From NCBI RefSeq assembly GCF_003319115.1, contig NZ_QOHF01000003.1, positions 62,001 through 126,000 on the forward strand: a stretch of 64,000 nt of DNA, read 5' to 3'. The notes beneath the pieces were generated by a model. That model did not search any database. It was not told the DNA's origin and saw nothing but the letters and a program-made list of their open reading frames with translations. The translations under genes were made by a program, and so were the position numbers. Origin of the DNA: Geodermatophilus sp. TF02-6. Its GTDB lineage: Bacteria > Actinomycetota > Actinomycetes > Mycobacteriales > Geodermatophilaceae. Below, in pieces: positions 1 through 64,000 of this stretch; within the stretch, counting starts at the first letter, position 1, and each line of letters starts with the position of its first letter.

Positions 1-683
1 TCATCCTGGCCGACGCCGACCTCGACGCCGCCGTCCCGGCGATCGCCACGGGCATCACCCTCAACACCGGGCAGATCTGCGCGGCCGGCTCCCGGGTGGT
101 CGTCGAGCGGTCGATCCACGCCGAGGTGGTGCAGCGGCTGGCCGAGCGCATGACCCAGGTGACCGTCGGCCCCTGGCACGAGCAGGTCAACATGGGCCCG
201 CTGATCAACGCCAGGCAGCACGAGCGGGTGCTCGAGTACGTGCGGATCGGCCAGGAGGAGGGCGCCGACCTCGTCCTCGGCGGCGGGCGCCCGGCCGGCG
301 ACCGGTACGAGCGCGGCTTCTTCGTCGAGCCGACCCTGTTCGACAACGTGGACCCGGCCATGCGGATCCACCGGGAGGAGATCTTCGGCCCGGTCCTCGG
401 GGTCACCCCGGTCGACGACGCGGACGAGGCGCTCGCGGTCGCCAACGGCACCGACTACGGGCTGGTCGCCTCGGTGTGGACCCGCGACGTCGGCAAGGCC
501 GTCCGGTTCTCCCGCGGCCTGCAGGCCGGCCAGGTCGCGGTCAACGCCGCCCTCGGCGCCGGCGTCATCGGCGGCCCGTTCGGCGGCTACAAGCGCAGCG
601 GCTTCGGCCGCACCATGGGCGCCGACGCCGTCCTGGACTACACGCAGGTCAAGACCGTGTCCCTCCGCGGCACCGGGAACTGA
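1..683 (+). CDS. Aldehyde dehydrogenase family protein, C-terminal part
   Basis: NAD(P)-dependent oxidation of an aldehyde to an acid. The gene enters from outside the window; reading frame 3 is open from the first bases. The catalytic cysteine is visible in GQICAAGSR (codon at 78-80), followed by the family's conserved EIFGPVL motif and a typical C-terminal end. About 227 residues of an expected 480-500 are present. The stop TGA (681-683) lies at the left edge of an IS element. Removing that element would put this stop 11 nt before the ATG of the alcohol dehydrogenase, so the two probably formed one transcript. The substrate cannot be read from the sequence; an alcohol-aldehyde-acid relay with the downstream gene is an inference. 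Confidence 0.9.
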   Translation, partial: ILADADLDAAVPAIATGITLNTGQICAAGSRVVVERSIHAEVVQRLAERMTQVTVGPWHEQVNMGPLINARQHERVLEYVRIGQEEGADLVLGGGRPAGDRYERGFFVEPTLFDNVDPAMRIHREEIFGPVLGVTPVDDADEALAVANGTDYGLVASVWTRDVGKAVRFSRGLQAGQVAVNAALGAGVIGGPFGGYKRSGFGRTMGADAVLDYTQVKTVSLRGTGN

Positions 684-1604
684 CAAGGTGTTGAGAAACG
701 GGTCAGGCTGCCTTCGTTCGTTGCCACGGACGGCGGCCGGGAGCGCGAGCGAGGCGACGGGCCATCAACCCGATCATGGCCCACTTGATCATCGCCTCGG
801 CGTGCTCGGGACGGCGCTCGTAGTCCCGGGCCAGCCGGCGGTGACCAGTAATCCAGGCATGGGTGCGCTCGACCACCCAACGGCGCGGCAGCGGCACGAA
901 CCCGGTCTGCCCGACCAGCTTGGCCACCACCTGCACGACGATGCGCAGCGCGCGGGCGGCGAACTCCTGCACGCGGCGGCTGTAGGCGGCATCGGCCCAG
1001 GTCAGTGCCAGCGAGGGCATGACCGTCTTGGCCCGGTCCAACGCCTGGATGCCGCCGTCGCGGTCTTGCACGCTGGCCGCGGTCACCAGTACCACGATGA
1101 GCAGGCCCAGGGTGTCGACCACCAGGTGCCGCTTGCGACCGTTGATCTTCTTGCCGGCGTCGTAGCCCCGGGTGGCCTTGCCCACGGTCGCCGCGCCGGG
1201 CACCGACTGGGAGTCGATCGCGCCGGCCGAGGCCATCGGGTCGCGGCCGGCGGCATCCCGGGCCGCATCCCGCAGCGTGTCGTGGATGCGGTCGACGGTG
1301 CCATCGGCGGTCCAGGACTGGAAGTAGAAGTACACCGTCGCCCACGGCGGGAAGTCATGCGGCAGCTGCCGCCACGAACAGCTCGTGCGCACCACGTACA
1401 AGATTGCCTCGACGATGCGCCGCCGCGGGTACTTGGGCGGGCGCCCGCCGCGGGTACCGCGGCCACGGGTGCTGAGTACTGGCACCAGTGGCTCGATCAG
1501 CGCCCACTGAGCATCGGTCAGGTCCGAGGGGTAGGCCGGGGAAGAGCCCATGCCTCAGCCTCGCCGACCCGGCCGCCGGTGTCAGCAGCCTTACTCAACA
1601 CGTT
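684..1604 (-). mobile_element. IS5-like insertion sequence, complete
   Basis: An element of about 921 bp carrying one transposase gene. The ends form an inverted repeat: AAGGTGTTGAG at 685-695 and CTCAACACGTT at 1594-1604, 10 of 11 matching. CTGA occurs at 680-683 and again at 1605-1608, fitting a 4 bp target duplication of the CTNA type used by many IS5-family elements. The left end has one extra base (684) relative to the inverted repeat, so the exact boundary is uncertain by one base. The element lies between an aldehyde dehydrogenase and an alcohol dehydrogenase without breaking either. Confidence 0.85.
703..1551 (-). CDS. IS5 family (IS427-like) DDE transposase
   Basis: A 282-residue single-frame transposase. 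The N-terminal part (about residues 5-75, LTDAQWALIEPLVP onward) is the IS5-type DNA-binding region. The DDE catalytic residues are visible as D in AIDSQS, D in WADAAYS and E in VVERTHAW, and the conserved GYDAGKKINGRKRH stretch lies between the first two. Many relatives need a programmed frameshift between two reading frames; here the frame is continuous and the gene looks intact. It is transcribed against the flanking operon. Confidence 0.93.
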   Translation of the reverse strand: MGSSPAYPSDLTDAQWALIEPLVPVLSTRGRGTRGGRPPKYPRRRIVEAILYVVRTSCSWRQLPHDFPPWATVYFYFQSWTADGTVDRIHDTLRDAARDAAGRDPMASAGAIDSQSVPGAATVGKATRGYDAGKKINGRKRHLVVDTLGLLIVVLVTAASVQDRDGGIQALDRAKTVMPSLALTWADAAYSRRVQEFAARALRIVVQVVAKLVGQTGFVPLPRRWVVERTHAWITGHRRLARDYERRPEHAEAMIKWAMIGLMARRLARAPGRRPWQRTKAA

Positions 1605-1619
1605 CTGAGAGGACGTCGC

Positions 1620-2741
1620 ATGAGCATCACCACGCGCGCCGCCATCGCCCGCGGGCCGCACATCGGCTGGGAACTGGTCGACCTGCAGCTCGACGAGCCC
1701 GAGGAGCACGAGATCCGGGTCGAGTTCGCCGCCGCCGGGCTGTGCCACTCGGACAACCACATCACCCAGGGCGACGCCCCGGTCCGGTTCCCGATGGTCG
1801 GCGGCCACGAGGGCGCCGGCGTCGTGGAGTCGGTCGGCCCGAACGTCACCCGGGTCAAGCCCGGGGACCGGGTGATCTGCTCCTACATCCCGGCCTGCGG
1901 AGCCTGCCGGCCCTGCTCCACCGGGCACCAGAACATGTGCGTCAAGGGCCTCAACGCCGGCTCGGGCATGTTCCTCGACGGCACCTTCCGCTTCCACCTC
2001 GGCGACGAGGACCTCGGCGGGTTCTGCTCGCTGGGCACCTTCTCCCGGTACGCCGTGGTCTCCGAGTGGGCCGCCATCCCCCTCGCTGACGACATCCCCT
2101 GGGAGGTCGCCTGCCTGGTCGGCTGCGGCGTGCCCACCGGCTGGGGCTCGGCCGTGCACGCCGCCGGGGTCCGCGCCGGCGACACGGTGGTCGTCTTCGG
2201 AGCCGGGGGCGTGGGCAGCAACGCGGTGCAGGGCGCGCGCTACGCCGGCGCCGAGAACGTCGTCGTGGTCGACCCGGTGGAGTTCAAGCGGGACACGGCC
2301 ACCTCGGTGTTCGGCGCGACGCACGCCTTTGCCGAGGCCAAGGAGGCACACGACTTCGTCGTCGAGACGACGTGGGGCCAGCTGGCCGACCACGTCATCC
2401 TCACCCCGCACGTGGTCACCGAGGAGATGGTGAACGCCGCGGTCCAGATGACCGGCAAGGGCGGCAAGGTCACCATCACCGGCGTCGGCAAGCTGACCGA
2501 GAAGGCCGTGCACTTCCACGCCGGCCTGCTCATCTCCTACCAGCGCCAGGTGCGCGGCGCGCTGTTCGGCGACTGCAACCCGCTCTACGACGTCCCCAAG
2601 CTGCTCGGCCTCTACCGGGCCGGCCAGCTCAAGCTCGACGAGCTGGTCACCCGCACCTACCGGCTCGAGGAGGTCAACCAGGCCTACACCGACCTCGAGG
2701 AGGGCAGGAACATCCGGGGCGTCATCCTCCACGACGGCTGA
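1620..2741 (+). CDS. NDMA-dependent-type zinc alcohol dehydrogenase
   Basis: A 373-residue MDR alcohol dehydrogenase that matches the actinobacterial NDMA-dependent family, whose members hold NAD tightly and pass electrons to a partner. Catalytic zinc ligands are seen at CHSD (Cys42) and GGHEGAG. Structural zinc cysteines are in CGACRPCSTGHQNMC, and the nucleotide-binding motif is GAGGVGSNAVQGA. ATG at 1620 is preceded by GAGGACG; longer starts would run into the IS element. It is probably co-transcribed with the upstream aldehyde dehydrogenase before the IS inserted. A strong hairpin follows the stop. The substrate is unknown. Confidence 0.9.
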   Translation: MSITTRAAIARGPHIGWELVDLQLDEPEEHEIRVEFAAAGLCHSDNHITQGDAPVRFPMVGGHEGAGVVESVGPNVTRVKPGDRVICSYIPACGACRPCSTGHQNMCVKGLNAGSGMFLDGTFRFHLGDEDLGGFCSLGTFSRYAVVSEWAAIPLADDIPWEVACLVGCGVPTGWGSAVHAAGVRAGDTVVVFGAGGVGSNAVQGARYAGAENVVVVDPVEFKRDTATSVFGATHAFAEAKEAHDFVVETTWGQLADHVILTPHVVTEEMVNAAVQMTGKGGKVTITGVGKLTEKAVHFHAGLLISYQRQVRGALFGDCNPLYDVPKLLGLYRAGQLKLDELVTRTYRLEEVNQAYTDLEEGRNIRGVILHDG

Positions 2742-2744
2742 CGA

Positions 2745-2802
2745 CCGGGACGGCGCGAGGCCGCCGACGCCCGCGGGCGCCGGCGGCCTCGCGCCGTCCC
2801 GG
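2745..2802 (+). terminator. Strong hairpin terminator after the alcohol dehydrogenase
   Basis: Perfect 22 bp arms (2745-2766 and 2781-2802) separated by 14 bases, starting 4 nt after the alcohol dehydrogenase stop. There is no clear T tract, as is common in high-GC actinobacteria. It separates this gene from the UGSC operon. Confidence 0.75.
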
Positions 2803-2828
2803 GGGCGCTCGGCCTGCTCGCCCGGCGC

Positions 2829-2883
2829 CGGCCTCCCACCCGGGGGTGGCCTCCCACCAGGGGGAGGGCCTTCCGCCCGGGGG
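2829..2883 (+). repeat. Three degenerate 18-19 bp tandem repeats
   Basis: Three adjacent copies of a GGCCTCCCACCCGGGGG-like unit, the third diverged, 150 nt before the UGSC-family gene. Each unit is itself weakly dyad-like (CCC to GGG). They could be an operator array or simple slippage; nothing else supports either. Confidence 0.5.
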
Positions 2884-3033
2884 AAAAAGCGTCGCCGGCC
2901 GGTCCGGCTGCCGACACGATCGACGTGGACGGCGGACCCCGGTGCCCGCGCCCTCGGCGCCCGACCCCTCACCGCCGCCCCCGGATCCCACGACGACCGC
3001 GCGGCCGCCCGTCGCGCCGGAGGTGACCGCGCA

Positions 3034-3600
3034 ATGGCGACGCTCGCCGACATCCTCGACCCGACCGGGCAGTCGGTGGCCCGGATCGGCGCCACGGCCC
3101 ACGCCCCCCGCCGCGCCGGCCTCACCGGCGTGCGGCTGGGCCTGCTGGAGAACACCAAGCACAACGCGGCCCTGCTGCTCGACGAGCTGGCCGCGCTGCT
3201 GCAGCACGAGCACGGCGCGTCGAGCACCGTCCTGCGCCGCACCAAGACCGCGTTCGCGCTGCCGCTGCCCGAGGAGCAGCTGGCCGAGCTCGTCCGGGAG
3301 TGCGACGTCGTCCTCACCGGCGTCGGGGACTGCGGCTCCTGCAGCGCCTCGGCGGTCGCCGACGGCATCGCCCTCGAGCGGGCCGGCGTGCCCGCCGCGG
3401 TCGTCTGCTCCGACGCCTTCACCGCCACGGCCAGCGGGATGGCCGAGGTGCAGGGCGCACCGGACTACCACTACCTGACCACCGCCCACCCGGTGGCCGT
3501 CCTCGACCCCGACGCCGTCCGCGAGCGGGCGCGCCAGCTGCTGCCGCAGGTCGTGGCCACCCTCACCGAGGCCGGGCCGGCGCAGCGGGCGGCCTCGTGA
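3034..3600 (+). CDS. UGSC-family protein, cysteine form
   Basis: A 188-residue protein resembling the UGSC (seleno)protein family, named for a U-G-S-C motif. Here the motif reads DCGSC, with Cys100 and Cys103 (codons TGC at 3331 and 3340), so this is a Cys homologue and not a selenoprotein. The rest is an alpha/beta fold-like sequence with LLENTKHNA near the N-terminus and a VVCSDAFTATA stretch. ATG at 3034 is preceded by GGAGGTGA. It overlaps the next gene by 4 nt (GTGA). Redox or thiol chemistry is suggested by the motif; the actual reaction of this family is not known to me. Confidence 0.8.
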   Translation: MATLADILDPTGQSVARIGATAHAPRRAGLTGVRLGLLENTKHNAALLLDELAALLQHEHGASSTVLRRTKTAFALPLPEEQLAELVRECDVVLTGVGDCGSCSASAVADGIALERAGVPAAVVCSDAFTATASGMAEVQGAPDYHYLTTAHPVAVLDPDAVRERARQLLPQVVATLTEAGPAQRAAS

Positions 3601-4697
3601 GCGTGGACACCGAGGCCCCGGCCGTCGTCCCGGACGCCGACCCCGAGGCCGCCCAGGCGGCGATCGAGCACTGCTACGCCCAGGGCTGGTCCGACGGGCT
3701 GCCGCTGGTGCCGGCCACCCGCCCGCTGGTCGACCGCTTCCTGGCCACCGTGGACCGCCGGCCCGACGAGGTCATCGGCGCGCTGGAGCACCTCAACCGG
3801 ACGGTGACCGTCGAACTGGCCGCCATCAACGCGGCCATGGCCGGCTGCCGGCCCGAGTACTTCCCGGTGGTGCTCGCCGCCTGGGAGGCCGTGCAGCGCG
3901 ACCGGTCGGCCACGGGCGGCGGCTGGCAGTCCACCAGCGGCCCCTCGCCGCTGCTCGTCGTGAACGGCCCGGTCCGCGCCGAGCTGGGCTTCAACGCCGC
4001 CGGCGGCGTCTTCGGCCCCGGGTTCCGGCCCAACACGACCGTCCCGCGCACCATCGGGCTCATCGTCCGCAACGCCCTCGGCGTCGTCCCGCACGGCTTC
4101 GAGCAGGCCACCCAGGGCCTGCCCGGCCGCTGGCAGGTCTGCCTCGCCGAGAACGAGGAGGAGAGCCCCTGGGAGCCGCTGTCGGTCGACGGCGGCGTGC
4201 CGGCCGGCACCTCGGCGGTCTCCGGGTTCCTCACCCGCACTGTGGAGTACGTCGACAACCGGCACACCGCCGACCCCGAGCAGCTGCTCGCCGACTTCGC
4301 CGACACCATCTCCCGCAGCGGCGCGGCGATCTTCCGCCACCACCCGGCCGGGATCGTCTTCTGCCCCGAGCACGCACAGATGCTGGCCGGGGCCGGGATG
4401 GGCAAGGCCGACGTCCGGGCCTGGCTGGTCGAGCGCTGCGGCCGCACCAAGGCCGACCTGGCGCGCGTCGGCAAGGACGGCGTCGGCGACAACGGCGTGC
4501 GCTTCGCCGACGGCTCCACCGACCCGGACACCTTCGACCGGCTGTTCGCCTCCGATGGGCCCGAGGTGCTGCCGATCGTCGTCGCCGGTGCCCGCAACGC
4601 CGGCATCTCGATGGTGGTGCGGGTCTTCGCCGGCTGGTCGGCCAGCTCCGTCCCGGTCGTCGGCCGGACCACCCCACCGCAGGAGGCCGCTCCGTGA
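3597..4697 (+). CDS. Conserved protein of unknown function, partner of the UGSC protein
   Basis: A 366-residue protein starting at the GTG that overlaps the UGSC stop. I do not recognise an enzyme family with certainty. Visible features are an N-terminal GWSDGLPLVPATRP stretch (about residues 30-43) also seen in proteins encoded next to or fused with UGSC proteins, a second conserved-looking region FGPGFRPNTTVPR, and no signal peptide or membrane span. Translational coupling on both sides (4 nt overlaps) implies stoichiometric expression with the UGSC protein and the following SDR. A heteromeric complex is an inference. Confidence 0.7.
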   Translation: MSVDTEAPAVVPDADPEAAQAAIEHCYAQGWSDGLPLVPATRPLVDRFLATVDRRPDEVIGALEHLNRTVTVELAAINAAMAGCRPEYFPVVLAAWEAVQRDRSATGGGWQSTSGPSPLLVVNGPVRAELGFNAAGGVFGPGFRPNTTVPRTIGLIVRNALGVVPHGFEQATQGLPGRWQVCLAENEEESPWEPLSVDGGVPAGTSAVSGFLTRTVEYVDNRHTADPEQLLADFADTISRSGAAIFRHHPAGIVFCPEHAQMLAGAGMGKADVRAWLVERCGRTKADLARVGKDGVGDNGVRFADGSTDPDTFDRLFASDGPEVLPIVVAGARNAGISMVVRVFAGWSASSVPVVGRTTPPQEAAP

Positions 4698-5587
4698 CCA
4701 TCCCCCTCGACGACCCGTTCGGCGCCGCCGGCGACGCCTGGATGACCGGCCGCACCGCTCTGGTCACCGGTGGGGGGCAGACCAGCGACGTCCACCCCGG
4801 CGTCGGCTACGCCATCAGCCGGGTGCTCGCCGCGCACGGGGCGCAGGTCGCCGTCCTCGACCGGGACGAGGCCGCAGCCCGGAGGACGGTGCAGCGGATC
4901 GAGGCCGACGGCGGGACGGCGGTCGTCGTCGTGGCCGACCTGCTCGACGACGACGCCTGCCGGGGGGCGGTCGAGCAGACCGTCGCCGCCCTCGGCGGGC
5001 TGGACACCCTGGTCAACAACGTGGCCGTCGGCGACCGCGCGGGCATCTTCGAGGTGAGCCCCGAGCGCTTCTCCCAGCTGATGGACCTCAACCTGACCAC
5101 CGCCTGGCAGATGACCCGCCACGCGGTCGAGGTGCTCAGGCACGGCGGCGCCATCGTCAACATCAGCTCCGTCGGCGTGCGCGCCCGCGGGCCGGGCATG
5201 GTCTACAACCTGGCCAAGGCGGCCCTGGAGAACCTGACCGTCGGGGCGGCCAACACCCTCGGCGACCGCGGCGTCCGGGTCAACTGCGTGCAGGTCGGCG
5301 CGATCTGGGGCGCGTTCGCCGCGGCCAACACGTCCGAGCAGATGCGCGCGGTCCGCAAGGGTTGGTCGGCGCTGGGCACCGAGGGCACGCCGTGGGACAT
5401 CGCCCAGGCGGTGCTGTTCCTCGCCAGCGACCGGGCCCGCTGGATCTCGGGGCAGATCCTGTCGGTGGACGGCGGCCCGAGCACCCCCAAGCCGCCACCG
5501 GGGGCGGCCGCCCCGGCCGCGCCCGCCGTCGAGGCCAGCACGCTGGAGATCACCAGCTCCGAGGGCGTTCCGTCGGTGCACCCGTGA
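4694..5587 (+). CDS. Short-chain dehydrogenase/reductase (SDR) 1
   Basis: A 297-residue classical SDR. The cofactor motif is TGGGQTSDVHPGVG, with an unusual insertion between the glycines. NNVAVG replaces the common NNAG. The catalytic Ser is in NISSVG and YxxxK is in VYNLAK. The C-terminus (about residues 265-297) is a Pro/Ala-rich tail beyond the usual SDR end. It starts at the ATG overlapping the previous stop, and its own stop overlaps the next SDR. The substrate is unknown; it belongs to the UGSC operon. Confidence 0.9.
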   Translation: MTIPLDDPFGAAGDAWMTGRTALVTGGGQTSDVHPGVGYAISRVLAAHGAQVAVLDRDEAAARRTVQRIEADGGTAVVVVADLLDDDACRGAVEQTVAALGGLDTLVNNVAVGDRAGIFEVSPERFSQLMDLNLTTAWQMTRHAVEVLRHGGAIVNISSVGVRARGPGMVYNLAKAALENLTVGAANTLGDRGVRVNCVQVGAIWGAFAAANTSEQMRAVRKGWSALGTEGTPWDIAQAVLFLASDRARWISGQILSVDGGPSTPKPPPGAAAPAAPAVEASTLEITSSEGVPSVHP

Positions 5588-6450
5588 ACGGGGACCGGGT
5601 CGCGCTGGTCACCGGCTGCGGCAAGCCCGACGGGATGGGCCAGGCGATCGCCCGCGCCCTCGCCGGCCGGGGGCTGGCCGTCGTCGTCACCGACGTGGCG
5701 CCCACCGGGGTGTCCAACCGGCAGCAGGAGGGCCGCTCCACCGGGTGGGGCGGGCTGGAGGCGTTGGTCGCCGAGATCACCGAGGCCGGCGGGACGGCGA
5801 GCGGCGTCCTCGGGGACGTCGCCGTCGAGGCCGACGCCGAGCGCATGGTCGGCGCGGCGGTGGAGCGGCACGGCCGGCTCGACGTGCTGGTCAACAACGC
5901 GGCCGCCCCGCAGGGCCCCGACCGCGCCGACGTGGCCGACATCCCGGCCGAGGTCTTCGACCGCGTGCTGGCGGTCAACCTGCGCGGGCCCTGGCTGATG
6001 AGCCGGGCCGCGGTCCCGGTCATGCGCGCCCAGCGGTGGGGCCGGATCGTGAACATCTCCTCGATGGCCGGGCTCACCGCCGCGCCGTCCTCCGGCCCGT
6101 ACTCGGCGTCCAAGGCCGGGGTCATCGGGCTGACGCGGGCACTGGCGATGGACCTCGGGCCCTGGGGGATCACCGTCAACGCGCTGTGCCCAGGCCTGGT
6201 CGGCACCAGCCGGGCGTTCCTCACCTCCGGTCCGGACGTCGACGAGGCGGCCGTGCTCCGCCAGCGCGGCCGCGCCATCCCGGTCGGCCGGGTCGGCCTG
6301 CCGGAGGACGTCGCGGCCGCCGTCGCCTTCCTGGCCTCACCCGAGGCCGGCTACATCACCGCCCAGGCCATCCCGATCGACGGCGGGGGGATGAGCCCGT
6401 TCCCGCTGCGCCACCCCGAGCCGGTGGCCGACGGCGCGCAGCCGCGGTGA
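5584..6450 (+). CDS. Short-chain dehydrogenase/reductase (SDR) 2
   Basis: A 288-residue SDR beginning at GTG 5584, which overlaps the previous stop. The cofactor motif is TGCGKPDGMGQA, the NNAA motif is in LVNNAAAP, the catalytic Ser is in NISSMAG and YxxxK is in PYSASK. It is the last gene of the UGSC operon. The paired SDRs suggest two sequential or stereo-opposite oxidations on one substrate class, an inference from position only. A bidirectional hairpin lies between it and ssb. Confidence 0.9.
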   Translation: MNGDRVALVTGCGKPDGMGQAIARALAGRGLAVVVTDVAPTGVSNRQQEGRSTGWGGLEALVAEITEAGGTASGVLGDVAVEADAERMVGAAVERHGRLDVLVNNAAAPQGPDRADVADIPAEVFDRVLAVNLRGPWLMSRAAVPVMRAQRWGRIVNISSMAGLTAAPSSGPYSASKAGVIGLTRALAMDLGPWGITVNALCPGLVGTSRAFLTSGPDVDEAAVLRQRGRAIPVGRVGLPEDVAAAVAFLASPEAGYITAQAIPIDGGGMSPFPLRHPEPVADGAQPR

Positions 6451-6522
6451 CCGGGGCGACCCCCTCGCGGTCGACGTCGAGGAACGGGTCGCCGTCGAGG
6501 GGCACGAGCCGGTCGCGGTCGG

Positions 6523-6552
6523 CGCACCGCACCGCCACGGCGGTGAGGTGCG
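6523..6552. terminator. Bidirectional hairpin between convergent SDR2 and ssb
   Basis: Arms of 14 bases (CGCACC-CACCGCC against GGCGGTG-GGTGCG) with one mismatch and a 2-base loop. It lies between two convergent genes, so it could terminate both. Confidence 0.6.
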
Positions 6553-6566
6553 CCCGGGGTGCGCCT

Positions 6567-7067
6567 CTAGAAGGGCGGCTCCTCGCCGAAGCCGCCGACC
6601 GGCGCCGCCCAGGGGTCGGCCGCCCCGCCCCGCCCAGCACCGTCACCGCCACCACCGCCCGCACCGACCTCGCCGCCGGACCCGCCGCGGGGACCACCGT
6701 CGGAACGGGCGGCCTTGGCGACCGTCGCCGTCGCGTAGCGCAACGACGGGCCGATCTCGTCGACCTCCATCTCGACGACGGTGCGCTTGTCGCCCTCCTT
6801 GGTCTCGAAGGAGCGCTGCTTGAGGCGGCCCTGCGCCATGACCCGCGAGCCGCGGGTGAGCGATCCCGCGACGTGCTCGGCCGTCTGCCGCCAGCAGCTG
6901 CAGCGCAGGAAGAGCGCGTCGCCGTCCTTCCACTCCTGGGTCTGGCGGTCCAGGGTGCGCGGGGTGGAGGCGATGGTGAAGTTGGCGACCGCGCCCGAGG
7001 GCGTGAAGCGCAGCTCGGGGTCGCTGGTCAGGTTGCCGATGACGGTGATGACAGTCTCGCCGGCCAT
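6567..7067 (-). CDS. ssb: Single-stranded DNA-binding protein
   Basis: A 166-residue SSB: N-terminal OB fold (about residues 1-110, starting [18 protein letters not shown]), a glycine-rich linker (about 120-150) and an acidic-hydrophobic tail GFGEEPPF that recruits repair partners in this family. ATG at 7067 is preceded by GGAGGACC. The open frame continues upstream across recD2, but that part is antisense to a real gene. It is divergent from recD2 with 234 bp between. Actinobacteria often have a second, essential ssb near rpsF, so this may be the accessory copy. Confidence 0.92.
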
Positions 7068-7301
7068 GATCCGGTCCTCCGTGTTGTCGGTGCGTCGCTC
7101 AGGTGAGCGTCCGGAGGCTACGGGGACCGACTGACAGTTCGGTCCGCGTCGAGTTCGGCCCTCGTCGAGGCGCGGTCGCAGGCGCCGCGCCGCTCGTCCC
7201 GCCGCTCCGGTCGGGCCCGGGAACGGGCCCCTGCACGCAGACGAGCGCCGAAGTGTCCCCCGGGCGTGTGACCATCGGTGGGACGGCGCGGCGACGAGGG
7301 G

Positions 7302-9650
7302 ATGGCGGTGCGAGAGGCGCGGACCGGGGCGGTCCTGGAGGCGACGCTGGAGCGGATCACGTTCGCCAACACCCAGACCGGCTACACCGTGGCCCGGGTG
7401 GACACCGGGCGGGGCGGTGACCTGGTCACCGTGGTGGGGTCGCTGCTGGGCGCGCAACCGGGGGAGACGCTGCGGCTGCGGGGCCGGTGGGGAGCGCACC
7501 CGCAGTACGGCCGGCAGTTCCAGGTCGAGGACTACACCACCGTGCTGCCGGCCACGGTGCAGGGCATCCGCCGCTACCTGGGCTCGGGCCTGGTCAAGGG
7601 GATCGGCCCGCGGCTGGCCGAGCGGATCGTCGACCACTTCGGCACCGACGCGCTGCGGGTCATCGAGGAACAACCCGGACGGCTGGCCGAGGTGCCGAAC
7701 CTGGGCCCCAAGCGGACGCGGCTGATCACCGCGGCCTGGGAGGAGCAGAAGGCCATCAAGGAGGTGATGGTCTTCCTGCAGGGGGTGGGGGTCTCCACCT
7801 CGCTGGCCGTGCGGATCTACAAGCAGTACGGCGACGCCTCGATCGGCGTGGTCCGCAACGAGCCCTACCGGCTGGCCGCCGAGGTGTGGGGCATCGGGTT
7901 CCGGACCGCGGACACCATCGCGGCCGCGGTGGGCATCCGGCACGACAGCCCGCAGCGGATCGAGGCGGGGCTGCAGTTCGTGCTGTCCGAGGCGACCGAG
8001 CAGGGCCACTGCTTCCTGCCCGAACCGGAGCTGGTGACGCGGGCGGTCGAGATCCTGCAGGTCCCGGCCGGCCTGGTGGTCCCGTGTCTGGCCGTCCTGG
8101 TCGCCGAGCAGGGCTTGATCCGCGACGAGCTGCCCGGCCGGGACGCCGGAGCCGGGACGGTGGCGGTCTACCTGGTGCCGTTCCACCGGGCGGAGGTCTC
8201 CCTGGCCGCCGGGCTGAAGCGGCTCGCGACCGCCGAGGCCGACCGGATGCCGGCCTTCGCCGCCGCCGCCGGCGTGGACTGGGACGCCGCGCTGACCTGG
8301 CTGCACCGGCGCACCGGCGTGGAGCTGGCGGCCGGGCAGCAGGCGGCGGTGCGCCTGGCGCTGACCGAGAAGGTCGCCGTCCTCACCGGGGGCCCCGGCT
8401 GCGGCAAGAGCTTCACGGTGCGCTCCATCGTCACCCTGGCCGCGGCCAAGGGCGCGCGGATCGTGCTGGCCGCACCGACCGGTCGAGCGGCCAGACGGCT
8501 GACCGAGCTGACCGGGGTCCAGGCGGTAACCGTGCACCGGCTGCTGGAGCTTCGCCCCGGCGGGGACGCCGCCTTCGACCGGGACCGGCCGCTGGAGGCG
8601 GACCTGGTCGTGGTCGACGAGTCCTCGATGCTGGACCTGCTGCTGGCCAACAAGCTCGTCAGGGCGATCCCGCCGGGCGCGCACCTGTTGCTGGTCGGCG
8701 ACGTCGACCAGCTGCCCTCGGTCGGCGCCGGCGAGGTGCTGCGCGACCTGCTCGCCGAGGGCACCCCGCTCCCGCACGTGCGCCTGACCGAGGTCTTCCG
8801 GCAGGCCAGCCGCTCCGGGGTGGTGACCAACGCCCACCGGATCAACGCCGGCAGCCACCCCCACGTCCGCGGCCTCGACGACTTCTTCCTCTTCGCCACC
8901 GACGACGCCGAGGAGGCCGCCCGGCTCACCGTGGACGTCGTGGTGCGCCGGATCCCGGCCCGCTTCGGCCTGGACCCCCGCCGCGACGTGCAGGTGCTGA
9001 CCCCGGTGCACCGCGGGCCGGCCGGCGCCGGCGCGCTGAACGCGCTGCTGCAGGACGCGCTCACCCCGGCCGGCCCCGACCGGGCCGAGAAGCGCTTCGG
9101 CGGGCGGGTCTTCCGCGTCGGGGACAAGGTCAGCCAGATCCGCAACGACTACGACAAGGGGTCCAACGGGGTGTTCAACGGCACCCAGGGCGTCGTCACC
9201 GCCATCGACCCAGTCGAGCAGACCCTCACCGTCCGCACCGACGAGGACGAGCACGTCGACTACGACTTCGGCGAGCTCGACGAGCTGGTGCACGCCTACG
9301 CCGTCACCGTCCACCGCTCCCAGGGCAGCGAGTACCCCTGCGTCGTCATCCCGCTGACCACCAGCGCCTGGATGATGCTGCAACGCAACCTGCTCTACAC
9401 CGCGGTCACCCGCGCCAAGCAGCTGGTCGTCCTGGTCGGCTCGCCCAGAGCCCTCGGCCAGGCCGTGCGCGCCACCGGCTCCGGACGCCGGCACACCGCC
9501 CTGGCCCACCGCCTGCGCCGGTCCGCGCGTCCGGGGCCGGCCGACCCGCGACGACCGGCGCACGACCCGGCGGGACCCCCGGAGCCCGATCGCCGGGCCC
9601 GGGGCGGCTCCCGACCCGCTCTCCCGCAGGCTGCCCCTGGTCAGCGGTGA
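7302..9650 (+). CDS. recD2: RecD2-type ATP-dependent DNA helicase
   Basis: A 782-residue helicase of superfamily 1. The order is an N-terminal RecD2 domain, a helix-hairpin-helix region (about residues 85-230, [14 protein letters not shown] and [12 protein letters not shown]), Walker A GGPGCGKS (about 362), Walker [11 protein letters not shown] (about 436), and the C-terminal motifs [12 protein letters not shown] and YTAVTRAKQ. No recB or recC is nearby, consistent with the stand-alone RecD2 class that unwinds 5' to 3'. ATG 7302, preceded by GAGGGG, fits better than GTG 7278. The Arg/Pro-rich tail (last 40 residues) looks non-conserved. Confidence 0.93.
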
Positions 9651-9735
9651 GCCGCTGGAGCGGGTCGCGGCGGGATCGGGGGATCGGTCGAGCGGGCCCG
9701 GGGAGCCGTCGGCCGCCGGGCCCGGGTCCTGCGGG

Positions 9736-11586
9736 TCACGGGCTCCTCGTCGCCAGGGTCTCCCGGACGTCGGCACGGTGCGCTGCGGGGGAGACCAGGC
9801 GTGCGCTGCGCCAGCCCCGCAGGGAGCTGAGCACCGCGAGCTCCTCGGCGGCGTGCAGGTCGTCGACGTGCAGGACGCGCTCGCGCAGGCGGCCCGAGTC
9901 GAGCAGGCGGGCACGCTCGACACCCGGGAGGCAGCCGGACGAGGTGGGCGGGGTCCACCACTGCCCGTCGAGGCGGACGGCGAGGGTGGCGATGGTGGTC
10001 TCGGTCAGCTCGCCGCGCTGGTTGACCAAGACCACGTCGTCGGCCTCCGGGTGCCGGAGCGCGCGGGTCAGGTAGACGTCCCGGCGGGTGGTCTTGTGCT
10101 GCAGCCAGGGGCTGGAGGCGTCCACGGGTTCGTCGTCCAGCGCGAGCCGGACGGGCTGCGCGCCGACCGGGGGCAGGCGGTCGAGCTCCACCGTGACGCG
10201 CCCCTCCCGGGAGAGGAGGACGCGGACCCGTGCCGGCTCGGTGCGCCCGGCGACGGCCCGCCGCAGCGATCCGAGCGCGGCGGCGCGGTCGAACCGGAAG
10301 TCGAACCAGTCGGCCGAGTCGGCCATCCGCGCCAGGTGACGGTCGAGGTGGCGCAGGCCCTCGGCCGGGACGTACGCCAGCGTCTCCACCAGCTCGTGCT
10401 CGTCGACCTCGTGGGCGAGGACGGCCGCCTTGGCGTGCAGCTCGGCCCGTTCCCGCGCGGGGTCCGAACCCCAGGTGATCCCGCCGCCCGCTCCGTACAC
10501 GGCCTCGTACCCGGCCTCGTACCCGGCCTCGTACCCGGCCTCGCCCGACGCGCGGTCGAGGACGACGGTCCGGATCGCGACGTTGAACCGGGCCCGGAAC
10601 GGGGCGGACGGCGGCGCGACGAGCCCGACCGCGCCGCAGTAGACGCCGCGCGGTGTGGGTTCGAGGTCCCGGATCAGCTGCATGGTGCGCTGCTTGGGAG
10701 CGCCGGTGACCGAGCCGCACGGGAAGAGGGCGCCGAACAGCTCCAGCAACCCCACGTCGGGGCGGACGCGCCCGCTGACCTGCGAGGTCATCTGCCAGAC
10801 GGTCGGGTAGCGCTCGAGCGCGAAGAGCTCGTCCACGGTCACGCTGCCGACCTCGGCGACCCGGCCGAGGTCGTTGCGCAGCAGGTCGACGATCATGAGG
10901 TTCTCGGCCTGCTCCTTGCTGCTGGAGCGCAGCCGGCGGGCGGCCTGCCGGTCCTCCGCCGTCGTCCGCCCTCGGGGGGCGGTGCCCTTCATCGGGCGCG
11001 TGCGCACGACGTCGCCCACCCACTCGAAGAACAGCTCCGGGCTGGCGCTGGCGACGACGTGACGGCCGAGGTCGAGGTAGGCGTTGCAGCTGCCGCGCTG
11101 GGCGAGGACCAGGCGGGTGTAGAGGCCTGCGGGATCGCCGGTGACCGAGGAGCGGAGCCGGTCGGTGAGGTTGCACTGATAGGTCTCCCCGGCGGCGATG
11201 TGCTCGCGGACGCTCGCCACGGCGTGGGCGTGCTCGGCCGCCGTCCAGTCCGGGCGCCACGGGGACACCCGCACGCCCGGCCCGGCCGGACCCGCCACGG
11301 GGTCGACGCGGGCCGGCTCGCGGCACAGCCCGAACCACACCAGCGGCGGCTGCCCCGGGGTCCACTCTCCCGGCAGCCGGGGGTCGAGGCCGCTGGCCGC
11401 CTCGTAGGAGACGAACCCGAAGGCCCAGCTGCCCGCCGCCGTGGCGTCGTGCACCTCCTGCAGGACGCCGGCGACCTCCTGCGGCCGCGTCGTCGTGAGG
11501 ACGCGGTGCGGCGGCGGGCAGAGCAGGGCCTCGCCGCTGCGCAGGTCGTCGAACCGGGCCCACGGCCCGGCCGGGGACGGGTCCAT
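9736..11586 (-). CDS. pabB-pabC: Fused aminodeoxychorismate synthase component I / 4-amino-4-deoxychorismate lyase
   Basis: A 616-residue bifunctional enzyme for p-aminobenzoate synthesis. Residues 1 to about 390 are the chorismate-binding domain ([26 protein letters not shown]-like [20 protein letters not shown]-like [11 protein letters not shown]). Residues about 400-616 are the aminodeoxychorismate lyase part ([22 protein letters not shown]). The ATG overlaps the folD stop (TGATG), so it is coupled to folate genes. An in-frame 12 bp tandem repeat adds GYEA units just before the conserved GGGITW motif of the synthase domain, which is odd for so conserved a region. Confidence 0.9.
10501..10543 (-). 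repeat. 12 bp tandem repeat inside pabB
   Basis: Three perfect copies of GGCCTCGTACCC (10501-10536) and a diverged fourth. On the coding strand they encode repeated Gly-Tyr-Glu-Ala in the loop before GGGITW. The unit length keeps the frame. Confidence 0.9.
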
Positions 11587-12446
11587 CAGCCGCCGAGACC
11601 CTGCTGCACCTCCGCCGCGGTGAGCGTGTTGGCCAGCAGCATCGCGATGGTCATGGGTCCCACACCGCCCGGCACCGGGGTGGTCTTCCCGGCGACCTCG
11701 GCGACGGCCGCGGTGTCGACGTCGCCGCGCAGACCGTTCTCGCCCCGGTGGATGCCGACGTCGATGACGGTCGCGCCGGGCTTGACCGCGTCGGCGCCGA
11801 CCAGGCCGGGGATGCCGGCGGCGACCACCAGCACGTCGGCGCGCCGGCAGACCTCGGCGAGGTCCCGCGTGCGGGAGTGGCAGGTGGTCACGGTGGCGTT
11901 GCGCTCGAGGAGCAGCTGGGCCATCGGCTTGCCGACCAGCACGGACCGGCCGACGACGACGGCCTCGGCGCCCTGCAGGGGGACGTCGTACTGGTCGAGC
12001 AGCACCATGACGCCCGACGGGGTGCACGGGCGCAGCCCGGGCCGGCCCTGGGCCAGCAGGCCGGCGTTGAGCGTGGTCAGCCCGTCGACGTCCTTCTCGG
12101 CCGGGATGCGGGCGAGCAGCGCCTCGGCGTCCAGGTCGGCCGGTGTGGGCAGCTGCAGCAGGATGCCGGAGACGGCCGGGTCGGCGGCGAGCTCGTCGAC
12201 GAGCGCTGCGGCCTGCGCCTGGTCGACGTCGGCGGGCAGGTGCCGGTGCAGGTCGGTCATGCCCGCGGCGACGCAGGCGCGGCGCTTGTTGCGGACGTAG
12301 ACCTCCGACGCCGGGTCGTCCCCGATCAGCACCGTGGCCAGCCCGGGAGCCGTCCCGCCGCCGGCGACCAGCTGCTCGACACCCTTCGCCACGTCGGCGC
12401 GCACGTGGCGCGCGACCGCCGTGCCGTCGATCACCTGTGCGGTCAC
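11586..12446 (-). CDS. folD: Methylenetetrahydrofolate dehydrogenase / cyclohydrolase
   Basis: A 286-residue bifunctional FolD, interconverting 5,10-methylene-, methenyl- and 10-formyl-tetrahydrofolate. Conserved motifs are present: the catalytic Tyr/Lys region YVRNKRRAC, QLPTPADLD, CTPSGVMVLL, VVGRSVLVGKP, and PVPGGVGPMTIAML at the C-terminus. It lies 100 nt downstream of the MTHFR-like gene and overlaps pabB-pabC. Together with MTHFR it can carry a methyl group from 5-methyl-THF to 10-formyl-THF, which matters if the O-demethylases at 19-22 kb feed methyl groups into folate. Confidence 0.95.
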   Translation of the reverse strand: MTAQVIDGTAVARHVRADVAKGVEQLVAGGGTAPGLATVLIGDDPASEVYVRNKRRACVAAGMTDLHRHLPADVDQAQAAALVDELAADPAVSGILLQLPTPADLDAEALLARIPAEKDVDGLTTLNAGLLAQGRPGLRPCTPSGVMVLLDQYDVPLQGAEAVVVGRSVLVGKPMAQLLLERNATVTTCHSRTRDLAEVCRRADVLVVAAGIPGLVGADAVKPGATVIDVGIHRGENGLRGDVDTAAVAEVAGKTTPVPGGVGPMTIAMLLANTLTAAEVQQGLGG

Positions 12447-12546
12447 CGGATGCTCCTCAGAAGACGATCGTGGTGTTGGCGTGCCGGGCGACGCGGTCCT
12501 CGAGGTGCCACTGCACCGGTCGGTCTCCGCTGGGCGAGGCCGAGCG

Positions 12547-13410
12547 TCAGGCCAGGCCCTGCAGCGTCCGCCTCCGCCAGGCCTCGGTCGGCCCCAGGTC
12601 GTTGAAGGTGAACACGTGGAAGCCCTCGATGCCGTTGTCGGGCTTGCCGATGTGCGGGGCCAGGCCCTTGATGATCTTGTCGGGACTGTAGCCGCCGGGC
12701 ACGAAGAACCGCCAGAACATGCTCTGCTGCTTCTTGAGGAACTTGGCCGACTCGCCGACGCCCAGGCCGCCGGAGACCCGCAGCAGCTTCTGCCGGTGCA
12801 CCGCCCCGGGCACGCCGACGTGCACCGGCAGGTCGATCCCGTGGCGCTTGAGCTCTCGCGCCCAGGCCAGGATCACCTTCGGGTCGAACACGATCTGGGT
12901 GGTGATGTGGGTGGCCAGGGCCGCCTTCTCCCTCAGCGCCTGGAGCAGCACCTCGTCGTCGACGGCCGGGTGGCCCTCGGGGTGGCCCCCGATCCCGATG
13001 TCGGTGAAGCCGTGGGGGAGCTCGTGCAGCGCGACCAGCAGGTCGTGCGCGTTCTCGAACTCGGTCGGGGTGTCGCTCGGGTCGCCGCCGACGACGAACA
13101 CGTCGGTGACGCCGGCCTCGCGGCAGCGGGCCACGATGTCGGCCAGGTGGGCGCGGTCGCGCACCTGCTGGGCCGACAGGTGCGGCGCGACGGTGTAGCC
13201 GTGGCCGACCAGCCTGACGGTGAGGTCGACGGTCGCGTCCTGGCCCTTGGCCGGAGAGGCGGTGACGGTCAGCCGCACGTCCTTCGGGACGTGCGCCAGA
13301 ACGGCCTCCTCGGTCTTCTTGAAGGGGATCACCTCGTAGCCGAGGGTCGCGAAGACCTTCTTCAACGAGGCTCGGGCCGCAGGTTCGCGGACGGTGATGG
13401 CGCGGTTCAC
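12547..13410 (-). CDS. Methylenetetrahydrofolate reductase-like protein, short actinobacterial type
   Basis: A 287-residue protein with a TIM-barrel MTHFR-like pattern (FVVGGDPSDTP, IGIGGHPEGHPAV, ITTQIVFDPKVI, VHVGVPGAVHRQKL). It is clearly diverged from classical MetF in the N-terminal third, where the usual SFEFFPP-type start is replaced by GYEVIPFKKTEEAV. GTG 13410 is preceded by GGAGAGAAGG. Known family chemistry is 5,10-methylene-THF to 5-methyl-THF. The reverse direction would be needed to oxidise methyl groups released by LigM-type demethylases. First gene of MTHFR-folD-pabBC. The divergent upstream gene encodes a histidine kinase. Confidence 0.78.
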   Translation of the reverse strand: MNRAITVREPAARASLKKVFATLGYEVIPFKKTEEAVLAHVPKDVRLTVTASPAKGQDATVDLTVRLVGHGYTVAPHLSAQQVRDRAHLADIVARCREAGVTDVFVVGGDPSDTPTEFENAHDLLVALHELPHGFTDIGIGGHPEGHPAVDDEVLLQALREKAALATHITTQIVFDPKVILAWARELKRHGIDLPVHVGVPGAVHRQKLLRVSGGLGVGESAKFLKKQQSMFWRFFVPGGYSPDKIIKGLAPHIGKPDNGIEGFHVFTFNDLGPTEAWRRRTLQGLA

Positions 13411-13965
13411 GCAGGTCGCCTTCTCTCCGTGGGGCAGCTCGACGGCCGTGGTCCGTCCCTCCGGCCGGGGAGCGAGGACCAGGGACGCCGATCGAGGACG
13501 GGGCGGCCCTCCGGTGCGTCCGGGCCGCGCGTCGACGTCCCGGGGAGGCCGGGGTCGTGCCAGGTGTACACCGCCCGGGCGACGGACGCCATCGACCACC
13601 CCTCGCACGTGCCGCCCGCACCGGCTCACGGCGGACGGGTTGCCATGTCGGCCCCTCCATCGTGACCGGCGCCACGTGGTCGTGGGGACGGCGGTGTGGC
13701 GGCACCTGTCCCGCCGGATCGGCCGTCCGCCGTACGTCGATTGACCCGGTGTACGCGACACCCGACGCGCACCACACCGGACGGCGCACCGTCGCCCCGA
13801 CGACCTCCCCGGCGGCGGCCGGCCGGTCGTACCGGTCCGGCAGGGATGTCAACATCGACGTCAGCGGGATCGACCACAGCGGGTGGGTACCGGAGCAGTC
13901 GTCGAGCGCGCCGCCAGGCCGCCCGGAGTGGACAAGGACCGGACGCGTGGACAGGAGGGGTCGGC
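13411..13965. other. 555 bp divergent intergenic region
   Basis: Lies between the MTHFR-like gene and the histidine kinase. No convincing gene on either strand; the open frames here lack ribosome sites and protein-like composition. Promoters for both directions must lie here, but I see no clear -35/-10 pair. Confidence 0.6.
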
Positions 13966-15558
13966 GTGGACCTCGCAGCACGGACCGCCACCGGGAGGTC
14001 TCCGGAGTCGAGCGACTCCTCCGGCGAGGTGGTCGAGCACGCACCGGACGGTCTGGCGGTCATCGACGCCGACGGGCGCTTCCTCGAGGCGAACCCCGCA
14101 GCGGTGCTGCTGTGCGGGCTGGTACCCGGCGCCGTGGCGGGCACCCGCTCCCCGTTCCCCCCGCCGGCCGCGGCGACCACCTCGCGGAGGGCCGGGGACC
14201 AGACGGTCGAGTGGGCGGCGCCGGGGTCCCGGCGCGAGTTCAGCTACGTGCTCCAGGAGGTCCCCGGGCGGGGCAGGTGGGTGGTGTCCTTCCGGGACGT
14301 GACCGTGAGCCGGTTGCAGCAGCGGCGTCTGGCCGCGATCGCCAAGGCCGCGTCGAGCGTGGCCTCGAAGCGGTCCCTCACCGGCACGCTCGAGGCGCTC
14401 GCGCAGGAGGTGGCGCGCACCGACTCGCTGGCCGGCGTGCAGATCCTCACGGCCAACTCCGCAGGCGACCGGCTGCACGTGATGGGCGCCGCCGGCTTCG
14501 GGCGGGCCGCCGACTTCTTCGAGAAGCTCATGGAGTGCCGCGCCCGGGGCGCCCGGCTGCTGATGCTCGAGGCGCTCGACGAGCGCGAGCCGGTCGTGAT
14601 GGCCAACCGGTACGCCGCGGTCATGCAGGACCCGGCCTGGGCGCCGTTGCGCGAGCACCTGCGGCACCCGCGGTGGGACTGGTTCGCCAGCGTGCCGCTC
14701 CTCGCACGCGGGGAGCGGGTCGGCATCCTCAACGCCTTCTTCGCTCCCGGGCAGACCGTGGGGGAGACCGAGCTGGAGTTCCTGCTCGCCATGGCCGAGC
14801 AGGCCGCGATGGCGGTCGACCACGCCTCGCTGCTGGAGCGGGAGCGGGACGTCGCCCGGCGCGAGGAGCGCCAGAAGCTGGCCCGCGACCTGCACGACTC
14901 CGTGGTGCAGCAGGTCTTCTCGATGATGATGCAGGCCAAGTCCCTGGGGGTGCTCGTCCGACGCGGTCTGCCGCCGGCGCCGGAGACGGTGGCGCAGGTG
15001 GCCGACGACCTCAGCAGCACCGCCGAGGACGTCCTCGCCGACCTGCGGGGCATGGTGGTCGAGCTGCGCCCGGGGACCACCGTGCAGCACGGCCTGGCCG
15101 CGGCGCTGCGGTCCCTGCTGGACACCACGGCGGCTCGGACGGGGCTGCAGGTGGAGCTGGACGCCGACGACGCCGGCGGCGAACTGGCCGGCCTCGACGG
15201 CGACCTGCTCGAGGACGTCTACCGCATCGTCGCCGAGGCGGTCCACAACAGCGTCAAGCACGCGGCCGCGGGCAGCCTCTCGGTCCGGCTCGCGATGACC
15301 GCGCACGGCCGCCGCCGGCGGCTGGTCGCCGAGGTGAGCGACGACGGGCGCGGCCTGCACGGGGACGGCGGGGAGGACCGCGCAGGGACGAGCGCGTCCG
15401 GCGGCTTCGGCATGACCGTGATGTGCGAGCGCGCGGCCCGGTGGGGCGGCACCGTGCGGGTGCACGAGGTCCCCACCGGCGGGACGAGGGTGCGCCTCAC
15501 CCTGCCCGTGCCCTCGGCGGTGCCGACGCCCACCACCCACTGGACGGCCACGACGTGA
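13966..15558 (+). CDS. PAS/GAF sensor histidine kinase, NarL-system type
   Basis: A 530-residue soluble kinase with no transmembrane span. An N-terminal PAS-like segment (about 20-120, DGLAVIDADGRFLEANPAA) is followed by a GAF domain (about 135-295), a HisKA_3 dimerisation region with the phosphorylatable His310 in LARDLHDSVVQQVF, and a HATPase domain (VHNSVKHA, VSDDGRG, GFGMTVM). GTG 13966 follows AGGAGGGG by 5 nt. It overlaps the response regulator by 4 nt. The signal is unknown; position between folate and aromatic operons permits, but does not prove, a role in regulating them. Confidence 0.9.
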   Translation: MDLAARTATGRSPESSDSSGEVVEHAPDGLAVIDADGRFLEANPAAVLLCGLVPGAVAGTRSPFPPPAAATTSRRAGDQTVEWAAPGSRREFSYVLQEVPGRGRWVVSFRDVTVSRLQQRRLAAIAKAASSVASKRSLTGTLEALAQEVARTDSLAGVQILTANSAGDRLHVMGAAGFGRAADFFEKLMECRARGARLLMLEALDEREPVVMANRYAAVMQDPAWAPLREHLRHPRWDWFASVPLLARGERVGILNAFFAPGQTVGETELEFLLAMAEQAAMAVDHASLLERERDVARREERQKLARDLHDSVVQQVFSMMMQAKSLGVLVRRGLPPAPETVAQVADDLSSTAEDVLADLRGMVVELRPGTTVQHGLAAALRSLLDTTAARTGLQVELDADDAGGELAGLDGDLLEDVYRIVAEAVHNSVKHAAAGSLSVRLAMTAHGRRRRLVAEVSDDGRGLHGDGGEDRAGTSASGGFGMTVMCERAARWGGTVRVHEVPTGGTRVRLTLPVPSAVPTPTTHWTATT

Positions 15559-16217
15559 CCGCGCCGAGCCTGATCCGGGTCCTGGTCGTGGACGACCACG
15601 CGGTCGTCCGCCGGGGCGTGGTCGCCTACCTCGAGGCCCTCGAGGACGTCGCGGTGGCCGGTGAGGCCGGCAACGGCCGTGAGGCGCTGGACCACCTCGC
15701 CCGGGCGGCCGCGCACGGCGAGCTCCCGGACGTCGTCCTGATGGACCTGCAGATGCCGGAGGTGGACGGCGTGACGGCGACCGGTGAGATCGTGCGCCGC
15801 TTCCCCGGGGTCAAGGTGGTGATCCTGACCAGCTTCGGGGAGACCGAGCGCGTCCACGCGGCGCTGGAGGGGGGCGCGTCCGGGTACCTGCTCAAGGACG
15901 CCGGCCCCGCGGAGGTCGACGCCGCGCTGCGGGCAGCCGTCCAGGACGAGGTCTTCCTGGACGCCGCCGTGACGCGCAGGCTCACCCAGGAGATGCGCGC
16001 TCCGCGCACGGGGCTCGGGGTGCTCACCGCCCGGGAGAAGGAGGTGCTCGTCCTGGTCGCGGAGGGCAGGTCCAACAAGGACATCGCCGAGCACCTGGTC
16101 ATCAGCGAACGCACCGCCCGGACCCACGTCAGCCACCTGCTGAGCAAGATGGGGCTGACCTCCCGGACGCAGGCGGCGCTGCTCGCCGTCAAGGAGGGGC
16201 TGGTCCAGCCCCGCTGA
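15555..16217 (+). CDS. NarL/LuxR family response regulator
   Basis: A 220-residue regulator. The receiver domain (1-125) has acidic pocket VVDDH, phospho-acceptor Asp64 in VLMDLQMP, and Lys in LLKDAG. The C-terminal LuxR-type HTH (about 155-215) reads LTAREKEVLVLVAEGRSNKDIA and RTARTHVSHLLSKMGL. GTG 15555 overlaps the kinase stop, making a cognate pair. A 12 bp tandem repeat starts 3 nt after the stop. Confidence 0.93.
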   Translation: MTAPSLIRVLVVDDHAVVRRGVVAYLEALEDVAVAGEAGNGREALDHLARAAAHGELPDVVLMDLQMPEVDGVTATGEIVRRFPGVKVVILTSFGETERVHAALEGGASGYLLKDAGPAEVDAALRAAVQDEVFLDAAVTRRLTQEMRAPRTGLGVLTAREKEVLVLVAEGRSNKDIAEHLVISERTARTHVSHLLSKMGLTSRTQAALLAVKEGLVQPR

Positions 16218-16220
16218 CCG

Positions 16221-16256
16221 CAGGCTGCGACACAGGCTGCGACACAGGCTGCGACA
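16221..16256 (+). repeat. 12 bp tandem repeat, three perfect copies
   Basis: CAGGCTGCGACA repeated three times directly after the response-regulator stop, noncoding. Each unit contains TGCGACA, so an operator array is possible but unsupported. Confidence 0.9.
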
Positions 16257-16399
16257 TCCGTCGCGTCCGCGGCGCGACAGCCACGGCCCCCACGTCGGTC
16301 AACCGCGCGATCCGTCTGCCCACCCCGCCTCCTACCGTCACAGGCAGCCGGGATCGGCTCTCCCCGCGCCGCCCGACCGCTCGCCGGAGGGAGGACCGC

Positions 16400-16699
16400 G
16401 TGACCGCCGCCTCCGGGTCAGCCGTGGATCCCGCTCCTCTCCAGGTCGTCTGCGCCGCAGCCGGGATCGACCTGGTCGTCCCGCCGGGCACCTCGATCCT
16501 CGACGCCGTGCGCGACGCCGGGCTCCCGGTCACGGCTGCGTGCACCGGAGCCTGTTGCGGCTCCTGCGAGACACGGGTCCTGGAGGGGGAACCGGAGCAC
16601 CGCGACGCCGTCCTGACCGCCGAGGAGCGGGCCTTCGGGGACACGATGATGATCTGCGTGTCCGGTGCCCGCAGCGGTCGGCTGGTGCTCGACCTGTGA
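16400..16699 (+). CDS. Stand-alone plant-type [2Fe-2S] ferredoxin
   Basis: A 99-residue ferredoxin domain like the C-terminal module of phthalate-dioxygenase-type reductases. Cluster ligands are Cys48-x4-Cys53-x2-Cys56-x29-Cys86; the ending ICVSGARSGRLVLDL is typical of that module. GTG 16400 follows GGAGGGAGGACC. No reductase flavin domain and no Rieske oxygenase are visible next to it. The next genes in the same direction are the ring-cleavage operon, 232 bp away. Electron donor and acceptor are unknown. It might be the remnant or detached module of an oxygenase system. Confidence 0.85.
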   Translation: MTAASGSAVDPAPLQVVCAAAGIDLVVPPGTSILDAVRDAGLPVTAACTGACCGSCETRVLEGEPEHRDAVLTAEERAFGDTMMICVSGARSGRLVLDL

Positions 16700-16931
16700 C
16701 CGGGCGGGTCGTCACCCCGCCCTCGCCTGAGCGGGGCCGGCAGCCACGACGGATGACGTAGGCGGGCCGGGTGGCGGCGGCGGCCCCGGCGGTGACATCG
16801 GGCCGATCCGCGACGTCGCCGTCCTGCCTACCGTGGACCGTGGCAGCGGACGTCGGCACGACCGTCGTCGTGCCGGATCCTTCGGAGGAGGCGGCGCCCG
16901 TGAGGTCCCCGGTGGCGGAGCGCGTGCCGGC

Positions 16932-17669
16932 ATGAGCACGTTCGTCCTGGTCCACGGGGCCTGGCACGGCGGGTGGTGCTGGGACCGGGTGGCCCCCAGG
17001 TTGCGCGAGGCGGGCCACGACGTGCACGCGCCGACGCTGACCGGGTTGTCGGAGCGGGCGCACCTGCTCTCGCCGCTGGTGGGCCTGGAGACCCACGTGG
17101 AGGACGTCGTCCGGCTGATCGACGTCCTGGGGCTCACCGACGTCGTCCTGGTGGGGCACAGCTACGCCGGTCAGATCGTGACCGCCGCCGCCGACCGGTG
17201 CCCGCAGGCCGTCGCCCGGCGCGTCTACCTCGACGCGTTCGTCGGCACCGACGGGGAGGCCGCGCGCGACCTGCTGCCCGAGACGGTGGAGCACCACTGG
17301 GCGCAGTCCGCGGCCGAGCAGGGCTTCGGCTGGCTGGTGCCGGTGCGCAACCTGTCGGTGCTCGGGGTGACCGAGCAGGCCGACGTCGACTGGCTGAGGC
17401 CGAGGCTGACCCCGCACCCCTGGAAGACCTACACCGACCCGCTGCGGCTGACCGGTGCGGTCGACGACGTCCCCGCGGTCTTCGTCGAGTGCGTCAGCTG
17501 GATGCGGGTCTTCGCCGGCCAGGCCGATCGCGCCCGCGGGCGGGGGTGGCCGGTGCACGAGCTGGAGACCGGCCACGAGGCCATGGTCACCGCGCCGGAG
17601 GAGCTGGCCGGCGTGCTGCTCGAGTGCGCCGGGCGGGAGCTGACCCGATCGGGAGAGACGGGAGTCTGA
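16932..17669 (+). CDS. Alpha/beta hydrolase, methylesterase-like
   Basis: A 245-residue alpha/beta hydrolase. The oxyanion region LVHGAWHGGWCW is typical of the small-molecule esterase group that includes plant methylesterases. The nucleophile is in GHSYAG, and the catalytic His in ETGHEAM near the C-terminus. ATG 16932 is inside a GC-rich leader with a weak ribosome site. One nucleotide separates its stop from the muconolactone-isomerase-like gene, and ligA-ligB follow. In Sphingobium SYK-6 the methyl ester formed by 3-O-methylgallate ring cleavage needs a methylesterase; a similar job here is an inference from the neighbours. Confidence 0.85.
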   Translation: MSTFVLVHGAWHGGWCWDRVAPRLREAGHDVHAPTLTGLSERAHLLSPLVGLETHVEDVVRLIDVLGLTDVVLVGHSYAGQIVTAAADRCPQAVARRVYLDAFVGTDGEAARDLLPETVEHHWAQSAAEQGFGWLVPVRNLSVLGVTEQADVDWLRPRLTPHPWKTYTDPLRLTGAVDDVPAVFVECVSWMRVFAGQADRARGRGWPVHELETGHEAMVTAPEELAGVLLECAGRELTRSGETGV

Positions 17670-17670
17670 C

Positions 17671-17949
17671 GTGGAGTTCCTCGTCCGGTCCGAGAACCGG
17701 CTGCCGCCCGACACGCCGGCCGAGCGGCGCGAGGAGCTGCGGGCCGCCGAGCGTGCCCGGGCGGTGGAGCTGCGGGCCGCCGGCATCCTCAAGCGGCTGT
17801 GGCGGGTGCCCGGCCGCAACGCGACCATCGGCCTGTACGAGGCCGCGGACCCGGCGGAGCTGCACGACGCGCTCGTGTCGTTGCCGATGGCCCCGTGGCT
17901 GGACGTCCACGTGGAGGCCCTGGCCACCCATCCGCAGGAGCGGACGTGA
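17671..17949 (+). CDS. Muconolactone delta-isomerase-like protein
   Basis: A 92-residue protein of the muconolactone isomerase (CatC) fold: MEFLVR start, central KRLWRVPGR, ATIGLYEAADPAELH, and the C-terminal SLPMAPWLDVHVEALATHP. CatC normally acts in the catechol ortho-cleavage (beta-ketoadipate) pathway, but no catA or catB is here. The gene sits between an esterase and meta-cleavage LigAB. A different double-bond isomerisation, such as of a ring-opened hexadienoate, is more likely than the classic role (inference). GTG start, 1 nt after the previous stop. Confidence 0.85.
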   Translation: MEFLVRSENRLPPDTPAERREELRAAERARAVELRAAGILKRLWRVPGRNATIGLYEAADPAELHDALVSLPMAPWLDVHVEALATHPQERT

Positions 17950-17989
17950 GGACGTCCGGCGCACCGGTACTCGAGGAGGGAAGGGCCCC

Positions 17990-18358
17990 ATGAGCACGGA
18001 CGCCACGGCAGGCCGCTTCGACGTGCCCGGGACACCGGTCTTCGACGGGCAGACCAGCCGGCGCGGGCTGCGCATGAACAGGATGTTCATGAGCCTGCGC
18101 TCCGCGGAGAACCGGGAGCGGTTCCTCGCCGACGAGGCCGCCTACTGCCGGGACTCCGAGCTGACGCCCGAGCAGCAGCAGGCGGTCCTCGACCGGGACT
18201 GGCAGGCGATGATCGACCTGGGCGGCAGCATCTTCTACGTGTACAAGCTGGCCATGATGGACGGCCGGTCGATGCAGTACCTCGGCGGCGTGTTCACCGG
18301 CACGACCGAGGAGGAGTTCCAGGCGGCGATGCGAGCGAGAGGACGGCGCGATGGCTGA
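17990..18358 (+). CDS. ligA: Protocatechuate 4,5-dioxygenase-type small (alpha) subunit
   Basis: A 122-residue LigA-family subunit (FDGQTSRRGLRMNRMFMSL, then LGGSIFYVYKLAMMDGRSMQYLGG). In the family it caps the active site of the LigB catalytic subunit. ATG 17990 follows GAGGAGGGAAGG. The end overlaps ligB by 8 nt, so the subunits are coupled. Slightly shorter at the N-terminus than SYK-6 LigA. Confidence 0.92.
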   Translation: MSTDATAGRFDVPGTPVFDGQTSRRGLRMNRMFMSLRSAENRERFLADEAAYCRDSELTPEQQQAVLDRDWQAMIDLGGSIFYVYKLAMMDGRSMQYLGGVFTGTTEEEFQAAMRARGRRDG

Positions 18359-19208
18359 GGTGATCTGGGGTCTGGCGACCTCGCACGTGCCCTCGATCGG
18401 CGCGGCGATGGACCGAGGCAGGACCGAGGACCCGAACTGGAAGGACCTCTTCGACGGCTACGCCCCGGCGCAGGCGTGGCTGGCCGAGCACCGGCCGGAC
18501 GTCGCCATCGTGGTCTACAACGACCACGCCAACGGCATCGACCTGGACATCGTGCCGACCTTCGGGATCGGCACCGCCGAGCGCTACCGGGTCGCCGACG
18601 AGGGTTTCGGTCAGCGCCCGGTGCCGGACGTGGTCGGGGACCCCGACCTGTCGCTGCACCTGCTGGAGAGCCTGGTCGACGAGGGCTTCGACCTCACCGT
18701 CTTCCAGGAGCTCGACGTCGACCACGGGCTCACCGTCCCGCTGTCGGTGTGGACGCCGGACCCGGGGGATGCCTGGCCCTGCCCGGTGGTGCCGCTGCTG
18801 GTCAACGTCATCCAGTACCCGCAGCCCACGGCCGCGCGGTGCTACGCCCTGGGGCAGGCGCTGGGGAGGGCGATCGCCAGCTACCCCGAGGACGTCACCG
18901 TGGGGATCCTGGGCACCGGCGGGATGTCGCACCAGCTGGCCGGCGCCCGCGCGGGCTTCATCAACCCCGAGTTCGACACCATGTGGCTCGACACGATCGG
19001 GACCGACCCGGTGCGGCTGGCCGCGCTCAGCCGGGAGGAGCTGATCCGGCAGGCCGGCTCCGAGGGCATCGAGCTGATCATGTGGTTGATCATGCGCGGC
19101 GCGATGAACGAGCAGGTGGCCCGGGTCCACTCGCACTACTTCCTGCCGGCGTCCAACACCGCGGCCGGCATCGCCCTGTTCGACAACCGGGTCCCGCAGC
19201 CGGCCTGA
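18351..19208 (+). CDS. ligB: Protocatechuate/gallate-type extradiol dioxygenase, catalytic beta subunit
   Basis: A 285-residue type II extradiol dioxygenase. Predicted iron ligands are His12 (ATSHVPS), His59 (YNDHANG) and Glu241 (GIELIMW); His194 (GMSHQLAG) is the catalytic base. These fall within two residues of the SYK-6 LigB positions. It opens the ring of a 3,4-dihydroxybenzoate-like acid next to the hydroxyls. Protocatechuate, 3-O-methylgallate and gallate are all possible substrates in this family, and the sequence alone does not decide. Last gene of the operon, followed by two back-to-back hairpins. Confidence 0.92.
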   Translation: MAEVIWGLATSHVPSIGAAMDRGRTEDPNWKDLFDGYAPAQAWLAEHRPDVAIVVYNDHANGIDLDIVPTFGIGTAERYRVADEGFGQRPVPDVVGDPDLSLHLLESLVDEGFDLTVFQELDVDHGLTVPLSVWTPDPGDAWPCPVVPLLVNVIQYPQPTAARCYALGQALGRAIASYPEDVTVGILGTGGMSHQLAGARAGFINPEFDTMWLDTIGTDPVRLAALSREELIRQAGSEGIELIMWLIMRGAMNEQVARVHSHYFLPASNTAAGIALFDNRVPQPA

Positions 19209-19277
19209 GGTCGGCGGCCGGCGCGTGCGCCGGTCGCCGACCCGCCTGCGGCCCGATCGCCCGGGCCGCAGGCGGGT
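19209..19277. terminator. Twin hairpins between convergent ligB and O-demethylase genes
   Basis: First hairpin 19209-19242 (16 bp arms, one mismatch, 2-base loop), second 19240-19277 (perfect 15 bp arms, 8-base loop). They share three bases, so only one can form fully at a time. They lie between convergent operons and could terminate both. Confidence 0.8.
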
Positions 19278-19309
19278 CGTCGACGCAGGCGCCGCCGCGT
19301 CCGCGGGGG

Positions 19310-20671
19310 TCAGCGGGACCGGTAGCTCTCGCGGGCGAAGTCGACGAACGGCACGGGGGCGACCGTCGCCCGGATCTGCACCTGCTCGTGCGGCTCGACC
19401 TGCGGCTTCGCCGAGTTCGGCTGCTCGCCCCAGAGCACGGTCACCTCGGTGCCCGGCTCGCTGTGCGCCGTGTCGACGGTGGCCAGCGACACCATCGTCC
19501 GCTCGTTGGCGAGGTAGCCGCAGTCCAGCGAGATGCCGACCTGCTGGCCGTCGGCGAGCACCACGTCCTCGTGGTGGGTGGCGTAGCGGGCCTTGGGCAT
19601 GTCGATGTACTTCGCGCCGGGCCCCTCCCGGTACAGCGACCCGATCGCCGCGGTGACGTCGTCGGCGTTCCAGACCAGGGTGACCTTGGTGCGCGGCGGC
19701 GCCTGCGCCATCCGCTCGAGGGCCGCCCGGCCGACGAAGTCGTGGTCGAACCTGACGGTCTTGCCGTACCCGATGTCGTAGGGGGTCAGGTAGTAGTCGG
19801 TGATGTCCGCCGAGTCCAGGCTCCCCCCGATCGAGCCCACCTTCTCGACCGGGAGCCACTCGCGGTAGGCCCGCACCAGCGGGTCGTCGGAGAAGATCGC
19901 GGGCATCGGCGCCGGCACCCACCCCGACTCCAGGTTGGCCGTCGAGTACGCCTTGGCGCCGACCCGCACGAGGCCGTGGTCCTCGCCCGCCTCGAGCAGG
20001 GCCGTCAGCACCGCGTCGCCGTCCGCCCAGGGGCCGAACAGCTCGAAGCCGGGCTGACCGGCCATCCCGTGCCGCAGTGCGCGGACCCGGCGACCGGCGA
20101 TGGTGAACTCGGCCGTGTTGAAGAACCGGACCTCGGGCAGCGGGGCGCCGGTCACCTGCTCGACCAGCGCGGCGGCGGTCGGGCCCTGCAGCTCGTACCG
20201 GTACAGCCTGGGCGGACCCGACGTGCGGACGGCCGAGTTGTCGTCGCGCTCGACGGTGGCCTTGTGGTCGCCGCGCTCGAGGTTGAACGTCACCCAGTCG
20301 ATCACCATGGGGTGCCCGACCAGGTCGAAGAGCTCCTCCTCCAGGTGGAAGAGGATGGCGTCCCCGACGAGGTACCCCTCCGGGCTCACCGCGACGAACT
20401 GCTTGGCCTTGCCCACGCCGAAACCGGCGAAGCTGTTGACGGCCAGGTCGCTGAGCAGCCGCAGGGCATCGGGGCCCTCGATGAACAGGTCGGTCATGTG
20501 GTGGGACTGGTCGAGCAGCGCGCACGACTCGACCCACGCCCGCTGTTCGGAGCGCCAGTTGGTGAACTCGGGCCGCACCGGGAACGTGCTCGGGGGGAAC
20601 TGGAGGTTGCGCAGGAGCTCGACGGGGCTCCCGACCCGGGCCAGGGCCGCGGCCAGACTCTCGGAGGACAT
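19310..20671 (-). CDS. Tetrahydrofolate-dependent aromatic O-demethylase, LigM/DesA-like paralogue
   Basis: A 453-residue GcvT-fold protein of the LigM/DesA group. Shared features with the upstream paralogue are FTNWRSEQRAW, LLDQSHHM, AVNSFAGFG with AKQFVAVSPEGY, RALRHGMAGQPGFELFGP, and DIGYGKTVRFDHDFVGR. It differs from the LigM-like copy in the substrate-pocket stretches and is shorter in the middle, so it probably demethylates a different methoxy-arene. Syringate (DesA role) is the attractive candidate but unproven. ATG 20671, weak ribosome site, 84 nt after the LigM-like gene. The reaction moves the methyl from Ar-O-CH3 to THF, giving 5-methyl-THF. Confidence 0.85.
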   Translation of the reverse strand: MSSESLAAALARVGSPVELLRNLQFPPSTFPVRPEFTNWRSEQRAWVESCALLDQSHHMTDLFIEGPDALRLLSDLAVNSFAGFGVGKAKQFVAVSPEGYLVGDAILFHLEEELFDLVGHPMVIDWVTFNLERGDHKATVERDDNSAVRTSGPPRLYRYELQGPTAAALVEQVTGAPLPEVRFFNTAEFTIAGRRVRALRHGMAGQPGFELFGPWADGDAVLTALLEAGEDHGLVRVGAKAYSTANLESGWVPAPMPAIFSDDPLVRAYREWLPVEKVGSIGGSLDSADITDYYLTPYDIGYGKTVRFDHDFVGRAALERMAQAPPRTKVTLVWNADDVTAAIGSLYREGPGAKYIDMPKARYATHHEDVVLADGQQVGISLDCGYLANERTMVSLATVDTAHSEPGTEVTVLWGEQPNSAKPQVEPHEQVQIRATVAPVPFVDFARESYRSR

Positions 20672-20755
20672 GACGGGTGGGACCTCTCGTCTCGGGGGAG
20701 GAACGCCGGGGGCGGGTGGCGCGGGCCTCCACGCCACCCGGCCCCGTCCGTCGGC

Positions 20756-22524
<1,769 letters not shown>

Positions 22525-23826
22525 GTGCCCTGGTCGAGCACGTCCGCAGAGGCGGGGCCGGGTGCGGCGCGCCGCAGTCGCCGGCGGTCGCACGGGAGCC
22601 CGGGAGGTGCTCAGGCCGCGGCCGGGGAGGCCACCCGCTGTGCCGCCGTCCTGAGCCTGATGGCCGCCGGGGTCGTCGCGGCCGCGCAGATCGGCAAGGG
22701 CGCCGCCGCTCTCCCCGTCCTCCAGGTCGAGTTCGGCCTGAGCTCGTCGGCCGCCGCCTGGTACCTCTCCGTGATGAGCGCGCTGGGGGCGATCGCCGGC
22801 GCCGTGCTGGGCTGGGCGGGACAGGCGCTGGGCTTCCGCCGCCAGGTGCTCCTGGGGCTGGTCACGATCGCGCTCGCGAACGTCACGGGCGCCGCCGTCC
22901 ACACCACCGTCGCGTTGCTGGCGACCCGGGTGGGGGAGGGCCTCGGGTTCGTCCTCGTCGTCCTGGCCGCTCCGGGGCTGCTCTCCGAGCTCTCGACACC
23001 CGCGCACCGCCGACTGGTCGTCGGCGCGTGGGGCGCCTACATGCCGGTCGGTTCGGGTCTGGCCGCCCTGCTCGTGCCCCCCGCGGTCACGCTGGTGGGC
23101 TGGCCGGGTGCCTGGCTCGTCGATGCCCTGCTGGCCGTGGGCGCCTGCGTGGCGGTGGCGCGCTGGGTGCCGAGCGCGTCGGCGCGCGGCCTGCCCGGCG
23201 TCGACGGGCTGCTCCGTGCGGTGCGCTCGCCGGGGGTGCTGTGCCTGGCCGCCGTGTTCGCGCTCTACGCCGGGCAGTACCTGGCGGTCCTGGGGCTGTT
23301 CCCCGCCGTGCTGGTCGGGGACGGCGCGATCTCGCTGCGGACGGCGGGACTGCTCAGCGGCCTGGCCTTCCTCGCCAACGCCCCGGGCAACCTCGCGGGG
23401 GCGTACCTGCAGCACCGGGGGGTCCCCCGGTGGTGGCTGATCGTCCTGGGCAGCCTGTGCATGGCTGCAACCGTGTGGGCCGCCCAGGACGCCGACCTGA
23501 CGCTGGGCCTGCGGATCGGCGCGGTCGTGGTCTTCTCCTCCACCGCGGGGCTGGTCCCGTCGTCGGCCTTCAGCGGCGTCGCGGCGATGACGACCGGCAC
23601 CAGCTCCGTCGGCGCATCGGTCGGGCTGCTCATGCAGGGCTCGAGCATCGGTCAGCTGCTCGTGCCGCCGCTAGTCGTGGCGGCCGGCTCCGCCGTCCCG
23701 TCGTGGACGACCAGGCCGGCGACGCTCTCCTGTCTGGCCGCGCTCGCCGTCGTCGGCGGCGTCCTCTACCGGGGGTGGGAGACGCCCCTCGGCCCCGTGA
23801 CCGGCCGGCGCGCAGATGAGCCCTGA
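22525..23826 (+). CDS. Major facilitator superfamily transporter
   Basis: A 433-residue membrane protein with about 12 hydrophobic spans after a charged N-terminal tail (about 40 residues). The MFS loop 2-3 region is weak (GWAGQALGFRRQ). GTG 22525 follows AGGAGG by 6 nt; longer frames upstream lack a ribosome site. Divergent from the O-demethylases, so aromatic acid uptake or efflux is a fair inference, but the subfamily is not one I can name. Confidence 0.85.
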   Translation: MPWSSTSAEAGPGAARRSRRRSHGSPGGAQAAAGEATRCAAVLSLMAAGVVAAAQIGKGAAALPVLQVEFGLSSSAAAWYLSVMSALGAIAGAVLGWAGQALGFRRQVLLGLVTIALANVTGAAVHTTVALLATRVGEGLGFVLVVLAAPGLLSELSTPAHRRLVVGAWGAYMPVGSGLAALLVPPAVTLVGWPGAWLVDALLAVGACVAVARWVPSASARGLPGVDGLLRAVRSPGVLCLAAVFALYAGQYLAVLGLFPAVLVGDGAISLRTAGLLSGLAFLANAPGNLAGAYLQHRGVPRWWLIVLGSLCMAATVWAAQDADLTLGLRIGAVVVFSSTAGLVPSSAFSGVAAMTTGTSSVGASVGLLMQGSSIGQLLVPPLVVAAGSAVPSWTTRPATLSCLAALAVVGGVLYRGWETPLGPVTGRRADEP

Positions 23827-23887
23827 CCGCCAGGGACGGTCCGGGATGGGTCAATTGTCCCGAATCCCGCCGCTGCCGTGTGCGGGA

Positions 23888-23928
23888 GTCGATCGTGACG
23901 TTGACGTGATCGACCCCACAGCTAGCCT
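23888..23928 (+). promoter_or_regulatory. Putative promoter and operator of the liv operon
   Basis: TTGACG (23901-23906), 16 bp, TAGCCT (23923-23928). A dyad GTCGATC...GATCGAC (23888-23894 and 23908-23914) brackets the -35 box. A related dyad around TTGACG sits at the gntR promoter, suggesting one regulator for both. Confidence 0.5.
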
Positions 23929-24186
23929 CTCATAGCCTGCTTCGCGGGCAGCTCACGGCGGGCGGGGACGCACCGCTCACCAGTGCCAGGACGCAACAGC
24001 TCGGAGCAGAACGCGGCGCCTCGGGCTCCACCCCGCGGCCGGTGTCGGGTACCGGACGGTCGCGGCGGAGCGGAGGCCGCGGCGCGGCCGTGGACAGGAG
24101 GTGGCCGACGTGCCAGGTGGTGCCGATGCCGCGGTGCACGCGGGTGGCAGGTCGCCGGCGCCCGACCGCGGACCGGCGGGGCGACG

Positions 24187-24222
24187 CCGGACGAGGAGCC
24201 GGACGAGGAGCCGGACGAGGAG
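24187..24222 (+). repeat. 12 bp tandem repeat carrying repeated GAGGAG
   Basis: Three perfect copies of CCGGACGAGGAG, then CCGGAC and the GTG start of livG. Each unit contains a ribosome-binding-like GAGGAG; the last lies 6 nt from the start codon. Copy number could change the 5' leader. Confidence 0.9.
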
Positions 24223-24228
24223 CCGGAC

Positions 24229-24999
24229 GTGACCAGTCGACTGTCGGTCCGCGACCTGTCGCTGCACTTCGGCGGCATCCAGGTGCTCGACTCGGTCGGC
24301 CTGGCGGTCGAGCCGGACACCATCGTGGGGCTGGTGGGCCCGAACGGGGCGGGCAAGACCTCGCTGTTCAACTGCATCAGCGGCCACTACCGCCCGACCT
24401 CGGGGTCGATCCTGGTCGACGGTGTGCCGACACTGCACCGGCCACCGCACCGGATGGCCGAGCTCGGCCTGTCCCGCACCTTCCAGCACCCGGCGCTCCA
24501 GCTGGACGCATCCGTCCTCGACAACGTGCTCATCGGCGCGCACACCCGACTGAGGGGCGGTGCCCTCTCCTGGGCGCTGCGGCTGCCGTTCACGATCTCG
24601 GGGGAACGCCGTGCGCGGCAGCGGGCGGGAGAGCTGCTCGACCACCTCGGGCTCGCCGGGGTCGCCGACCGGCCGGCCGGATCGCTCGCCCACGGGCTGC
24701 ACAAGCGGGTCGAGCTGGCGCGGGCCCTGCTCTCCGAGCCGCGCCTGCTGCTGCTCGACGAGCCGGCCGGCGGCCTGCCGCACGCGGAGGTCGAGCAGCT
24801 GATCGAGACCATCCGCGCGATCCGCACCGAGTTCGGCCTCACCATCGTGATCGTCGAGCACCACATGGGACTGATCTCGGCGCTCACCGACCGGGTCGTC
24901 GTCCTGGTCCAGGGGCGCAAGCTCCTGGAGGGGACGGCGCTGGAGGCCCAGCGCCACCCCCTGGTCGTCGAGGCCTACCTCGGGAGGACCGCCGCATGA
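24229..24999 (+). CDS. livG: Branched-chain-type ABC transporter ATPase (LivG-like)
   Basis: A 256-residue ATPase. Walker A GPNGAGKTS, a diverged signature LAHGLHKRVELARAL in place of LSxGQ, Walker B LLLLDEPAGG, H-loop VEHHMG. The signature change (SLAHGLHK) is worth noting, but this pattern occurs in LivG-like proteins. GTG 24229 is preceded by GAGGAG. It overlaps livF by 4 nt (ATGA). With livF, livH, livM and livK it forms an importer for amino-acid-like or aromatic acid substrates; the neighbouring catabolic genes favour aromatic acids (inference). Confidence 0.9.
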   Translation: MTSRLSVRDLSLHFGGIQVLDSVGLAVEPDTIVGLVGPNGAGKTSLFNCISGHYRPTSGSILVDGVPTLHRPPHRMAELGLSRTFQHPALQLDASVLDNVLIGAHTRLRGGALSWALRLPFTISGERRARQRAGELLDHLGLAGVADRPAGSLAHGLHKRVELARALLSEPRLLLLDEPAGGLPHAEVEQLIETIRAIRTEFGLTIVIVEHHMGLISALTDRVVVLVQGRKLLEGTALEAQRHPLVVEAYLGRTAA

Positions 25000-25769
25000 G
25001 CGAGCTCGCCGGGCCGGAGCGCAGCAGCCGCACGGGAGCAGCCGACGGGCGGGGGAGCGGCAACATCCTCGAGCTGGAGGACGTCCGGGCCAGCTACGGC
25101 CGCGCGGAGGTCCTCCACGGGGTGTCCCTGCAGGTCAGCAACGGCGGCGTGACCGCCGTGCTGGGCGCCAACGGCGCGGGCAAGACGACGACCCTGCGCG
25201 CGATCAGCGGCATGGTGACCGCGAAGGGGCGGATCGACCTGGACGGCCAGGACGTCCTGGGCTCCCGGCCGGACCAGGTGGCGCGGATGGGCGTGGCCCA
25301 CGTCCCGCAGGGCCGCGGGACCCTGGACCAGCTCTCGGTGCGGGAGAACCTCCTCGTGGGGGCCTACCAGCGGCGCGACCGCAAGGCCGTGGAGGCCCAG
25401 ATCGCCGAGTGCTTCGAGCTGTTCCCCGCGTTGGCCCGGAGGCAGACCTCCACGGCCGGCAACCTGTCCGGCGGCGAGCAGCAGATGCTCGCCGTCTGCC
25501 GTGCGCTGATGAGCCGGCCGCGGCTGCTGCTGCTCGACGAGCCGTCACTGGGCCTGGCCCCCCGCACCGCCGAGGAGGTCTTCGAGGCGATCGGGCGTCT
25601 GCAGAAGGAGACGGGCCTGTCGATGCTCGTCGTCGAGCAGACCGCCGCGCTCGCGCTCGCGCTCGCCGACACCGCCGTCGTCCTCGAGATCGGCCGCACG
25701 GTGCTGACCGGCCCCGCCGAGGAGATGGCCGGGCGGGACGAGGTCCGCCGGGCCTACCTCGGCGACTGA
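24996..25769 (+). CDS. livF: Branched-chain-type ABC transporter ATPase (LivF-like)
   Basis: A 257-residue ATPase with Walker A GANGAGKTT, signature LSGGEQQMLAVCRAL, Walker B LLLLDEPSLGLAP, and the LivF-typical VPQGRGTLDQLSVRENL. ATG overlaps the livG stop. A 36 nt gap with AGGAGGGAGGAG precedes livH. Confidence 0.93.
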   Translation: MSELAGPERSSRTGAADGRGSGNILELEDVRASYGRAEVLHGVSLQVSNGGVTAVLGANGAGKTTTLRAISGMVTAKGRIDLDGQDVLGSRPDQVARMGVAHVPQGRGTLDQLSVRENLLVGAYQRRDRKAVEAQIAECFELFPALARRQTSTAGNLSGGEQQMLAVCRALMSRPRLLLLDEPSLGLAPRTAEEVFEAIGRLQKETGLSMLVVEQTAALALALADTAVVLEIGRTVLTGPAEEMAGRDEVRRAYLGD

Positions 25770-25805
25770 TCCGGCACGGACACCGAGACAGGAGGGAGGA
25801 GACCC

Positions 25806-26687
25806 GTGCAGCACGCGATCCAGCAGATCGTGGACGGGTTGGCGGCCGGGTCCATCTACGGGGCCCTGGCCCTCGCGCTGGTGCTGGTGTACCGCGCGAC
25901 GGGGATGATCAACTTCGCGCAGGGGCTGATGGCCGTGGCCTCGACCTACATCGCCCTCACGCTGTGGCAGGCGGGCTCGCCGATCGGCGCGGCGGTGGCG
26001 GTCGCGATCGCGGTGTCCCTGGTCCTCGGGGCGGTGACCGAGCGGCTGGTCATTCGCCGGTTCGAGGGGGCCTCGCCGCACACCGCCGTCGTCGTCACGG
26101 TGGCCCTGCTCATCCTCATCAACGGCATCGTCGGCGCCATCTGGGGGTACAACTCCCAGCCGTTCCCGTCGCTGTTCCCGACCGGCACCGTCACGGTGGG
26201 CGGAGTGGTCCTCGCGATCCCGTCCCTGGCCACGATCGGCGTCCTCATCGCCGTCGTGGTCCTGCTCCAGCTGCTGTTCCTCAAGACCAAGCTCGGCCTG
26301 GCGCTGCGGGCGGTGGCGAACAACCCGGAGTCGAGCGCGCTGTCCGGGCTCAACGTCGGCCGGCTGTTGATGGTCGGCTGGGCGCTGGCCGCCGGGTTGG
26401 GGGCCCTGGCGGGGGCGCTGATCGCGCCGAAGGTCTACCTCGACCCGGGGATGATGGACACGATCCTGATCTACGCGCTGGCCGCTGCCGTGCTCGGCGG
26501 CCTGGACAGCCCGATGGGCGCGGTCGTCGCGGCCTGGATCATCGGCGTGTCCGAGAACCTCGCCGGCACCTACATCGGCTTCATCGGCAACGACCTCAAG
26601 ATCGGCGTGCCCCTGGTGGCGATGTTCGTGATCCTGCTGACCCGTCCGCAGGGTCTGTTCGGCCGCAAGGAGGCGGTGCGGGTATGA
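25806..26687 (+). CDS. livH: Branched-chain-type ABC transporter permease (LivH-like)
   Basis: A 293-residue inner-membrane permease with about eight spans. The family start is Q-QIVDGLAAGSIYGALALALVLVYR and the conserved end region is GGLDSPMGAVVAAWIIGVSENL, LTRPQGLFG. GTG 25806 sits after a strong AGGAGGGAGGAG. It overlaps livM by 4 nt. Confidence 0.93.
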   Translation: MQHAIQQIVDGLAAGSIYGALALALVLVYRATGMINFAQGLMAVASTYIALTLWQAGSPIGAAVAVAIAVSLVLGAVTERLVIRRFEGASPHTAVVVTVALLILINGIVGAIWGYNSQPFPSLFPTGTVTVGGVVLAIPSLATIGVLIAVVVLLQLLFLKTKLGLALRAVANNPESSALSGLNVGRLLMVGWALAAGLGALAGALIAPKVYLDPGMMDTILIYALAAAVLGGLDSPMGAVVAAWIIGVSENLAGTYIGFIGNDLKIGVPLVAMFVILLTRPQGLFGRKEAVRV

Positions 26688-27838
26688 CCACCACGGGAAC
26701 TCCGTCGCCCGGCGCCACCCGCGTCGGTCCGGCCAGGCGCCCGGCGTCGGCCCCCCTGCGCGTGCTCACGGTGGTGGCCCTGGTCGCGGGGGTGATCGCG
26801 ATCGCGCTCATCCCCTTGTCGGCCACGCCGTACACCAACTACCAGCTCAGCGTGGTCGCCGCCTTCGCGGTGGCCATCCTGGGGCTGAACATCGTCAGCG
26901 GTTACGCCGGCCAGATCTCGCTGGGGCAGAGCGCCTTCATGGGGCTGGGCGCCTACGCCGCGGCCTTCGGGGTGACCCACGGCTGGCCGGTGGTGGCCAG
27001 CTTCCTGCTGGCCGCCCTGCTGCCCGCGGTCGTCGGGCTGGTCGTCGCGATCCCGGCGGTCCGGCTGCGCGGCAACGCCCTCGCCACGGTCACGATCATC
27101 CTGCCGATCCTCGCCGTGCCGCTGGCCAAGCGGTTCTCCGACATCACCGGCGGCTCCGAAGGGCTCAACGTCGACTGGATGCACGCGCCGGCCGGGGTCG
27201 GGCTGGACGACGACCAGTGGCGCTACTACGTCGTCGTGGCCATCGCCGCGGTGCTCTTCCTCCTCGGTCGCAACATCGTCGTCGGCCGGATCGGCCGGGC
27301 GTTCGCCGTCGTCCGCACCAACGAGGCGGTCGCCTCGGCGATGGGCATCTCGGCGCACCGCTACAAGGTGCTGGCTTTCACCATCGCCTCCTTCTACGGC
27401 GGCGCCGCGGGCTTCCTGTACGTGGCGGTCGTCCAGTTCGCCAGCCCGGATCTGCCGAACTTCCTCGTCGCCATCAACATGCTGGCGGCCCTGGTGATCG
27501 GTGGTTTCGCCAGCCTCTGGGGCTCGGTCGTCGCGGGGTTCTTCTACGTCTACGTGCCGGTGTTCGCCGGCGCGGTCGACCCCTCCCGCACCAACATCTT
27601 CTACGGTGCCGCGCTGCTCCTGGTGCTCTTCATCGTGCCGGGCGGGGTCTCCGGTGGGGTCAGCCGGTTGGTCCGTCTGCTCGTGGGCCGCCTGTTCGGC
27701 CGCCGCCCGCCCGCCCGGGACGACGACGCGCTGACCGACCCGCAACCGATCACCTCGACGCAGCAGGACACAGCCGTGCCTGATGCCAGCCCCGACGGCC
27801 TGCGCTCCTCGGTGGGCCCCCGAAAGGAAGTTCCGTGA
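26684..27838 (+). CDS. livM: Branched-chain-type ABC transporter permease (LivM-like)
   Basis: A 384-residue permease: hydrophobic spans from about residue 25 to 335, with the LivM motifs GLNIVSGYAGQISLGQSAFMGLGAYA and a conserved VRTNEAVASAMGI loop. The last 50 residues form a long charged tail not usual for the family. It overlaps livK by 4 nt, which is uncommon because binding-protein genes usually stand apart. Confidence 0.93.
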   Translation: MTTTGTPSPGATRVGPARRPASAPLRVLTVVALVAGVIAIALIPLSATPYTNYQLSVVAAFAVAILGLNIVSGYAGQISLGQSAFMGLGAYAAAFGVTHGWPVVASFLLAALLPAVVGLVVAIPAVRLRGNALATVTIILPILAVPLAKRFSDITGGSEGLNVDWMHAPAGVGLDDDQWRYYVVVAIAAVLFLLGRNIVVGRIGRAFAVVRTNEAVASAMGISAHRYKVLAFTIASFYGGAAGFLYVAVVQFASPDLPNFLVAINMLAALVIGGFASLWGSVVAGFFYVYVPVFAGAVDPSRTNIFYGAALLLVLFIVPGGVSGGVSRLVRLLVGRLFGRRPPARDDDALTDPQPITSTQQDTAVPDASPDGLRSSVGPRKEVP

Positions 27839-29091
27839 GACCAATCGCTCGCACCACAGGCTCGGCCTTCGCCGTCCTCGCCGTCACCGCGCTCCTCGTG
27901 GCGGGCTGCGGCCGCGACAGCGGCTCGTCGGGGTCCGGGGGCAGCGCCGCGGACCCCGGCATCACCGACACCGAGCTCAACATCGGCCAGAGCGACGCGC
28001 TGACCGGCTTCACCGCAGCGTCGGGCAGCTGCAACCTCGCCGGCTGGCAGGCCTACCTCGGCCGGGTCAACGACGGCGGCGGAGTGGAGTTCGGGGACGG
28101 GAAGACCCGCACGATCACCCTCAAGGGGTACGACGACGGCTACGACCCCGCCCGGGCCGTCGCCAACTTCCGCCAGATGCAGGCGGAGAACCAGTTCGCC
28201 AACGTCGGCTCCCTGGGCACGCCCACGAACCTCGCGGTCATGCCGCAGGCCAACTCGGCGCAGTTCCCGCAGGCGCTGGTCTCCTCGGGCAGCACCGCCT
28301 TCAGCGCCGACCAGGACGCGAACCCCTGGACGATCGGCTGGCAGCCCACCTACCTCGACGAGGGCCGCAACTTCGGCACGTTCCTCGCCGACAGCGGCAG
28401 GCCCCTGAGGGTCGCCGTCCTCGCCCAGAACGACAAGCTGGGGCAGGACTACACCTCCGGTCTGGAGAGCGCCATCGAGGGCTCCCAGGTCGAGATCGTG
28501 GCCCGAGCCACCTACGAGCCGACGGACCCCACCGTCGACAGCCAGGTCGCCAACCTCGCGCAGAGCAACGCCGACATCCTCTTCCAGGCCGTCTCGGTGC
28601 AGAAGCTGGCCGCCTCCGCGCTGACGCGGGCGCAGCAGATCGGCTGGAAGCCCATGGTGTTCCTGGCCTCGCTGGTCTCCAACCCCAACGACGTGATCAT
28701 CCCCGGCGGCGGCGAGGCCTACCCGGCCATCTACAGCACGACCTTCATCAAGAACTTCCGGGACCCGCAGGTCGCGCAGGAGCCGGACGTCGCACAGTTC
28801 CTGCAGGACATGCAGGAGTACTCGAGCAACATCGGGCAGGAGAACATCATCAACAACTGCCTGTGGGGCTACGCCAGCGCAGCGACCTTCGTCAAGGCGC
28901 TGGAGCAGATGCAGGAGCCGACCCGGCAGGCGCTGATGGACGCCGTCCACCAGGTCAAGGCCGACGACGTCCCGCTGCTGCTGCCCGGCATCACCGTCGA
29001 CGCCTCGTCGCGGACGAGCGCGCCGATCAGCGTCCTGAAGATCCAGCAGTACGTCGACGGCCGGTACCAGGTCGCCGAGAAGCTGCAGTGA
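27835..29091 (+). CDS. livK: ABC transporter substrate-binding lipoprotein (LivK-like)
   Basis: A 418-residue periplasmic-binding-protein type I lipoprotein. The signal peptide ends in lipobox VAGC (Cys about residue 24), followed by a Ser/Gly linker. The ligand domain starts at ITDTELNIGQSDALTG and contains DDGYDPARAVANFRQM and NNCLWGYASAATFVKAL. Relatives bind hydrophobic amino acids, amides or aromatic acids. Last gene of livGFHMK; a perfect palindrome follows 6 nt after the stop. Confidence 0.92.
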   Translation: MRPIARTTGSAFAVLAVTALLVAGCGRDSGSSGSGGSAADPGITDTELNIGQSDALTGFTAASGSCNLAGWQAYLGRVNDGGGVEFGDGKTRTITLKGYDDGYDPARAVANFRQMQAENQFANVGSLGTPTNLAVMPQANSAQFPQALVSSGSTAFSADQDANPWTIGWQPTYLDEGRNFGTFLADSGRPLRVAVLAQNDKLGQDYTSGLESAIEGSQVEIVARATYEPTDPTVDSQVANLAQSNADILFQAVSVQKLAASALTRAQQIGWKPMVFLASLVSNPNDVIIPGGGEAYPAIYSTTFIKNFRDPQVAQEPDVAQFLQDMQEYSSNIGQENIINNCLWGYASAATFVKALEQMQEPTRQALMDAVHQVKADDVPLLLPGITVDASSRTSAPISVLKIQQYVDGRYQVAEKLQ

Positions 29092-29097
29092 CACGGC

Positions 29098-29137
29098 CGT
29101 CCCGCGGTGCGCCCACCGGTGGGCGCACCGCGGGACG
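29098..29137 (+). terminator. Perfect 40 bp palindrome after livK
   Basis: Twenty-base arms meeting with no loop (centre between 29117 and 29118). As RNA it would form a long hairpin ending the liv transcript; there is no T tract. It also lies just upstream of the gntR promoter. Confidence 0.75.
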
Positions 29138-29197
29138 TGCGGTCGAGCCGTGGTCACCCCCGTGCGGCGTGGCGGGACGTCGCGCCGCGGCTGCTGC

Positions 29198-29233
29198 GGA
29201 TCGTTGACGATCCTGCTGACAGCGCCGTAGCGT
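29198..29233 (+). promoter_or_regulatory. Putative gntR-ligK promoter with overlapping dyad
   Basis: TTGACG (29204-29209), 18 bp, TAGCGT (29228-29233). A dyad GGATC-GTTGAC-GATCC (29198-29213) overlaps the -35 box, where a GntR-type repressor would block transcription. Similar in content to the dyad at 23888-23914. Confidence 0.5.
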
Positions 29234-29271
29234 CGTCTCTAGCAGGACCGGGGGACCGAGGGGTGGGTCGC

Positions 29272-29925
29272 GTGGGTGCAGCGGCACGGGAGTCCGCCGA
29301 GCACGCGCTGCGCGCGGCGATCTCCCGCGGGGACATGCCCCCGGGCCACCGGCTGGTCGAGGGTGATCTGGCCGAGCTGATCGGCGTCAACCGCAGCAGC
29401 GTCCGGCTGGCGATCGACGCGCTGATCGCCGAGGGCCTCGTCGAGCGGATCCCGAACCGGGGCGCGCGGGTCAGGGTCGTGTCCACCGAGGAGGCGGTCG
29501 CGATCACCGAGTGCCGGATGCCGCTCGAGGGCCTCCTCGCCCGCAAGGCCGCCGAGCGCATCACCGACGGGGAGGTCGGCCGCCTGCGCGCCCACCTGCA
29601 CGCCATGGGGGACGCGGTCGACTCCGGGGACCTGCTCAAGTACTCCGAGCTCATCGCGCAGCTGCACGGCATGGTCCGTGACGCCGCGCGCCATCCCGTG
29701 GCCGCCGAGCTCGTCGGGCGGCTGCAGGCCCAGCTGGTACGCCACCAGTTCCGGCTCTCGCTGCGGCCCGGGCGCCCCCGGGTGAGCCTGCGCGAGCTGA
29801 CCGCCCTGGTGGACGCCGTCGCCGCCCGCGACCCCGACCGGGCCGAGGCCGCCGCCGTCGCCCACGTCCGCAGCGTCATCGCCGCGCTGACCGAGCCCGG
29901 CCAGGACACCGGAGGTCTCGCATGA
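29272..29925 (+). CDS. GntR family regulator, FCD (FadR-like) type
   Basis: A 217-residue regulator. Winged HTH at about residues 10-70 (DMPPGHRLVEGDLAELIGVNRSSVRLAIDAL, GLVERIPNRGARV), then an all-helical FCD ligand domain (ECRMPLEGLLARKAAE). GTG 29272 has GAGGGG 8 nt before it; GTG 29263 is possible. It leads the LigK-LigJ operon (4 nt overlap with LigK), so it probably controls it in response to a pathway acid. Confidence 0.88.
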   Translation: MGAAARESAEHALRAAISRGDMPPGHRLVEGDLAELIGVNRSSVRLAIDALIAEGLVERIPNRGARVRVVSTEEAVAITECRMPLEGLLARKAAERITDGEVGRLRAHLHAMGDAVDSGDLLKYSELIAQLHGMVRDAARHPVAAELVGRLQAQLVRHQFRLSLRPGRPRVSLRELTALVDAVAARDPDRAEAAAVAHVRSVIAALTEPGQDTGGLA

Positions 29926-30626
29926 GGACCGTCGTCGTCACCGATCCGCCGCGCGCCGACCCCGGCGACGCCGAGGAGCTGGGCGGCTTCGGCGTCGCGA
30001 CCGTGCACGAGGCGCTGGGCCGGGTGGGCTACCTCGGCCCGCAGTTCCGGCCGGCCTGGCCCGGCGCGCGGATCGGCGGCACCGCGGTCACCGTGCTGTG
30101 CTGGCCGGGGGACAACCTGATGATCCACGTCGCGGTCGAGCAGTGCCGGCCCGGCGACGTGCTGGTCGTGGCGACGAACTCGCCGTCGACGGACGGGCTG
30201 TTCGGCGAGCTGTTCGCCACCGCCCTGGCGCAGCGCGGGGTGCGGGGCGTGGTCCTGGCCAGCGGCGTGCGCGACGTCGCGGAGCTGCGCGAGATGGGCT
30301 TCCCGGCGTGGTCGACCGCGGTCAGCGCGCAGGGGTCGGTGAAGGCCACCGCGGGCGCGGTCAACGTCCCCGTCGTCCTGGGCGGCCAGGTGGTCCACCC
30401 CGGTGACGTCGTCGTCGCCGACGACGACGGCGTGATGGTCGTCCCGCGCGCCGACGTCCCCCGCGCGCGCTCCGCGGCGCAGGCCCGGGTCGACAAGGAG
30501 GCCGCCAGCCGCGCCGCCTTCGGCCAGGGGGAGCTCGGGCTCGACCGGTACGGCCTGCGCGACAAGCTCCCCGAGTTCGGCATCGAGTACGTCCCCTACG
30601 AGAAGTATGCCGAGGGACAGCCGTGA
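29922..30626 (+). CDS. ligK: 4-carboxy-4-hydroxy-2-oxoadipate aldolase (LigK/GalC-like)
   Basis: A 234-residue RraA-fold class II aldolase. It shows the group's features: VATVHEALGRVGYL near the N-terminus, GDNLMIHVAVEQCRPGDVLV, the metal/substrate-site GVVLASGVRDVAELREMGFPAW, and VVHPGDVVVADDDGVMVVPR. The reaction splits 4-carboxy-4-hydroxy-2-oxoadipate into pyruvate and oxaloacetate, the final step of the protocatechuate 4,5-cleavage and gallate pathways. ATG 29922 follows GGAGG and overlaps gntR. Confidence 0.9.
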   Translation: MRTVVVTDPPRADPGDAEELGGFGVATVHEALGRVGYLGPQFRPAWPGARIGGTAVTVLCWPGDNLMIHVAVEQCRPGDVLVVATNSPSTDGLFGELFATALAQRGVRGVVLASGVRDVAELREMGFPAWSTAVSAQGSVKATAGAVNVPVVLGGQVVHPGDVVVADDDGVMVVPRADVPRARSAAQARVDKEAASRAAFGQGELGLDRYGLRDKLPEFGIEYVPYEKYAEGQP

Positions 30627-31702
30627 GCTACGACGACACCGGGGTCCGCTGCACCATGCTGCGCGGCGGCACCTCCCGCGGGCTCTTCTTCGAGGGCGAG
30701 GACCTCCCGGCCGACCCCGCCGCCCGCGACGACCTGCTGCTGCGGCTGATGGGCACCCCCGACCCGCGCCAGATCGACGGCCTGGGTGGTACCACCTCGC
30801 TGAGCAGCAAGGTCGCGATCGTCTCGCCGTCCGACGACCCGGACGTCGATGTCGACTACCTGTTCCTGCAACTGGGGGTGGAGGAGGCGACGGTCAGCGA
30901 CCGGCAGAACTGCGGCAACATCCTGGCCGGCGTCGGCCCGTTCGCCGTGGAGCGCGGTCTGGTGCCGGCCGGGGCGGACCAGACCAGCGTGCGGATCCGG
31001 ATGGTGAACTCCGACAGCGTCGCCGTCGCCACGTTCCCCACACCCGGCGGCCGGGTCGAGTACCGGGGTGACGTGGCGATCGCGGGCGTCCCGGGGACGG
31101 CCGCGCCGGTGGTCCTCGCCTTCACCGACACGGAGGGCTCGGCGACCGGCGCCCTGCTCCCCACCGGGCAGGTCCGCGACACCGTCGAGGGCATCGAGGT
31201 CACCTGCGTCGACAACGGCATGCCCGTCGTCCTGGCGATGGCCGAGTCGTTCGGCCTCACCGGGTACGAGTCCGCCGAGGAGCTCACCGCCGATCCCGCG
31301 CTGCTGGAGCGGATCGACGCGTTCCGCCGCAAGGCCGGCCAGCTGATGGGCCTCGGCGACGTCTCCACCGCCTCGGTGCCGAAGACGGTGCTGCTGGCCG
31401 CGCCGCGGGACGGCGGCCAGGTGTGCACCCGCTCGTTCATCCCGGTCCAGCCGCACACCGCGATCGGCGTGCTGGGCGCGGTCAGCGTGGTCACCGGGAT
31501 GCTGCTGCCCGGCGCGGTCGGTCACGAGCTGACCGCCGACTGGCCGGCGGACAGCTCCCGTGTCGACGTCGAGCACCCGACCGGCCACCTGATGGTGGAC
31601 GTCGTCGTCGACGGCTCGGTCAGCCCGCCGCGCGTCGTCCGCTCGGGCGTGGTCCGCACCGCCCGGAAGCTCTTCGACGGCACCGCCTTCCCGCGGGCCT
31701 GA
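30623..31702 (+). CDS. 4-oxalomesaconate tautomerase, PrpF family (GalD/LigU-like)
   Basis: A 359-residue PrpF-fold isomerase: CTMLRGGTSRGLFF start, the conserved QNCGNILAGVGPFAVERG region with a catalytic Cys, a second site SVPKTVLLAAP, and HPTGHLMV near the end. In the gallate pathway GalD converts the keto and enol forms of 4-oxalomesaconate; LigU does a related allylic shift. The neighbours LigK and LigJ make this the likely role. GTG overlaps the ligK stop. A stop-linked hairpin repeat follows. Confidence 0.88.
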   Translation: MSYDDTGVRCTMLRGGTSRGLFFEGEDLPADPAARDDLLLRLMGTPDPRQIDGLGGTTSLSSKVAIVSPSDDPDVDVDYLFLQLGVEEATVSDRQNCGNILAGVGPFAVERGLVPAGADQTSVRIRMVNSDSVAVATFPTPGGRVEYRGDVAIAGVPGTAAPVVLAFTDTEGSATGALLPTGQVRDTVEGIEVTCVDNGMPVVLAMAESFGLTGYESAEELTADPALLERIDAFRRKAGQLMGLGDVSTASVPKTVLLAAPRDGGQVCTRSFIPVQPHTAIGVLGAVSVVTGMLLPGAVGHELTADWPADSSRVDVEHPTGHLMVDVVVDGSVSPPRVVRSGVVRTARKLFDGTAFPRA

Positions 31703-31703
31703 A

Positions 31704-31760
31704 GAAGGACCCCGTCCTCCCCACCCCTCGCAGGCTCGGGGCGGGACCCGGGACGGGGCC
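31704..31760 (+). repeat. Stop-linked hairpin repeat, copy A
   Basis: Starts 2 nt after the tautomerase stop. Outer stem CCCCGTCC with GGACGGGG, central CTCGCAGGCTCG. It lies between two genes of one operon, so it may attenuate rather than fully stop transcription. Confidence 0.8.
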
Positions 31761-31802
31761 GTGCAGGAGGGCCACCGCCCGACCCGACCCGAAGGGAGTC
31801 CC

Positions 31803-32798
31803 GTGCCGCCGCTGCACGACATCGCGCACCTCGCCCACGTCGAACTGCTCACCGACAAGCCCGAGCAGAGCCTCGACTTCTTCGTCCGCTACCTGGGCAT
31901 GACCGAGAACGGCTCGGCCGGCGACTCGGTGTTCCTGCGCGCCTGGGACGACTACGAGAACACCACCATCAAGCTCACCGCCGCCGCGCGGCCCGGCGTG
32001 GGCCGGACGAACTTCCGGGCGAGCACCCCGGAGGCGCTGCAGCGGCGGGTGGAGGCGATCGAGGCCACCGGGCTGGGGAGGGGCTGGCAGGACGGCGACC
32101 CCGGCTACGGCCCGGTCTTCGTCTTCACCGACCCCGACGGCCACGAGATGGGCGTCTACCACGAGACCGAGTGGTACCAGCCGACCGGTGACCTGAAGCC
32201 GGCGCTGAAGAACCAGGCGCAGGCCTACCCCGGCCGCGGGGTCAGCGTGCGGCGGATCGACCACATCAACTTCCTCGGCGTCACCCCGGTGGAGAACCGC
32301 GACTTCTTCGTGGACACCCTCGGGGCGATGGTCACCGAGCAGATCGTGCTGGACGACGGGACGATCGCCGGCACCTGGACCACCTTCACCAACAAGGGCT
32401 ACGACGTCGTCTGGACCAAGGACAACACCGGGACGTCGGGCCGGCTGCACCACCTGTCCTTCGCCGTCGACAGCCGGGACGACATCATCCGGGCCGCCGA
32501 CCTCGCCCTCGAGCACGGCGTGCACATCGAGACCGGGCCGCACAAGCACACGATCCAGCAGAGCTTCTTCCTCTACGTCTGGGAGCCCGCCGGCAACCGG
32601 ATCGAGCTGGACAACCCCGCCGCCCGGCTGGTCTTCGCACCCGACTGGGCGCCGGTCAACTGGTCCGAGGCCGAACGCGCCAAGGGTCAGGCCTGGGGGC
32701 TGAAGACCATCGACACCTTCCACACGCACGGCACGCCCCCGGTGCAGCCCGACGAGCCGATGACCCCGGAGAGCGACCCCGAGGGAAGCGCCTGGTGA
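31803..32798 (+). CDS. Type I extradiol (VOC superfamily) ring-cleavage dioxygenase
   Basis: A 331-residue two-domain catechol 2,3-dioxygenase-like protein. Predicted iron ligands in the C-terminal domain are His in IDHINFLG, His in HHLSFAV and Glu in GNRIELD, with the preceding Tyr in FLYVWEP. GTG 31803 follows GAAGGGAG. In operon with LigK and LigJ genes, so it may be the ring-opening enzyme for gallate or a catechol-like acid, parallel to LigAB. The last 40 residues form a Pro-rich tail. Substrate unproven. Confidence 0.87.
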   Translation: MPPLHDIAHLAHVELLTDKPEQSLDFFVRYLGMTENGSAGDSVFLRAWDDYENTTIKLTAAARPGVGRTNFRASTPEALQRRVEAIEATGLGRGWQDGDPGYGPVFVFTDPDGHEMGVYHETEWYQPTGDLKPALKNQAQAYPGRGVSVRRIDHINFLGVTPVENRDFFVDTLGAMVTEQIVLDDGTIAGTWTTFTNKGYDVVWTKDNTGTSGRLHHLSFAVDSRDDIIRAADLALEHGVHIETGPHKHTIQQSFFLYVWEPAGNRIELDNPAARLVFAPDWAPVNWSEAERAKGQAWGLKTIDTFHTHGTPPVQPDEPMTPESDPEGSAW

Positions 32799-33859
32799 GC
32801 ACCCGGATCGCCGTCCTGGGCCTCGGCGAGGCCGGGTCGGAGATCGCCCGCGACCTGGTCGCCGCCGGCGCCGACGTCCGCGGCTACGACCCGCAGGCCA
32901 TCACCGTGGACGGCGTGCGCCCGCGGGGGAGCGAGGCGGAGGCGGTCGCCGACGCCGACCTGGTGCTCAGCCTCACCAGCTCGCACGACGCCATGACCGC
33001 GCTGGACAACGCGCTGCCGGCGCTGCGCCCCGGCACCCTGTGGGCCGACCTCAACACCGCCAGCCCCGGCCTCAAGGTGGCCCTCGCCGAGAAGGCGGCC
33101 GAGCGCGACGTCCCGGTGGTCGACGTCGCGCTGATGTCGCCGGTGCCGGGCAAGGGCCTGCGCACGCCGATGCTGGTCTCCGGGCAGGCGGCCGACCGCT
33201 ACGTCGAGCTCCTCGCCGGACTGGGCGCCGACGTCGCCGTCCAGCCGGGACCGGTGGGGACGGCGATCTCCCGCAAGCTGCTGCGCAGCGTCTTCTACAA
33301 GGGGTTGGCCTCCGCCGTCGTCGAGGCCCTGCGGGGCGCGGAGGCGGCCGGCTGCGCCGACTGGCTGCGCGGCAACATCGCCGCGGAGCTGGCCGGCTTC
33401 GACGAGCGGACCGTCGACCGCCTGGTCGACGGCACGCACACGCACGCCCGGCGGCGCGCCGACGAGATGGCGGCCGCGACCGACCAGCTGCAGGAGCTGG
33501 GCGTCCCGGCCCGCATCGCCGCGGCCGCCCGCGACCTGCTCGTCGAGCTGTGCGAGAGCACGCCGGCCCGGCTGACCGCCGTCGCCGAGGTCCGCACCGA
33601 CGCGCCGGCCCGCTACGCCAAGCAGCTGGTCGGCCACCTGGGCCGGCGGCTGACCTGGCAGACCGACGGCGACACCTCCCGGGCCGCGATCGGCGACGGG
33701 GTCGGCACGGTCGTCGTCGGCGACGGCGTGCTGACGTTGCGGGCCGCGGCACCGGACGCCGAGACCCTGGCGCGCATCCAGCACGTGCTCGGCAGCCACC
33801 TGGAGCGGTTCGGGCAGCGCAACGAGCTCGCGGTCGTCTGGGGAGCGGAGCTGCCGTGA
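32795..33859 (+). CDS. 6-phosphogluconate dehydrogenase-like NAD(P)-binding oxidoreductase (DUF1932)
   Basis: A 354-residue beta-hydroxyacid-dehydrogenase-like protein. Rossmann motif GLGEAGSEIA at residues 8-17, then VDVALMSPVPGKG, and a conserved Lys region SRKLLRSVFYKGLASAVVEAL; the C-terminal half (about 190-270) looks like DUF1932. A C-terminal extension of about 70 residues looks like a small separate domain (VRTDAPARYAKQ, then DGVGTVVVGDGVLTLRA). In this operon it could oxidise a ring-cleavage semialdehyde or hemiacetal, in place of LigC, which belongs to another family. That is an inference. Confidence 0.75.
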   Translation: MSTRIAVLGLGEAGSEIARDLVAAGADVRGYDPQAITVDGVRPRGSEAEAVADADLVLSLTSSHDAMTALDNALPALRPGTLWADLNTASPGLKVALAEKAAERDVPVVDVALMSPVPGKGLRTPMLVSGQAADRYVELLAGLGADVAVQPGPVGTAISRKLLRSVFYKGLASAVVEALRGAEAAGCADWLRGNIAAELAGFDERTVDRLVDGTHTHARRRADEMAAATDQLQELGVPARIAAAARDLLVELCESTPARLTAVAEVRTDAPARYAKQLVGHLGRRLTWQTDGDTSRAAIGDGVGTVVVGDGVLTLRAAAPDAETLARIQHVLGSHLERFGQRNELAVVWGAELP

Positions 33860-34875
33860 TCATCGACTGCCACGGGCACTACACCACCGCCCCGGCCGCG
33901 CACACCGCCTGGCGGGAGCGGCAGGTCGCGGCCTGGGAGGCCGGGAACACGCCGCCGCCGTACCCGTCGATCGGCGACGACGAGATCCGCGAGACGATCG
34001 AGGGCAGCCAGCTGCGGCTCATGGACGAGCGCGGCATCGACGTCACCCTGTTCTCCCCGCGCGCCTCGGCGATGGCCCACCACGTGGGTGACGCCGCCGT
34101 CAGCCTGGAGTGGGCCCGCCGGTGCAACGACCTGGTCCACCGGGTGACCACGCTCCACCCCGACCGGTTCGTCGGGGTCTGCCAGCTGCCCCAGTCCCCC
34201 GGAGCGGGCATCGAGGGCTCGATCGCCGAGCTGCGGCGGTGCGTGGAGGAGCTGGGCTTCGTCGGCTGCAACCTCAACCCCGATCCCAGCGGCGGGCACT
34301 GGACCTCGCCGCCGCTGACCGACGAGAGCTGGTACCCCTTCTACGAAGCGGTGATCGAGCTCGACGTGCCGGCGATGGTGCACGTCTCCGCCTCGGCCAC
34401 CCCGGTCTTCCACGCCACCGGGGCGTACTACATCAACGCCGACACCACCGCGTTCATGCAGCTGGTGCAGGGCAACCTGTTCGGCGACCTGCCCGACCTG
34501 CGGCTGGTCATCCCGCACGGCGGGGGAGCGGTGCCCTACCACTGGGGCCGGTACCGGGGGCTGGCCGACATGCTCGAGCAGCCGCCGGTCGAGACCAACG
34601 TGATGGGCAACGTCTTCTTCGACACCTGCGTCTACCACCAGCCGGGCATCGACCTGCTGCTCGAGGTCATCGACACCCGCAACGTCCTGTTCGGGTCGGA
34701 GATGGTCGGCGCGGTGCGCGGGATCGACCCGCGGACCGCCCACCACTACGACGACACCCGCCGCTACGTCGAGGCGTCCTCGCTGGACGACGACGCCCGC
34801 GCGGCGGTGTTCGAGCACAACGTGCGGCGCGTGTACCCCCGGCTCGACGCCGTGCTGCAGCAGGCGGGGCGATGA
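33856..34875 (+). CDS. ligJ: 4-oxalomesaconate hydratase (LigJ-like amidohydrolase)
   Basis: A 339-residue amidohydrolase-2 family protein. Metal ligands are visible as HGH in IDCHGHYT, a conserved His in MVHVSAS, and HGGG in VIPHGGGAVPYH. It also has GCNLNPDPSGGHWTSPPL and FDTCVYHQPGIDLL as in LigJ. It hydrates 4-oxalomesaconate to 4-carboxy-4-hydroxy-2-oxoadipate, the LigK substrate. GTG 33856 overlaps the previous stop. Last gene of the operon. Confidence 0.9.
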   Translation: MIIDCHGHYTTAPAAHTAWRERQVAAWEAGNTPPPYPSIGDDEIRETIEGSQLRLMDERGIDVTLFSPRASAMAHHVGDAAVSLEWARRCNDLVHRVTTLHPDRFVGVCQLPQSPGAGIEGSIAELRRCVEELGFVGCNLNPDPSGGHWTSPPLTDESWYPFYEAVIELDVPAMVHVSASATPVFHATGAYYINADTTAFMQLVQGNLFGDLPDLRLVIPHGGGAVPYHWGRYRGLADMLEQPPVETNVMGNVFFDTCVYHQPGIDLLLEVIDTRNVLFGSEMVGAVRGIDPRTAHHYDDTRRYVEASSLDDDARAAVFEHNVRRVYPRLDAVLQQAGR

Positions 34876-35037
34876 GGGCCGCGACCGTCGTCGTGCCGGT
34901 CCACCGCACCTGAGCGCCCGGCCGTCCCGGCCGCCGTCGGCCGGCTGGCCTGCCGCCTGACGGGGCCCGACGGCCCGGACCCCCTCGGCGACCAGGTCGA
35001 GCCTCGTGGACACGGCGGGGGCGCACGACGCAGCAGG

Positions 35038-35205
35038 TCAGGGACGCCCGTCGTCCGGGACGACGTCGAGGACCTCGGCGGTGACGGCCCTCGCCTCCGT
35101 GTCGAACTCGGCGTGCAGCACCCGGAACACCTGCTGCGCCCGCTCGGCGGGCCACCCCTCCGGCAGGTGCCGGGCCGGCAGGCGCGGGTCGCGGCGGATC
35201 ACCCG
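35038..35205 (-). pseudogene. Possible C-terminal remnant of a PaaX-like regulator
   Basis: The last 55 codons of a minus-strand frame resemble the PaaX C-terminus (DPRLPARHLPEGWPAERA, QQVFRVLHAEF). Upstream of them the frame no longer looks like a PaaX protein, so only a tail remains. PaaX proteins control phenylacetate and related aromatic pathways. The similarity is short and from memory, so it could be misjudged. Confidence 0.45.
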
Positions 35206-35478
35206 GCTCCTCTCCGGACGGTGAGCGGCCGGGCTTCGCGGCGTCTTCGACCGCGTCACGTCCTCAGCGGTGGTGATCGCCGCGATGCGCCCTCGCCAGG
35301 CGCCTCCCGCGGAGTGACTCCAGGCCAGGCGTCGGCGACCCACAGCGGAGGGTCGCCGGTCGGCCACGCCGACCGTCGTCGAGGAGGCCGCATCCGCCCG
35401 CACCGCCGAGCGCGTGGCTCACGTGCAGGCCCACGCTGTGGTACGGGACCTCGACCGGCGTTTCAGCGGAGAGCACCG
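35206..35478. other. Noncoding stretch at the start of the mobile region
   Basis: Together with 34876-35037 this gap after ligJ holds no supported gene apart from the PaaX-like tail. Composition becomes less GC-extreme from here to about 41.7 kb. Confidence 0.5.
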
Positions 35479-35874
35479 TCAGCGCAGGACGCGGATGGCG
35501 CACCGAGGGCCGGGAGCGGCGGCCAACCGACCGTCCGCCGTGACCAACTCGCGGTTCAACCGCTCGGCCAGTGCCACGTAACAGGCGTCGTGGGCGCTGA
35601 CGTCGGCGCGCAACTCGAAGGCGCGCCGCACCAGTCGCAGCGTCGGGACACGCTCGAACCGCAGCTGCTGCAGGTGCCCGACGGCAGCCTCGAAGCGCTG
35701 GTCGCTCAGCGTGCGACCCAGCCAGCGCTTGCGCAGCACCGACACGGTCTCGACGTCGACCAGATCAGGTGCGGTGACCTGATCGACGGCGCGCAGCTCA
35801 CCGCGGGCGGCCTCCCCGGCCGCCTGGTCGTCGGCGAGGGCGTTGGCCACGATGGAGGCGTCGACGACGATCAC
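35479..35874 (-). CDS. vapC: PIN-domain ribonuclease toxin (VapC-like), no antitoxin seen
   Basis: A 131-residue PIN domain. Acidic residues are Asp near the N-terminus in VVDASIVANAL, Glu in DVETVSVLRKR, and Asp in SAHDACYVALAE with a further Asp in LVTADGRLA. GTG 35874 gives the usual VapC start (VIVVDAS). Such toxins cut RNA and are normally held by a VapB gene directly upstream; I find no convincing small DNA-binding protein at 35875-36092. The antitoxin may be lost, mutated or elsewhere. Confidence 0.82.
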   Translation of the reverse strand: MIVVDASIVANALADDQAAGEAARGELRAVDQVTAPDLVDVETVSVLRKRWLGRTLSDQRFEAAVGHLQQLRFERVPTLRLVRRAFELRADVSAHDACYVALAERLNRELVTADGRLAAAPGPRCAIRVLR

Positions 35875-36092
35875 CGCGCTGTCAAGATCGCGTGGCCGTT
35901 GCCGTGGCGGGTCCCGCATCGGGACGGACGGCCTGGCGGTCGGCAACGCGGTGTCGGAGGAAGCTTTCGTGGTGGCGCGTGGTGGCCTTGCGCCACCTTC
36001 GTGGTGCGCTCGGCGTTCGTCGAGCCGGACAGTGGGCTCACCGCGCCGCGCGCTCGATGGGTCTAGAGCGATGCTGGCGCCCCGACGCGCGG

Positions 36093-36608
36093 TCAGCAGT
36101 CGAACACCGACCAGCAGATGTCGTTTCGCAACCGCTGGTCGTCGAGTACGAGCTCGCGAATCGCCTCAGGGAGCTGGTCACGCTGCCACTGGCACTCGAG
36201 TCGCCCTGCGGCCTCGCCCTCGCCTTCCGGCGCGGCAGCACGTGCGGCTCTGATCGCATAGGCGGCCGCACCGAGCTCGTGCGCGGCGACATGGGCGACG
36301 GCCCCGGCCTGGCCAGCAGCGTATGCGGCATGCCGTGCTGCCCCACGCAGGTTGCGGGCCGCGCCCATGGCATGGCCGCCCGCTGCGCGAGCCTGGGTCA
36401 TCTTGACCTCGCCACGTACCCAAGCGCGAGCATGCTCGATCGCCTGACGCGGTCGCGTGTCGTCAGGTTGAGCCGACTCGAAGAGCTCGAGGACGTGCTC
36501 CGCGCACGATGCCGCCCAGAGAGCGAGGAGATGGTGGTCCGAACCGGTGAGGGTCCCCCCGCGGCGGATCGTCACCAAACGAGGGTCCCGGACCTTCGGG
36601 AGGATCAT
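36093..36608 (-). CDS. Putative immunity protein (Imm5-like)
   Basis: A 171-residue soluble helical protein. The pattern GGTLTGSDHHLLALWAASCAEHVL, then PRQAIEHARAWVRGEVKM and alanine/histidine-rich helices with AAHELGAAAYAIRA, matches what is often annotated as a putative immunity protein (Imm5) of polymorphic toxin systems. ATG 36608 follows AGGAG by 8 nt. No toxin gene is adjacent, so its role here is open. The C-terminal DQRLRNDICWSVFDC segment looks family-typical. Confidence 0.7.
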   Translation of the reverse strand: MILPKVRDPRLVTIRRGGTLTGSDHHLLALWAASCAEHVLELFESAQPDDTRPRQAIEHARAWVRGEVKMTQARAAGGHAMGAARNLRGAARHAAYAAGQAGAVAHVAAHELGAAAYAIRAARAAAPEGEGEAAGRLECQWQRDQLPEAIRELVLDDQRLRNDICWSVFDC

Positions 36609-36773
36609 GGTCGACACTCCTGTCACTTGCACCCCGCCACCCGAGGGCGGCGCACACGCCACCAGGCACGCCCCCGAGTGGAGCCTGCAGACCCAGCGGT
36701 CGATCCGTCGACGCGACGTGTTCGCGAGCTTCCGACGCTCGAAGCGTCCGGATCTGCCTGATGGGACGTCCGA

Positions 36774-37589
36774 TCAGTGGTGGTGGCCGTGCCGGCCGAG
36801 GGTCTCCACGGGGGTCGCGCCGGGGCGGGTCCACTGCGGCACGGGTCGGCTGGTCGGGCCCCAGGTGGCGACGCCGTCGGCGTCCGAGCGCCAGTACCAG
36901 CAGGCCTGGCGGGCGTCGGACGGGTGCCCCTCGCGGACATCGCCGATCACGGGCCAGCCCTCGGGGTTGTCCTCCCATGCCTCGCCGCGGCCGGAGGGCG
37001 TCATGTCGAGCAGGCCCAAGGACCCGTTGACCGGCTCGTTGCCACGGCCCGTCGTGGAGTAGGTGAGGAACACGCGGTCGCCGTCACGCAGGAAGCAGGT
37101 GATGGAACCCATGCTGCCGCCGACCGGCGCGTCCACGTCGCGCACCGAGTACCAGGGCTGGGTGTAACCCGTGAACTCGACGTAGGAGGCCACCTCGTCC
37201 CAACGGCCCGTGGTCAGGACGGCGAACGAGACGCCGCGGGCGTTGAGGTAGACCGCGTCCTTCACGTGCCAGGCCGAGGTGGTGCAGCCCTCGCACTGCC
37301 CCTGGTGTGGCGCGCCGTCGTACCACATGTGCTTGTAGACCACGAGCTCGTCGCGGCCCTGGAACAAGTCCAGGAACGGGACCGGGCCGTCGGGTCCGAC
37401 GACCTCGACCGTCCCGTCGAGCTCCACCATCGGCAGCCGGCGGCGGGTCGCGGCGAGGGCGTCGCCCTCGCGGGTGTGGGCCTTCTCGCGGACCAGGAGC
37501 TCGTCACGGGCGGTCTGCCAGGTGGCCAGGTCGACGACGGCCGGGCGGCCGGGCAGCGCGGTGGTCGGGTCGTCCGGCGTGGTCGTCAT
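36774..37589 (-). CDS. DUF899 family thioredoxin-like protein
   Basis: A 271-residue protein of the DUF899 group: TARDELLVREKAHTREGDALAATRRRLPMV, FLDLFQGRDELVVYKHMWY, a QCEGCTTSAWHV motif with two cysteines, and SVRDVDAPVGGSMGSITCFLR. A thioredoxin-like fold is expected, but no function is established. ATG 37589 follows GGAGGACACC. It looks like chromosomal cargo next to the integrase. Confidence 0.88.
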   Translation of the reverse strand: MTTTPDDPTTALPGRPAVVDLATWQTARDELLVREKAHTREGDALAATRRRLPMVELDGTVEVVGPDGPVPFLDLFQGRDELVVYKHMWYDGAPHQGQCEGCTTSAWHVKDAVYLNARGVSFAVLTTGRWDEVASYVEFTGYTQPWYSVRDVDAPVGGSMGSITCFLRDGDRVFLTYSTTGRGNEPVNGSLGLLDMTPSGRGEAWEDNPEGWPVIGDVREGHPSDARQACWYWRSDADGVATWGPTSRPVPQWTRPGATPVETLGRHGHHH

Positions 37590-37909
37590 GGTGTCCTCCG
37601 TGGTGTCTCGTGTCGGGCAGCGTCGAACGACGTCCTACGACGGTCACCAGGACAGACTCGCGACCCGGCCGGACCTCATCGCGGCAGGGGGCACCCTCGC
37701 CCGAGCCTGCACGGACCACGTCGGGCTGACGAGTTCACGGACGCGTTCCGAGACGCTTCTGGCGCGCTGGACGCGTGAGTGGCGGCTTGGCGCACACACC
37801 AGCCCTCTGCAGGTTCATGGCGGTCGGCGATGGTGCGCCCCCGGCCGCAATGCGTGGCCGGGAGGTACAGCGGAACCGCAAGGCCAGCGGTACGGGCTCT
37901 TCCCGCCTG
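37590..37909. other. 320 bp between DUF899 gene and integrase remnant
   Basis: No supported gene, repeat or tRNA seen. An excisionase gene would often sit here but none is recognisable. Confidence 0.5.
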
Positions 37910-39003
37910 ATGGCCGGCAGCATCACCGTGGACGTGCTCAGCGACGGCAGCAAGCGCTACCGGTCGCGGTACCGCGATGCCGGGGGCCGACAGCACGAGA
38001 AGCGGTTCACGCGCAGGGTCGAGGCCCAGCGCTGGCTCGACGAGCAGACCTCGGCGATCGTCACGCAGACCTGGACGGCGCCGGAGCCGGGCCGGGTGAC
38101 GGTCGAGGCCTGGACGGCACAGTGGCTGGCCGCGTAGACGCGCCTCAAGCCCAGCACGCTCCCGCTACCGGTCGCTGCTGCGGCCCCAGATCGCGCCGCT
38201 GGGGCCAGCACCGCCTGGCCGATGTCACCCACGCAGAGGTCGCCGCCTGGATGGCCCAGCTCGTCGCCGGCGGCCTCGCACCCGCCACGGTGCGCCAAGC
38301 GCACCGCGTGCTCGCGCTCATCCTCACCCTCGCCGTCCGCGACGGGCGCATCCCGCACAACCCGGCGACCGGCGTCCCGCTGCCGAGGGCCCGTCGCGCA
38401 GAGCCCCGCTTCCTCGCCCGCGAGGAGGTGGAGCGGTTGGCGGACGCAGCGGGGGAGTACGGCGACGTCGTCCGGCTGCTGGCCCACACCGGGCTCCGGT
38501 TCGGGGAGATGGCCGCCCTGCGGGTCCGCCGGGTCGACTTCCTGCGCAAGCGGCTCACCGTCGCCGAGAGCGCCACCGAGGTCGGCGGCACCGTCGAGTA
38601 CGGCGCGCCGAAGACGCACCAGCAGCGCACCGTGCCGATCCCCGGCGTGCTCGTCGAGCCGCTCTCGCGACGCTGCGAGGGCAAGGGCCCGGACGACCTG
38701 GTCCTGACCTCGCCGGGTGGTGCGGTGCTGCGCTCGGGCAACTTCCAGCGGCGGTTCTTCGACCCGGCGGCCAAGACGGCCGGGCTGGAGGACCTCAGCC
38801 CGCACGACCTCCGGCACACCGCCGCGAGTCTGCTGGTGGCCAGCGGGGCGAACGTCAAGGCGGTCCAGCGGATGCTCGGTCACGCGTCCGCGGCGATGAC
38901 CCTCGACGTCTACTCCGGGCTCTTCGACGACGACCTCGGCGCGCTCGCCGAACGCATGACCGCCGCCCACGAGGCGTCCGTCACCAGACGTCACGGTGCG
39001 TAG
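37910..39003 (+). pseudogene. int: Phage-type tyrosine integrase, frameshifted
   Basis: The N-terminal part (ATG 37910: SITVDVLSDGSKRYRSRYRD, arm-binding type) runs in frame 2 to a TAG at 38135. The catalytic part continues in frame 1 from about 38200 to 39003. Between them, one stop and at least two shifts are needed to restore RYRSLLRPQI and then RWGQHRLADV. The catalytic residues survive: Arg in HTGLRFGEM, HDLRHT, GHASAAMT and Tyr in LDVYSGL. It cannot make one full protein as read. It ends inside a direct repeat that abuts a tRNA fragment, the usual place for a tRNA-targeting integrase. Confidence 0.88.
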
Positions 39004-39112
39004 TGTGGGCACGGGCCCATCGCCAAGATCGACGATCGAGCTCCGGGTCGCTGACCTGCACGTGTACCGGTGGGGCGGGTGGGGCTCGAACCCACGACCC
39101 AGGGATTATGAG
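38973..39112. repeat. Left attachment-type direct repeat (140 bp)
   Basis: Nearly identical to 44384-44534. It includes the last 10 codons of the integrase, a TGTGGGCA site and the 3' 42 bases of the tRNA. It differs from the right copy by an 11 bp deletion (one TGTGGGCA unit) and a few substitutions. Confidence 0.9.
39071..39112 (-). pseudogene. Truncated 3' part of tRNA(CAU)
   Basis: Matches the acceptor 3' strand, T arm and part of the anticodon arm of the intact tRNA at 44493-44566, then sequence identity stops. It cannot fold as a tRNA; it is an attachment-site remnant. Confidence 0.88.
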
Positions 39113-39761
39113 GGATCTCAGGGCCCTCCGCTGACCTGCATGATCATCGGTGATTTGCCCTCTGGGCTGCGGTTTCCCCGTTGGCGGTCGATGGCTGGCG
39201 ACGGCCCGAAACGGTCCTTTTGTGGGCATCGTGTGGGCACGGTGTGGGCACGGTCTATACGCATACAGGGCAGAGGTACGCAGTCCGTGAAGCACGGCGG
39301 GAGCTGTCGTGGTCGGTCGTGACCCACGGGAGAGCCCACGTCGGACGTCCCCGAGGACGAAGCCCACGAGGACCCATCGCTCCGTCCGAGCCGTCCTGGG
39401 CGGCGAGGAGGCCGCTCCCCGGCCGGCCGAGGGTGCCGGCTGCGCCGGGCCGCCGGAAGGGCGCTGCGCGTCCCTGCGGGATAGGTCTGCGGCCCACCCT
39501 TCCCCCGACCCGGCGCAGCCGGAAGAGGCTGGTTGTGGGGAGCGGGCAGAGGTCTGGGAAGACGCCGCGCCGGAACGCCGACAGGGTGGCCACCCGCCCC
39601 TGCATCTCCGCCCACGTGGGTCGCCGTTGCGGGTCAGGCGCTACAGGTCGGCGAAGGCGGCGTCGATGAGGCGGACGGGGGGGCGCTGGGCGTCAGGGCG
39701 CCGCCCCGACCTGCGGGGCGGTGTTGGGTCCGGCTCACCGGGTGTCGTCGCGAGCGGCTGG
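39113..39761. other. 649 bp with integrase arm-type sites, otherwise unassigned
   Basis: Apart from three TGTGGGCA repeats (39221-39251) I support no gene. Open frames on both strands have Arg/Pro-rich translations typical of noncoding high-GC DNA. Confidence 0.5.
39221..39251 (+). promoter_or_regulatory. Three TGTGGGCA direct repeats spaced 11 bp, putative integrase arm sites
   Basis: TGTGGGCA starts at 39221, 39232 and 39243. Further copies lie at 39004, 44415 and 44426, the last two also 11 bp apart. One helical turn spacing on either side of the tRNA core matches arm-type integrase binding sites. Confidence 0.6.
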
Positions 39762-39960
39762 TCACCCGCGTCCGGCGGCGAGGCCGGCGTCCAGCTCGGA
39801 ACGGTCGAAGCCCAAGGCGGTGATCGCCCCGTCGAGGTCGGTGCGGTTCCCGGTGTCGGTGGCTGCCCGGGACAGGATGAGCGCGGTCTCGCGAAGGTCA
39901 GACTCCAGGCGGTCGAGAGTCGGTGTAGATCGCAACCCTGTCTCCAGCGTCGTTCACAAC
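39762..39960 (-). pseudogene. Possible frameshifted small gene after the antitoxin
   Basis: Two minus-strand frames give protein-like sequence that would join by one shift: HVVNDAGDRVAIYTD (near 39950) and LDRLESDLRETALILSRA continuing to a stop at 39762. The codon pattern looks genuine. I do not recognise a family. Confidence 0.35.
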
Positions 39961-39985
39961 GTGACCCTTGGGGACGAGACGGTGG

Positions 39986-40270
39986 TCAGCCTGCCTGCAC
40001 GTACGCTCCGATGGCACGGCGGATGGCCTCCGAGACGCTGATGCGTTCCTCGGCAGCGCGCAACAGCAGGGCGCGCTTGAGCTCCGGGTCGAGGCGAACG
40101 GACTCGACCGAGGCCGCTGACGAACCGAGCGGCGGGCGTCCGCCGCGACGACGCTGGATCGCCTCGACGTCGTAACCCTGTTCGGCCTCGTCTGCCATCG
40201 CCTCGACCGCCTCATCGGTGATGGCACTGCCGTCCCCTCGAGTTCCATGAACCCCCGACATGGTCACCAT
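39986..40270 (-). CDS. Ribbon-helix-helix antitoxin-like protein
   Basis: A 94-residue protein with a C-terminal RHH/CopG-like segment (about residues 55-92): SVRLDPELKRALLLRAAEERISVSEAIRRAIGAYV. The N-terminal half is acidic. ATG 40270, or ATG 40261. It overlaps the upstream toxin-like gene, so they are coupled, with toxin first and antitoxin second. Confidence 0.75.
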   Translation of the reverse strand: MVTMSGVHGTRGDGSAITDEAVEAMADEAEQGYDVEAIQRRRGGRPPLGSSAASVESVRLDPELKRALLLRAAEERISVSEAIRRAIGAYVQAG

Positions 40271-40506
40271 CCCTTCGGTAGCAGGCTCCGGTACTTCGGT
40301 CTCATGCCCATCGCGTGAATGACTGCCGGACCCTGCGGCCGGTCCAGTACAACCAGCTCCAAGAGGTTCCCCGCACGGTCAGGCCCCAGGACCAGATAGC
40401 GCAGCGGGTCCTCGCCGACCTCATCGACGGCGAGGGCGCCACGAAGGGCGTGGTGGATGTCCTCGTCGGCGACCCCATGGCGGAACGCCGAGCGGAGGAT
40501 CTCCAC
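40264..40506 (-). CDS. Small toxin-like partner of the RHH antitoxin
   Basis: An 80-residue protein: SAFRHGVADEDIHHALRGA, LVLGPDRAGNLLELVVLDR, VIHAMGMRPKYRSLLP. This looks like the small BrnT/DUF4258-like toxins paired with RHH antitoxins in actinobacteria. Its stop overlaps the antitoxin start. Activity is inferred from the pairing only. Confidence 0.65.
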   Translation of the reverse strand: MEILRSAFRHGVADEDIHHALRGALAVDEVGEDPLRYLVLGPDRAGNLLELVVLDRPQGPAVIHAMGMRPKYRSLLPKGW

Positions 40507-40603
40507 CCACCAAACGTACTACGAAACTGTGCCGGTGGGGGCTCCCCTAACGGTCACGAGATCCTTGGGTGGCCCGAGCCCGCGCCGATCCGAGGTCGGG
40601 TAT

Positions 40604-41167
40604 TCACCGCCTGGTCTCGTACCTGGTCAGGAGCACGCCGTCGGGAAACGTCCGGGTCTCCACCAGGTTCAGGTTCACCCAGTTGTCCAGGGCCGTGAAG
40701 AACGGCGTGCCGCCGCCCACCAGGACCGGGTGGGTGACGATCGCGTACTCGTCGATCAGCCCGGCCCGCATGGCCGCCGCGGCGAGGGTGGCGCCGCCGA
40801 CGTCCATGGGACCGCCATCCTCAGTCTTGAGCCGGGTGATCTCGGTGACAGCGTCGCCGGTGACCAGGCGGGTGTTCCAGTCGAGCGCGCTGGTCGTCGA
40901 GGAGAACACCACCTTCGGCATGTCCCGCCAGCGGCGGGCGAACTCGATCTGCGCCGGTGTGGCGCCAGGCTGCTGGTCGGCGGTCGGCCAGTGGGAGCTC
41001 ATCGTCTCCCACAGTTTGCGCCCGTACAGCGCCAGGCCCGTCGCTCCCACCCGGTCGGACCACCACTGGAACAGCTCGTCGCTCGGCACGCTCCAGCCGA
41101 GGTCGTCGCCGGGCGCGGCGATGTAGCCGTCCAGGCTCAGGTTCATGCCAAAGGTCAGTTTCCGCAT
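40604..41167 (-). CDS. Dihydrofolate reductase family (RibD C-terminal-like) protein
   Basis: A 187-residue protein of the RibD_C/DHFR-like group: KLTFGMNLSLDGYIAAPGDDLGW start, LALYGRKLWETMSSHW, PKVVFSSTTSALDWNTRLV, DVGGATLAAAAMRAGLIDEYAIVTHPVLVGGGTPFF. It is common as accessory cargo in actinobacteria and does not replace folate-pathway DHFR. ATG 41167 after a weak ribosome site. Substrate unknown. Confidence 0.87.
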   Translation of the reverse strand: MRKLTFGMNLSLDGYIAAPGDDLGWSVPSDELFQWWSDRVGATGLALYGRKLWETMSSHWPTADQQPGATPAQIEFARRWRDMPKVVFSSTTSALDWNTRLVTGDAVTEITRLKTEDGGPMDVGGATLAAAAMRAGLIDEYAIVTHPVLVGGGTPFFTALDNWVNLNLVETRTFPDGVLLTRYETRR

Positions 41168-41780
41168 GGCGTAGCCTCCCGTGAGTCGGTATTCGGCGTA
41201 CAGACCAACACGGCGCGGAAAATTGATCGGTCTGACCACACCGAGGGCCGGTTGACCACCGCGCCAAGCGGATGCTCCGTACGGAAGGGAACGACGACCG
41301 GCACAGCGCCCCGTAGGACGACCGGTAAGCGAACCCCAACCGGGAACACCGCAGGACAGAGCGGGTGCCCCTCGCCCGATATCCCGTAAGACCCGCCCGG
41401 TGAACCTTCCCGCACCGGGAGGACAACCGGGACACCCTGCCGCCCGGTCGCAGCCTCGTCGTCCGACTGCCGCTCAGCATCCACGCCACCGGGTCGCAGG
41501 AGACCGGTGACGCGAGCCGGTACACCGCGGAGCTGATCGTCATCAGCACCTGCAGCCGGGAAGACGGCGACTGCTCTCAGTCGACAGTCGCCGTAAACGA
41601 CCAACACCATGGCGCCCGCGACGACTTCACGCCCGCCAATCCGGCCTTTCCCGAGCAAGCTCAGGTCTTCACCAAAGAACGGCACGCATGCTACCAATGG
41701 AGGTAGACCGGGCCCCGCTTCGCGGGGTGCATCGCCGTTTCTAGGGGTGACCTGTTGGTCATTGTTGGGTGGCATTTAAA
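41168..41780. other. 613 bp upstream of the relaxase, with a coding remnant and dyads
   Basis: Holds a protein-like fragment (41404-41706, listed separately) and three short hairpins before the relaxase start. Nothing else is supported. Confidence 0.5.
41404..41706 (+). pseudogene. Protein-like open stretch without a start
   Basis: About 100 codons between stops with balanced amino-acid use (LPPGRSLVVRLPLSIHATG, SRYTAELIVISTCSRED, ending ACYQWR) and lower GC at third positions. No ATG or GTG near the beginning. It may be the end of a lost gene, possibly secreted; no family recognised. Confidence 0.3.
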
Positions 41781-41785
41781 ATGCG
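41712..41785 (+). promoter_or_regulatory. Cluster of dyads before the relaxase, candidate oriT
   Basis: Three hairpins in 74 bp: CCCCGC-TTC-GCGGGG (about 41713-41727), TGACC-TGTT-GGTCA (41748-41761) and GCATTT-A-AAATGC (41773-41785), the last AT-rich and spanning the relaxase start. MobF relaxases often have oriT directly upstream. No nic site can be named. Confidence 0.4.
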
Positions 41786-44384
41786 CGGTGGAATGAAGGT
41801 GTACGCCGGGGCGCCAGCGGCTGCCCGGGCGTACCTGGGGGCCGACCGCAGCCGGGCCGATGACTACTACCTGGCCGAGGGCACCGGCCTGGCCCGCCGC
41901 TTCGTGGCCCGCGACGGGCGGGTGCAGGAGCTCGCGGCGCTCGCGGGGGAGACCTACGAGACGTGGACGGTCGGCCACGATCCGGACACCGGCTCCCCAC
42001 GAGGGCGGCTGCGCACCGAGGAGCGCGCGGTGGGGTTCGTCGAGGTGGTGGTCAACGGTCCGAAGTCCTGGTCGTTGGCCGCCGCCCTGCACCCGGACAT
42101 CGCCGTCGCCTACGACGAAGCCCAGGACCGCGCCGCCACCCAGATCATCGGCTGGCTGTCCGGGCACGCCACCACCCGGGTCGGTCCGCGCGGCGGGCAG
42201 GTGCAGGTGCCGCTCGAGGGGCTGGAGGCGGTGACGGTGCGGCACTACACCTCCCGCGCCGGAGATCCGCACCGGCACCTGCACCTGCACCTGCAGATCA
42301 ACGCGAGGGTGTTCGCCGCCGGGCGGTGGCGGGGGCTGCACACCGTCGGCATGCGGGACTTCCTGGCCGCGATCAACGGGATCGGGCATGCCGCGGTCGC
42401 CTGCGACCCGCACTTCCGAGCCGCACTCGCCGGCCACGGCTACACGCTCCATGCGACTGGAGAGATGCGGGAGCTTGCCGCCTACGTTGGTCCGTTCAAC
42501 GCCCGCGCGGCGCAGATCGGCCGGAATCTGGACCGCTACGAACGCGACTGGATCGCCGCGCACCCCGGCGAGCAGCCCGGCCCGGCACTGCGGCGGCCCT
42601 GGGACGCCCGCGCGTGGGCCGAGGCCCGCCCCGACAAGGTCATCCCCCGCCCCAGGGCCGCCTTGACCGCGCGGTGGCGGGCCGAGCTGACGGCGCTGGG
42701 CTACCGCGACTCGGCACGCCCGGTGGCGCTGGCGCCCACCCCGGTCGGCGCGCTCGACCGCGATGACGTAGTGGAGCGGATGCTGACCCGGCTGGCCGCC
42801 GGCCGGTCGGCGTGGAACGCCGCCGACGTCCGCGGTGAGGCGGAACGGTTCATCGCCACCGAAGGCGTCGTCGCAGATCCCGCGGTGCGCATCGAGCTGG
42901 CCGAGGACCTCACCACCCGCGCGATGGCCCGCTGCGTCCCACTGCTGGAACGCCATGGGGCGTCCGAGCACGTCCGGGCCTGGACCTCGCCGGCGGTACT
43001 GGAGGTCGAGGCCGACCTGACAGCGCGGCTGGCCGCGCGCGGCGCCCACCATGGGCGCGACACCGACTTGCGCCCTGACCCGAGTGCCGAACGGGGTCAG
43101 CTGGATGCCGGGCAGGCCGCCGCCGCGGCCGCGCTCGCCGGAAGCCGGCCGCTGGTCGTGGTGGAGGGCGCGGCTGGCGTCGGCAAGACCACCACCCTGG
43201 CCGCCACCCGACAGTTGCTCGAGAGGGACGGGCGCCGGCTGGTGGTCGTCACCCCGACGCTGAAGGGGGCCAAGGTCACCGCGGTCGAGGTCGGCGCCGC
43301 CGCCGGGTCGGCGGCCTGGCTGGCCCACCAGTACGGCTGGCGGTGGAGCGATGAGGGCGCCTGGACTCGGCTGGCCGCCAGCCGGGCCGACCCGGTCACC
43401 GGCACCACCTACGCCGGTCCCGACGAACGCGCGTGTCTGCGGGCGGGCGACCTGCTCGTGGTCGACGAGGCCGGGATGCTCGACCAGGACACCGCCCGCG
43501 CGCTGCTGACCGTCGCCGACGAGTGCGCGGTGCGGGTGGCGCTGCTCGGGGACCGGCACCAGCTGTCCGCGGTCGGCCGCGGCGGCGTGCTGGACCTCGC
43601 CGTGCGCCACGTCGACCCGACCGCGCACCTGACGCTGCAGGCTGTCCATCGCTTCACCAGCACGGACGGCGCGGGCCTCACCGTCCCCGATGGCGAGTAC
43701 GCCGACCTCACCCTGGCCATGCGCACCGGTGAGGACCCGGGCGCGGTGTTCGACGCACTGGCCGCCCGCGGCCGGATCCGCCTGCACGCCGACCCGCGGA
43801 GCTGCAGGCGGCACTGGCCGCGATCACCGCCGGGCACCACCGCAAGGGCGAACGCGTGGCCGTGGTGGTCGACACCCGCGAGCAGGCCGCCGAGCTGAGC
43901 ACCGCGATCCGGCAGCGGCTGGTCGCCGACGGCCGCGTCGACGACCTCCGGGCCGCGGTCACCGGGTCAGGGCAGCGGATCGGCGCCGAGAACCGGATCG
44001 TCACCCGCCGCAACGACCGCGCCTTCGGGGTGGCTAACCGCGACACCTGGACCGTCGTCGCCGTCGGCCCCCACGGGGAGCTGACCGTCGTCCCGGGCGA
44101 TGTCACCCCGGACGACGCCGTTCCTCCGGGTGCCGCCTCGTCGAGGGCGGGGGAGCGGGTGCTGCTCGCCGGCTACGTCACCTGCCATGTCGAGCTGGCC
44201 TACGCCAGCACCGCGCACGGGGCGCAGGGTGACACCGTCACCACCGCGCACGTGGTGATCGGCGAGCACACCGGCGCGGCGTCGGCCTACGTCGGGATGA
44301 CCCGCGGGCGCACCGCCAACACCGCCAACACCGCCCACCTGGTCGCCACCGACCCAGCCGCCGCACGCGAGCAGTGGATCGCCG
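41781..44384 (+). pseudogene. MobF (TrwC/TraA-like) relaxase-helicase, frameshifted and 3'-truncated
   Basis: N-terminal relaxase domain (about residues 1-300): DDYYLAEGTGLARRFV, the metal-binding histidine cluster RHLHLHLQIN, and NGPKSWSLAAAL. The helicase domain has Walker A EGAAGVGKTTT and Walker B LLVVDEAGMLD. One base is missing near 43796 (HADP then RSCRRHW; the other frame gives ELQAALAAITAG), moving the rest (AVVVDTREQAAELS to YVGMTRGRT) into frame 2. The frame then runs at 44384 into the 3' tail of an integrase and the attachment repeat, so the normal C-terminus is gone. It nicks and unwinds DNA for conjugation in intact relatives; this copy is probably dead. Start ATG 41781 or 41793. 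Confidence 0.88.
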
Positions 44385-44534
44385 GCGTCCGTCACCAGAC
44401 GTCACGGTGCGTAGTGTGGGCACCGTGTGGGCGCGGGCCCATCGCCAAGATCGACGATCGAGTTCCGGGCCGCTGACCTGCACGTGTACCGGTGGGGCGG
44501 GTGGGGCTCGAACCCACGACCCAGGGATTATGAG
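44384..44534. repeat. Right attachment-type direct repeat (151 bp)
   Basis: Copy of 38973-39112. It begins with the last 10 integrase codons although no integrase precedes it, has two TGTGGGCA-type units 11 bp apart, and runs into the intact tRNA. Confidence 0.9.
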
Positions 44535-44566
44535 TCCCGTGCTCTGACCGGCTGAGCTACCGCCCC
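44493..44566 (-). tRNA. tRNA with CAU anticodon (probably elongator tRNA-Met)
   Basis: A full cloverleaf can be drawn on the minus strand: acceptor GGGGCGG with CCGCCCC, D arm GCTC-loop-GAGC, anticodon loop CTCATAA, T arm GTGGG-TTCGAGC-CCCAC, discriminator A, no encoded CCA. An initiator tRNA is unlikely since position 1-72 pairs. tRNA-Ile2 (CAU read as LAU) cannot be excluded. Its 3' part is duplicated at 39071-39112. Confidence 0.92.
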
Positions 44567-45104
44567 GGTGGCCCCAGCCTGCCAGACCGCCGTCCGGTGC
44601 GGCGGCCTGCGTCCGGGGAGGCCGTGGTCGCGTCGACCGCCGTCCGCGCCTGCCCGCGGAGCGCATCGGAGCCGGCCCTCCCCGCCGCCGCCATCCGGGC
44701 CGACCCGCGCGCCAGGGCGTCCGGGCTCGACCCGGATGGGCCGGCAGCGCGCCGACCGGGCGGTGCCGGACAGGGGCGCAGCAGCACCCGAACGGGTGAT
44801 CGGCCGCCCACTGTGTGCGATGTCACTCGGGACGCCGGTCACGCCGGTCCGATCCGCGCGGTGAGCGCGGGACGGACGGGGCAGATGAGGCAGGCGCGGG
44901 CGTCCTCGCAGGTCGGCCGCCAGGTCTCCTGACCCGCGCCGCCAGCGGGCCGCGGTCCTCCGGTCACCGGGTGTCGCGAGATCGGCAAGGAGGCGCACGC
45001 GGTGCGTTACTCGATCGTGACCGACGGGGTTACGCCGTAGTAGCTTTCCCGACGGCCTCGCCGGGCTACTGCTCCTCGACACCCGAGGGCCCCGGCCGGG
45101 CCCC
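44567..45104. other. 538 bp with no supported gene
   Basis: Lies between the tRNA and the riboswitch. It should include the promoter of the M23 gene and that of the tRNA on the other strand. No clear elements recognised. Confidence 0.5.
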
Positions 45105-45250
45105 GCCGAACCGCCGACGTCCGGAGCCGGACCGAGGCGGACCGGGGACCCACCGATCCACTGGGGTGAGTCCCGCCTGCGCTCCGGGCGCAGGCGGGTA
45201 GGGCGCCGTCCGGCCCGAACCCGTCAGCTAACTCGGTAGGCGGTCGCGAG
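45105..45250 (+). ncRNA. c-di-AMP riboswitch (ydaO/yuaA type)
   Basis: Conserved blocks in order: GGACCGGGGACCCACC (about 45139), GGGGTGAGTCCC (about 45163), GGGTAGGGCG (about 45196), then CCGAACCCGTCAGCTAACTC and GGTAGGCGG (45214-45243). The closing helix pairs ACCGCC near 45110 with GGCGGT near 45239. These match the actinobacterial ydaO consensus as I know it. It ends about 20 nt before the M23 peptidase start, fitting c-di-AMP control of a cell-wall hydrolase. Confidence 0.85.
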
Positions 45251-45268
45251 GATGGGAGAACCGTCGCC

Positions 45269-46450
45269 TTGGCGACCCTGCACCACCTGACCACCCTGCG
45301 CGGCCCCCGCCGGGCCGCCGTCGTCAGCGCTGTGGTCGCCGGTCTGCTGGCCGGCGTGCCCGCCGCCTCCGCCGCTCCCACCAGCGCCGCCTCGGAGCAG
45401 GCGCAGCTCGCCGAGCAGGTGGCCCGCATCGAGGACCAGGTCGCGGCCGCCGAGGAGCAGCTCCAGCGGATGACCGTGGAGGCCGAGGCCGCCGCCGACG
45501 CCGCCCTGGTCGCCCGCGCCCAGCTGGCCGCCGGTCAGGCCGAAGCCGCCCGGACCGCCGCGGAGCTGGCCGACGCCCGGGCCGACGTCGCCGGCGCCGA
45601 GGAGGACATCGTCGACCTGAGCCGCGAGGCCTTCATGGGCGCCGACGACCGCTACGGCGACATCGAACTGATCCTGGACGCGCACAGCCCCACCGAGCTG
45701 CTGCAGCAGGCCGCCACCATGGAGGTCATCGGCGACCACCGCGCCGAGCGGCTGCAGGAGTTCCTCGCCGTCGAGCAGCGGGTCGACGAGGCCGACCGCG
45801 CCGCCCGGGCCGCCGTCGTCCACCTCGACGAGCTGGCCCGCGCGGCCGACGAGGCCGAGGCCGCCGCCGACGCCCACCTGGCGCAGGCACGCGCAGAGCA
45901 CGACGCCCGCGCCGCGGAGAAGGCCGCCCTCGACGCGCAGCTGCGCTCGGCCGGTGAGCGCCTGCTCGCCGCCCAGGGCGCTGCGGACCCGGGCGCCGCC
46001 TGGACCGAGCGTCAGGTCCAGCAGCAGGCGCTGGCCGGCGCGCAGAGCACCTCCGGCATGCCCGCCGCCGGGCGGGTGACCTCCTGCTACGGCCCGCGCT
46101 GGGGGACCGTGCACCAGGGCGTCGACATCGCCGCGCCCATCGGCACCCCGATCTTCGTGCCCGCCGACGGCGTCGTCCTGCAGGCCGGCCCGGCCAACGG
46201 CTTCGGCCAGGCGGTGTACGTGCAGCACGGCGACGGCCGGATCACCCTCTACGGCCACGTCAGCCGGTACTTCGTCGGCGCCGGCCAGGTGGTGACCGCC
46301 GGCCAGCAGATCGCCGAGGTCGGCAACGAGGGCCAGTCGACCGGGCCGCACCTGCACTTCGAGGTGCACCAGGGCGGGCTGTACGCCGACCGGGTCGACC
46401 CGATGCCGTGGCTGCGTGCCCACGGCATCGACCTGGGCGGCGCCTGCTGA
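45269..46450 (+). CDS. Secreted M23 peptidoglycan endopeptidase with coiled coil
   Basis: A 393-residue exported protein. The signal peptide ends near residue 36 (VPAASAAPT), a long Ala/Glu-rich coiled coil spans about 40-235, and the LytM/M23 domain about 270-385 has zinc ligands in HQGVDIAAP and HLHFEVH. The start is probably TTG 45269, ten bases after GGGAG; no ATG or GTG is in frame nearby. The arrangement is like RipA/EnvC-type hydrolases that need unfolding of the coil. The c-di-AMP riboswitch directly upstream likely lowers expression when c-di-AMP is high. Confidence 0.9.
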   Translation: MATLHHLTTLRGPRRAAVVSAVVAGLLAGVPAASAAPTSAASEQAQLAEQVARIEDQVAAAEEQLQRMTVEAEAAADAALVARAQLAAGQAEAARTAAELADARADVAGAEEDIVDLSREAFMGADDRYGDIELILDAHSPTELLQQAATMEVIGDHRAERLQEFLAVEQRVDEADRAARAAVVHLDELARAADEAEAAADAHLAQARAEHDARAAEKAALDAQLRSAGERLLAAQGAADPGAAWTERQVQQQALAGAQSTSGMPAAGRVTSCYGPRWGTVHQGVDIAAPIGTPIFVPADGVVLQAGPANGFGQAVYVQHGDGRITLYGHVSRYFVGAGQVVTAGQQIAEVGNEGQSTGPHLHFEVHQGGLYADRVDPMPWLRAHGIDLGGAC

Positions 46451-46483
46451 GGCAAGTCGTGAGGCACGAGCGGAGGCCTCGAG

Positions 46484-46539
46484 CGTCCCCGTCCCGGGTC
46501 CCGCCGCGAGCTCGCGAGCGGCGGGGGGCAGGGAGGTCC
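46484..46539 (-). repeat. Stop-linked hairpin repeat, copy F
   Basis: On the minus strand it begins about 4 nt after the stop of the mycothiol-type gene. Inner stem CCGCCGC with GCGGCGG around the central CTCGCGAGCTCG. The outer stem is degraded. It lies between convergent genes. Confidence 0.65.
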
Positions 46540-46543
46540 GCTG

Positions 46544-47476
46544 TCAGCGGCGGCCGCGCAGCCGGCCGAGCAGCCCCCCGGCGCTGCCGAGGGTGCGGGC
46601 GGCGAGCTGCAGGATCGGCCCGCCCGGGATGCCCGGTGCGGTCTGCACGATCGGCGCCAGCGCCATCAGCCCACCCAGCTCGTGCACCCGCAGCCGCCGC
46701 CGGGTCAGCGCGACGACGGGGTTGACCCGCCCGGACGCCGCCTCGAGCAGCAGGTCGGCCGGCGCCTCCACCGCCGTCCCGCCCGGGTACCCGCCGGCCA
46801 CCCGGTGGACGGTCCAGCCGCGGTCGTCGGCGGCGGCGAAGGCCCACCCGCCGTCCGGGGTGGCGAGGGTGGCGCCCCCGGTGATGTGCTCGCGGGCCGC
46901 CAGCGCCCCGGTCACGTCGGCCAGCGCGGCCAGCCCGGCCTGCAGCACGGACGCCGGGGCCGGCGGCGCGCCGCACGGCACCATGTCCAGCCCGTGCACC
47001 GCGAGCTCGTACGCCTGGCCCAGGACGACGCTGAGCAGCGGCAGCCGCCCGACCACGGCCACCGCCGGCGCGGTGTCGAGCTCCCGCGGCTCGTCGGCGA
47101 GGTAGTGGGCGGTGGCGTCCCGGTTGCGCCGCAGCGCGGCCAGCACCTCCCCCCGGGAGGCGTCCCGGTGCGCGGCGGTGACCCGCGCGTTGGTGGCGTC
47201 GACGTCGGGCGGCGTGCCCGTGCCCCCGGCGCGGGCGGAGGCGATCAGGTCGGCCAGCGCGGTGTGGTCGTCCCAGCAGCCCAGGTGCACGCAGACCTCG
47301 TGCGCCCGCCAGCCGGGCAGCCGGGTCGGCCGGTCGAGATCGACCGCCGCGGCTTGCTCGAGGAAGGCGTCCCACGCGCCGAGCACCATCCCGCCGACCT
47401 CGTCGCGTTCCGCATCGGCCATCCCGTGGTGGCGGGCCGTGCCGTCGGATCGTGCCGTGCCGTCGGATCGGGTCAT
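46544..47476 (-). CDS. Maleylpyruvate isomerase family mycothiol-dependent enzyme
   Basis: A 310-residue DinB/MDMPI-fold protein. N-terminal four-helix bundle (about 20-150, TRLPGWRAHEVCVHLGCWDDH with its conserved metal-site His; a second His in ELAVHGLDM), then a C-terminal SCP-like domain (about 190-290). Family members use mycothiol in isomerisations or transfers. The first 18 residues contain a duplicated RSDGTA from an 18 bp repeat, so translation may start at ATG 47422 (MADAERDE). Substrate unknown. Confidence 0.82.
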   Translation of the reverse strand: MTRSDGTARSDGTARHHGMADAERDEVGGMVLGAWDAFLEQAAAVDLDRPTRLPGWRAHEVCVHLGCWDDHTALADLIASARAGGTGTPPDVDATNARVTAAHRDASRGEVLAALRRNRDATAHYLADEPRELDTAPAVAVVGRLPLLSVVLGQAYELAVHGLDMVPCGAPPAPASVLQAGLAALADVTGALAAREHITGGATLATPDGGWAFAAADDRGWTVHRVAGGYPGGTAVEAPADLLLEAASGRVNPVVALTRRRLRVHELGGLMALAPIVQTAPGIPGGPILQLAARTLGSAGGLLGRLRGRR

Positions 47477-47568
47477 GCCCGGCCCCTACCCGACGCCGCC
47501 GGGTGCCAGGCGCGGCTCGGGTCCGCCGACCCCTTGCCCGGTGCCGGCGCCACGCGCAGCCTGGTCGC

Positions 47569-47823
47569 ATGACGCGCAGCGGGACGACGCGGGGGACGGT
47601 GGTGCGCTGGGACGACGCCCGGCGGGCCGCGATCGTGGAGGCGCCGGAGCTGCCCGGCGGGTGCTGGGTCCCGGCGTCCGTCGTCGAGAGCCCCCGGGGC
47701 GACACCCTGCGGGCCGGGCAGGTGGTCGACGTCGACTGGACCGAGCCGGGAGAGGAGGGGCTGCCCTTCCGGGCCACGCGGGTGGTGCCCCGCGAGGACC
47801 TGCAGGCCACCTTCGGCGCCTGA
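47569..47823 (+). CDS. Small cold-shock-domain-like protein
   Basis: An 84-residue protein with an OB/CSD-like pattern: GTVVRWDDARRAAIVEAPELPGG, WVPASVVESP, LRAGQVVDVDW, FRATRVVPR. It lacks the canonical RNP1 aromatic motif of true cold-shock proteins (no KGFGFI), so nucleic-acid binding is uncertain. ATG 47569 is close to the divergent mycothiol-type gene (92 bp between). Confidence 0.7.
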   Translation: MTRSGTTRGTVVRWDDARRAAIVEAPELPGGCWVPASVVESPRGDTLRAGQVVDVDWTEPGEEGLPFRATRVVPREDLQATFGA

Positions 47824-47874
47824 GGCCCCTCTCGCGGGGGAGGGCCGGCATCAAGGTCGAGCCGCTCCGCGCCG

Positions 47875-49068
47875 ATGGGCACCGTCGTGGACGGACGAGC
47901 GGGCCGGCGGCGTCGCCGCGCAGGGGACACCCCCGCGCGTGGCGCGCGCCGGGTCGGGGTCGCCCTGCGCGCCGGCCTCTACCGGCAGCTGGCCGAGGAC
48001 GCCGACCGCGCCGCCTACTGGGTCCACCACGTCCGCCTGGGCATCGGGCTCTCCGAGGTCGCCGCCCTGGCCGTCGGCGGCTACGCGGTGCTCACGCCCG
48101 GCACGCCCGCGCGGAGCGTGACCCTGCTGGTGCTGGCGTCGGTCGTGGTCGTCGGGACGCCGCTGCTGGCCCTGCTGCCGCTGGCCGACATGGTGCGCGG
48201 ACCCCGCGGCAGCCTGCTGTTCTACGGCTGGAGCGTCGGGGTCACCGTGCTCGTCGCCATCGGCTCCCGGGTGGACGGCGGCGCGACCAGCCCGCTGTTC
48301 GTGCTGCTGTTCCTGGTGCTGGGCTTCATGGCGGTCGCCTACCCGCCGTGGGGCGTGGTGGTCATCGGTGCGCTGATGACGGGCAGCTACCTCGTCTGCG
48401 TGTCGCGGCCCGGCTGGACCTCCTCGGGTGCGGACTCCTCGGCGGCCTTCACCGCCGTGGTCATGGCCACCTACACCGTGCTGTGCGCCATGGCCTCGGC
48501 CAACCACTGGGACGCCCACGACCGGCAGGCACTGCTGCTGCGCACCTCCGAGGTGCTGGCCGCCACGGACCCGCTCACCGGTGCCCTCAACCGCAGGGCC
48601 TTCCTCGACCGCCTCGACGCGGCAGTTGCGGCCGCGGGAACCGGTCGCGCGGCGGTGGTCTGCCTCGTCGACCTCGACGGGTTCAAGGGCGTCAACGACC
48701 GCGACGGCCACGCCGCCGGCGACGCCGTCCTGCGCGCGGTCACCGCGGCCCTCACCGGCGTCGTCCGCGCGAGCGACGCCGTGGCCCGACTGGGTGGCGA
48801 CGAGTTCGCCGTCCTCGCCGAGGGCGACGGAGCGGGGGACGGCGAGGACGACGGCGAGGACGACGGCGAGGACGACGGCGAGGACCTGGCCACCCGGCTG
48901 CGCGACGCCGTGGCGGGGATCGGCGCCGGGTGCGGCGTCACGGCCAGCGTGGGCACCACGCCGGTCCGACCCGGTGACGACCAGCACGAGGTCCTCGGCC
49001 GTGCCGACCGGGCCATGTACCGGGCCAAGGCCGCCGGCGGCAACCGGACGACCGCCCTCGGCGGGTGA
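47875..49068 (+). CDS. Membrane diguanylate cyclase (GGDEF)
   Basis: A 397-residue protein. N-terminal part with about six hydrophobic spans (about 40-205), then a GGDEF domain (about 220-395): DPLTGALNRRAFLDRL, RLGGDEF at 305-311, and RADRAMYRAKAAGGNR. The active-site motif is intact, so it should make c-di-GMP from two GTP. No RxxD inhibitory site is obvious. An acidic insert of repeated DGED encoded by a 12 bp tandem repeat lies shortly after GGDEF. ATG 47875 or GTG 47887. Confidence 0.92.
   Translation: MGTVVDGRAGRRRRRAGDTPARGARRVGVALRAGLYRQLAEDADRAAYWVHHVRLGIGLSEVAALAVGGYAVLTPGTPARSVTLLVLASVVVVGTPLLALLPLADMVRGPRGSLLFYGWSVGVTVLVAIGSRVDGGATSPLFVLLFLVLGFMAVAYPPWGVVVIGALMTGSYLVCVSRPGWTSSGADSSAAFTAVVMATYTVLCAMASANHWDAHDRQALLLRTSEVLAATDPLTGALNRRAFLDRLDAAVAAAGTGRAAVVCLVDLDGFKGVNDRDGHAAGDAVLRAVTAALTGVVRASDAVARLGGDEFAVLAEGDGAGDGEDDGEDDGEDDGEDLATRLRDAVAGIGAGCGVTASVGTTPVRPGDDQHEVLGRADRAMYRAKAAGGNRTTALGG
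48838..48885 (+). repeat. 12 bp tandem repeat inside the GGDEF gene
   Basis: Four perfect copies of GACGGCGAGGAC encoding Asp-Gly-Glu-Asp repeats in a loop after the catalytic motif. Length changes would keep the frame. Confidence 0.95.
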
Positions 49069-49444
49069 CCACACCGGGGTGTCGCCGCTGCGGAGGTCGG
49101 ACCGTGCCCACTACGGTCCGTGAACGGCAGCCGGGCGGTGCCGGGGCGCCGGGGGACCGGCTGTGGGCGGCCGGGGGAGATCCTGTGGACGTCCTGTGGG
49201 GTGCGGCGGGCGCGCTGGACGGCGCACCGGACGACGTGGTGTCCGCGCTGACCAGCGATGAATGGTCCGGTCCGTGACCATCCGTCACATGTGACCCATC
49301 TGCACCGACTCCACTGGCGCGATGGGGGGATCTTCGTGCAAACTGTCCCCAGGACCCCGGGTCCGAGATCGTCGAACACAGCCTGTCACCGAATCGATCG
49401 TCCGTTGGGGAAGACGAGACCGATCGAGTCGATGGAGGTGCCCC
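49069..49444. other. 376 bp upstream of the DUF3145 gene
   Basis: No gene supported. It contains a perfect 12 bp palindrome GTCACATGTGAC (49284-49295), a possible operator about 150 bp before the DUF3145 start. Confidence 0.5.
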
Positions 49445-49945
49445 GTGCAGCGACGGTCTACCCAGGGTGTCGTCTTCGTGCACGCGTGCCCGAAGGCGCT
49501 CTGCCAGCACGTCGAGTGGGCGCTCGAACGCGTCGTCGGCGCGCCGGTCTCCCTGTCGTGGGCCGATCAGCCCGCGGCCCACGGTTCCTACCGTGCCGAG
49601 GTCGCCTGGACCGGCGCCCCCGGTACGGGCGCCAAGCTCGTCACCGCGCTGCGCGCGTGGCCGATGCTGCGCTTCGAGGTGACCGAGGAGGCCAGCCACG
49701 GCAACGACGGCGAGCGCATGTCGTACGTGCCCGGCCACGGCGTCTACCGCGCACCCACCAGCGCCAACGGCGACCTGGTCGTCAGCGAGCAGCAGCTGCG
49801 CCACCTCGCCGCCACCGCGACCTCCATCGAGGCGTTCCGGCACGGCGTCGACCAGCTGCTCGGCGCCGCCTGGGACGCCGACCTCGAGGTCTACCGGCAC
49901 GCCGGTGACGGCAGCCCGGTGACCTGGCTGCACCAGGTCGTCTAG
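49445..49945 (+). CDS. DUF3145 family protein
   Basis: A 166-residue protein: TQGVVFVHACPKALCQHVEWALE, WTGAPGTGAKLVTALRAWPMLRFEVTEEAS, HGVYRAPTSANGDLVVSEQQLR, and a C-terminal LGAAWDADLEVYRHAG. This actinobacterial family is usually encoded next to the fatty-acid synthase II cluster, as here. No biochemical function is known to me. GTG 49445 has GGAGGTG upstream. Convergent with fabF. Confidence 0.88.
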   Translation: MQRRSTQGVVFVHACPKALCQHVEWALERVVGAPVSLSWADQPAAHGSYRAEVAWTGAPGTGAKLVTALRAWPMLRFEVTEEASHGNDGERMSYVPGHGVYRAPTSANGDLVVSEQQLRHLAATATSIEAFRHGVDQLLGAAWDADLEVYRHAGDGSPVTWLHQVV

Positions 49946-49998
49946 GTCCCGGTGCAGGAGCCCGGCACGAGCTCGGGAGCGGGGGCAGGGGGTCCTTC
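49945..49998. repeat. Degenerate hairpin repeat, copy G
   Basis: Shares the central CGAGCTCGGGAG-like core and the GTCCTTC end with the stop-linked family, but is oriented opposite to the gene whose stop it touches. A doubtful member. Confidence 0.4.
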
Positions 49999-50062
49999 GA
50001 CTTCATCACGATCCGACTACGACCGAGCGGTGCCCCCCGCGCTCCCGTCGTAGGCTGAGGCC

Positions 50063-50265
50063 GGTCGTCCGGACGTCGGCGGGGAAGCGGCGTCCGGACG
50101 ACCACAGGCTCCCCGCCCGGGCCCGGTACCTCGACCGAGGTACCGGGCCCGGGCGCGTCAGAGCCAGGTGGTGCCGTGCTCGCCGCCGCCGGTGCCAGAC
50201 GCCGCTCCCCGGGTCGGAGGCGGGCGTGCCCGGTCCGCCCGGGCAGGGCCCTGCCCGGGCGGGAC
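50063..50265. terminator. Three successive hairpins between convergent DUF3145 and fabF
   Basis: Hairpin 1: 50063-50075 with 50091-50103, perfect 13 bp arms. Hairpin 2: 50114-50133 with 50136-50155, perfect 20 bp arms and a 2-base loop. Hairpin 3: 50233-50265, arms of 16 and 17 bases with one bulge. Together they insulate the two transcripts. This covers most of the 334 bp gap; no gene is seen in it. Confidence 0.75.
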
Positions 50266-50279
50266 TGTGCGGGAGCGGC

Positions 50280-51521
50280 TCAGGCCGAGGTGAACACCAG
50301 CGCGATGTTGTGGCCGCCGAAGCCGAAGGAGTCGTTGACCGCGGCGGAGAACCGGGCCTGCCGGGGCTCGTGGCGCACGATGTCGAGGGCCTGCACGGCC
50401 GGGTCGTCGTCGGGGTCGTCGAGGTTGGCCGTCGCCGGCACCACCTGCTCGCGCAGAGCGAGGACGGTGAACACCGACTCCAGCGCGCCGGCGGCACCGA
50501 GCAGGTGCCCGGTCTGGCTCTTGGTGGCCGTCACCAGCACGTGCTCGCCGAGCGCGCCGCGGATCGCGGCGGCCTCGGCGGTGTCGCCGACCGGGGTCGA
50601 GGTGGCGTGCGCGTTGACGTGGCCGATGTCGGCAGGGGTCAGACCGGCGTCGCGGACGGCCGCGGCGATCGCCCGGCCGGCGCCCTCGCCCTCCGGGTGC
50701 GGGGCGACGAGGTCGTAGCCGTCGGCGGTGGCGCCCGCGCCGGCCAGCCGGGCGTGCACCCGGGCGCCGCGGGCCGCAGCGGCGTCGGCCCGCTCGAGCA
50801 CCATGGCGGCCGCGCCCTCGCCCAGCACGAAGCCGTCGCGCCCCTTGTCGAAGGGCCGGGAGGCGCGCTCGGGTTCGTCGTTGCGGGTGCTCATCGCCCG
50901 CATGGCGGAGAACCCGGCCATGGGCAGCGGGTGCACGCACGCCTCGGCGCCGCCCACCAGCACGACGTCCGCCCGGTCGAAGCGCAGCAGGTCCAGGCCC
51001 CAGCGGATCGCCTCGGCCCCGGACGCGCAGGCGCTGACCGGCGCGTGCGCACCGCCCCGGGCGCCGATCGCCAGGCCGACGGCGGCGGCCGGGCCGTTGG
51101 GCATGAGCATCGGGATGGTGTGCGGGGAGACCCGCCGGGGGCCCTTCTCCTCCAGGACGTCGTCCTGGCCGAGCAGGGTCAGCGCCCCGCCGATGCCGGT
51201 GCCGAAGACGACGGCCACCCGCTCGGGGGCGACGCCGGCGTCGGCCGCCCCGGAGTCGCGCCAGGCCTCCTCGGCGGCGATGAGGGCCACCTGCTGGCTG
51301 CGGTCGAGCCGGCGGACGCGGACGCGGTCGAGCCGCTCGGTCGGCTCGGCGGCCAGCCGGGCGACCAGCTGGGCCGGGAAGTCCTGCACCCAGGCGTCGG
51401 TGATCCGGCTGACCCCCGACCGCCCGGCCAGCAGTGCGTCCCACGTGCTGGCCACGTCCCCACCGAGGGGGCTGGTGGCACCGAGGCCGGTGACGACGAC
51501 GTCGCCGACGGACGTGCTCAT
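50280..51521 (-). CDS. fabF: Beta-ketoacyl-ACP synthase II
   Basis: A 413-residue condensing enzyme. Catalytic Cys in VSACASGAEA, His in NAHATSTPVGD, Lys and His in TKSQTGHLLGAAGA, and the C-terminal NDSFGFGGHN. It elongates acyl-ACP with malonyl-ACP. ATG 51521 is preceded by GAGGAACCC. Last gene of fabD-fabH-acpP-fabF, separated from acpP by a hairpin repeat. Confidence 0.96.
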   Translation of the reverse strand: MSTSVGDVVVTGLGATSPLGGDVASTWDALLAGRSGVSRITDAWVQDFPAQLVARLAAEPTERLDRVRVRRLDRSQQVALIAAEEAWRDSGAADAGVAPERVAVVFGTGIGGALTLLGQDDVLEEKGPRRVSPHTIPMLMPNGPAAAVGLAIGARGGAHAPVSACASGAEAIRWGLDLLRFDRADVVLVGGAEACVHPLPMAGFSAMRAMSTRNDEPERASRPFDKGRDGFVLGEGAAAMVLERADAAAARGARVHARLAGAGATADGYDLVAPHPEGEGAGRAIAAAVRDAGLTPADIGHVNAHATSTPVGDTAEAAAIRGALGEHVLVTATKSQTGHLLGAAGALESVFTVLALREQVVPATANLDDPDDDPAVQALDIVRHEPRQARFSAAVNDSFGFGGHNIALVFTSA

Positions 51522-51561
51522 GACGGGTTCCTCCTGGAACGTGCGGCCGGGGCCGGCGGTC

Positions 51562-51617
51562 GGCCACCCTTCAGGGGCCCACGCCGAGCCTGCGAGGCGT
51601 GAGGGGAAGGGTGGTCC
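51562..51617 (-). repeat. Stop-linked hairpin repeat, copy D
   Basis: On the minus strand starts 2 nt after the acpP stop. Outer stem CCACCCTTC with GAAGGGTGG, inner CACGCC with GGCGTG around the core CTCGCAGGCTCG. It sits inside an operon, between acpP and fabF. Confidence 0.8.
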
Positions 51618-51619
51618 TC

Positions 51620-51856
51620 TTACTGGTTCTTCTGGATGTAGCTGAGGGCGTCGCCGACGGTCTTGATGTTGCCCAGCTCGTCGTCGGGGATGGCGACGCC
51701 GAACTTGTCCTCGACCGCGGTGGCGATCTCGACCATCGACAGCGAGTCGACGTCGAGGTCCTCCGTGAACGACTTCTCCGGGGTGGCGTCGGCGGGAGCC
51801 ACGCCCGCGACCTCCTCCAGGATCTCGGCCAGACCGGTCTGGATGTCCTCGCTCAC
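51620..51856 (-). CDS. acpP: Acyl carrier protein
   Basis: A 78-residue acidic ACP. The phosphopantetheine Ser is in DLDVDSLSMVEIA. The rest is the standard four-helix ACP pattern (VAPADATPEKSFTEDL, FGVAIPDDELGNIKTVGDAL). ATG 51856 follows GAGAGAGGACC. Carries fatty acyl chains for FabD, FabH and FabF encoded beside it. Confidence 0.97.
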   Translation of the reverse strand: MSEDIQTGLAEILEEVAGVAPADATPEKSFTEDLDVDSLSMVEIATAVEDKFGVAIPDDELGNIKTVGDALSYIQKNQ

Positions 51857-51934
51857 GCGCAGGTCCTCTCTCTCGGGTGGGGCGGGGGTCCCCGCCGTCG
51901 GGCCGTTCGTGGCCCGGGGTCTGTGCAGTGCCCG

Positions 51935-52903
51935 TCAGGGCAGGCGGAACACCTGGCCGGCGAAGGTGAGCCCGGCGCCGTAGCCGAGCACCAGCGCGAG
52001 GTCGCCGCTCCTGGCCTCGCCGGACTCCAGCAGCGCGGTCAACGCCAGCGGGATCGACGCGGCCGAGGTGTTGCCCGACTGGACGATGTCGCGGGCGACC
52101 ACCGTCCGCTCGCTCAGGCCCAGGCGCCGGGTCATCGACTCGACGATGCGCAGGTTGGCCTGGTGCGGGGCGAACACGTCGATGTCCTTGGGCCCGACGC
52201 CGGCGCTCTCCATCGCCTCGACGAGAGCCTCGGTGAGCTTGGTGGTGGCCCAGCGGTAGACGGCCTGGCCGGCCATCGTCATCGTCGAGCGGCCCGCGGC
52301 GATCTCGATCGCGTTGTACTGGTCGCCGTCGCTGCCCCAGGCCACTGGCCCGATGCACGGCTCGTCGGCCGCGCCGACGACCGCGGCGCCGGCGCCGTCG
52401 GCGAAGATCACCGCGGTCGAGCGGTCGGTCTGGTCGAGGACGTCGGTCAGCCGCTCGACGCCGATGACCAGCGCGTTGCGGGCCGACCCGCTGCGGATGG
52501 CGTCGGAGGCCACCGCCAGGGCGTAGCAGAAGCCGGCGCATCCGGCGTTGAGGTCGAAGGCCCCGGGCCGGGGGATGCCGAGCCGGTGGGCGACCTGCGG
52601 ACCGATGCCGGGGATGGGCGCCCGCAGGCTCGCGCTGGCCAGGATCACCAGGTCGACCTGGTCGGGGTCCAGCCCGCTGGCGGCCAGGGCCTTGCCGCCG
52701 GCCGCGACGGCCATCTCGACCAGCGTCTCGTCCTCCGACGCCCAGCGCCGCTCGGCGATGCCGACCCGGGTCTGGATCCACTCGTCGCTGGTGTCCATCA
52801 CCTGTGCCAGCTCGTGGTTGCTGACCCGCCGGCGCGGCCGGTAGGCGCCGAACCCGAGGATGCGCGCGCCGGGTGCGCCCGCCTTCAGCTGGATGGTCGT
52901 CAC
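51935..52903 (-). CDS. fabH: Beta-ketoacyl-ACP synthase III
   Basis: A 322-residue initiation condensing enzyme. Catalytic Cys in NAGCAGFCYALA, His in APHQANLRI, Asn in SGNTSAASIP. It condenses an acyl-CoA primer with malonyl-ACP. GTG 52903 overlaps the fabD stop by 4 nt. Confidence 0.96.
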   Translation of the reverse strand: MTTIQLKAGAPGARILGFGAYRPRRRVSNHELAQVMDTSDEWIQTRVGIAERRWASEDETLVEMAVAAGGKALAASGLDPDQVDLVILASASLRAPIPGIGPQVAHRLGIPRPGAFDLNAGCAGFCYALAVASDAIRSGSARNALVIGVERLTDVLDQTDRSTAVIFADGAGAAVVGAADEPCIGPVAWGSDGDQYNAIEIAAGRSTMTMAGQAVYRWATTKLTEALVEAMESAGVGPKDIDVFAPHQANLRIVESMTRRLGLSERTVVARDIVQSGNTSAASIPLALTALLESGEARSGDLALVLGYGAGLTFAGQVFRLP

Positions 52904-53886
52904 TCTGCACCCTCCGGGTAGAGACGGGCGATCGGGTCCCCGGCGTCGATCAGCTCGCGGGCGCGGTCGAGGTCGGCCGGCCCGGCGATCGCCAGGACCT
53001 CGACGGGTGCGTCCTTGCCCCCCCACTCGCGCTTGGCCAGCCCGGCCAGCGCACCGGCGGGCGGCAGCTCGATGGCGGCGGTGACGCCCAGCTCGCGCAT
53101 CGTGGCCAGGCAGGCGTCGAAACGCACCGGGCTGGTGACCTGGCTGACCAGCCGGGACAGGGCCTCGGCCCCGGAGGTCACCGCGGCGCCGTCGGCGTTG
53201 GAGAGCAGCAGCCGGCTGGGGTCGGCCGGGCGCAGCCCGCCGACGAGGCCCTCGAGCTCGGCACGGGCCGGGGCCATGTACTCGGTGTGGAAGGCGCCGG
53301 CCACCGACAGCGGCAGCACCCGCGCCTTGGCGGGGGGAGCGGCCTTCAGCTCGGCGAGCCCCTCCAGCGGACCGGCGACGACGAGCTGCCCGCCGCCGTT
53401 CACGTTGGCCGGGACCAGGCCGTGCTTCTCGAGCGTGGCGGCGACCTCGTCGGGGTCGCCGCCCATGACGGCGGCCATCCCGGTCGGGGTCCGCGCGCAG
53501 GCGGCGGCCATCGCCCGGCCGCGGACGGCGGTCAGCGCGATCGCCGCCTCGACGGAGAGCACCCCCGCGAGGGCGGCCGCGGTCAGCTCGCCGACGCTGT
53601 GCCCGGCGACGACGACGTCGCGGCCGGCCTGCGGCGGGTGTGCGACCGGGCCGGGCAGCCCGCCGAGCTCGCGGGCGACGAACAGGCTCATCGCGACCAC
53701 CAGCGGCTGGGTGACCGCGGTGTCCCTGATGGCCTCGGCGTCGCCGGTGGTGCCCAGCGCGAGCAGGTCGGCGTCGGCGATCGCGCCGGCCCAGCGGAAG
53801 AAGGGCTCGGCTCCCGGGAGCTCGAGCCAGTCGGTCAGCATCCCGGGCTTCTGCGCACCCTGTCCGGGGGCGAGGACGGCCAGCAC
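52900..53886 (-). CDS. fabD: Malonyl-CoA:ACP transacylase
   Basis: A 328-residue acyltransferase. Nucleophile Ser in VVAGHSVGELTA, oxyanion Gln in LAPGQGAQ, His in VAGAFHTEYM. GTG 53886 gives the family-typical start (VLAVLAPGQGAQKPG), though its ribosome site is close; GTG 53934 would add 16 residues unlike the family. First gene of the fab operon, 151 bp after the PucR-type regulator. Confidence 0.93.
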   Translation of the reverse strand: MLAVLAPGQGAQKPGMLTDWLELPGAEPFFRWAGAIADADLLALGTTGDAEAIRDTAVTQPLVVAMSLFVARELGGLPGPVAHPPQAGRDVVVAGHSVGELTAAALAGVLSVEAAIALTAVRGRAMAAACARTPTGMAAVMGGDPDEVAATLEKHGLVPANVNGGGQLVVAGPLEGLAELKAAPPAKARVLPLSVAGAFHTEYMAPARAELEGLVGGLRPADPSRLLLSNADGAAVTSGAEALSRLVSQVTSPVRFDACLATMRELGVTAAIELPPAGALAGLAKREWGGKDAPVEVLAIAGPADLDRARELIDAGDPIARLYPEGAE

Positions 53887-53953
53887 CTCTCCACCGTGCC
53901 AGGGTGGGAGCCCCCGTGTGGTGGCGGGCGGCACGAAAGCAGGCGGCCGCCTC

Positions 53954-53970
53954 TTGGAGGGTTCCTACAA
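53954..53970. promoter_or_regulatory. Putative FasR-type operator upstream of fabD
   Basis: Imperfect dyad TTGGAGGGTTCCTACAA, that is TTGnAGG-3-CCTnCAA read on the fab strand. It lies 68 bp before fabD in the gap after the PucR-like gene, where FasR is known to bind in Streptomyces coelicolor. The exact consensus was not checked. Confidence 0.5.
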
Positions 53971-54037
53971 CGGATCCGGGTTGGCCGGGCTGTCCTGCGA
54001 GTGGCCGTGGTGGGAACCACACTGTCCACGGAGGTCC

Positions 54038-55216
54038 TCAGTGCCAGAGCGAGCGCTCCGGGTCGAGGGCGGTGAGGGCCAGGGCGACCTGCAGCGTCCA
54101 GCTCCCGCGCGGGTCGGTCGCCGACATCCCGGTGAGCTCGGCGGCCCGCTTGAGCCGGTAGCGCACGGTGTTGGGGTGGACGAACAGCGCCCGCGCGCTG
54201 GCCTCCAGGTTGCCCCCGCCGGCGAGCACCGCGCGCACCGTCTCCAGCACCTCGCCGCCGGCCGTCTGCAGGGGCAGGGCGACCCGCTCGTGCAGCGTCG
54301 CCCGGGCGATCGGGTCGCCGTCGAGGGCGCGCTCGGCCAGCAGCGCGTCGGCCGCCACCGGCCGGGGGGCGCCCGGCCAGGCCCGGGCGGCGCGCAGGCC
54401 GGCGAGGGCGGCCGCCGCGGAGTCCCCGGCCCGGCCGAGTGAGTCGACCACCGGCCCCACCACCACCGGCCCGGGGGCGAACTCGTCGCTGAGCCGCTCG
54501 GCGACCGAGGCGAGGTCGTCCGCGCCGCCGAGGACGACGACCAGCTGGTCGGCGTGCACGCCGACGAGGACCTCGCTGCGCACCTGCCGGGCGGCCCGCC
54601 GGGTCGCGCCGTGCACGTCGCCGTCCCGCGGGGCCGCGCCGACGAGCACGGTGACCGGGCTCATCGCCGCCCAACCCAGCGCCGAGGCGCGGCCGGACAG
54701 CTCCTCGGAGCGCTCGCCGCGGACCAGGGCGTCGACGACGAGAGCCTCCAGCCGCGCGTCCCAGGCGCCGCGGCTCTCGGCGAAGCTGGCGTAGACGTGC
54801 GCGGTGGCGAAGGCGACCTCGCGGCTGAACTGCAGCACGGCCAGCCGCAGCGCGTCGGCGTCCCCGGGCTCGGCGACGGTGTCGACGAAGTCGTCCATGA
54901 CCTCCACGGTGACCTTGACCAGGTCGACGGTGTGCTTGAGCGGCACCACGCGGGCCAGCTCGCGAGGGGCGGCGCCGAAGACCTCCCCGGTCAGCCGCGG
55001 CGGCCGGGACGGGTTGCGGCACCACTCCACGAGCGAGGCGATACCGGCCTGCGCGACGAGCACGACCCAGGAGCGCTGGTCGGCGGGCATGGTGCGGAAC
55101 CAGGACAGCTCGTCGTCCATCCGGGCCACGGCGCGGGTGGCCAGGGACCCGGAGGCGCGTTCGAGCCGCCGGAGGGTCGCGGCGGACGGCGGGCGGGAGC
55201 TCACCCGGTCGGACAC
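54038..55216 (-). CDS. fasR: PucR-type transcriptional activator of fatty acid synthesis (FasR-like)
   Basis: A 392-residue regulator. N-terminal conserved region (WFRTMPADQRSWVVLVAQAGIASLVEWCRNP), a GGDEF-like middle domain (about 180-270), and a PucR C-terminal HTH (NLEASARALFVHPNTVRYRLKRAAELTG). In Streptomyces the orthologous position next to fabD holds FasR, an activator of the fab operon. GTG 55216. Same direction as fabD. Confidence 0.9.
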   Translation of the reverse strand: MSDRVSSRPPSAATLRRLERASGSLATRAVARMDDELSWFRTMPADQRSWVVLVAQAGIASLVEWCRNPSRPPRLTGEVFGAAPRELARVVPLKHTVDLVKVTVEVMDDFVDTVAEPGDADALRLAVLQFSREVAFATAHVYASFAESRGAWDARLEALVVDALVRGERSEELSGRASALGWAAMSPVTVLVGAAPRDGDVHGATRRAARQVRSEVLVGVHADQLVVVLGGADDLASVAERLSDEFAPGPVVVGPVVDSLGRAGDSAAAALAGLRAARAWPGAPRPVAADALLAERALDGDPIARATLHERVALPLQTAGGEVLETVRAVLAGGGNLEASARALFVHPNTVRYRLKRAAELTGMSATDPRGSWTLQVALALTALDPERSLWH

Positions 55217-55275
55217 GCTGCCAGCGTGTCACGGGACGCCGTGTCGTGGGATCCGATGTCGGGGACAGTGGGCCC

Positions 55276-55965
55276 GTGGACGTACTGCGATGGGACCGGG
55301 CTCGGACGGCGCGCCGGCGAGCGCTGGCCGCGGTCGGCGCCGGCGTGGCGGTGCTCGCCGTCCTGGGCGCCGGGGTGCTGGTCGGCTTCGGCCCGCAGGT
55401 CCGCCTGGACGACGCGGTCAGCCGCGTGCTCTACGCCGGCGACGACCGCTCCGCCCTGCGCGGGGCGGTGCTGGAGGTGCTCACCACACCGGGGGTCGCC
55501 TGGTTCCGGGTGCTGGTCTCCCTGCCGGTGCTGTTCTGGCTGGGCACGCGCCGGGCGTGGTGGACGGCGGGCTGGGTGGTGACCGCGAACGTGACCGTCG
55601 GCCCGCTGACCGAGCTGCTCAAGCAGGTCGTCGGCCGGGCCCGCCCGGCGTTCGAGAACGGCGGGGCCACCTACGCCGACCTGAGCTTCCCCAGCGGGCA
55701 CTCCTCGGGCATCGCCACGCTGGTCACCGTGGCCCTGGTACTGGCCTGGCCGCGGCTGTCCGCCCGGCAGCGCTGGCCCGCGGCCGCGCTCGGGGTGGGC
55801 CTGGTCGTCCTCGTGGGGCTGACCCGGATGTGGCTGGGCGTGCACTACCTCTCCGACGTCGTCGGCGGCTGGTCCCTGGGCGTGGCCTGGACGCTGGCGC
55901 TCGCGCTGGCCTTCGGCGCGCTGCCCGGCGGCCGCGCCGCCCTGCCGACCCGGGAGGCTCCGTGA
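55276..55965 (+). CDS. PAP2 superfamily membrane phosphatase
   Basis: A 229-residue membrane protein with about six spans. The three phosphatase motifs are intact: KQVVGRARP, PSGHS, and TRMWLGVHYLSD. Likely removes phosphate from a lipid such as undecaprenyl or phosphatidic acid pyro/monophosphate. GTG 55276 chosen over 55246 as it starts right before the first charged segment. Divergent from fasR (59 bp). It overlaps the cupin gene by 4 nt. Confidence 0.92.
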   Translation: MDVLRWDRARTARRRALAAVGAGVAVLAVLGAGVLVGFGPQVRLDDAVSRVLYAGDDRSALRGAVLEVLTTPGVAWFRVLVSLPVLFWLGTRRAWWTAGWVVTANVTVGPLTELLKQVVGRARPAFENGGATYADLSFPSGHSSGIATLVTVALVLAWPRLSARQRWPAAALGVGLVVLVGLTRMWLGVHYLSDVVGGWSLGVAWTLALALAFGALPGGRAALPTREAP

Positions 55966-56510
55966 CCGGGCTGGTGTCGAGCGTGCTGCTGGACCCGGAC
56001 GACGGCTCGCTCGGGCCGCTGCTGCGGCTGGCCGACGACCGGCTGCCGCCGGGCGCCGGCTACGGCCGGCACCGGCACCGCGCGGTCGACGTCGTCGCCG
56101 TGGTGCTCGCCGGGTCGCTGCGGCACGACGGCGGCCCGACGGCGGTCGTGCGGGCGGGGGACGTCGCCGTCCTGCGGGCCGGCACCGGCCTGGAGCACGA
56201 CGAGGTCGCCGGGGACGACGGCGTCCGCGTGCTGCAGACCTACCTGCGCAGCGCCCGGCCGGAGGTCGCCCCCGCCCACGACGTGCACCCGGCACCGCGC
56301 GGCTGGGTCGACCTCGACCGGCCCGACGCCCGGCTGTGGACGGCGCCGGTGGCCGCCGGGCGGCAGGTGACCGTGCCACCGGGGCTGCTCCTGCGCGCCG
56401 GCCCCGACGGGACCAGCGTCGAGCAGCAGGACGGCGGCTGCGTCCCCGGCCCGGCGACCGCGCTGGTGTGGCAGCTCGACACGGCCCGGCCGGCCTGGGC
56501 GTCGGCGTGA
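55962..56510 (+). CDS. Pirin/cupin-like protein
   Basis: A 182-residue protein with a pirin-type N-terminal cupin: DDRLPPGAGYGRHRHRAVDVVAVVLAGSLRH, with His residues suited to metal binding, then RAGDVAVLRAGTGLEHDEVA. Shorter than typical pirins (230-290), lacking much of the second domain. GTG overlaps the PAP2 stop. Function unknown; some pirins are quercetinases. Confidence 0.8.
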   Translation: MTGLVSSVLLDPDDGSLGPLLRLADDRLPPGAGYGRHRHRAVDVVAVVLAGSLRHDGGPTAVVRAGDVAVLRAGTGLEHDEVAGDDGVRVLQTYLRSARPEVAPAHDVHPAPRGWVDLDRPDARLWTAPVAAGRQVTVPPGLLLRAGPDGTSVEQQDGGCVPGPATALVWQLDTARPAWASA

Positions 56511-56565
56511 AGGACCCCGTCCTCCCCACCCTTCGCAAGCTCAGGATGGGACCCGAGACGGGGCC
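56509..56565 (+). repeat. Stop-linked hairpin repeat, copy B
   Basis: Overlaps the cupin stop codon. Outer stem CCCCGTC with GACGGGG, core TTCGCAAGCTCA. Followed 21 nt later by the M20 gene. Confidence 0.8.
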
Positions 56566-56586
56566 GACGTACAGGAGAGTGGGGGC

Positions 56587-57792
56587 ATGCCGACTCCCCC
56601 CGCCGACTTGCTCGAAGCCGCACGCGCCGACGCCGACCGGACCGTCGACCTGCGCCGGCGGCTGCACCGGCACCCGGAGATCGGGCTGCACCTGCCCCGC
56701 ACCCAGGCCGCCGTGCTCGACGAGCTCGCGGCGCTGCCGGTCGAGGTGACGGTCGGGCGGAGCACCACCTCGGCCGTCGGCGTGCTGCGCGGCGCCCGTC
56801 CCGGCCCCACCTACCTGCTGCGCGCCGACATGGACGCGCTGCCGGTGCAGGAGGACACCGGCCTGCCGTTCGCCTCCGAGGTGCCCGGCGCGATGCACGC
56901 CTGCGGCCACGACCTGCACGTGGCGATGCTGCTGGGCGCCGCCCGGCTGCTGGCCGAGCGCCGCGACGAGCTGGCCGGGCAGGTCGTGCTCATGCTGCAG
57001 CCGGGCGAGGAGGGCTTCCACGGCGCACGGGCCATGCTCGAGGAGGGGCTGCTCGACGTCGTCCCCGGCGCGCCGGTGTCCGGGGCGTTCGCGCTGCACG
57101 TGTTCGCCGACCAGCCCGGCGGCGTGGTGAGCGTGCGGCCGGGGCCGATGATGGCCGCCGCCGACCATTGGCTGGTCACCGTCCGCGGCCGCGGCGGGCA
57201 CGCCTCGATGCCGCACGCCGCGGCCGACCCGGTGCCGGTGGCCGCGGAGATCGTGCTGGCGCTGCAGTCCGCGGTGACCCGCCGGGTGCCGGTGTTCGAC
57301 CCGGCGGTGGTGACCGTGGCGCACCTCGCGGCCGGGTCCACGAACAACGTCATCCCCGACACGGCGTTCCTCGAGGGCACGATCCGCACCCTCTCGGCGT
57401 CCCGGCGGGTCGACGTCGTCGCGGCGGTGCGCCGGGTGGCCACCCACGTCGCCGCGGCGCACGACCTGGCGGTGGACTTCGAGCACCGGGAGGGCTACCC
57501 GGTGACGGTCAACGACGCCGCCGCGGCCGAGCGGGTGCGAGCGGTGGCCGGGGCGCTGCTCGGCGCCGAGCGCAGCGTGGCCGCCGGCGAGCCGCTCATG
57601 GGCGCCGAGGACTTCGCCTACGTGCTGGCCCGGGTGCCCGGCGCGATCGCCTTCCTCGGCGCCTGCCCGCCGGGGCAGGACCCGCAGGCCGCGGCGGCGA
57701 ACCACTCCAACCGGGTCGTCTTCGACGAGGCGGTGCTCCCGACCGGCGCCGCGCTGCACGCCGCGATGGCGCTGGCGGCGCTGGCCACCTGA
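56587..57792 (+). CDS. M20 family metal-dependent amidohydrolase (hippurate hydrolase-like)
   Basis: A 401-residue amidohydrolase. Metal ligands: Cys/His in HACGHDLHVAM, Glu in QPGEEGFHGA, His in ALHVF and a C-terminal His in ANHSNRVVFDE. The dimerisation domain is about residues 185-300 (GRGGHASMPHAAADPV). It hydrolyses N-acyl amino acids or aromatic amides in the family. ATG 56587 after AGGAGAG. Ends 13 bp from the convergent multicopper oxidase. Confidence 0.92.
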   Translation: MPTPPADLLEAARADADRTVDLRRRLHRHPEIGLHLPRTQAAVLDELAALPVEVTVGRSTTSAVGVLRGARPGPTYLLRADMDALPVQEDTGLPFASEVPGAMHACGHDLHVAMLLGAARLLAERRDELAGQVVLMLQPGEEGFHGARAMLEEGLLDVVPGAPVSGAFALHVFADQPGGVVSVRPGPMMAAADHWLVTVRGRGGHASMPHAAADPVPVAAEIVLALQSAVTRRVPVFDPAVVTVAHLAAGSTNNVIPDTAFLEGTIRTLSASRRVDVVAAVRRVATHVAAAHDLAVDFEHREGYPVTVNDAAAAERVRAVAGALLGAERSVAAGEPLMGAEDFAYVLARVPGAIAFLGACPPGQDPQAAAANHSNRVVFDEAVLPTGAALHAAMALAALAT

Positions 57793-57805
57793 CCTGCTGC
57801 ACCAC

Positions 57806-59539
57806 CTACTGCACCAGGTAGCGCTGCATCATGTCGTGGTCCTCGTGCTCGAGGATGTGGCAGTGCCAGACGTACTCCCCGCGGTACGTGCTGCCCATGG
57901 CCAGCGGGGCGCCGCCGGCGGCGCCGGCCCCGAAGGGCACCAGGATGCGGGTCACCTCACCGGGCAGCGCCACCACGGTGTCCTTCCAGCCCCGCTCGTT
58001 CGCCGCCGGCTGCCGGGGCTGGCCCTGCAGGTACGGCGTGACCGGGGGCGGCGGGTAGGGGCCGGTGCCGGCCACCAGCCTCCCCTGGCCGTAGGTCGCC
58101 GTCCCGTAGCCGCGCACGTCGACCGCCTGCCGGTCGAGCACCTGGAACTGGACGTAGTGCAGGTGGATGGGGTGGGCGTCCCCGGTCGCGTTGACCAGCT
58201 CCCACTGCTCGAGGCTGTCGGCGGCCACCGGCGTCGTCGTGTAGTCGTCCGACGCGAAGTACCGGTTGTTCAGCAGCGGCATCGACCTGCCCTGCGCGTC
58301 CGGCGCCTCCACCAGGGTCATCGTCCGCGTGGCCGCCACCGGCCGCCCGGCGAGCCGGGTGACCGGGGTCGCGCGCAGGCTCGCGGGCAGGGGCGGCGCC
58401 GAGCCGGTGGCCGTGCCGACGGTGAACTGCATGATCTCGGGCAGCGCCGGCCCGTCCCCGCCGAACGGGTAGGGGGCCGGGGCGTCGTTGCCCAGGACGA
58501 CGGTGGTGCCGGGGGCCAGCTCGGTGAAGTCCACGACCAGGTCGGCGCGCTCGCCGGGGGCGATCAGGACGACGTCGGTCTGCACCGGGGCGTCGAGCAG
58601 GCCGCCGTCGCTGCCGATCTGCCAGAACGGGAGTGCGCTGCCGGCCCGCAGGAAGCGCAGCCGGTAGAAGCGGCTGTTGGAGGCGTTGACGACGCGGAAG
58701 CGGTACCGGCTCCGGTCGACGGTCGTCGTGGGCCACGCCTTGCCGTTGACCGTCGCCACGTCGCCGAAGGACATCGGCACCCAGCCGGTCGGGTAGACGA
58801 GGGTGCCGTCCGCCGCGAAGGACCGGTCCTGGATCAGCAGGGGCACCTCGTACGGCCCGCCGGGCAGCCGGGAGCCGTCGCCCGGGTCGTCGTCGTCCCG
58901 GAGCAGGTAGACCCCGGCGAGGCCGGCGTAGAGGTTGAGCCGGTTGGTCTGCATCGTGTGGTCGTGGTACCAGAGCCCGGCCGAGGCCTGTGCGTTGTCG
59001 TAGTGGTAGAGGGTCGAACCCCCGGGGCGGATGAAGTCCATCGGGCCGCCGTCGTACTGCGGCGCGGTGGTGCCGCCGTGCCGGTGCAGGACCGAGCGCG
59101 GAGCGGTCCGGTCCTGGGTGGCCGTGCCGTCGAGCATCCCGTCGTCGATGGCCTCCTGGACCAGCGTCGGGTCGACGGCGGCGGCCAGCGGGTGCGCCCC
59201 GAGCGCGTTGACCAGGGTGAGGTCGAAGGGGACGCCCCGCCGCGCCACGACGACCGGGCCGAGGTAGGTCTGGCCTCCCTGGGCGCCCTGGTAGGCGAAG
59301 GTCGGCGTGGCCGGCAGGTCGGCGGAGAAGCTGTGTCGGGCGTTGACCATGCGCAGCGTCCCGGACCCGCCGCCGGTCGCGTCGAGGACGCCGAGGTCGG
59401 CCGTCGTCGGCAGCAGCTCGGTGAACTTGCCCGGCACGGCCGCGGACACCGGGCGGAGCGGCGCGGTGGCCACCGGGAGGGCGAGCGCGGCGGCCGACGC
59501 CGCGCCGACCTGGAACAGCTGTCTGCGGGTCAGGTGCAC
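57806..59539 (-). CDS. Tat-exported multicopper oxidase (CotA laccase-like)
   Basis: A 577-residue oxidase. Twin-arginine signal HLTRRQLFQVGAASAAALAL; copper motifs LHRHGGTTAP, WYHDHTMQ, HPIHLHYVQFQ and WHCHILEHEDHDMMQ, the full set for type 1, 2 and 3 copper with an axial Met. The layout is like CotA/bilirubin oxidases. GTG 59539 follows GGGGGA; the frame is open further but the Tat start fits. Could oxidise phenols, metals or lignin fragments outside the membrane; its link to the lignin-acid genes 25 kb away is speculative. Confidence 0.92.
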   Translation of the reverse strand: MHLTRRQLFQVGAASAAALALPVATAPLRPVSAAVPGKFTELLPTTADLGVLDATGGGSGTLRMVNARHSFSADLPATPTFAYQGAQGGQTYLGPVVVARRGVPFDLTLVNALGAHPLAAAVDPTLVQEAIDDGMLDGTATQDRTAPRSVLHRHGGTTAPQYDGGPMDFIRPGGSTLYHYDNAQASAGLWYHDHTMQTNRLNLYAGLAGVYLLRDDDDPGDGSRLPGGPYEVPLLIQDRSFAADGTLVYPTGWVPMSFGDVATVNGKAWPTTTVDRSRYRFRVVNASNSRFYRLRFLRAGSALPFWQIGSDGGLLDAPVQTDVVLIAPGERADLVVDFTELAPGTTVVLGNDAPAPYPFGGDGPALPEIMQFTVGTATGSAPPLPASLRATPVTRLAGRPVAATRTMTLVEAPDAQGRSMPLLNNRYFASDDYTTTPVAADSLEQWELVNATGDAHPIHLHYVQFQVLDRQAVDVRGYGTATYGQGRLVAGTGPYPPPPVTPYLQGQPRQPAANERGWKDTVVALPGEVTRILVPFGAGAAGGAPLAMGSTYRGEYVWHCHILEHEDHDMMQRYLVQ

Positions 59540-59693
59540 AGGTGTGATCCCCCGTCTCTCAGCGTGCTGGGCCCCGGGGAGCCTCTGGACGCAAGGGGGG
59601 GTGTCCGACGGGGTCGGACGTGATGGCGTCCGGTGCCTTCGGGCTCTTGCCGGCCGCGCCGTCGTGTGCTGCGCCGTTCGCCCTCGGGCCCGG

Positions 59694-59739
59694 GACGGCC
59701 GTGGGGGCCGGGTCGGGTGACCCGGCCCCCACGGCCGTC
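59694..59739 (-). terminator. Perfect 21 bp hairpin downstream of aceE
   Basis: Arms 59694-59714 and 59719-59739, loop GGGT. It lies 60 bp after the aceE stop and before the multicopper oxidase start, so it probably separates the two transcripts on the minus strand. Confidence 0.8.
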
Positions 59740-59762
59740 GTGCCCGTTCCCGCCTGCCGGCC

Positions 59763-59797
59763 GGCCCCGCTCCGAGCCTGCGAGGGGAAGGGGGGCC
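59763..59797 (-). repeat. Stop-linked hairpin repeat, copy E (short)
   Basis: On the minus strand it begins at the aceE stop (TGAAGGCCCCCC) and keeps the core CTCGCAGGCTCGG and closing GGGGCC. Shorter than the others by about 20 bases in the 3' arm. Confidence 0.7.
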
Positions 59798-59798
59798 T

Positions 59799-62609
59799 TC
59801 ACGCCTCGGGCTGCTGCTCCGGGGTGGTGGTGGTGTCCTCCGGCGCGGCCTGCACGTCGCGCACGCGGTACTTCTCCACCGCCTGGCGGACGACGTCGGT
59901 GTCGACCTCGCCGCGCTTGGCCAGCTCGCCCAGCGCGCGGACGACGATCGACTCGGCGTCGACGTGGAAGTACCGCCGCAGCGCCGGGCGGGTGTCGGAC
60001 AGGCCGAACCCGTCGGTGCCCAGCGTCGCCATGCCGCCGGGGACGTAGGGCGCGATGAGGTCGGGGACCGCCCGCACCCAGTCCGACACCGCGACCACCG
60101 GGCCGGCCGCGTCCTGCAGCTGCTGCGTGACGTAGGGGACGCGCACCTCCTCACCCGGGTGCAGCATGTTCCACTCGTCGGCCGCCTCGGCCTGCCGGCG
60201 CAGCTCGGTCCACGACGTCACCGACCACACGTCGGCCGACACGCCCCAGTCCTGCGCGAGCAGCTCCTGCGCCCGCAGCGCCCACGGCACCGCGACCCCG
60301 GAGGCGAGCAGCTGCGCCCTGGGGCCCTCGAGCTGCGGGCCCTCGGCGTAGCGGTACATGCCCGCGAGCAGACCCTGGACGTCGACCCCCTCCGGCTCGG
60401 CCGGCTGGTGGTAGGGCTCGTTGAAGACCGTCAGGTAGTACATGACGTCGGCGCTGCGGGAGCCACCCAGCGGGGCGCCGGGGTCGTCGCCGTACATGCG
60501 GCGCAGGGCGTCCTTGGTGATGTGGCCGACCTCGAAGGAGAACGCCGGGTCGTAGCTGACGACGGCGGGGTTGGTGTAGGCCAGCAGCAGCGAGTGCCCG
60601 TCCTCGTGCTGCAGCCCCTCGCCGTTGAGCGTCGTCCGCCCGGCCGTGGCGCCCAGCAGGAAGCCGCGGGTCATCTGGTCGGCGGCGGCCCAGAAGGCGT
60701 CGCCGGTCCGCTGGAACCCGAACATCGAGTAGAAGATGTAGATGGGGATCATCGGCTCGCCGTGCGTGGCGTACGAGGTGCCGACGGCGGTGAACGACGC
60801 CGCGGAGCCGGCCTCGCTGATCCCCTCGTGCAGGATCACCCCCTGCTCGGACTCCTTGTAGGCGAGCATCAGCTCGCGGTCGACCGACGTGTACCGCTGC
60901 CCGTGCGGGGAGTAGATCTTCTGCGTCGGGAACAGCGAGTCCATGCCGAAGGTGCGGGCCTCGTCGGGAATGACCGGCACGAAGCGCGGGCCGAGCTCCT
61001 TGTCCTTGATCAGCTCCTTGAGCAGGCGGACGAACGCCATCGTCGTGGCTACCTCCTGCTTGCCCGAGCCGCGGCGCAGGACGTCGAACGCCTTGTCCTC
61101 CGGGGCCTTGAGCGCCTTGAACTCCGCCCGCCGGCGCGGCACCGACCCGCCCAGGGTCCGGCGCCGCTCGAGCATGTACTGCATCTCGTCGGAGTCCGGG
61201 TCCGGCTTGTAGTAGGGCGGCAGCGTCTTGTCCAGCCCCTCGTCGGGGATCGGCAGGTAGAGCCGGTCGCGGAAGCCGGCGAGGTCCTCGGCGGTCAGCT
61301 TCTTCATCTGGTGGGTCGAGTTGCGGCCCTCGAAGTGGCTGCCCAGCGTCCAGCCCTTGATGGTCTTGGCGAGGATGACCGTCGGCTGGCCCCGGTGCTC
61401 CACCGCCGCCTTGTAGGCCGCGTAGAGCTTGCGGTAGTCGTGCCCGCCGCGGGAGAGCGCCCAGATCTCCTCGTCGGACATGTTCTCGACCATCCTGCGG
61501 GTGCGCGGGTCGCGCCCGAAGAAGTGCTCGCGGACGAAGGCGCCGTCCTCGGCCTTGTAGGTCTGGTAGTCGCCGTCCGGGGTCTGGTTCATCAGGTTGA
61601 CCAGCGCGCCGTCGCGGTCGGCCGCCAGCAGCGGGTCCCACTCCCGGCCCCAGATCACCTTGATCACGTTCCAGCCGGCGCCGCGGAAGATGGACTCCAG
61701 CTCCTGGATGATCTTGCCGTTGCCGCGGACCGGCCCGTCGAGGCGCTGCAGGTTGCAGTTGACGACGAAGGTGAGGTTGTCCAGCTCCTCGCGGGCGGCC
61801 AGGTTGATCAGGCCGAGCGACTCCGGCTCGTCCATCTCGCCGTCGCCCAGGAACGCCCACACGTGCTGGTCGGAGGTGTCCTTGATGCCCCGGTGGTGCA
61901 GGTAGCGGTTGAACCGCGCCTGGTAGATGGCGTTGATGGGCCCGAGACCCATGGAGACGCTGGGGAACTCCCAGAAGTCCGGCATGAGCCGCGGGTGCGG
62001 GTAGGACGGCAGCCCGCCCCCGGGGTGGCTGACCTCCTGGCGGAAGCCGTCCATCTGCTGCTCGGACAGCCGGCCCTCGAGGAAGGCGCGGGCGTAGATG
62101 CCGGGGGAGGCGTGGCCCTGGAACCAGATCTGGTCGCCGCCGCCGGGGTGGTCCTTGCCGCGGAAGAAGTGGTTGAAGCCGACCTCGTAGAGGGACGCCG
62201 AGGAGGCGTAGGAGGAGATGTGGCCGCCGACGGCGATCCCGGGCCGCTGGGCGCGGTGCACCATGATCGCCGCGTTCCACCGGATGTAGGCCCGGATGCG
62301 CCGCTCGACGTGCTCGTCGCCGGGGAACCACGGCTCCCGCTCCGGCGGGATGGTGTTGATGTAGTCGGTGCTGCGCAGGGAGGGGACGCCCACCTGCTGC
62401 TCACGGCTGCGTTCGAGCATCCTGAGCATCAGGTACCGCGCCCGGCCCCGGCCGGCGTGCTCGACGACGGCATCGAGGGACTCGACCCACTCGGAGGTCT
62501 CGTCGGGATCGGTGTCCACCAGTTGGCTGGGCAGGCCGTCGGTGATGACCGCCCGGGCCGTGGTCGTGTCGCGGGCGGGGTCGCCGTCCGGCTGCTGCGG
62601 TGCGCTCAT
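59799..62609 (-). CDS. aceE: Pyruvate dehydrogenase E1 component, homodimeric
   Basis: A 936-residue TPP enzyme. The TPP motif starts at [10 protein letters not shown] and ends with [20 protein letters not shown]. Other family blocks are [41 protein letters not shown] and GLQHEDGHS. It decarboxylates pyruvate and reduces lipoyl groups of E2. ATG 62609. Actinobacteria typically keep aceE near ahpE, DUF3052 and the fab cluster, as here. Confidence 0.97.
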
Positions 62610-62996
62610 GGGCACATCGTCCCCCGCAGGTCGGGCCCGAGTCACGCGTCGGTCTCCGGGAGGGGACGAAGGTCCGTGCGCAGGGCGTCCTGCGACCGGT
62701 TGCGCACGATCGGGCATGGCCTACGCTTCCCGCCAACGCCGACCGGGGACGCCGGTCGGAGGCCGGTGCTCGAGATCCTGGGAGCACCCGGGGCGGGACG
62801 ACGGTGTGGACGGAAGGGGTGACATGACCGGGCTGCGGGGGGAGGCTCCCGCTGGTCGTGTCCGGTTCGGTCGCCGTCCGCTGCCCTCCGGTCACGGATC
62901 GCACGCGCCCGCCCGTCCGAGCCCTTCCACCCACCGCGCAACGGGCACGATCGTGCCGACCGGTCAGCATCGCCAACGCATGGAGGAACAGCAGGG
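62610..62996. other. 387 bp divergent region between aceE and DUF3052 genes
   Basis: Plus-strand promoter-like pair TTGCGC (62700-62705), 16 bp, TACGCT (62722-62727). No gene is supported in the gap. Confidence 0.5.
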
Positions 62997-63422
62997 ATGA
63001 GCGTCGACTCGGGCAGCGCCAGCCTGGCGGCCCGGTTGGGCATCAAGCCGGGCATGGTCGTGCAGGAGCTCGGCTGGGACGAGGACGTCGACGAGGACCT
63101 GCGGGACTCCATCGTCGAGGTCTCCGGCGGGGAGATGGTGGACGAGGACACCGACGAGGTGGCCGACGTCGTCCTCCTGTGGTGGCGGGAGGACGACGGT
63201 GACCTCTTCGACGCCCTGACCGACGCGATCACCTCCCTCGCCGAGGACGGCGTCGTGTGGCTGCTGGTGCCCAAGTCCGGCCGGCCCGGCCACGTCGAAC
63301 CCGGCGACGTCACCGAGGTGGCCCCCACCGCGGGGTTGGCGCAGACCAGCAGCATCTCCGCGGCCAAGGACTGGTCGGGGATCCGCCTGGTCACCCCGAA
63401 GACGGCGCGCAGCCGCCGGTGA
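62997..63422 (+). CDS. DUF3052 family protein
   Basis: A 141-residue acidic protein: SLAARLGIKPGMVVQELGWDEDVDEDLRDSI, ADVVLLWWREDDGDLFDAL, VWLLVPKSGRPGHVEPGDV, AGLAQTSSISAAKDWSG. Conserved across actinobacteria next to aceE/ahpE; no known function. ATG 62997 after AGCAGGG. A nested hairpin repeat starts at its stop. Confidence 0.92.
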   Translation: MSVDSGSASLAARLGIKPGMVVQELGWDEDVDEDLRDSIVEVSGGEMVDEDTDEVADVVLLWWREDDGDLFDALTDAITSLAEDGVVWLLVPKSGRPGHVEPGDVTEVAPTAGLAQTSSISAAKDWSGIRLVTPKTARSRR

Positions 63423-63527
63423 GGACCCCGTCCTCCTCGTCCCTCGCAAGCTCGGCAGAAGGACCACCTCCTCCCCACCACTCGCGAGCTCGCGGCGGGA
63501 CCCGGGAGGTGGCCGGGACGGGGCTGG
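63421..63527 (+). repeat. Nested stop-linked hairpin repeat, copy C
   Basis: An outer copy starts at the DUF3052 stop (GGACCCCGTCC, core CTCGCAAGCTCGG at 63443-63455) and appears to resume as GGGACGGGG at 63515. Between them is a complete inner copy (63457-63513) with stem CCACCTCC and GGAGGTGG. One member seems inserted within another. Confidence 0.75.
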
Positions 63528-63576
63528 AGGGTCACCCTGACCCGAGCCTCGACCGGGCATGCGGCAGCATGGGGCC

Positions 63577-64000
63577 ATGACGCTCTCCGCCGGCGACGCC
63601 GCGCCCGACTTCAGCCTCCCCGACTCCGACCGGCAGGTCGTGAGCCTGTCCGGCCTGCGGGGCGCCCCGGTCCTGCTGGTCTTCTACCCGTTCGCGTTCT
63701 CCGGGATCTGCACCGGCGAGCTGTGCCAGCTGCGCGACGAGCTGGGCACCTACACCGACGCCGGGGTCCGGGTGCTCGCGGTCAGCACCGACCCGGCGTT
63801 CGCGCTCAAGGCCTGGCGGGCGCAGCAGGGCTTCGACTTCCCGCTGCTGTCGGACTTCTGGCCGCACGGCGCCGTCGCGCAGGCCTACGGGGTGTTCAAC
63901 GAGAAGGCGGGGATGGCCAACCGCGGGACCTTCCTCGTCGACGCCGAGGGCCGGATCGCCTTCGCCGAGGTCAACGCCCCCGGTGACGCCCGGCAGCAGT
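63577..64000 (+). CDS. ahpE: Peroxiredoxin, AhpE type, N-terminal part
   Basis: A one-Cys-type peroxiredoxin cut by the window end after 141 codons. Peroxidatic Cys45 is in FSGICTGELC, with the usual Pro/Thr context slightly changed (P38 in FYPFAFSG). Start MTLSAGDAAPDFSLPDSD at ATG 63577. A second Cys (Cys50) is close to the first; AhpE of Mycobacterium is reduced by mycothiol/mycoredoxin. Conserved neighbour of DUF3052. Confidence 0.93.
   Translation, partial: MTLSAGDAAPDFSLPDSDRQVVSLSGLRGAPVLLVFYPFAFSGICTGELCQLRDELGTYTDAGVRVLAVSTDPAFALKAWRAQQGFDFPLLSDFWPHGAVAQAYGVFNEKAGMANRGTFLVDAEGRIAFAEVNAPGDARQQ

Follow-up and report, generated by a model that had tools for sequence, protein, structure and literature searches.

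Organization of the locus

The locus raises the question of what a small protein from a family noticed through selenoproteins does in one operon with a large partner and two SDR oxidoreductases. In surface waters, UGSC proteins rank with the most abundant selenoproteins, yet to our knowledge they have remained without known function since at least 2008. In the window (the whole 64,000-nucleotide stretch of DNA from the soil actinobacterium Geodermatophilus sp. TF02-6 analysed here), four plus-strand genes encode a UGSC-family protein in its Cys form (3034-3600; 188 aa), an unnamed partner (3597-4697; 366 aa), SDR 1 (4694-5587; 297 aa; PF13561/PF00106) and SDR 2 (5584-6450; 288 aa; an SDR by Pfam). 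Checking the four ORFs verified the tightly coupled arrangement of the initial annotation, with a 4-nt GTGA overlap at each junction (3597-3600, 4694-4697 and 5584-5587); SDR 1 is translationally coupled. A ribosome-binding sequence, read from the sequence as GGAGGTGA (3019-3026, plus strand), lies 7 nt 5' of the UGSC ATG. SDR 2 is similar to mycofactocin-coupled SDRs, but its TIGR03971 score (171.3 bits) was below the cut-off of 300 and the assignment to that class was rejected.

Upstream of the operon, the nearby alcohol/aldehyde dehydrogenase pair could be specified on the plus strand: a Zn-ADH (1620-2741) of the NDMA-dependent, mycofactocin type (TIGR03989, 503.9 bits against a cut-off of 440), and the C-terminal half of an ALDH (1-683; PF00171), the rest of which lies upstream of the window (complete ALDH gene at 7206-8681 of locus L031). 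MftC is present in the host genome, and the ADH is likely in the same regulon as the UGSC operon. ORF reading and locus comparison also placed an IS-type transposase between ALDH and ADH (703-1551, minus strand), on which the initial annotation was silent; G. sabuli and G. ruber lack this insertion, and their ALDH and ADH genes are separated by about 12 nt.

UGSC and its partner form a conserved unit

A lack of conserved linkage between UGSC and the partner in other genomes had been named beforehand as what would refute a common module, and the linkage was found to be clearly conserved. Among 296 Actinomycetota genomes, the partner was present in 23 and UGSC in 22, with both in 22/22 UGSC genomes (Fisher 2.5e-32), and 33 of the 36 UGSC genes in this set were located <300 bp from a partner gene. 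Conversely, UGSC was present at 77 of 79 partner loci, 76 of them with the two genes in the same orientation (36 in one gene order and 40 in the other), and the pair recurred in at least seven bacterial phyla, in either order. Moreover the 4-nt UGSC/partner overlap was kept in 20 of the 22 close-clade loci, and thus the coupling is not a matter of chance.

That the two genes are merely co-inherited neighbours, with the window copy a degenerate selenoprotein relic, has to be weighed against a well-preserved unit. Decay would fit two observations: ~7 kb upstream of the window lies what remains, after deletion, of a second Cys-form UGSC copy, and an IS element has split the adjacent ALDH-ADH pair; however, the Cys form is retained with an invariant motif, and the overlap with it, in >20 actinobacterial loci, and the window copy is intact and has near relatives (84-91% identity for UGSC and 90-92% for the partner), which makes a relic highly improbable.

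It is UGSC and the partner that constitute the conserved unit, the SDRs being frequent lineage-specific neighbours. The initial annotation had proposed a catabolic module with coupled SDRs; the catabolic neighbourhood stood, while the SDR pair as part of a conserved core did not, since an SDR was found in 18/22 close-clade loci and only patchily elsewhere. Zn-ADH was present in 17/22 close-clade loci, and many pairs outside the close clade adjoin acyl-CoA, LLM, IlvD or ABC genes. Across the UGSC-partner loci, the neighbours included ADH, ALDH, LLM, Amidohydro_2, CoA-transferase, CoA-ligase, ABC importer and IclR genes. A minority of loci had TrxR or CxxC genes nearby: TrxR above cut-off adjoined the pair in L046 and L060 (with a related gene in L063), and a CxxC mini-protein was encoded near the pair in nine loci. 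Neighbour genes thus differ widely among lineages, and therefore no single substrate is implied.

UGSC is remotely related to the Sec domain of GrdB/PrdB

Profile searches placed the first gene product in the UGSC family above both curated cut-offs (PF24696, 219.3 bits against 25; NF041046, 178.4 bits against 125), and the CGSC motif reported for it is present (C100-G-S-C103; 3331-3342, plus strand). Comparison with paralogs and relatives showed that C100 (TGC at 3331-3333) occupies the selenocysteine position. C/U100, G101 and C103 were invariant in an alignment of 70 UGSC members; in the family, [UC]GxC, D110 and E115 are invariant and HP is nearly so.

The AF2 model of the protein (pLDDT 90.7) predicts a flavodoxin/Rossmann-like alpha/beta sandwich. 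Its fold matches (a designed cage protein, lumazine synthase, NagZ and others; E about 6e-4) reflect generic alpha/beta similarity and were not taken as a guide to function. The published guess of a Trx fold for UGSC found support neither in the modelled sandwich nor in the top 50 PDB matches, few of which were significant and among which thioredoxin-fold entries were absent. A sequence search of the PDB with the UGSC and partner profiles returned zero matches.

GrdB and PrdB are subunits of glycine/sarcosine/betaine and D-proline reductases. When the UGSC profile was aligned by hhalign with GrdB/PrdB Sec domains (the GrdB domains gathered by HMM search), the match reached 95.0% with a score of 52.8, Sec falling on Sec and the HP motif being kept, with the alignment confined to 62-75 columns surrounding the motif; none of 60 shuffles scored above 20.1, and none of 17 unrelated families above 24.4 (3.5%). 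In the Pfam search of the 70 UGSC members (E up to 1), PF07355 was absent from the families listed. By profile comparison, UGSC is thus remotely homologous to the Sec domain of GrdB/PrdB (PF07355), and the window protein is predicted to be a small subunit with a catalytic thiolate. The suggestion of thiol-based chemistry in the initial annotation is supported, and this relation provides a concrete model for it.

A different role for the thiol would be that of a thiol-disulfide or peroxide-handling redox protein, which guards or regenerates the partner as a conventional enzyme and carries out no direct substrate chemistry. The UxxC motif fits such a role, a large number of UxxC selenoproteins being redox proteins (PMC2398784), and so do the TrxR and CxxC neighbours at some loci. 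On the other hand, the predicted fold is of another kind than thioredoxin, the profile relation points to catalytic subunits, and a general redox factor would not usually be tied so nearly obligately to a single partner family; we thus consider this role unlikely.

The window copy has cysteine in a UAG-selenocysteine host

By its gene content, the host is a UAG-selenocysteine decoder: the genome encodes a tRNA-Sec with anticodon CUA (RF01852, 65.3 bits, anticodon cta) together with selA, selB and selD (TIGR00474, 00475 and 00476, all above cut-offs), and two full UGSC paralogs carry an in-frame TAG exactly at the Sec position. UAG-Sec UGSC proteins were already known in Geodermatophilaceae, as stated in PMC5330540 where it cites its ref. 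56. In most relatives the Sec position of UGSC is TGA and C103 is invariant, while the window copy has TGC and is without an in-frame Sec codon at this position. Its place in the sequence comparison, nested among Sec forms, identifies it as a derived Sec-to-Cys form. In a SECIS test, UGA copies had a mean z of -1.47, the three UAG copies -1.01 and TGC copies -0.38, which is a tendency only; a GGCC-AGTnT-GGCC hairpin is recurrent in actinobacterial Sec copies. The Cys and UAG-Sec versions of UGSC in one genome constitute a natural experiment on the contribution of selenium.

The partner belongs to a separate family

The partner was described at the outset as lacking an assigned function, and indeed neither the window protein nor its 75 relatives (76 members in all) matched any Pfam or NCBIfam model. 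Its AF2 model (pLDDT 92.2, pTM 0.91) had no close fold in the PDB. The best fold matches were to cyanuric acid hydrolase/barbiturase, but with a TM of about 0.2 and a probability of at most 0.25 this homology was rejected. A GrdE-like identity was likewise dismissed (hhalign against PF09338, only 0.5%), and therefore the GrdB/PrdB analogy stops short of the second subunit. Cys84 (codon 3846-3848) is conserved in 75/76 members and Cys182 (codon 4140-4142) in 73/76, both encoded on the plus strand, and the alignment revealed conserved polar residues (D33, R144, N146, R151, E185, E258 and H259). The partner, which constitutes a separate family, is predicted to be the large subunit; by analogy with the known reductases, its most likely role is substrate binding and activation.

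These polar residues, together with the CoA-transferase, CoA-ligase and Amidohydro_2 neighbours, would also suit a lyase, hydrolase or group-transferase in which Cys/Sec serves as a covalent nucleophile (acyl/alkyl transfer) and no net reduction takes place. However, a strict UxxC in which C103 acts as the resolving residue for Sec typically serves redox cycling, and the TrxR and CxxC neighbours and the GrdB/PrdB relation point the same way; we regard such an enzyme as rather improbable.

A proposed thiolate/selenolate enzyme

UGSC and partner together probably form an enzyme that cleaves a chemical bond via reactive sulfur or selenium in the breakdown of nutrients. Our leading explanation, for and against which we see the balance as about equal, is a single GrdB/PrdB-like thiolate/selenolate enzyme that has UGSC and partner as its two subunits and is plugged into catabolic modules. 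In the mechanism proposed, UGSC would carry the catalytic nucleophile (Sec in most lineages, with UGA as its codon and UAG in Geodermatophilaceae; Cys in the window copy) at the end of a beta-strand within its compact alpha/beta domain, and the partner would bind and activate the substrate, the role of GrdE or PrdA in the known reductases. A dehydrogenase or SDR would generate a carbonyl adjacent to the bond due for cleavage; C100 (or Sec) would then attack and displace the leaving group, and C103 would resolve the resulting thio(seleno)ether or mixed disulfide. Reduction of the C100-C103 bond so formed would come from NADPH, via thioredoxin reductase or via a small CxxC protein, the genes for which are neighbours at some loci, and the product would pass to ALDH and then, by CoA-transferase or CoA-ligase steps, to central metabolism. 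Of this scheme, the gene pairing, the relation between the families, the Sec or Cys status and the gene neighbours were observed, and complex formation, the nucleophilic mechanism, the reductive outcome and the type of substrate are inferred.

A broader and somewhat more tentative reading is that the pair represents an undescribed class of two-subunit (seleno)enzymes, which would combine a GrdB/PrdB-derived nucleophile domain with an unrelated new-fold substrate-binding subunit and, in the catabolism of many phyla, cleave carbonyl-activated C-O, C-N or C-S bonds by reduction (or elimination); the window clade would have swapped Sec for Cys despite the UAG-Sec paralogs of the host. One concrete sub-case, by analogy, would be the glutathione-free cleavage of SDR-made alpha-substituted ketones in organisms devoid of glutathione, where the enzyme would correspond functionally to the glutathione-dependent beta-etherases. 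With the near-obligate unnamed partner and the remote GrdB/PrdB link, the "function unknown" of UGSC is turned into a testable hypothesis.

Comparison with known systems

The window protein shares with PF24696/NF041046 its UGSC/CGSC motif, while the existing records are one-gene entries of unknown function. In the literature searched on UGSC, the partner, the operon, the GrdB/PrdB relation and the Cys clade were not found; Supplementary Figure S1 of PMC2398784 (2008 ocean data) is reported to show a UGSC/Unknown_1 fusion. The neighbouring ADHs belong to the mycofactocin-linked NDMA-dependent ADHs (TIGR03989), but they are neighbours and not the core of the UGSC-partner unit.

With GrdE (PF09338, component B proproteins) the partner would share the role of second subunit, while the two are without sequence relation. 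UGSC itself differs from GrdB/PrdB (PF07355) in several respects: it is without the GrdB N-terminal domain, only the C-terminal Sec region being aligned; it is much shorter (188 aa, family about 170-190 aa, against about 430 aa for GrdB); its second subunit is not of the PF09338 type; and its setting is catabolic, with neighbours that use oxygen, LLM monooxygenases among them. On the other hand, in UGSC as in GrdB/PrdB, Sec (or Cys) ends a strand, the helix after it closes with ExxGIP, and a (H/N/Y)P-x-G motif lies downstream. These findings suggest that the catabolic operons of soil and marine bacteria contain a widespread relative of the reductase chemistry familiar in anaerobic fermenters of amino acids.

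The four-gene operon and its flanks

Exactly as the initial annotation had placed them, UGSC (3034-3600, +; above the curated models PF24696 and NF041046), its partner (3597-4697, +; no Pfam or NCBIfam match) and the SDR genes SDR1 (4694-5587, +) and SDR2 (5584-6450, +) were joined by a 4-nt GTGA overlap at every junction, with GGAGGTGA 7 nt upstream of the UGSC start. The partner had also been described as lacking an assigned function, which held for the protein and 75 relatives, none with a Pfam or NCBIfam match above chance. Two dehydrogenase genes lay upstream of the operon: one for an NDMA-dependent alcohol dehydrogenase (ADH; 1620-2741; TIGR03989) and, beyond an IS-type transposase (703-1551, -), the terminal part of one for an aldehyde dehydrogenase (ALDH). 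In the closest named relatives, Geodermatophilus sabuli and G. ruber (partner identity 90-92%), this transposase was absent from the corresponding place and ALDH was ~12 nt from ADH; in the window it may have cut the ADH off from an upstream promoter. Downstream, genes read by eye as encoding a single-strand DNA-binding protein (6567-7070, -) and a RecD-like helicase (7278-9650, +) seem to mark where the catabolic region stops.

Linkage of UGSC and partner across genomes

Of 296 sampled Actinomycetota genomes, 23 had the partner and 22 had UGSC above cut-off. The partner was present in all 22 UGSC genomes (Fisher p = 2.5e-32) and was <=300 bp away for 33 of 36 UGSC matches. Thus the linkage proposed from the window recurred in other genomes. 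Moreover, among 79 named partner loci from a species-level genome collection, UGSC adjoined the partner in 77, the exceptions being L082, which terminates within the partner gene, and L065, with two tandem partners. The pair extended over Actinomycetota, Chloroflexota, Pseudomonadota, Acidobacteriota, Binatota, Tectomicrobia and Rokubacteria. Gene order over the 77 loci was UGSC-partner in 36, partner-UGSC in 40 and on opposite strands in one. Since adjacency was kept despite reversed order, functional coupling is favoured over shared descent of a gene string. UGSC and partner very probably work as one unit.

The predicted partner structure was confident (pLDDT 92.2, pTM 0.91) and matched no PDB structure at E < 0.001. 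Across 76 members, D33, G34, P36, G83, G142, R144, N146 and R151 were invariant, while C84 (75/76), C182 (73/76), E185 (75/76), E258 (74/76) and H259 (72/76) were nearly so, a pattern that fits an enzyme subunit with a putative polar active site. Tandem diverged partner genes, two per locus, occurred in L008 (1501-3495), L015 and L023, in the first two beside a UAG-Sec UGSC, which suggests heteromeric large subunits. One orphan partner (L032:5992-7233, -), with no UGSC beside it, adjoined an FAD oxidoreductase (PF12831), with an IlvD/Edd dehydratase not far; the same two gene types follow a UGSC-partner pair in L068 and L070.

Neighbour genes

Across the window's clade (22 loci), the neighbours were SDRs (18), Zn-type ADH (17), oligopeptide-type ABC transporter parts (11-16), Amidohydro_2 (12), IclR (9), ALDH (9), LLM flavin monooxygenase (7), CoA-transferase (5-6) and AMP-binding enzyme (4). 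Outside the clade these differed (acyl-CoA dehydrogenase, CoA-transferase III, FAD oxidoreductase with IlvD/Edd, LLM and MFS). With neighbours that change between lineages, the pair acts like a catalytic module fitted into a variety of catabolic routes.

A small CxxC protein of no family, typically 81-97 aa, was encoded in nine loci, directly 3' of the partner in six. Mostly directly beside the pair and conserving CxxCLVPK (L055:9008-9253, L056:9020-9265, L062:9035-9277, L046:7084-7329 and L031:816-1322), it is a possible redox partner. L046, L060 and L063 each had a thioredoxin-reductase-type gene close to the pair, and those of the first two passed TIGR01292.

Selenocysteine and the origin of the Cys copy

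Nearly all UGSC paralogs of the genus carried a single in-frame stop codon, precisely where UGSC has its U. Members of Geodermatophilaceae use TAG there; TGA takes its place in another family of the same order and in the other phyla. The window's own genome encodes a tRNA-Sec with anticodon CUA (contig C18:30256-30347, or L034:1501-1592; RF01852, 65.3 bits; ARAGORN also cta), which adjoins selD with selA and selB near (cluster at L042:7226-13485); all three sel genes scored above curated cut-offs. The host reads UAG as selenocysteine. UAG-encoded Sec, UGSC proteins included, has been published for Geodermatophilaceae (PMC5330540, section 17, citing its ref. 56); both UGSC proteins and UAG-Sec are already known. 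Besides the window's Cys gene, the genome has two UAG-Sec UGSC genes (C4:128897-129406 and C1:132705-133211; in locus coordinates L032:18898-19410, -, and L033:6706-7212, +), each beside a partner; automatic annotation would truncate both at TAG.

In the partner tree, Cys copies (23 rows) were nested among Sec forms with three state changes, and within the clade of the window itself a Solirubrobacterales member retained TGA. Therefore the window copy derived from a Sec-to-Cys change. Directly past the Sec codon, Actinomycetota Sec copies shared a GGCC-AGTnT-GGCC hairpin; the mean folding z-score was -1.47 for UGA copies and -0.38 for TGC copies, no more than a tendency towards lower values in the former.

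A second Cys-form pair survives as a remnant ~7 kb upstream of the window (L031:806-1330; C34, about 54805-55330), in which a deletion fuses the beginning of UGSC to the end of the partner and leaves the downstream CxxC mini-gene intact; three relatives (G018, G021 and G022) keep the full pair.

Remote relation to GrdB/PrdB and proposed mechanism

A Trx-like fold for UGSC was suggested in 2008 (PMC2398784). This is not supported, since the AlphaFold2 model was a confident alpha/beta sandwich (pLDDT 90.7) with no thioredoxin-fold entry in its top 50 PDB matches; the matches were generic (e.g., lumazine synthase and NagZ). In the 2008 ocean data UGSC is fused to an 'Unknown_1', which may be the partner. 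Neither the literature searched nor the family libraries yielded the partner family, the two-gene unit, the Cys clade or the relation to GrdB/PrdB.

UGSC resembles the Sec region of GrdB/PrdB in having a strand, UGSC, a helix ending in ExxGIP, and then HP. In profile-profile comparison (hhalign) of a 70-member UGSC alignment with nine full-length GrdB-type and 14 PrdB-like Sec domains from Actinomycetota genomes, the probability was 95.0% and the score 52.8, with Sec aligned to Sec, from modest alignments and without secondary structure. Controls scored lower: the maximum was 20.1 over 60 column shuffles and 24.4 (3.5%) over 17 unrelated neighbour families, and the reversed profile gave 10.9. 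Against GrdB alone the probability was 54-79%, and against PrdB-like domains alone 89.5%. These profiles are good evidence that the Sec domain of UGSC is remotely homologous to that of GrdB/PrdB. PF07355 did not figure in the families listed for any UGSC member, so membership in it is not claimed; profile comparison of the partner with GrdE (PF09338) indicated no relation (0.5%). Full-length GrdB-type selenoproteins (UGTGTRCG or similar) occurred in Actinomycetota genomes (L126-L134), and all nine genomes with them also had PF09338 genes.

In the mechanism we propose for the putative complex, C100 (Sec elsewhere) would act as a nucleophile, most likely displacing a leaving group from a partner-held substrate of a class activated by a neighbouring carbonyl; C103 would resolve the adduct, and NADPH-derived electrons would re-reduce the C100/C103 pair. 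SDRs and mycofactocin-type ADHs would generate the carbonyl or act on the product; MftC is encoded in the window's genome. The models for this scheme are the chemistry of GrdB/PrdB and that of glutathione-dependent beta-etherases; we put the chances of a GrdB/PrdB-like mechanism at about even.
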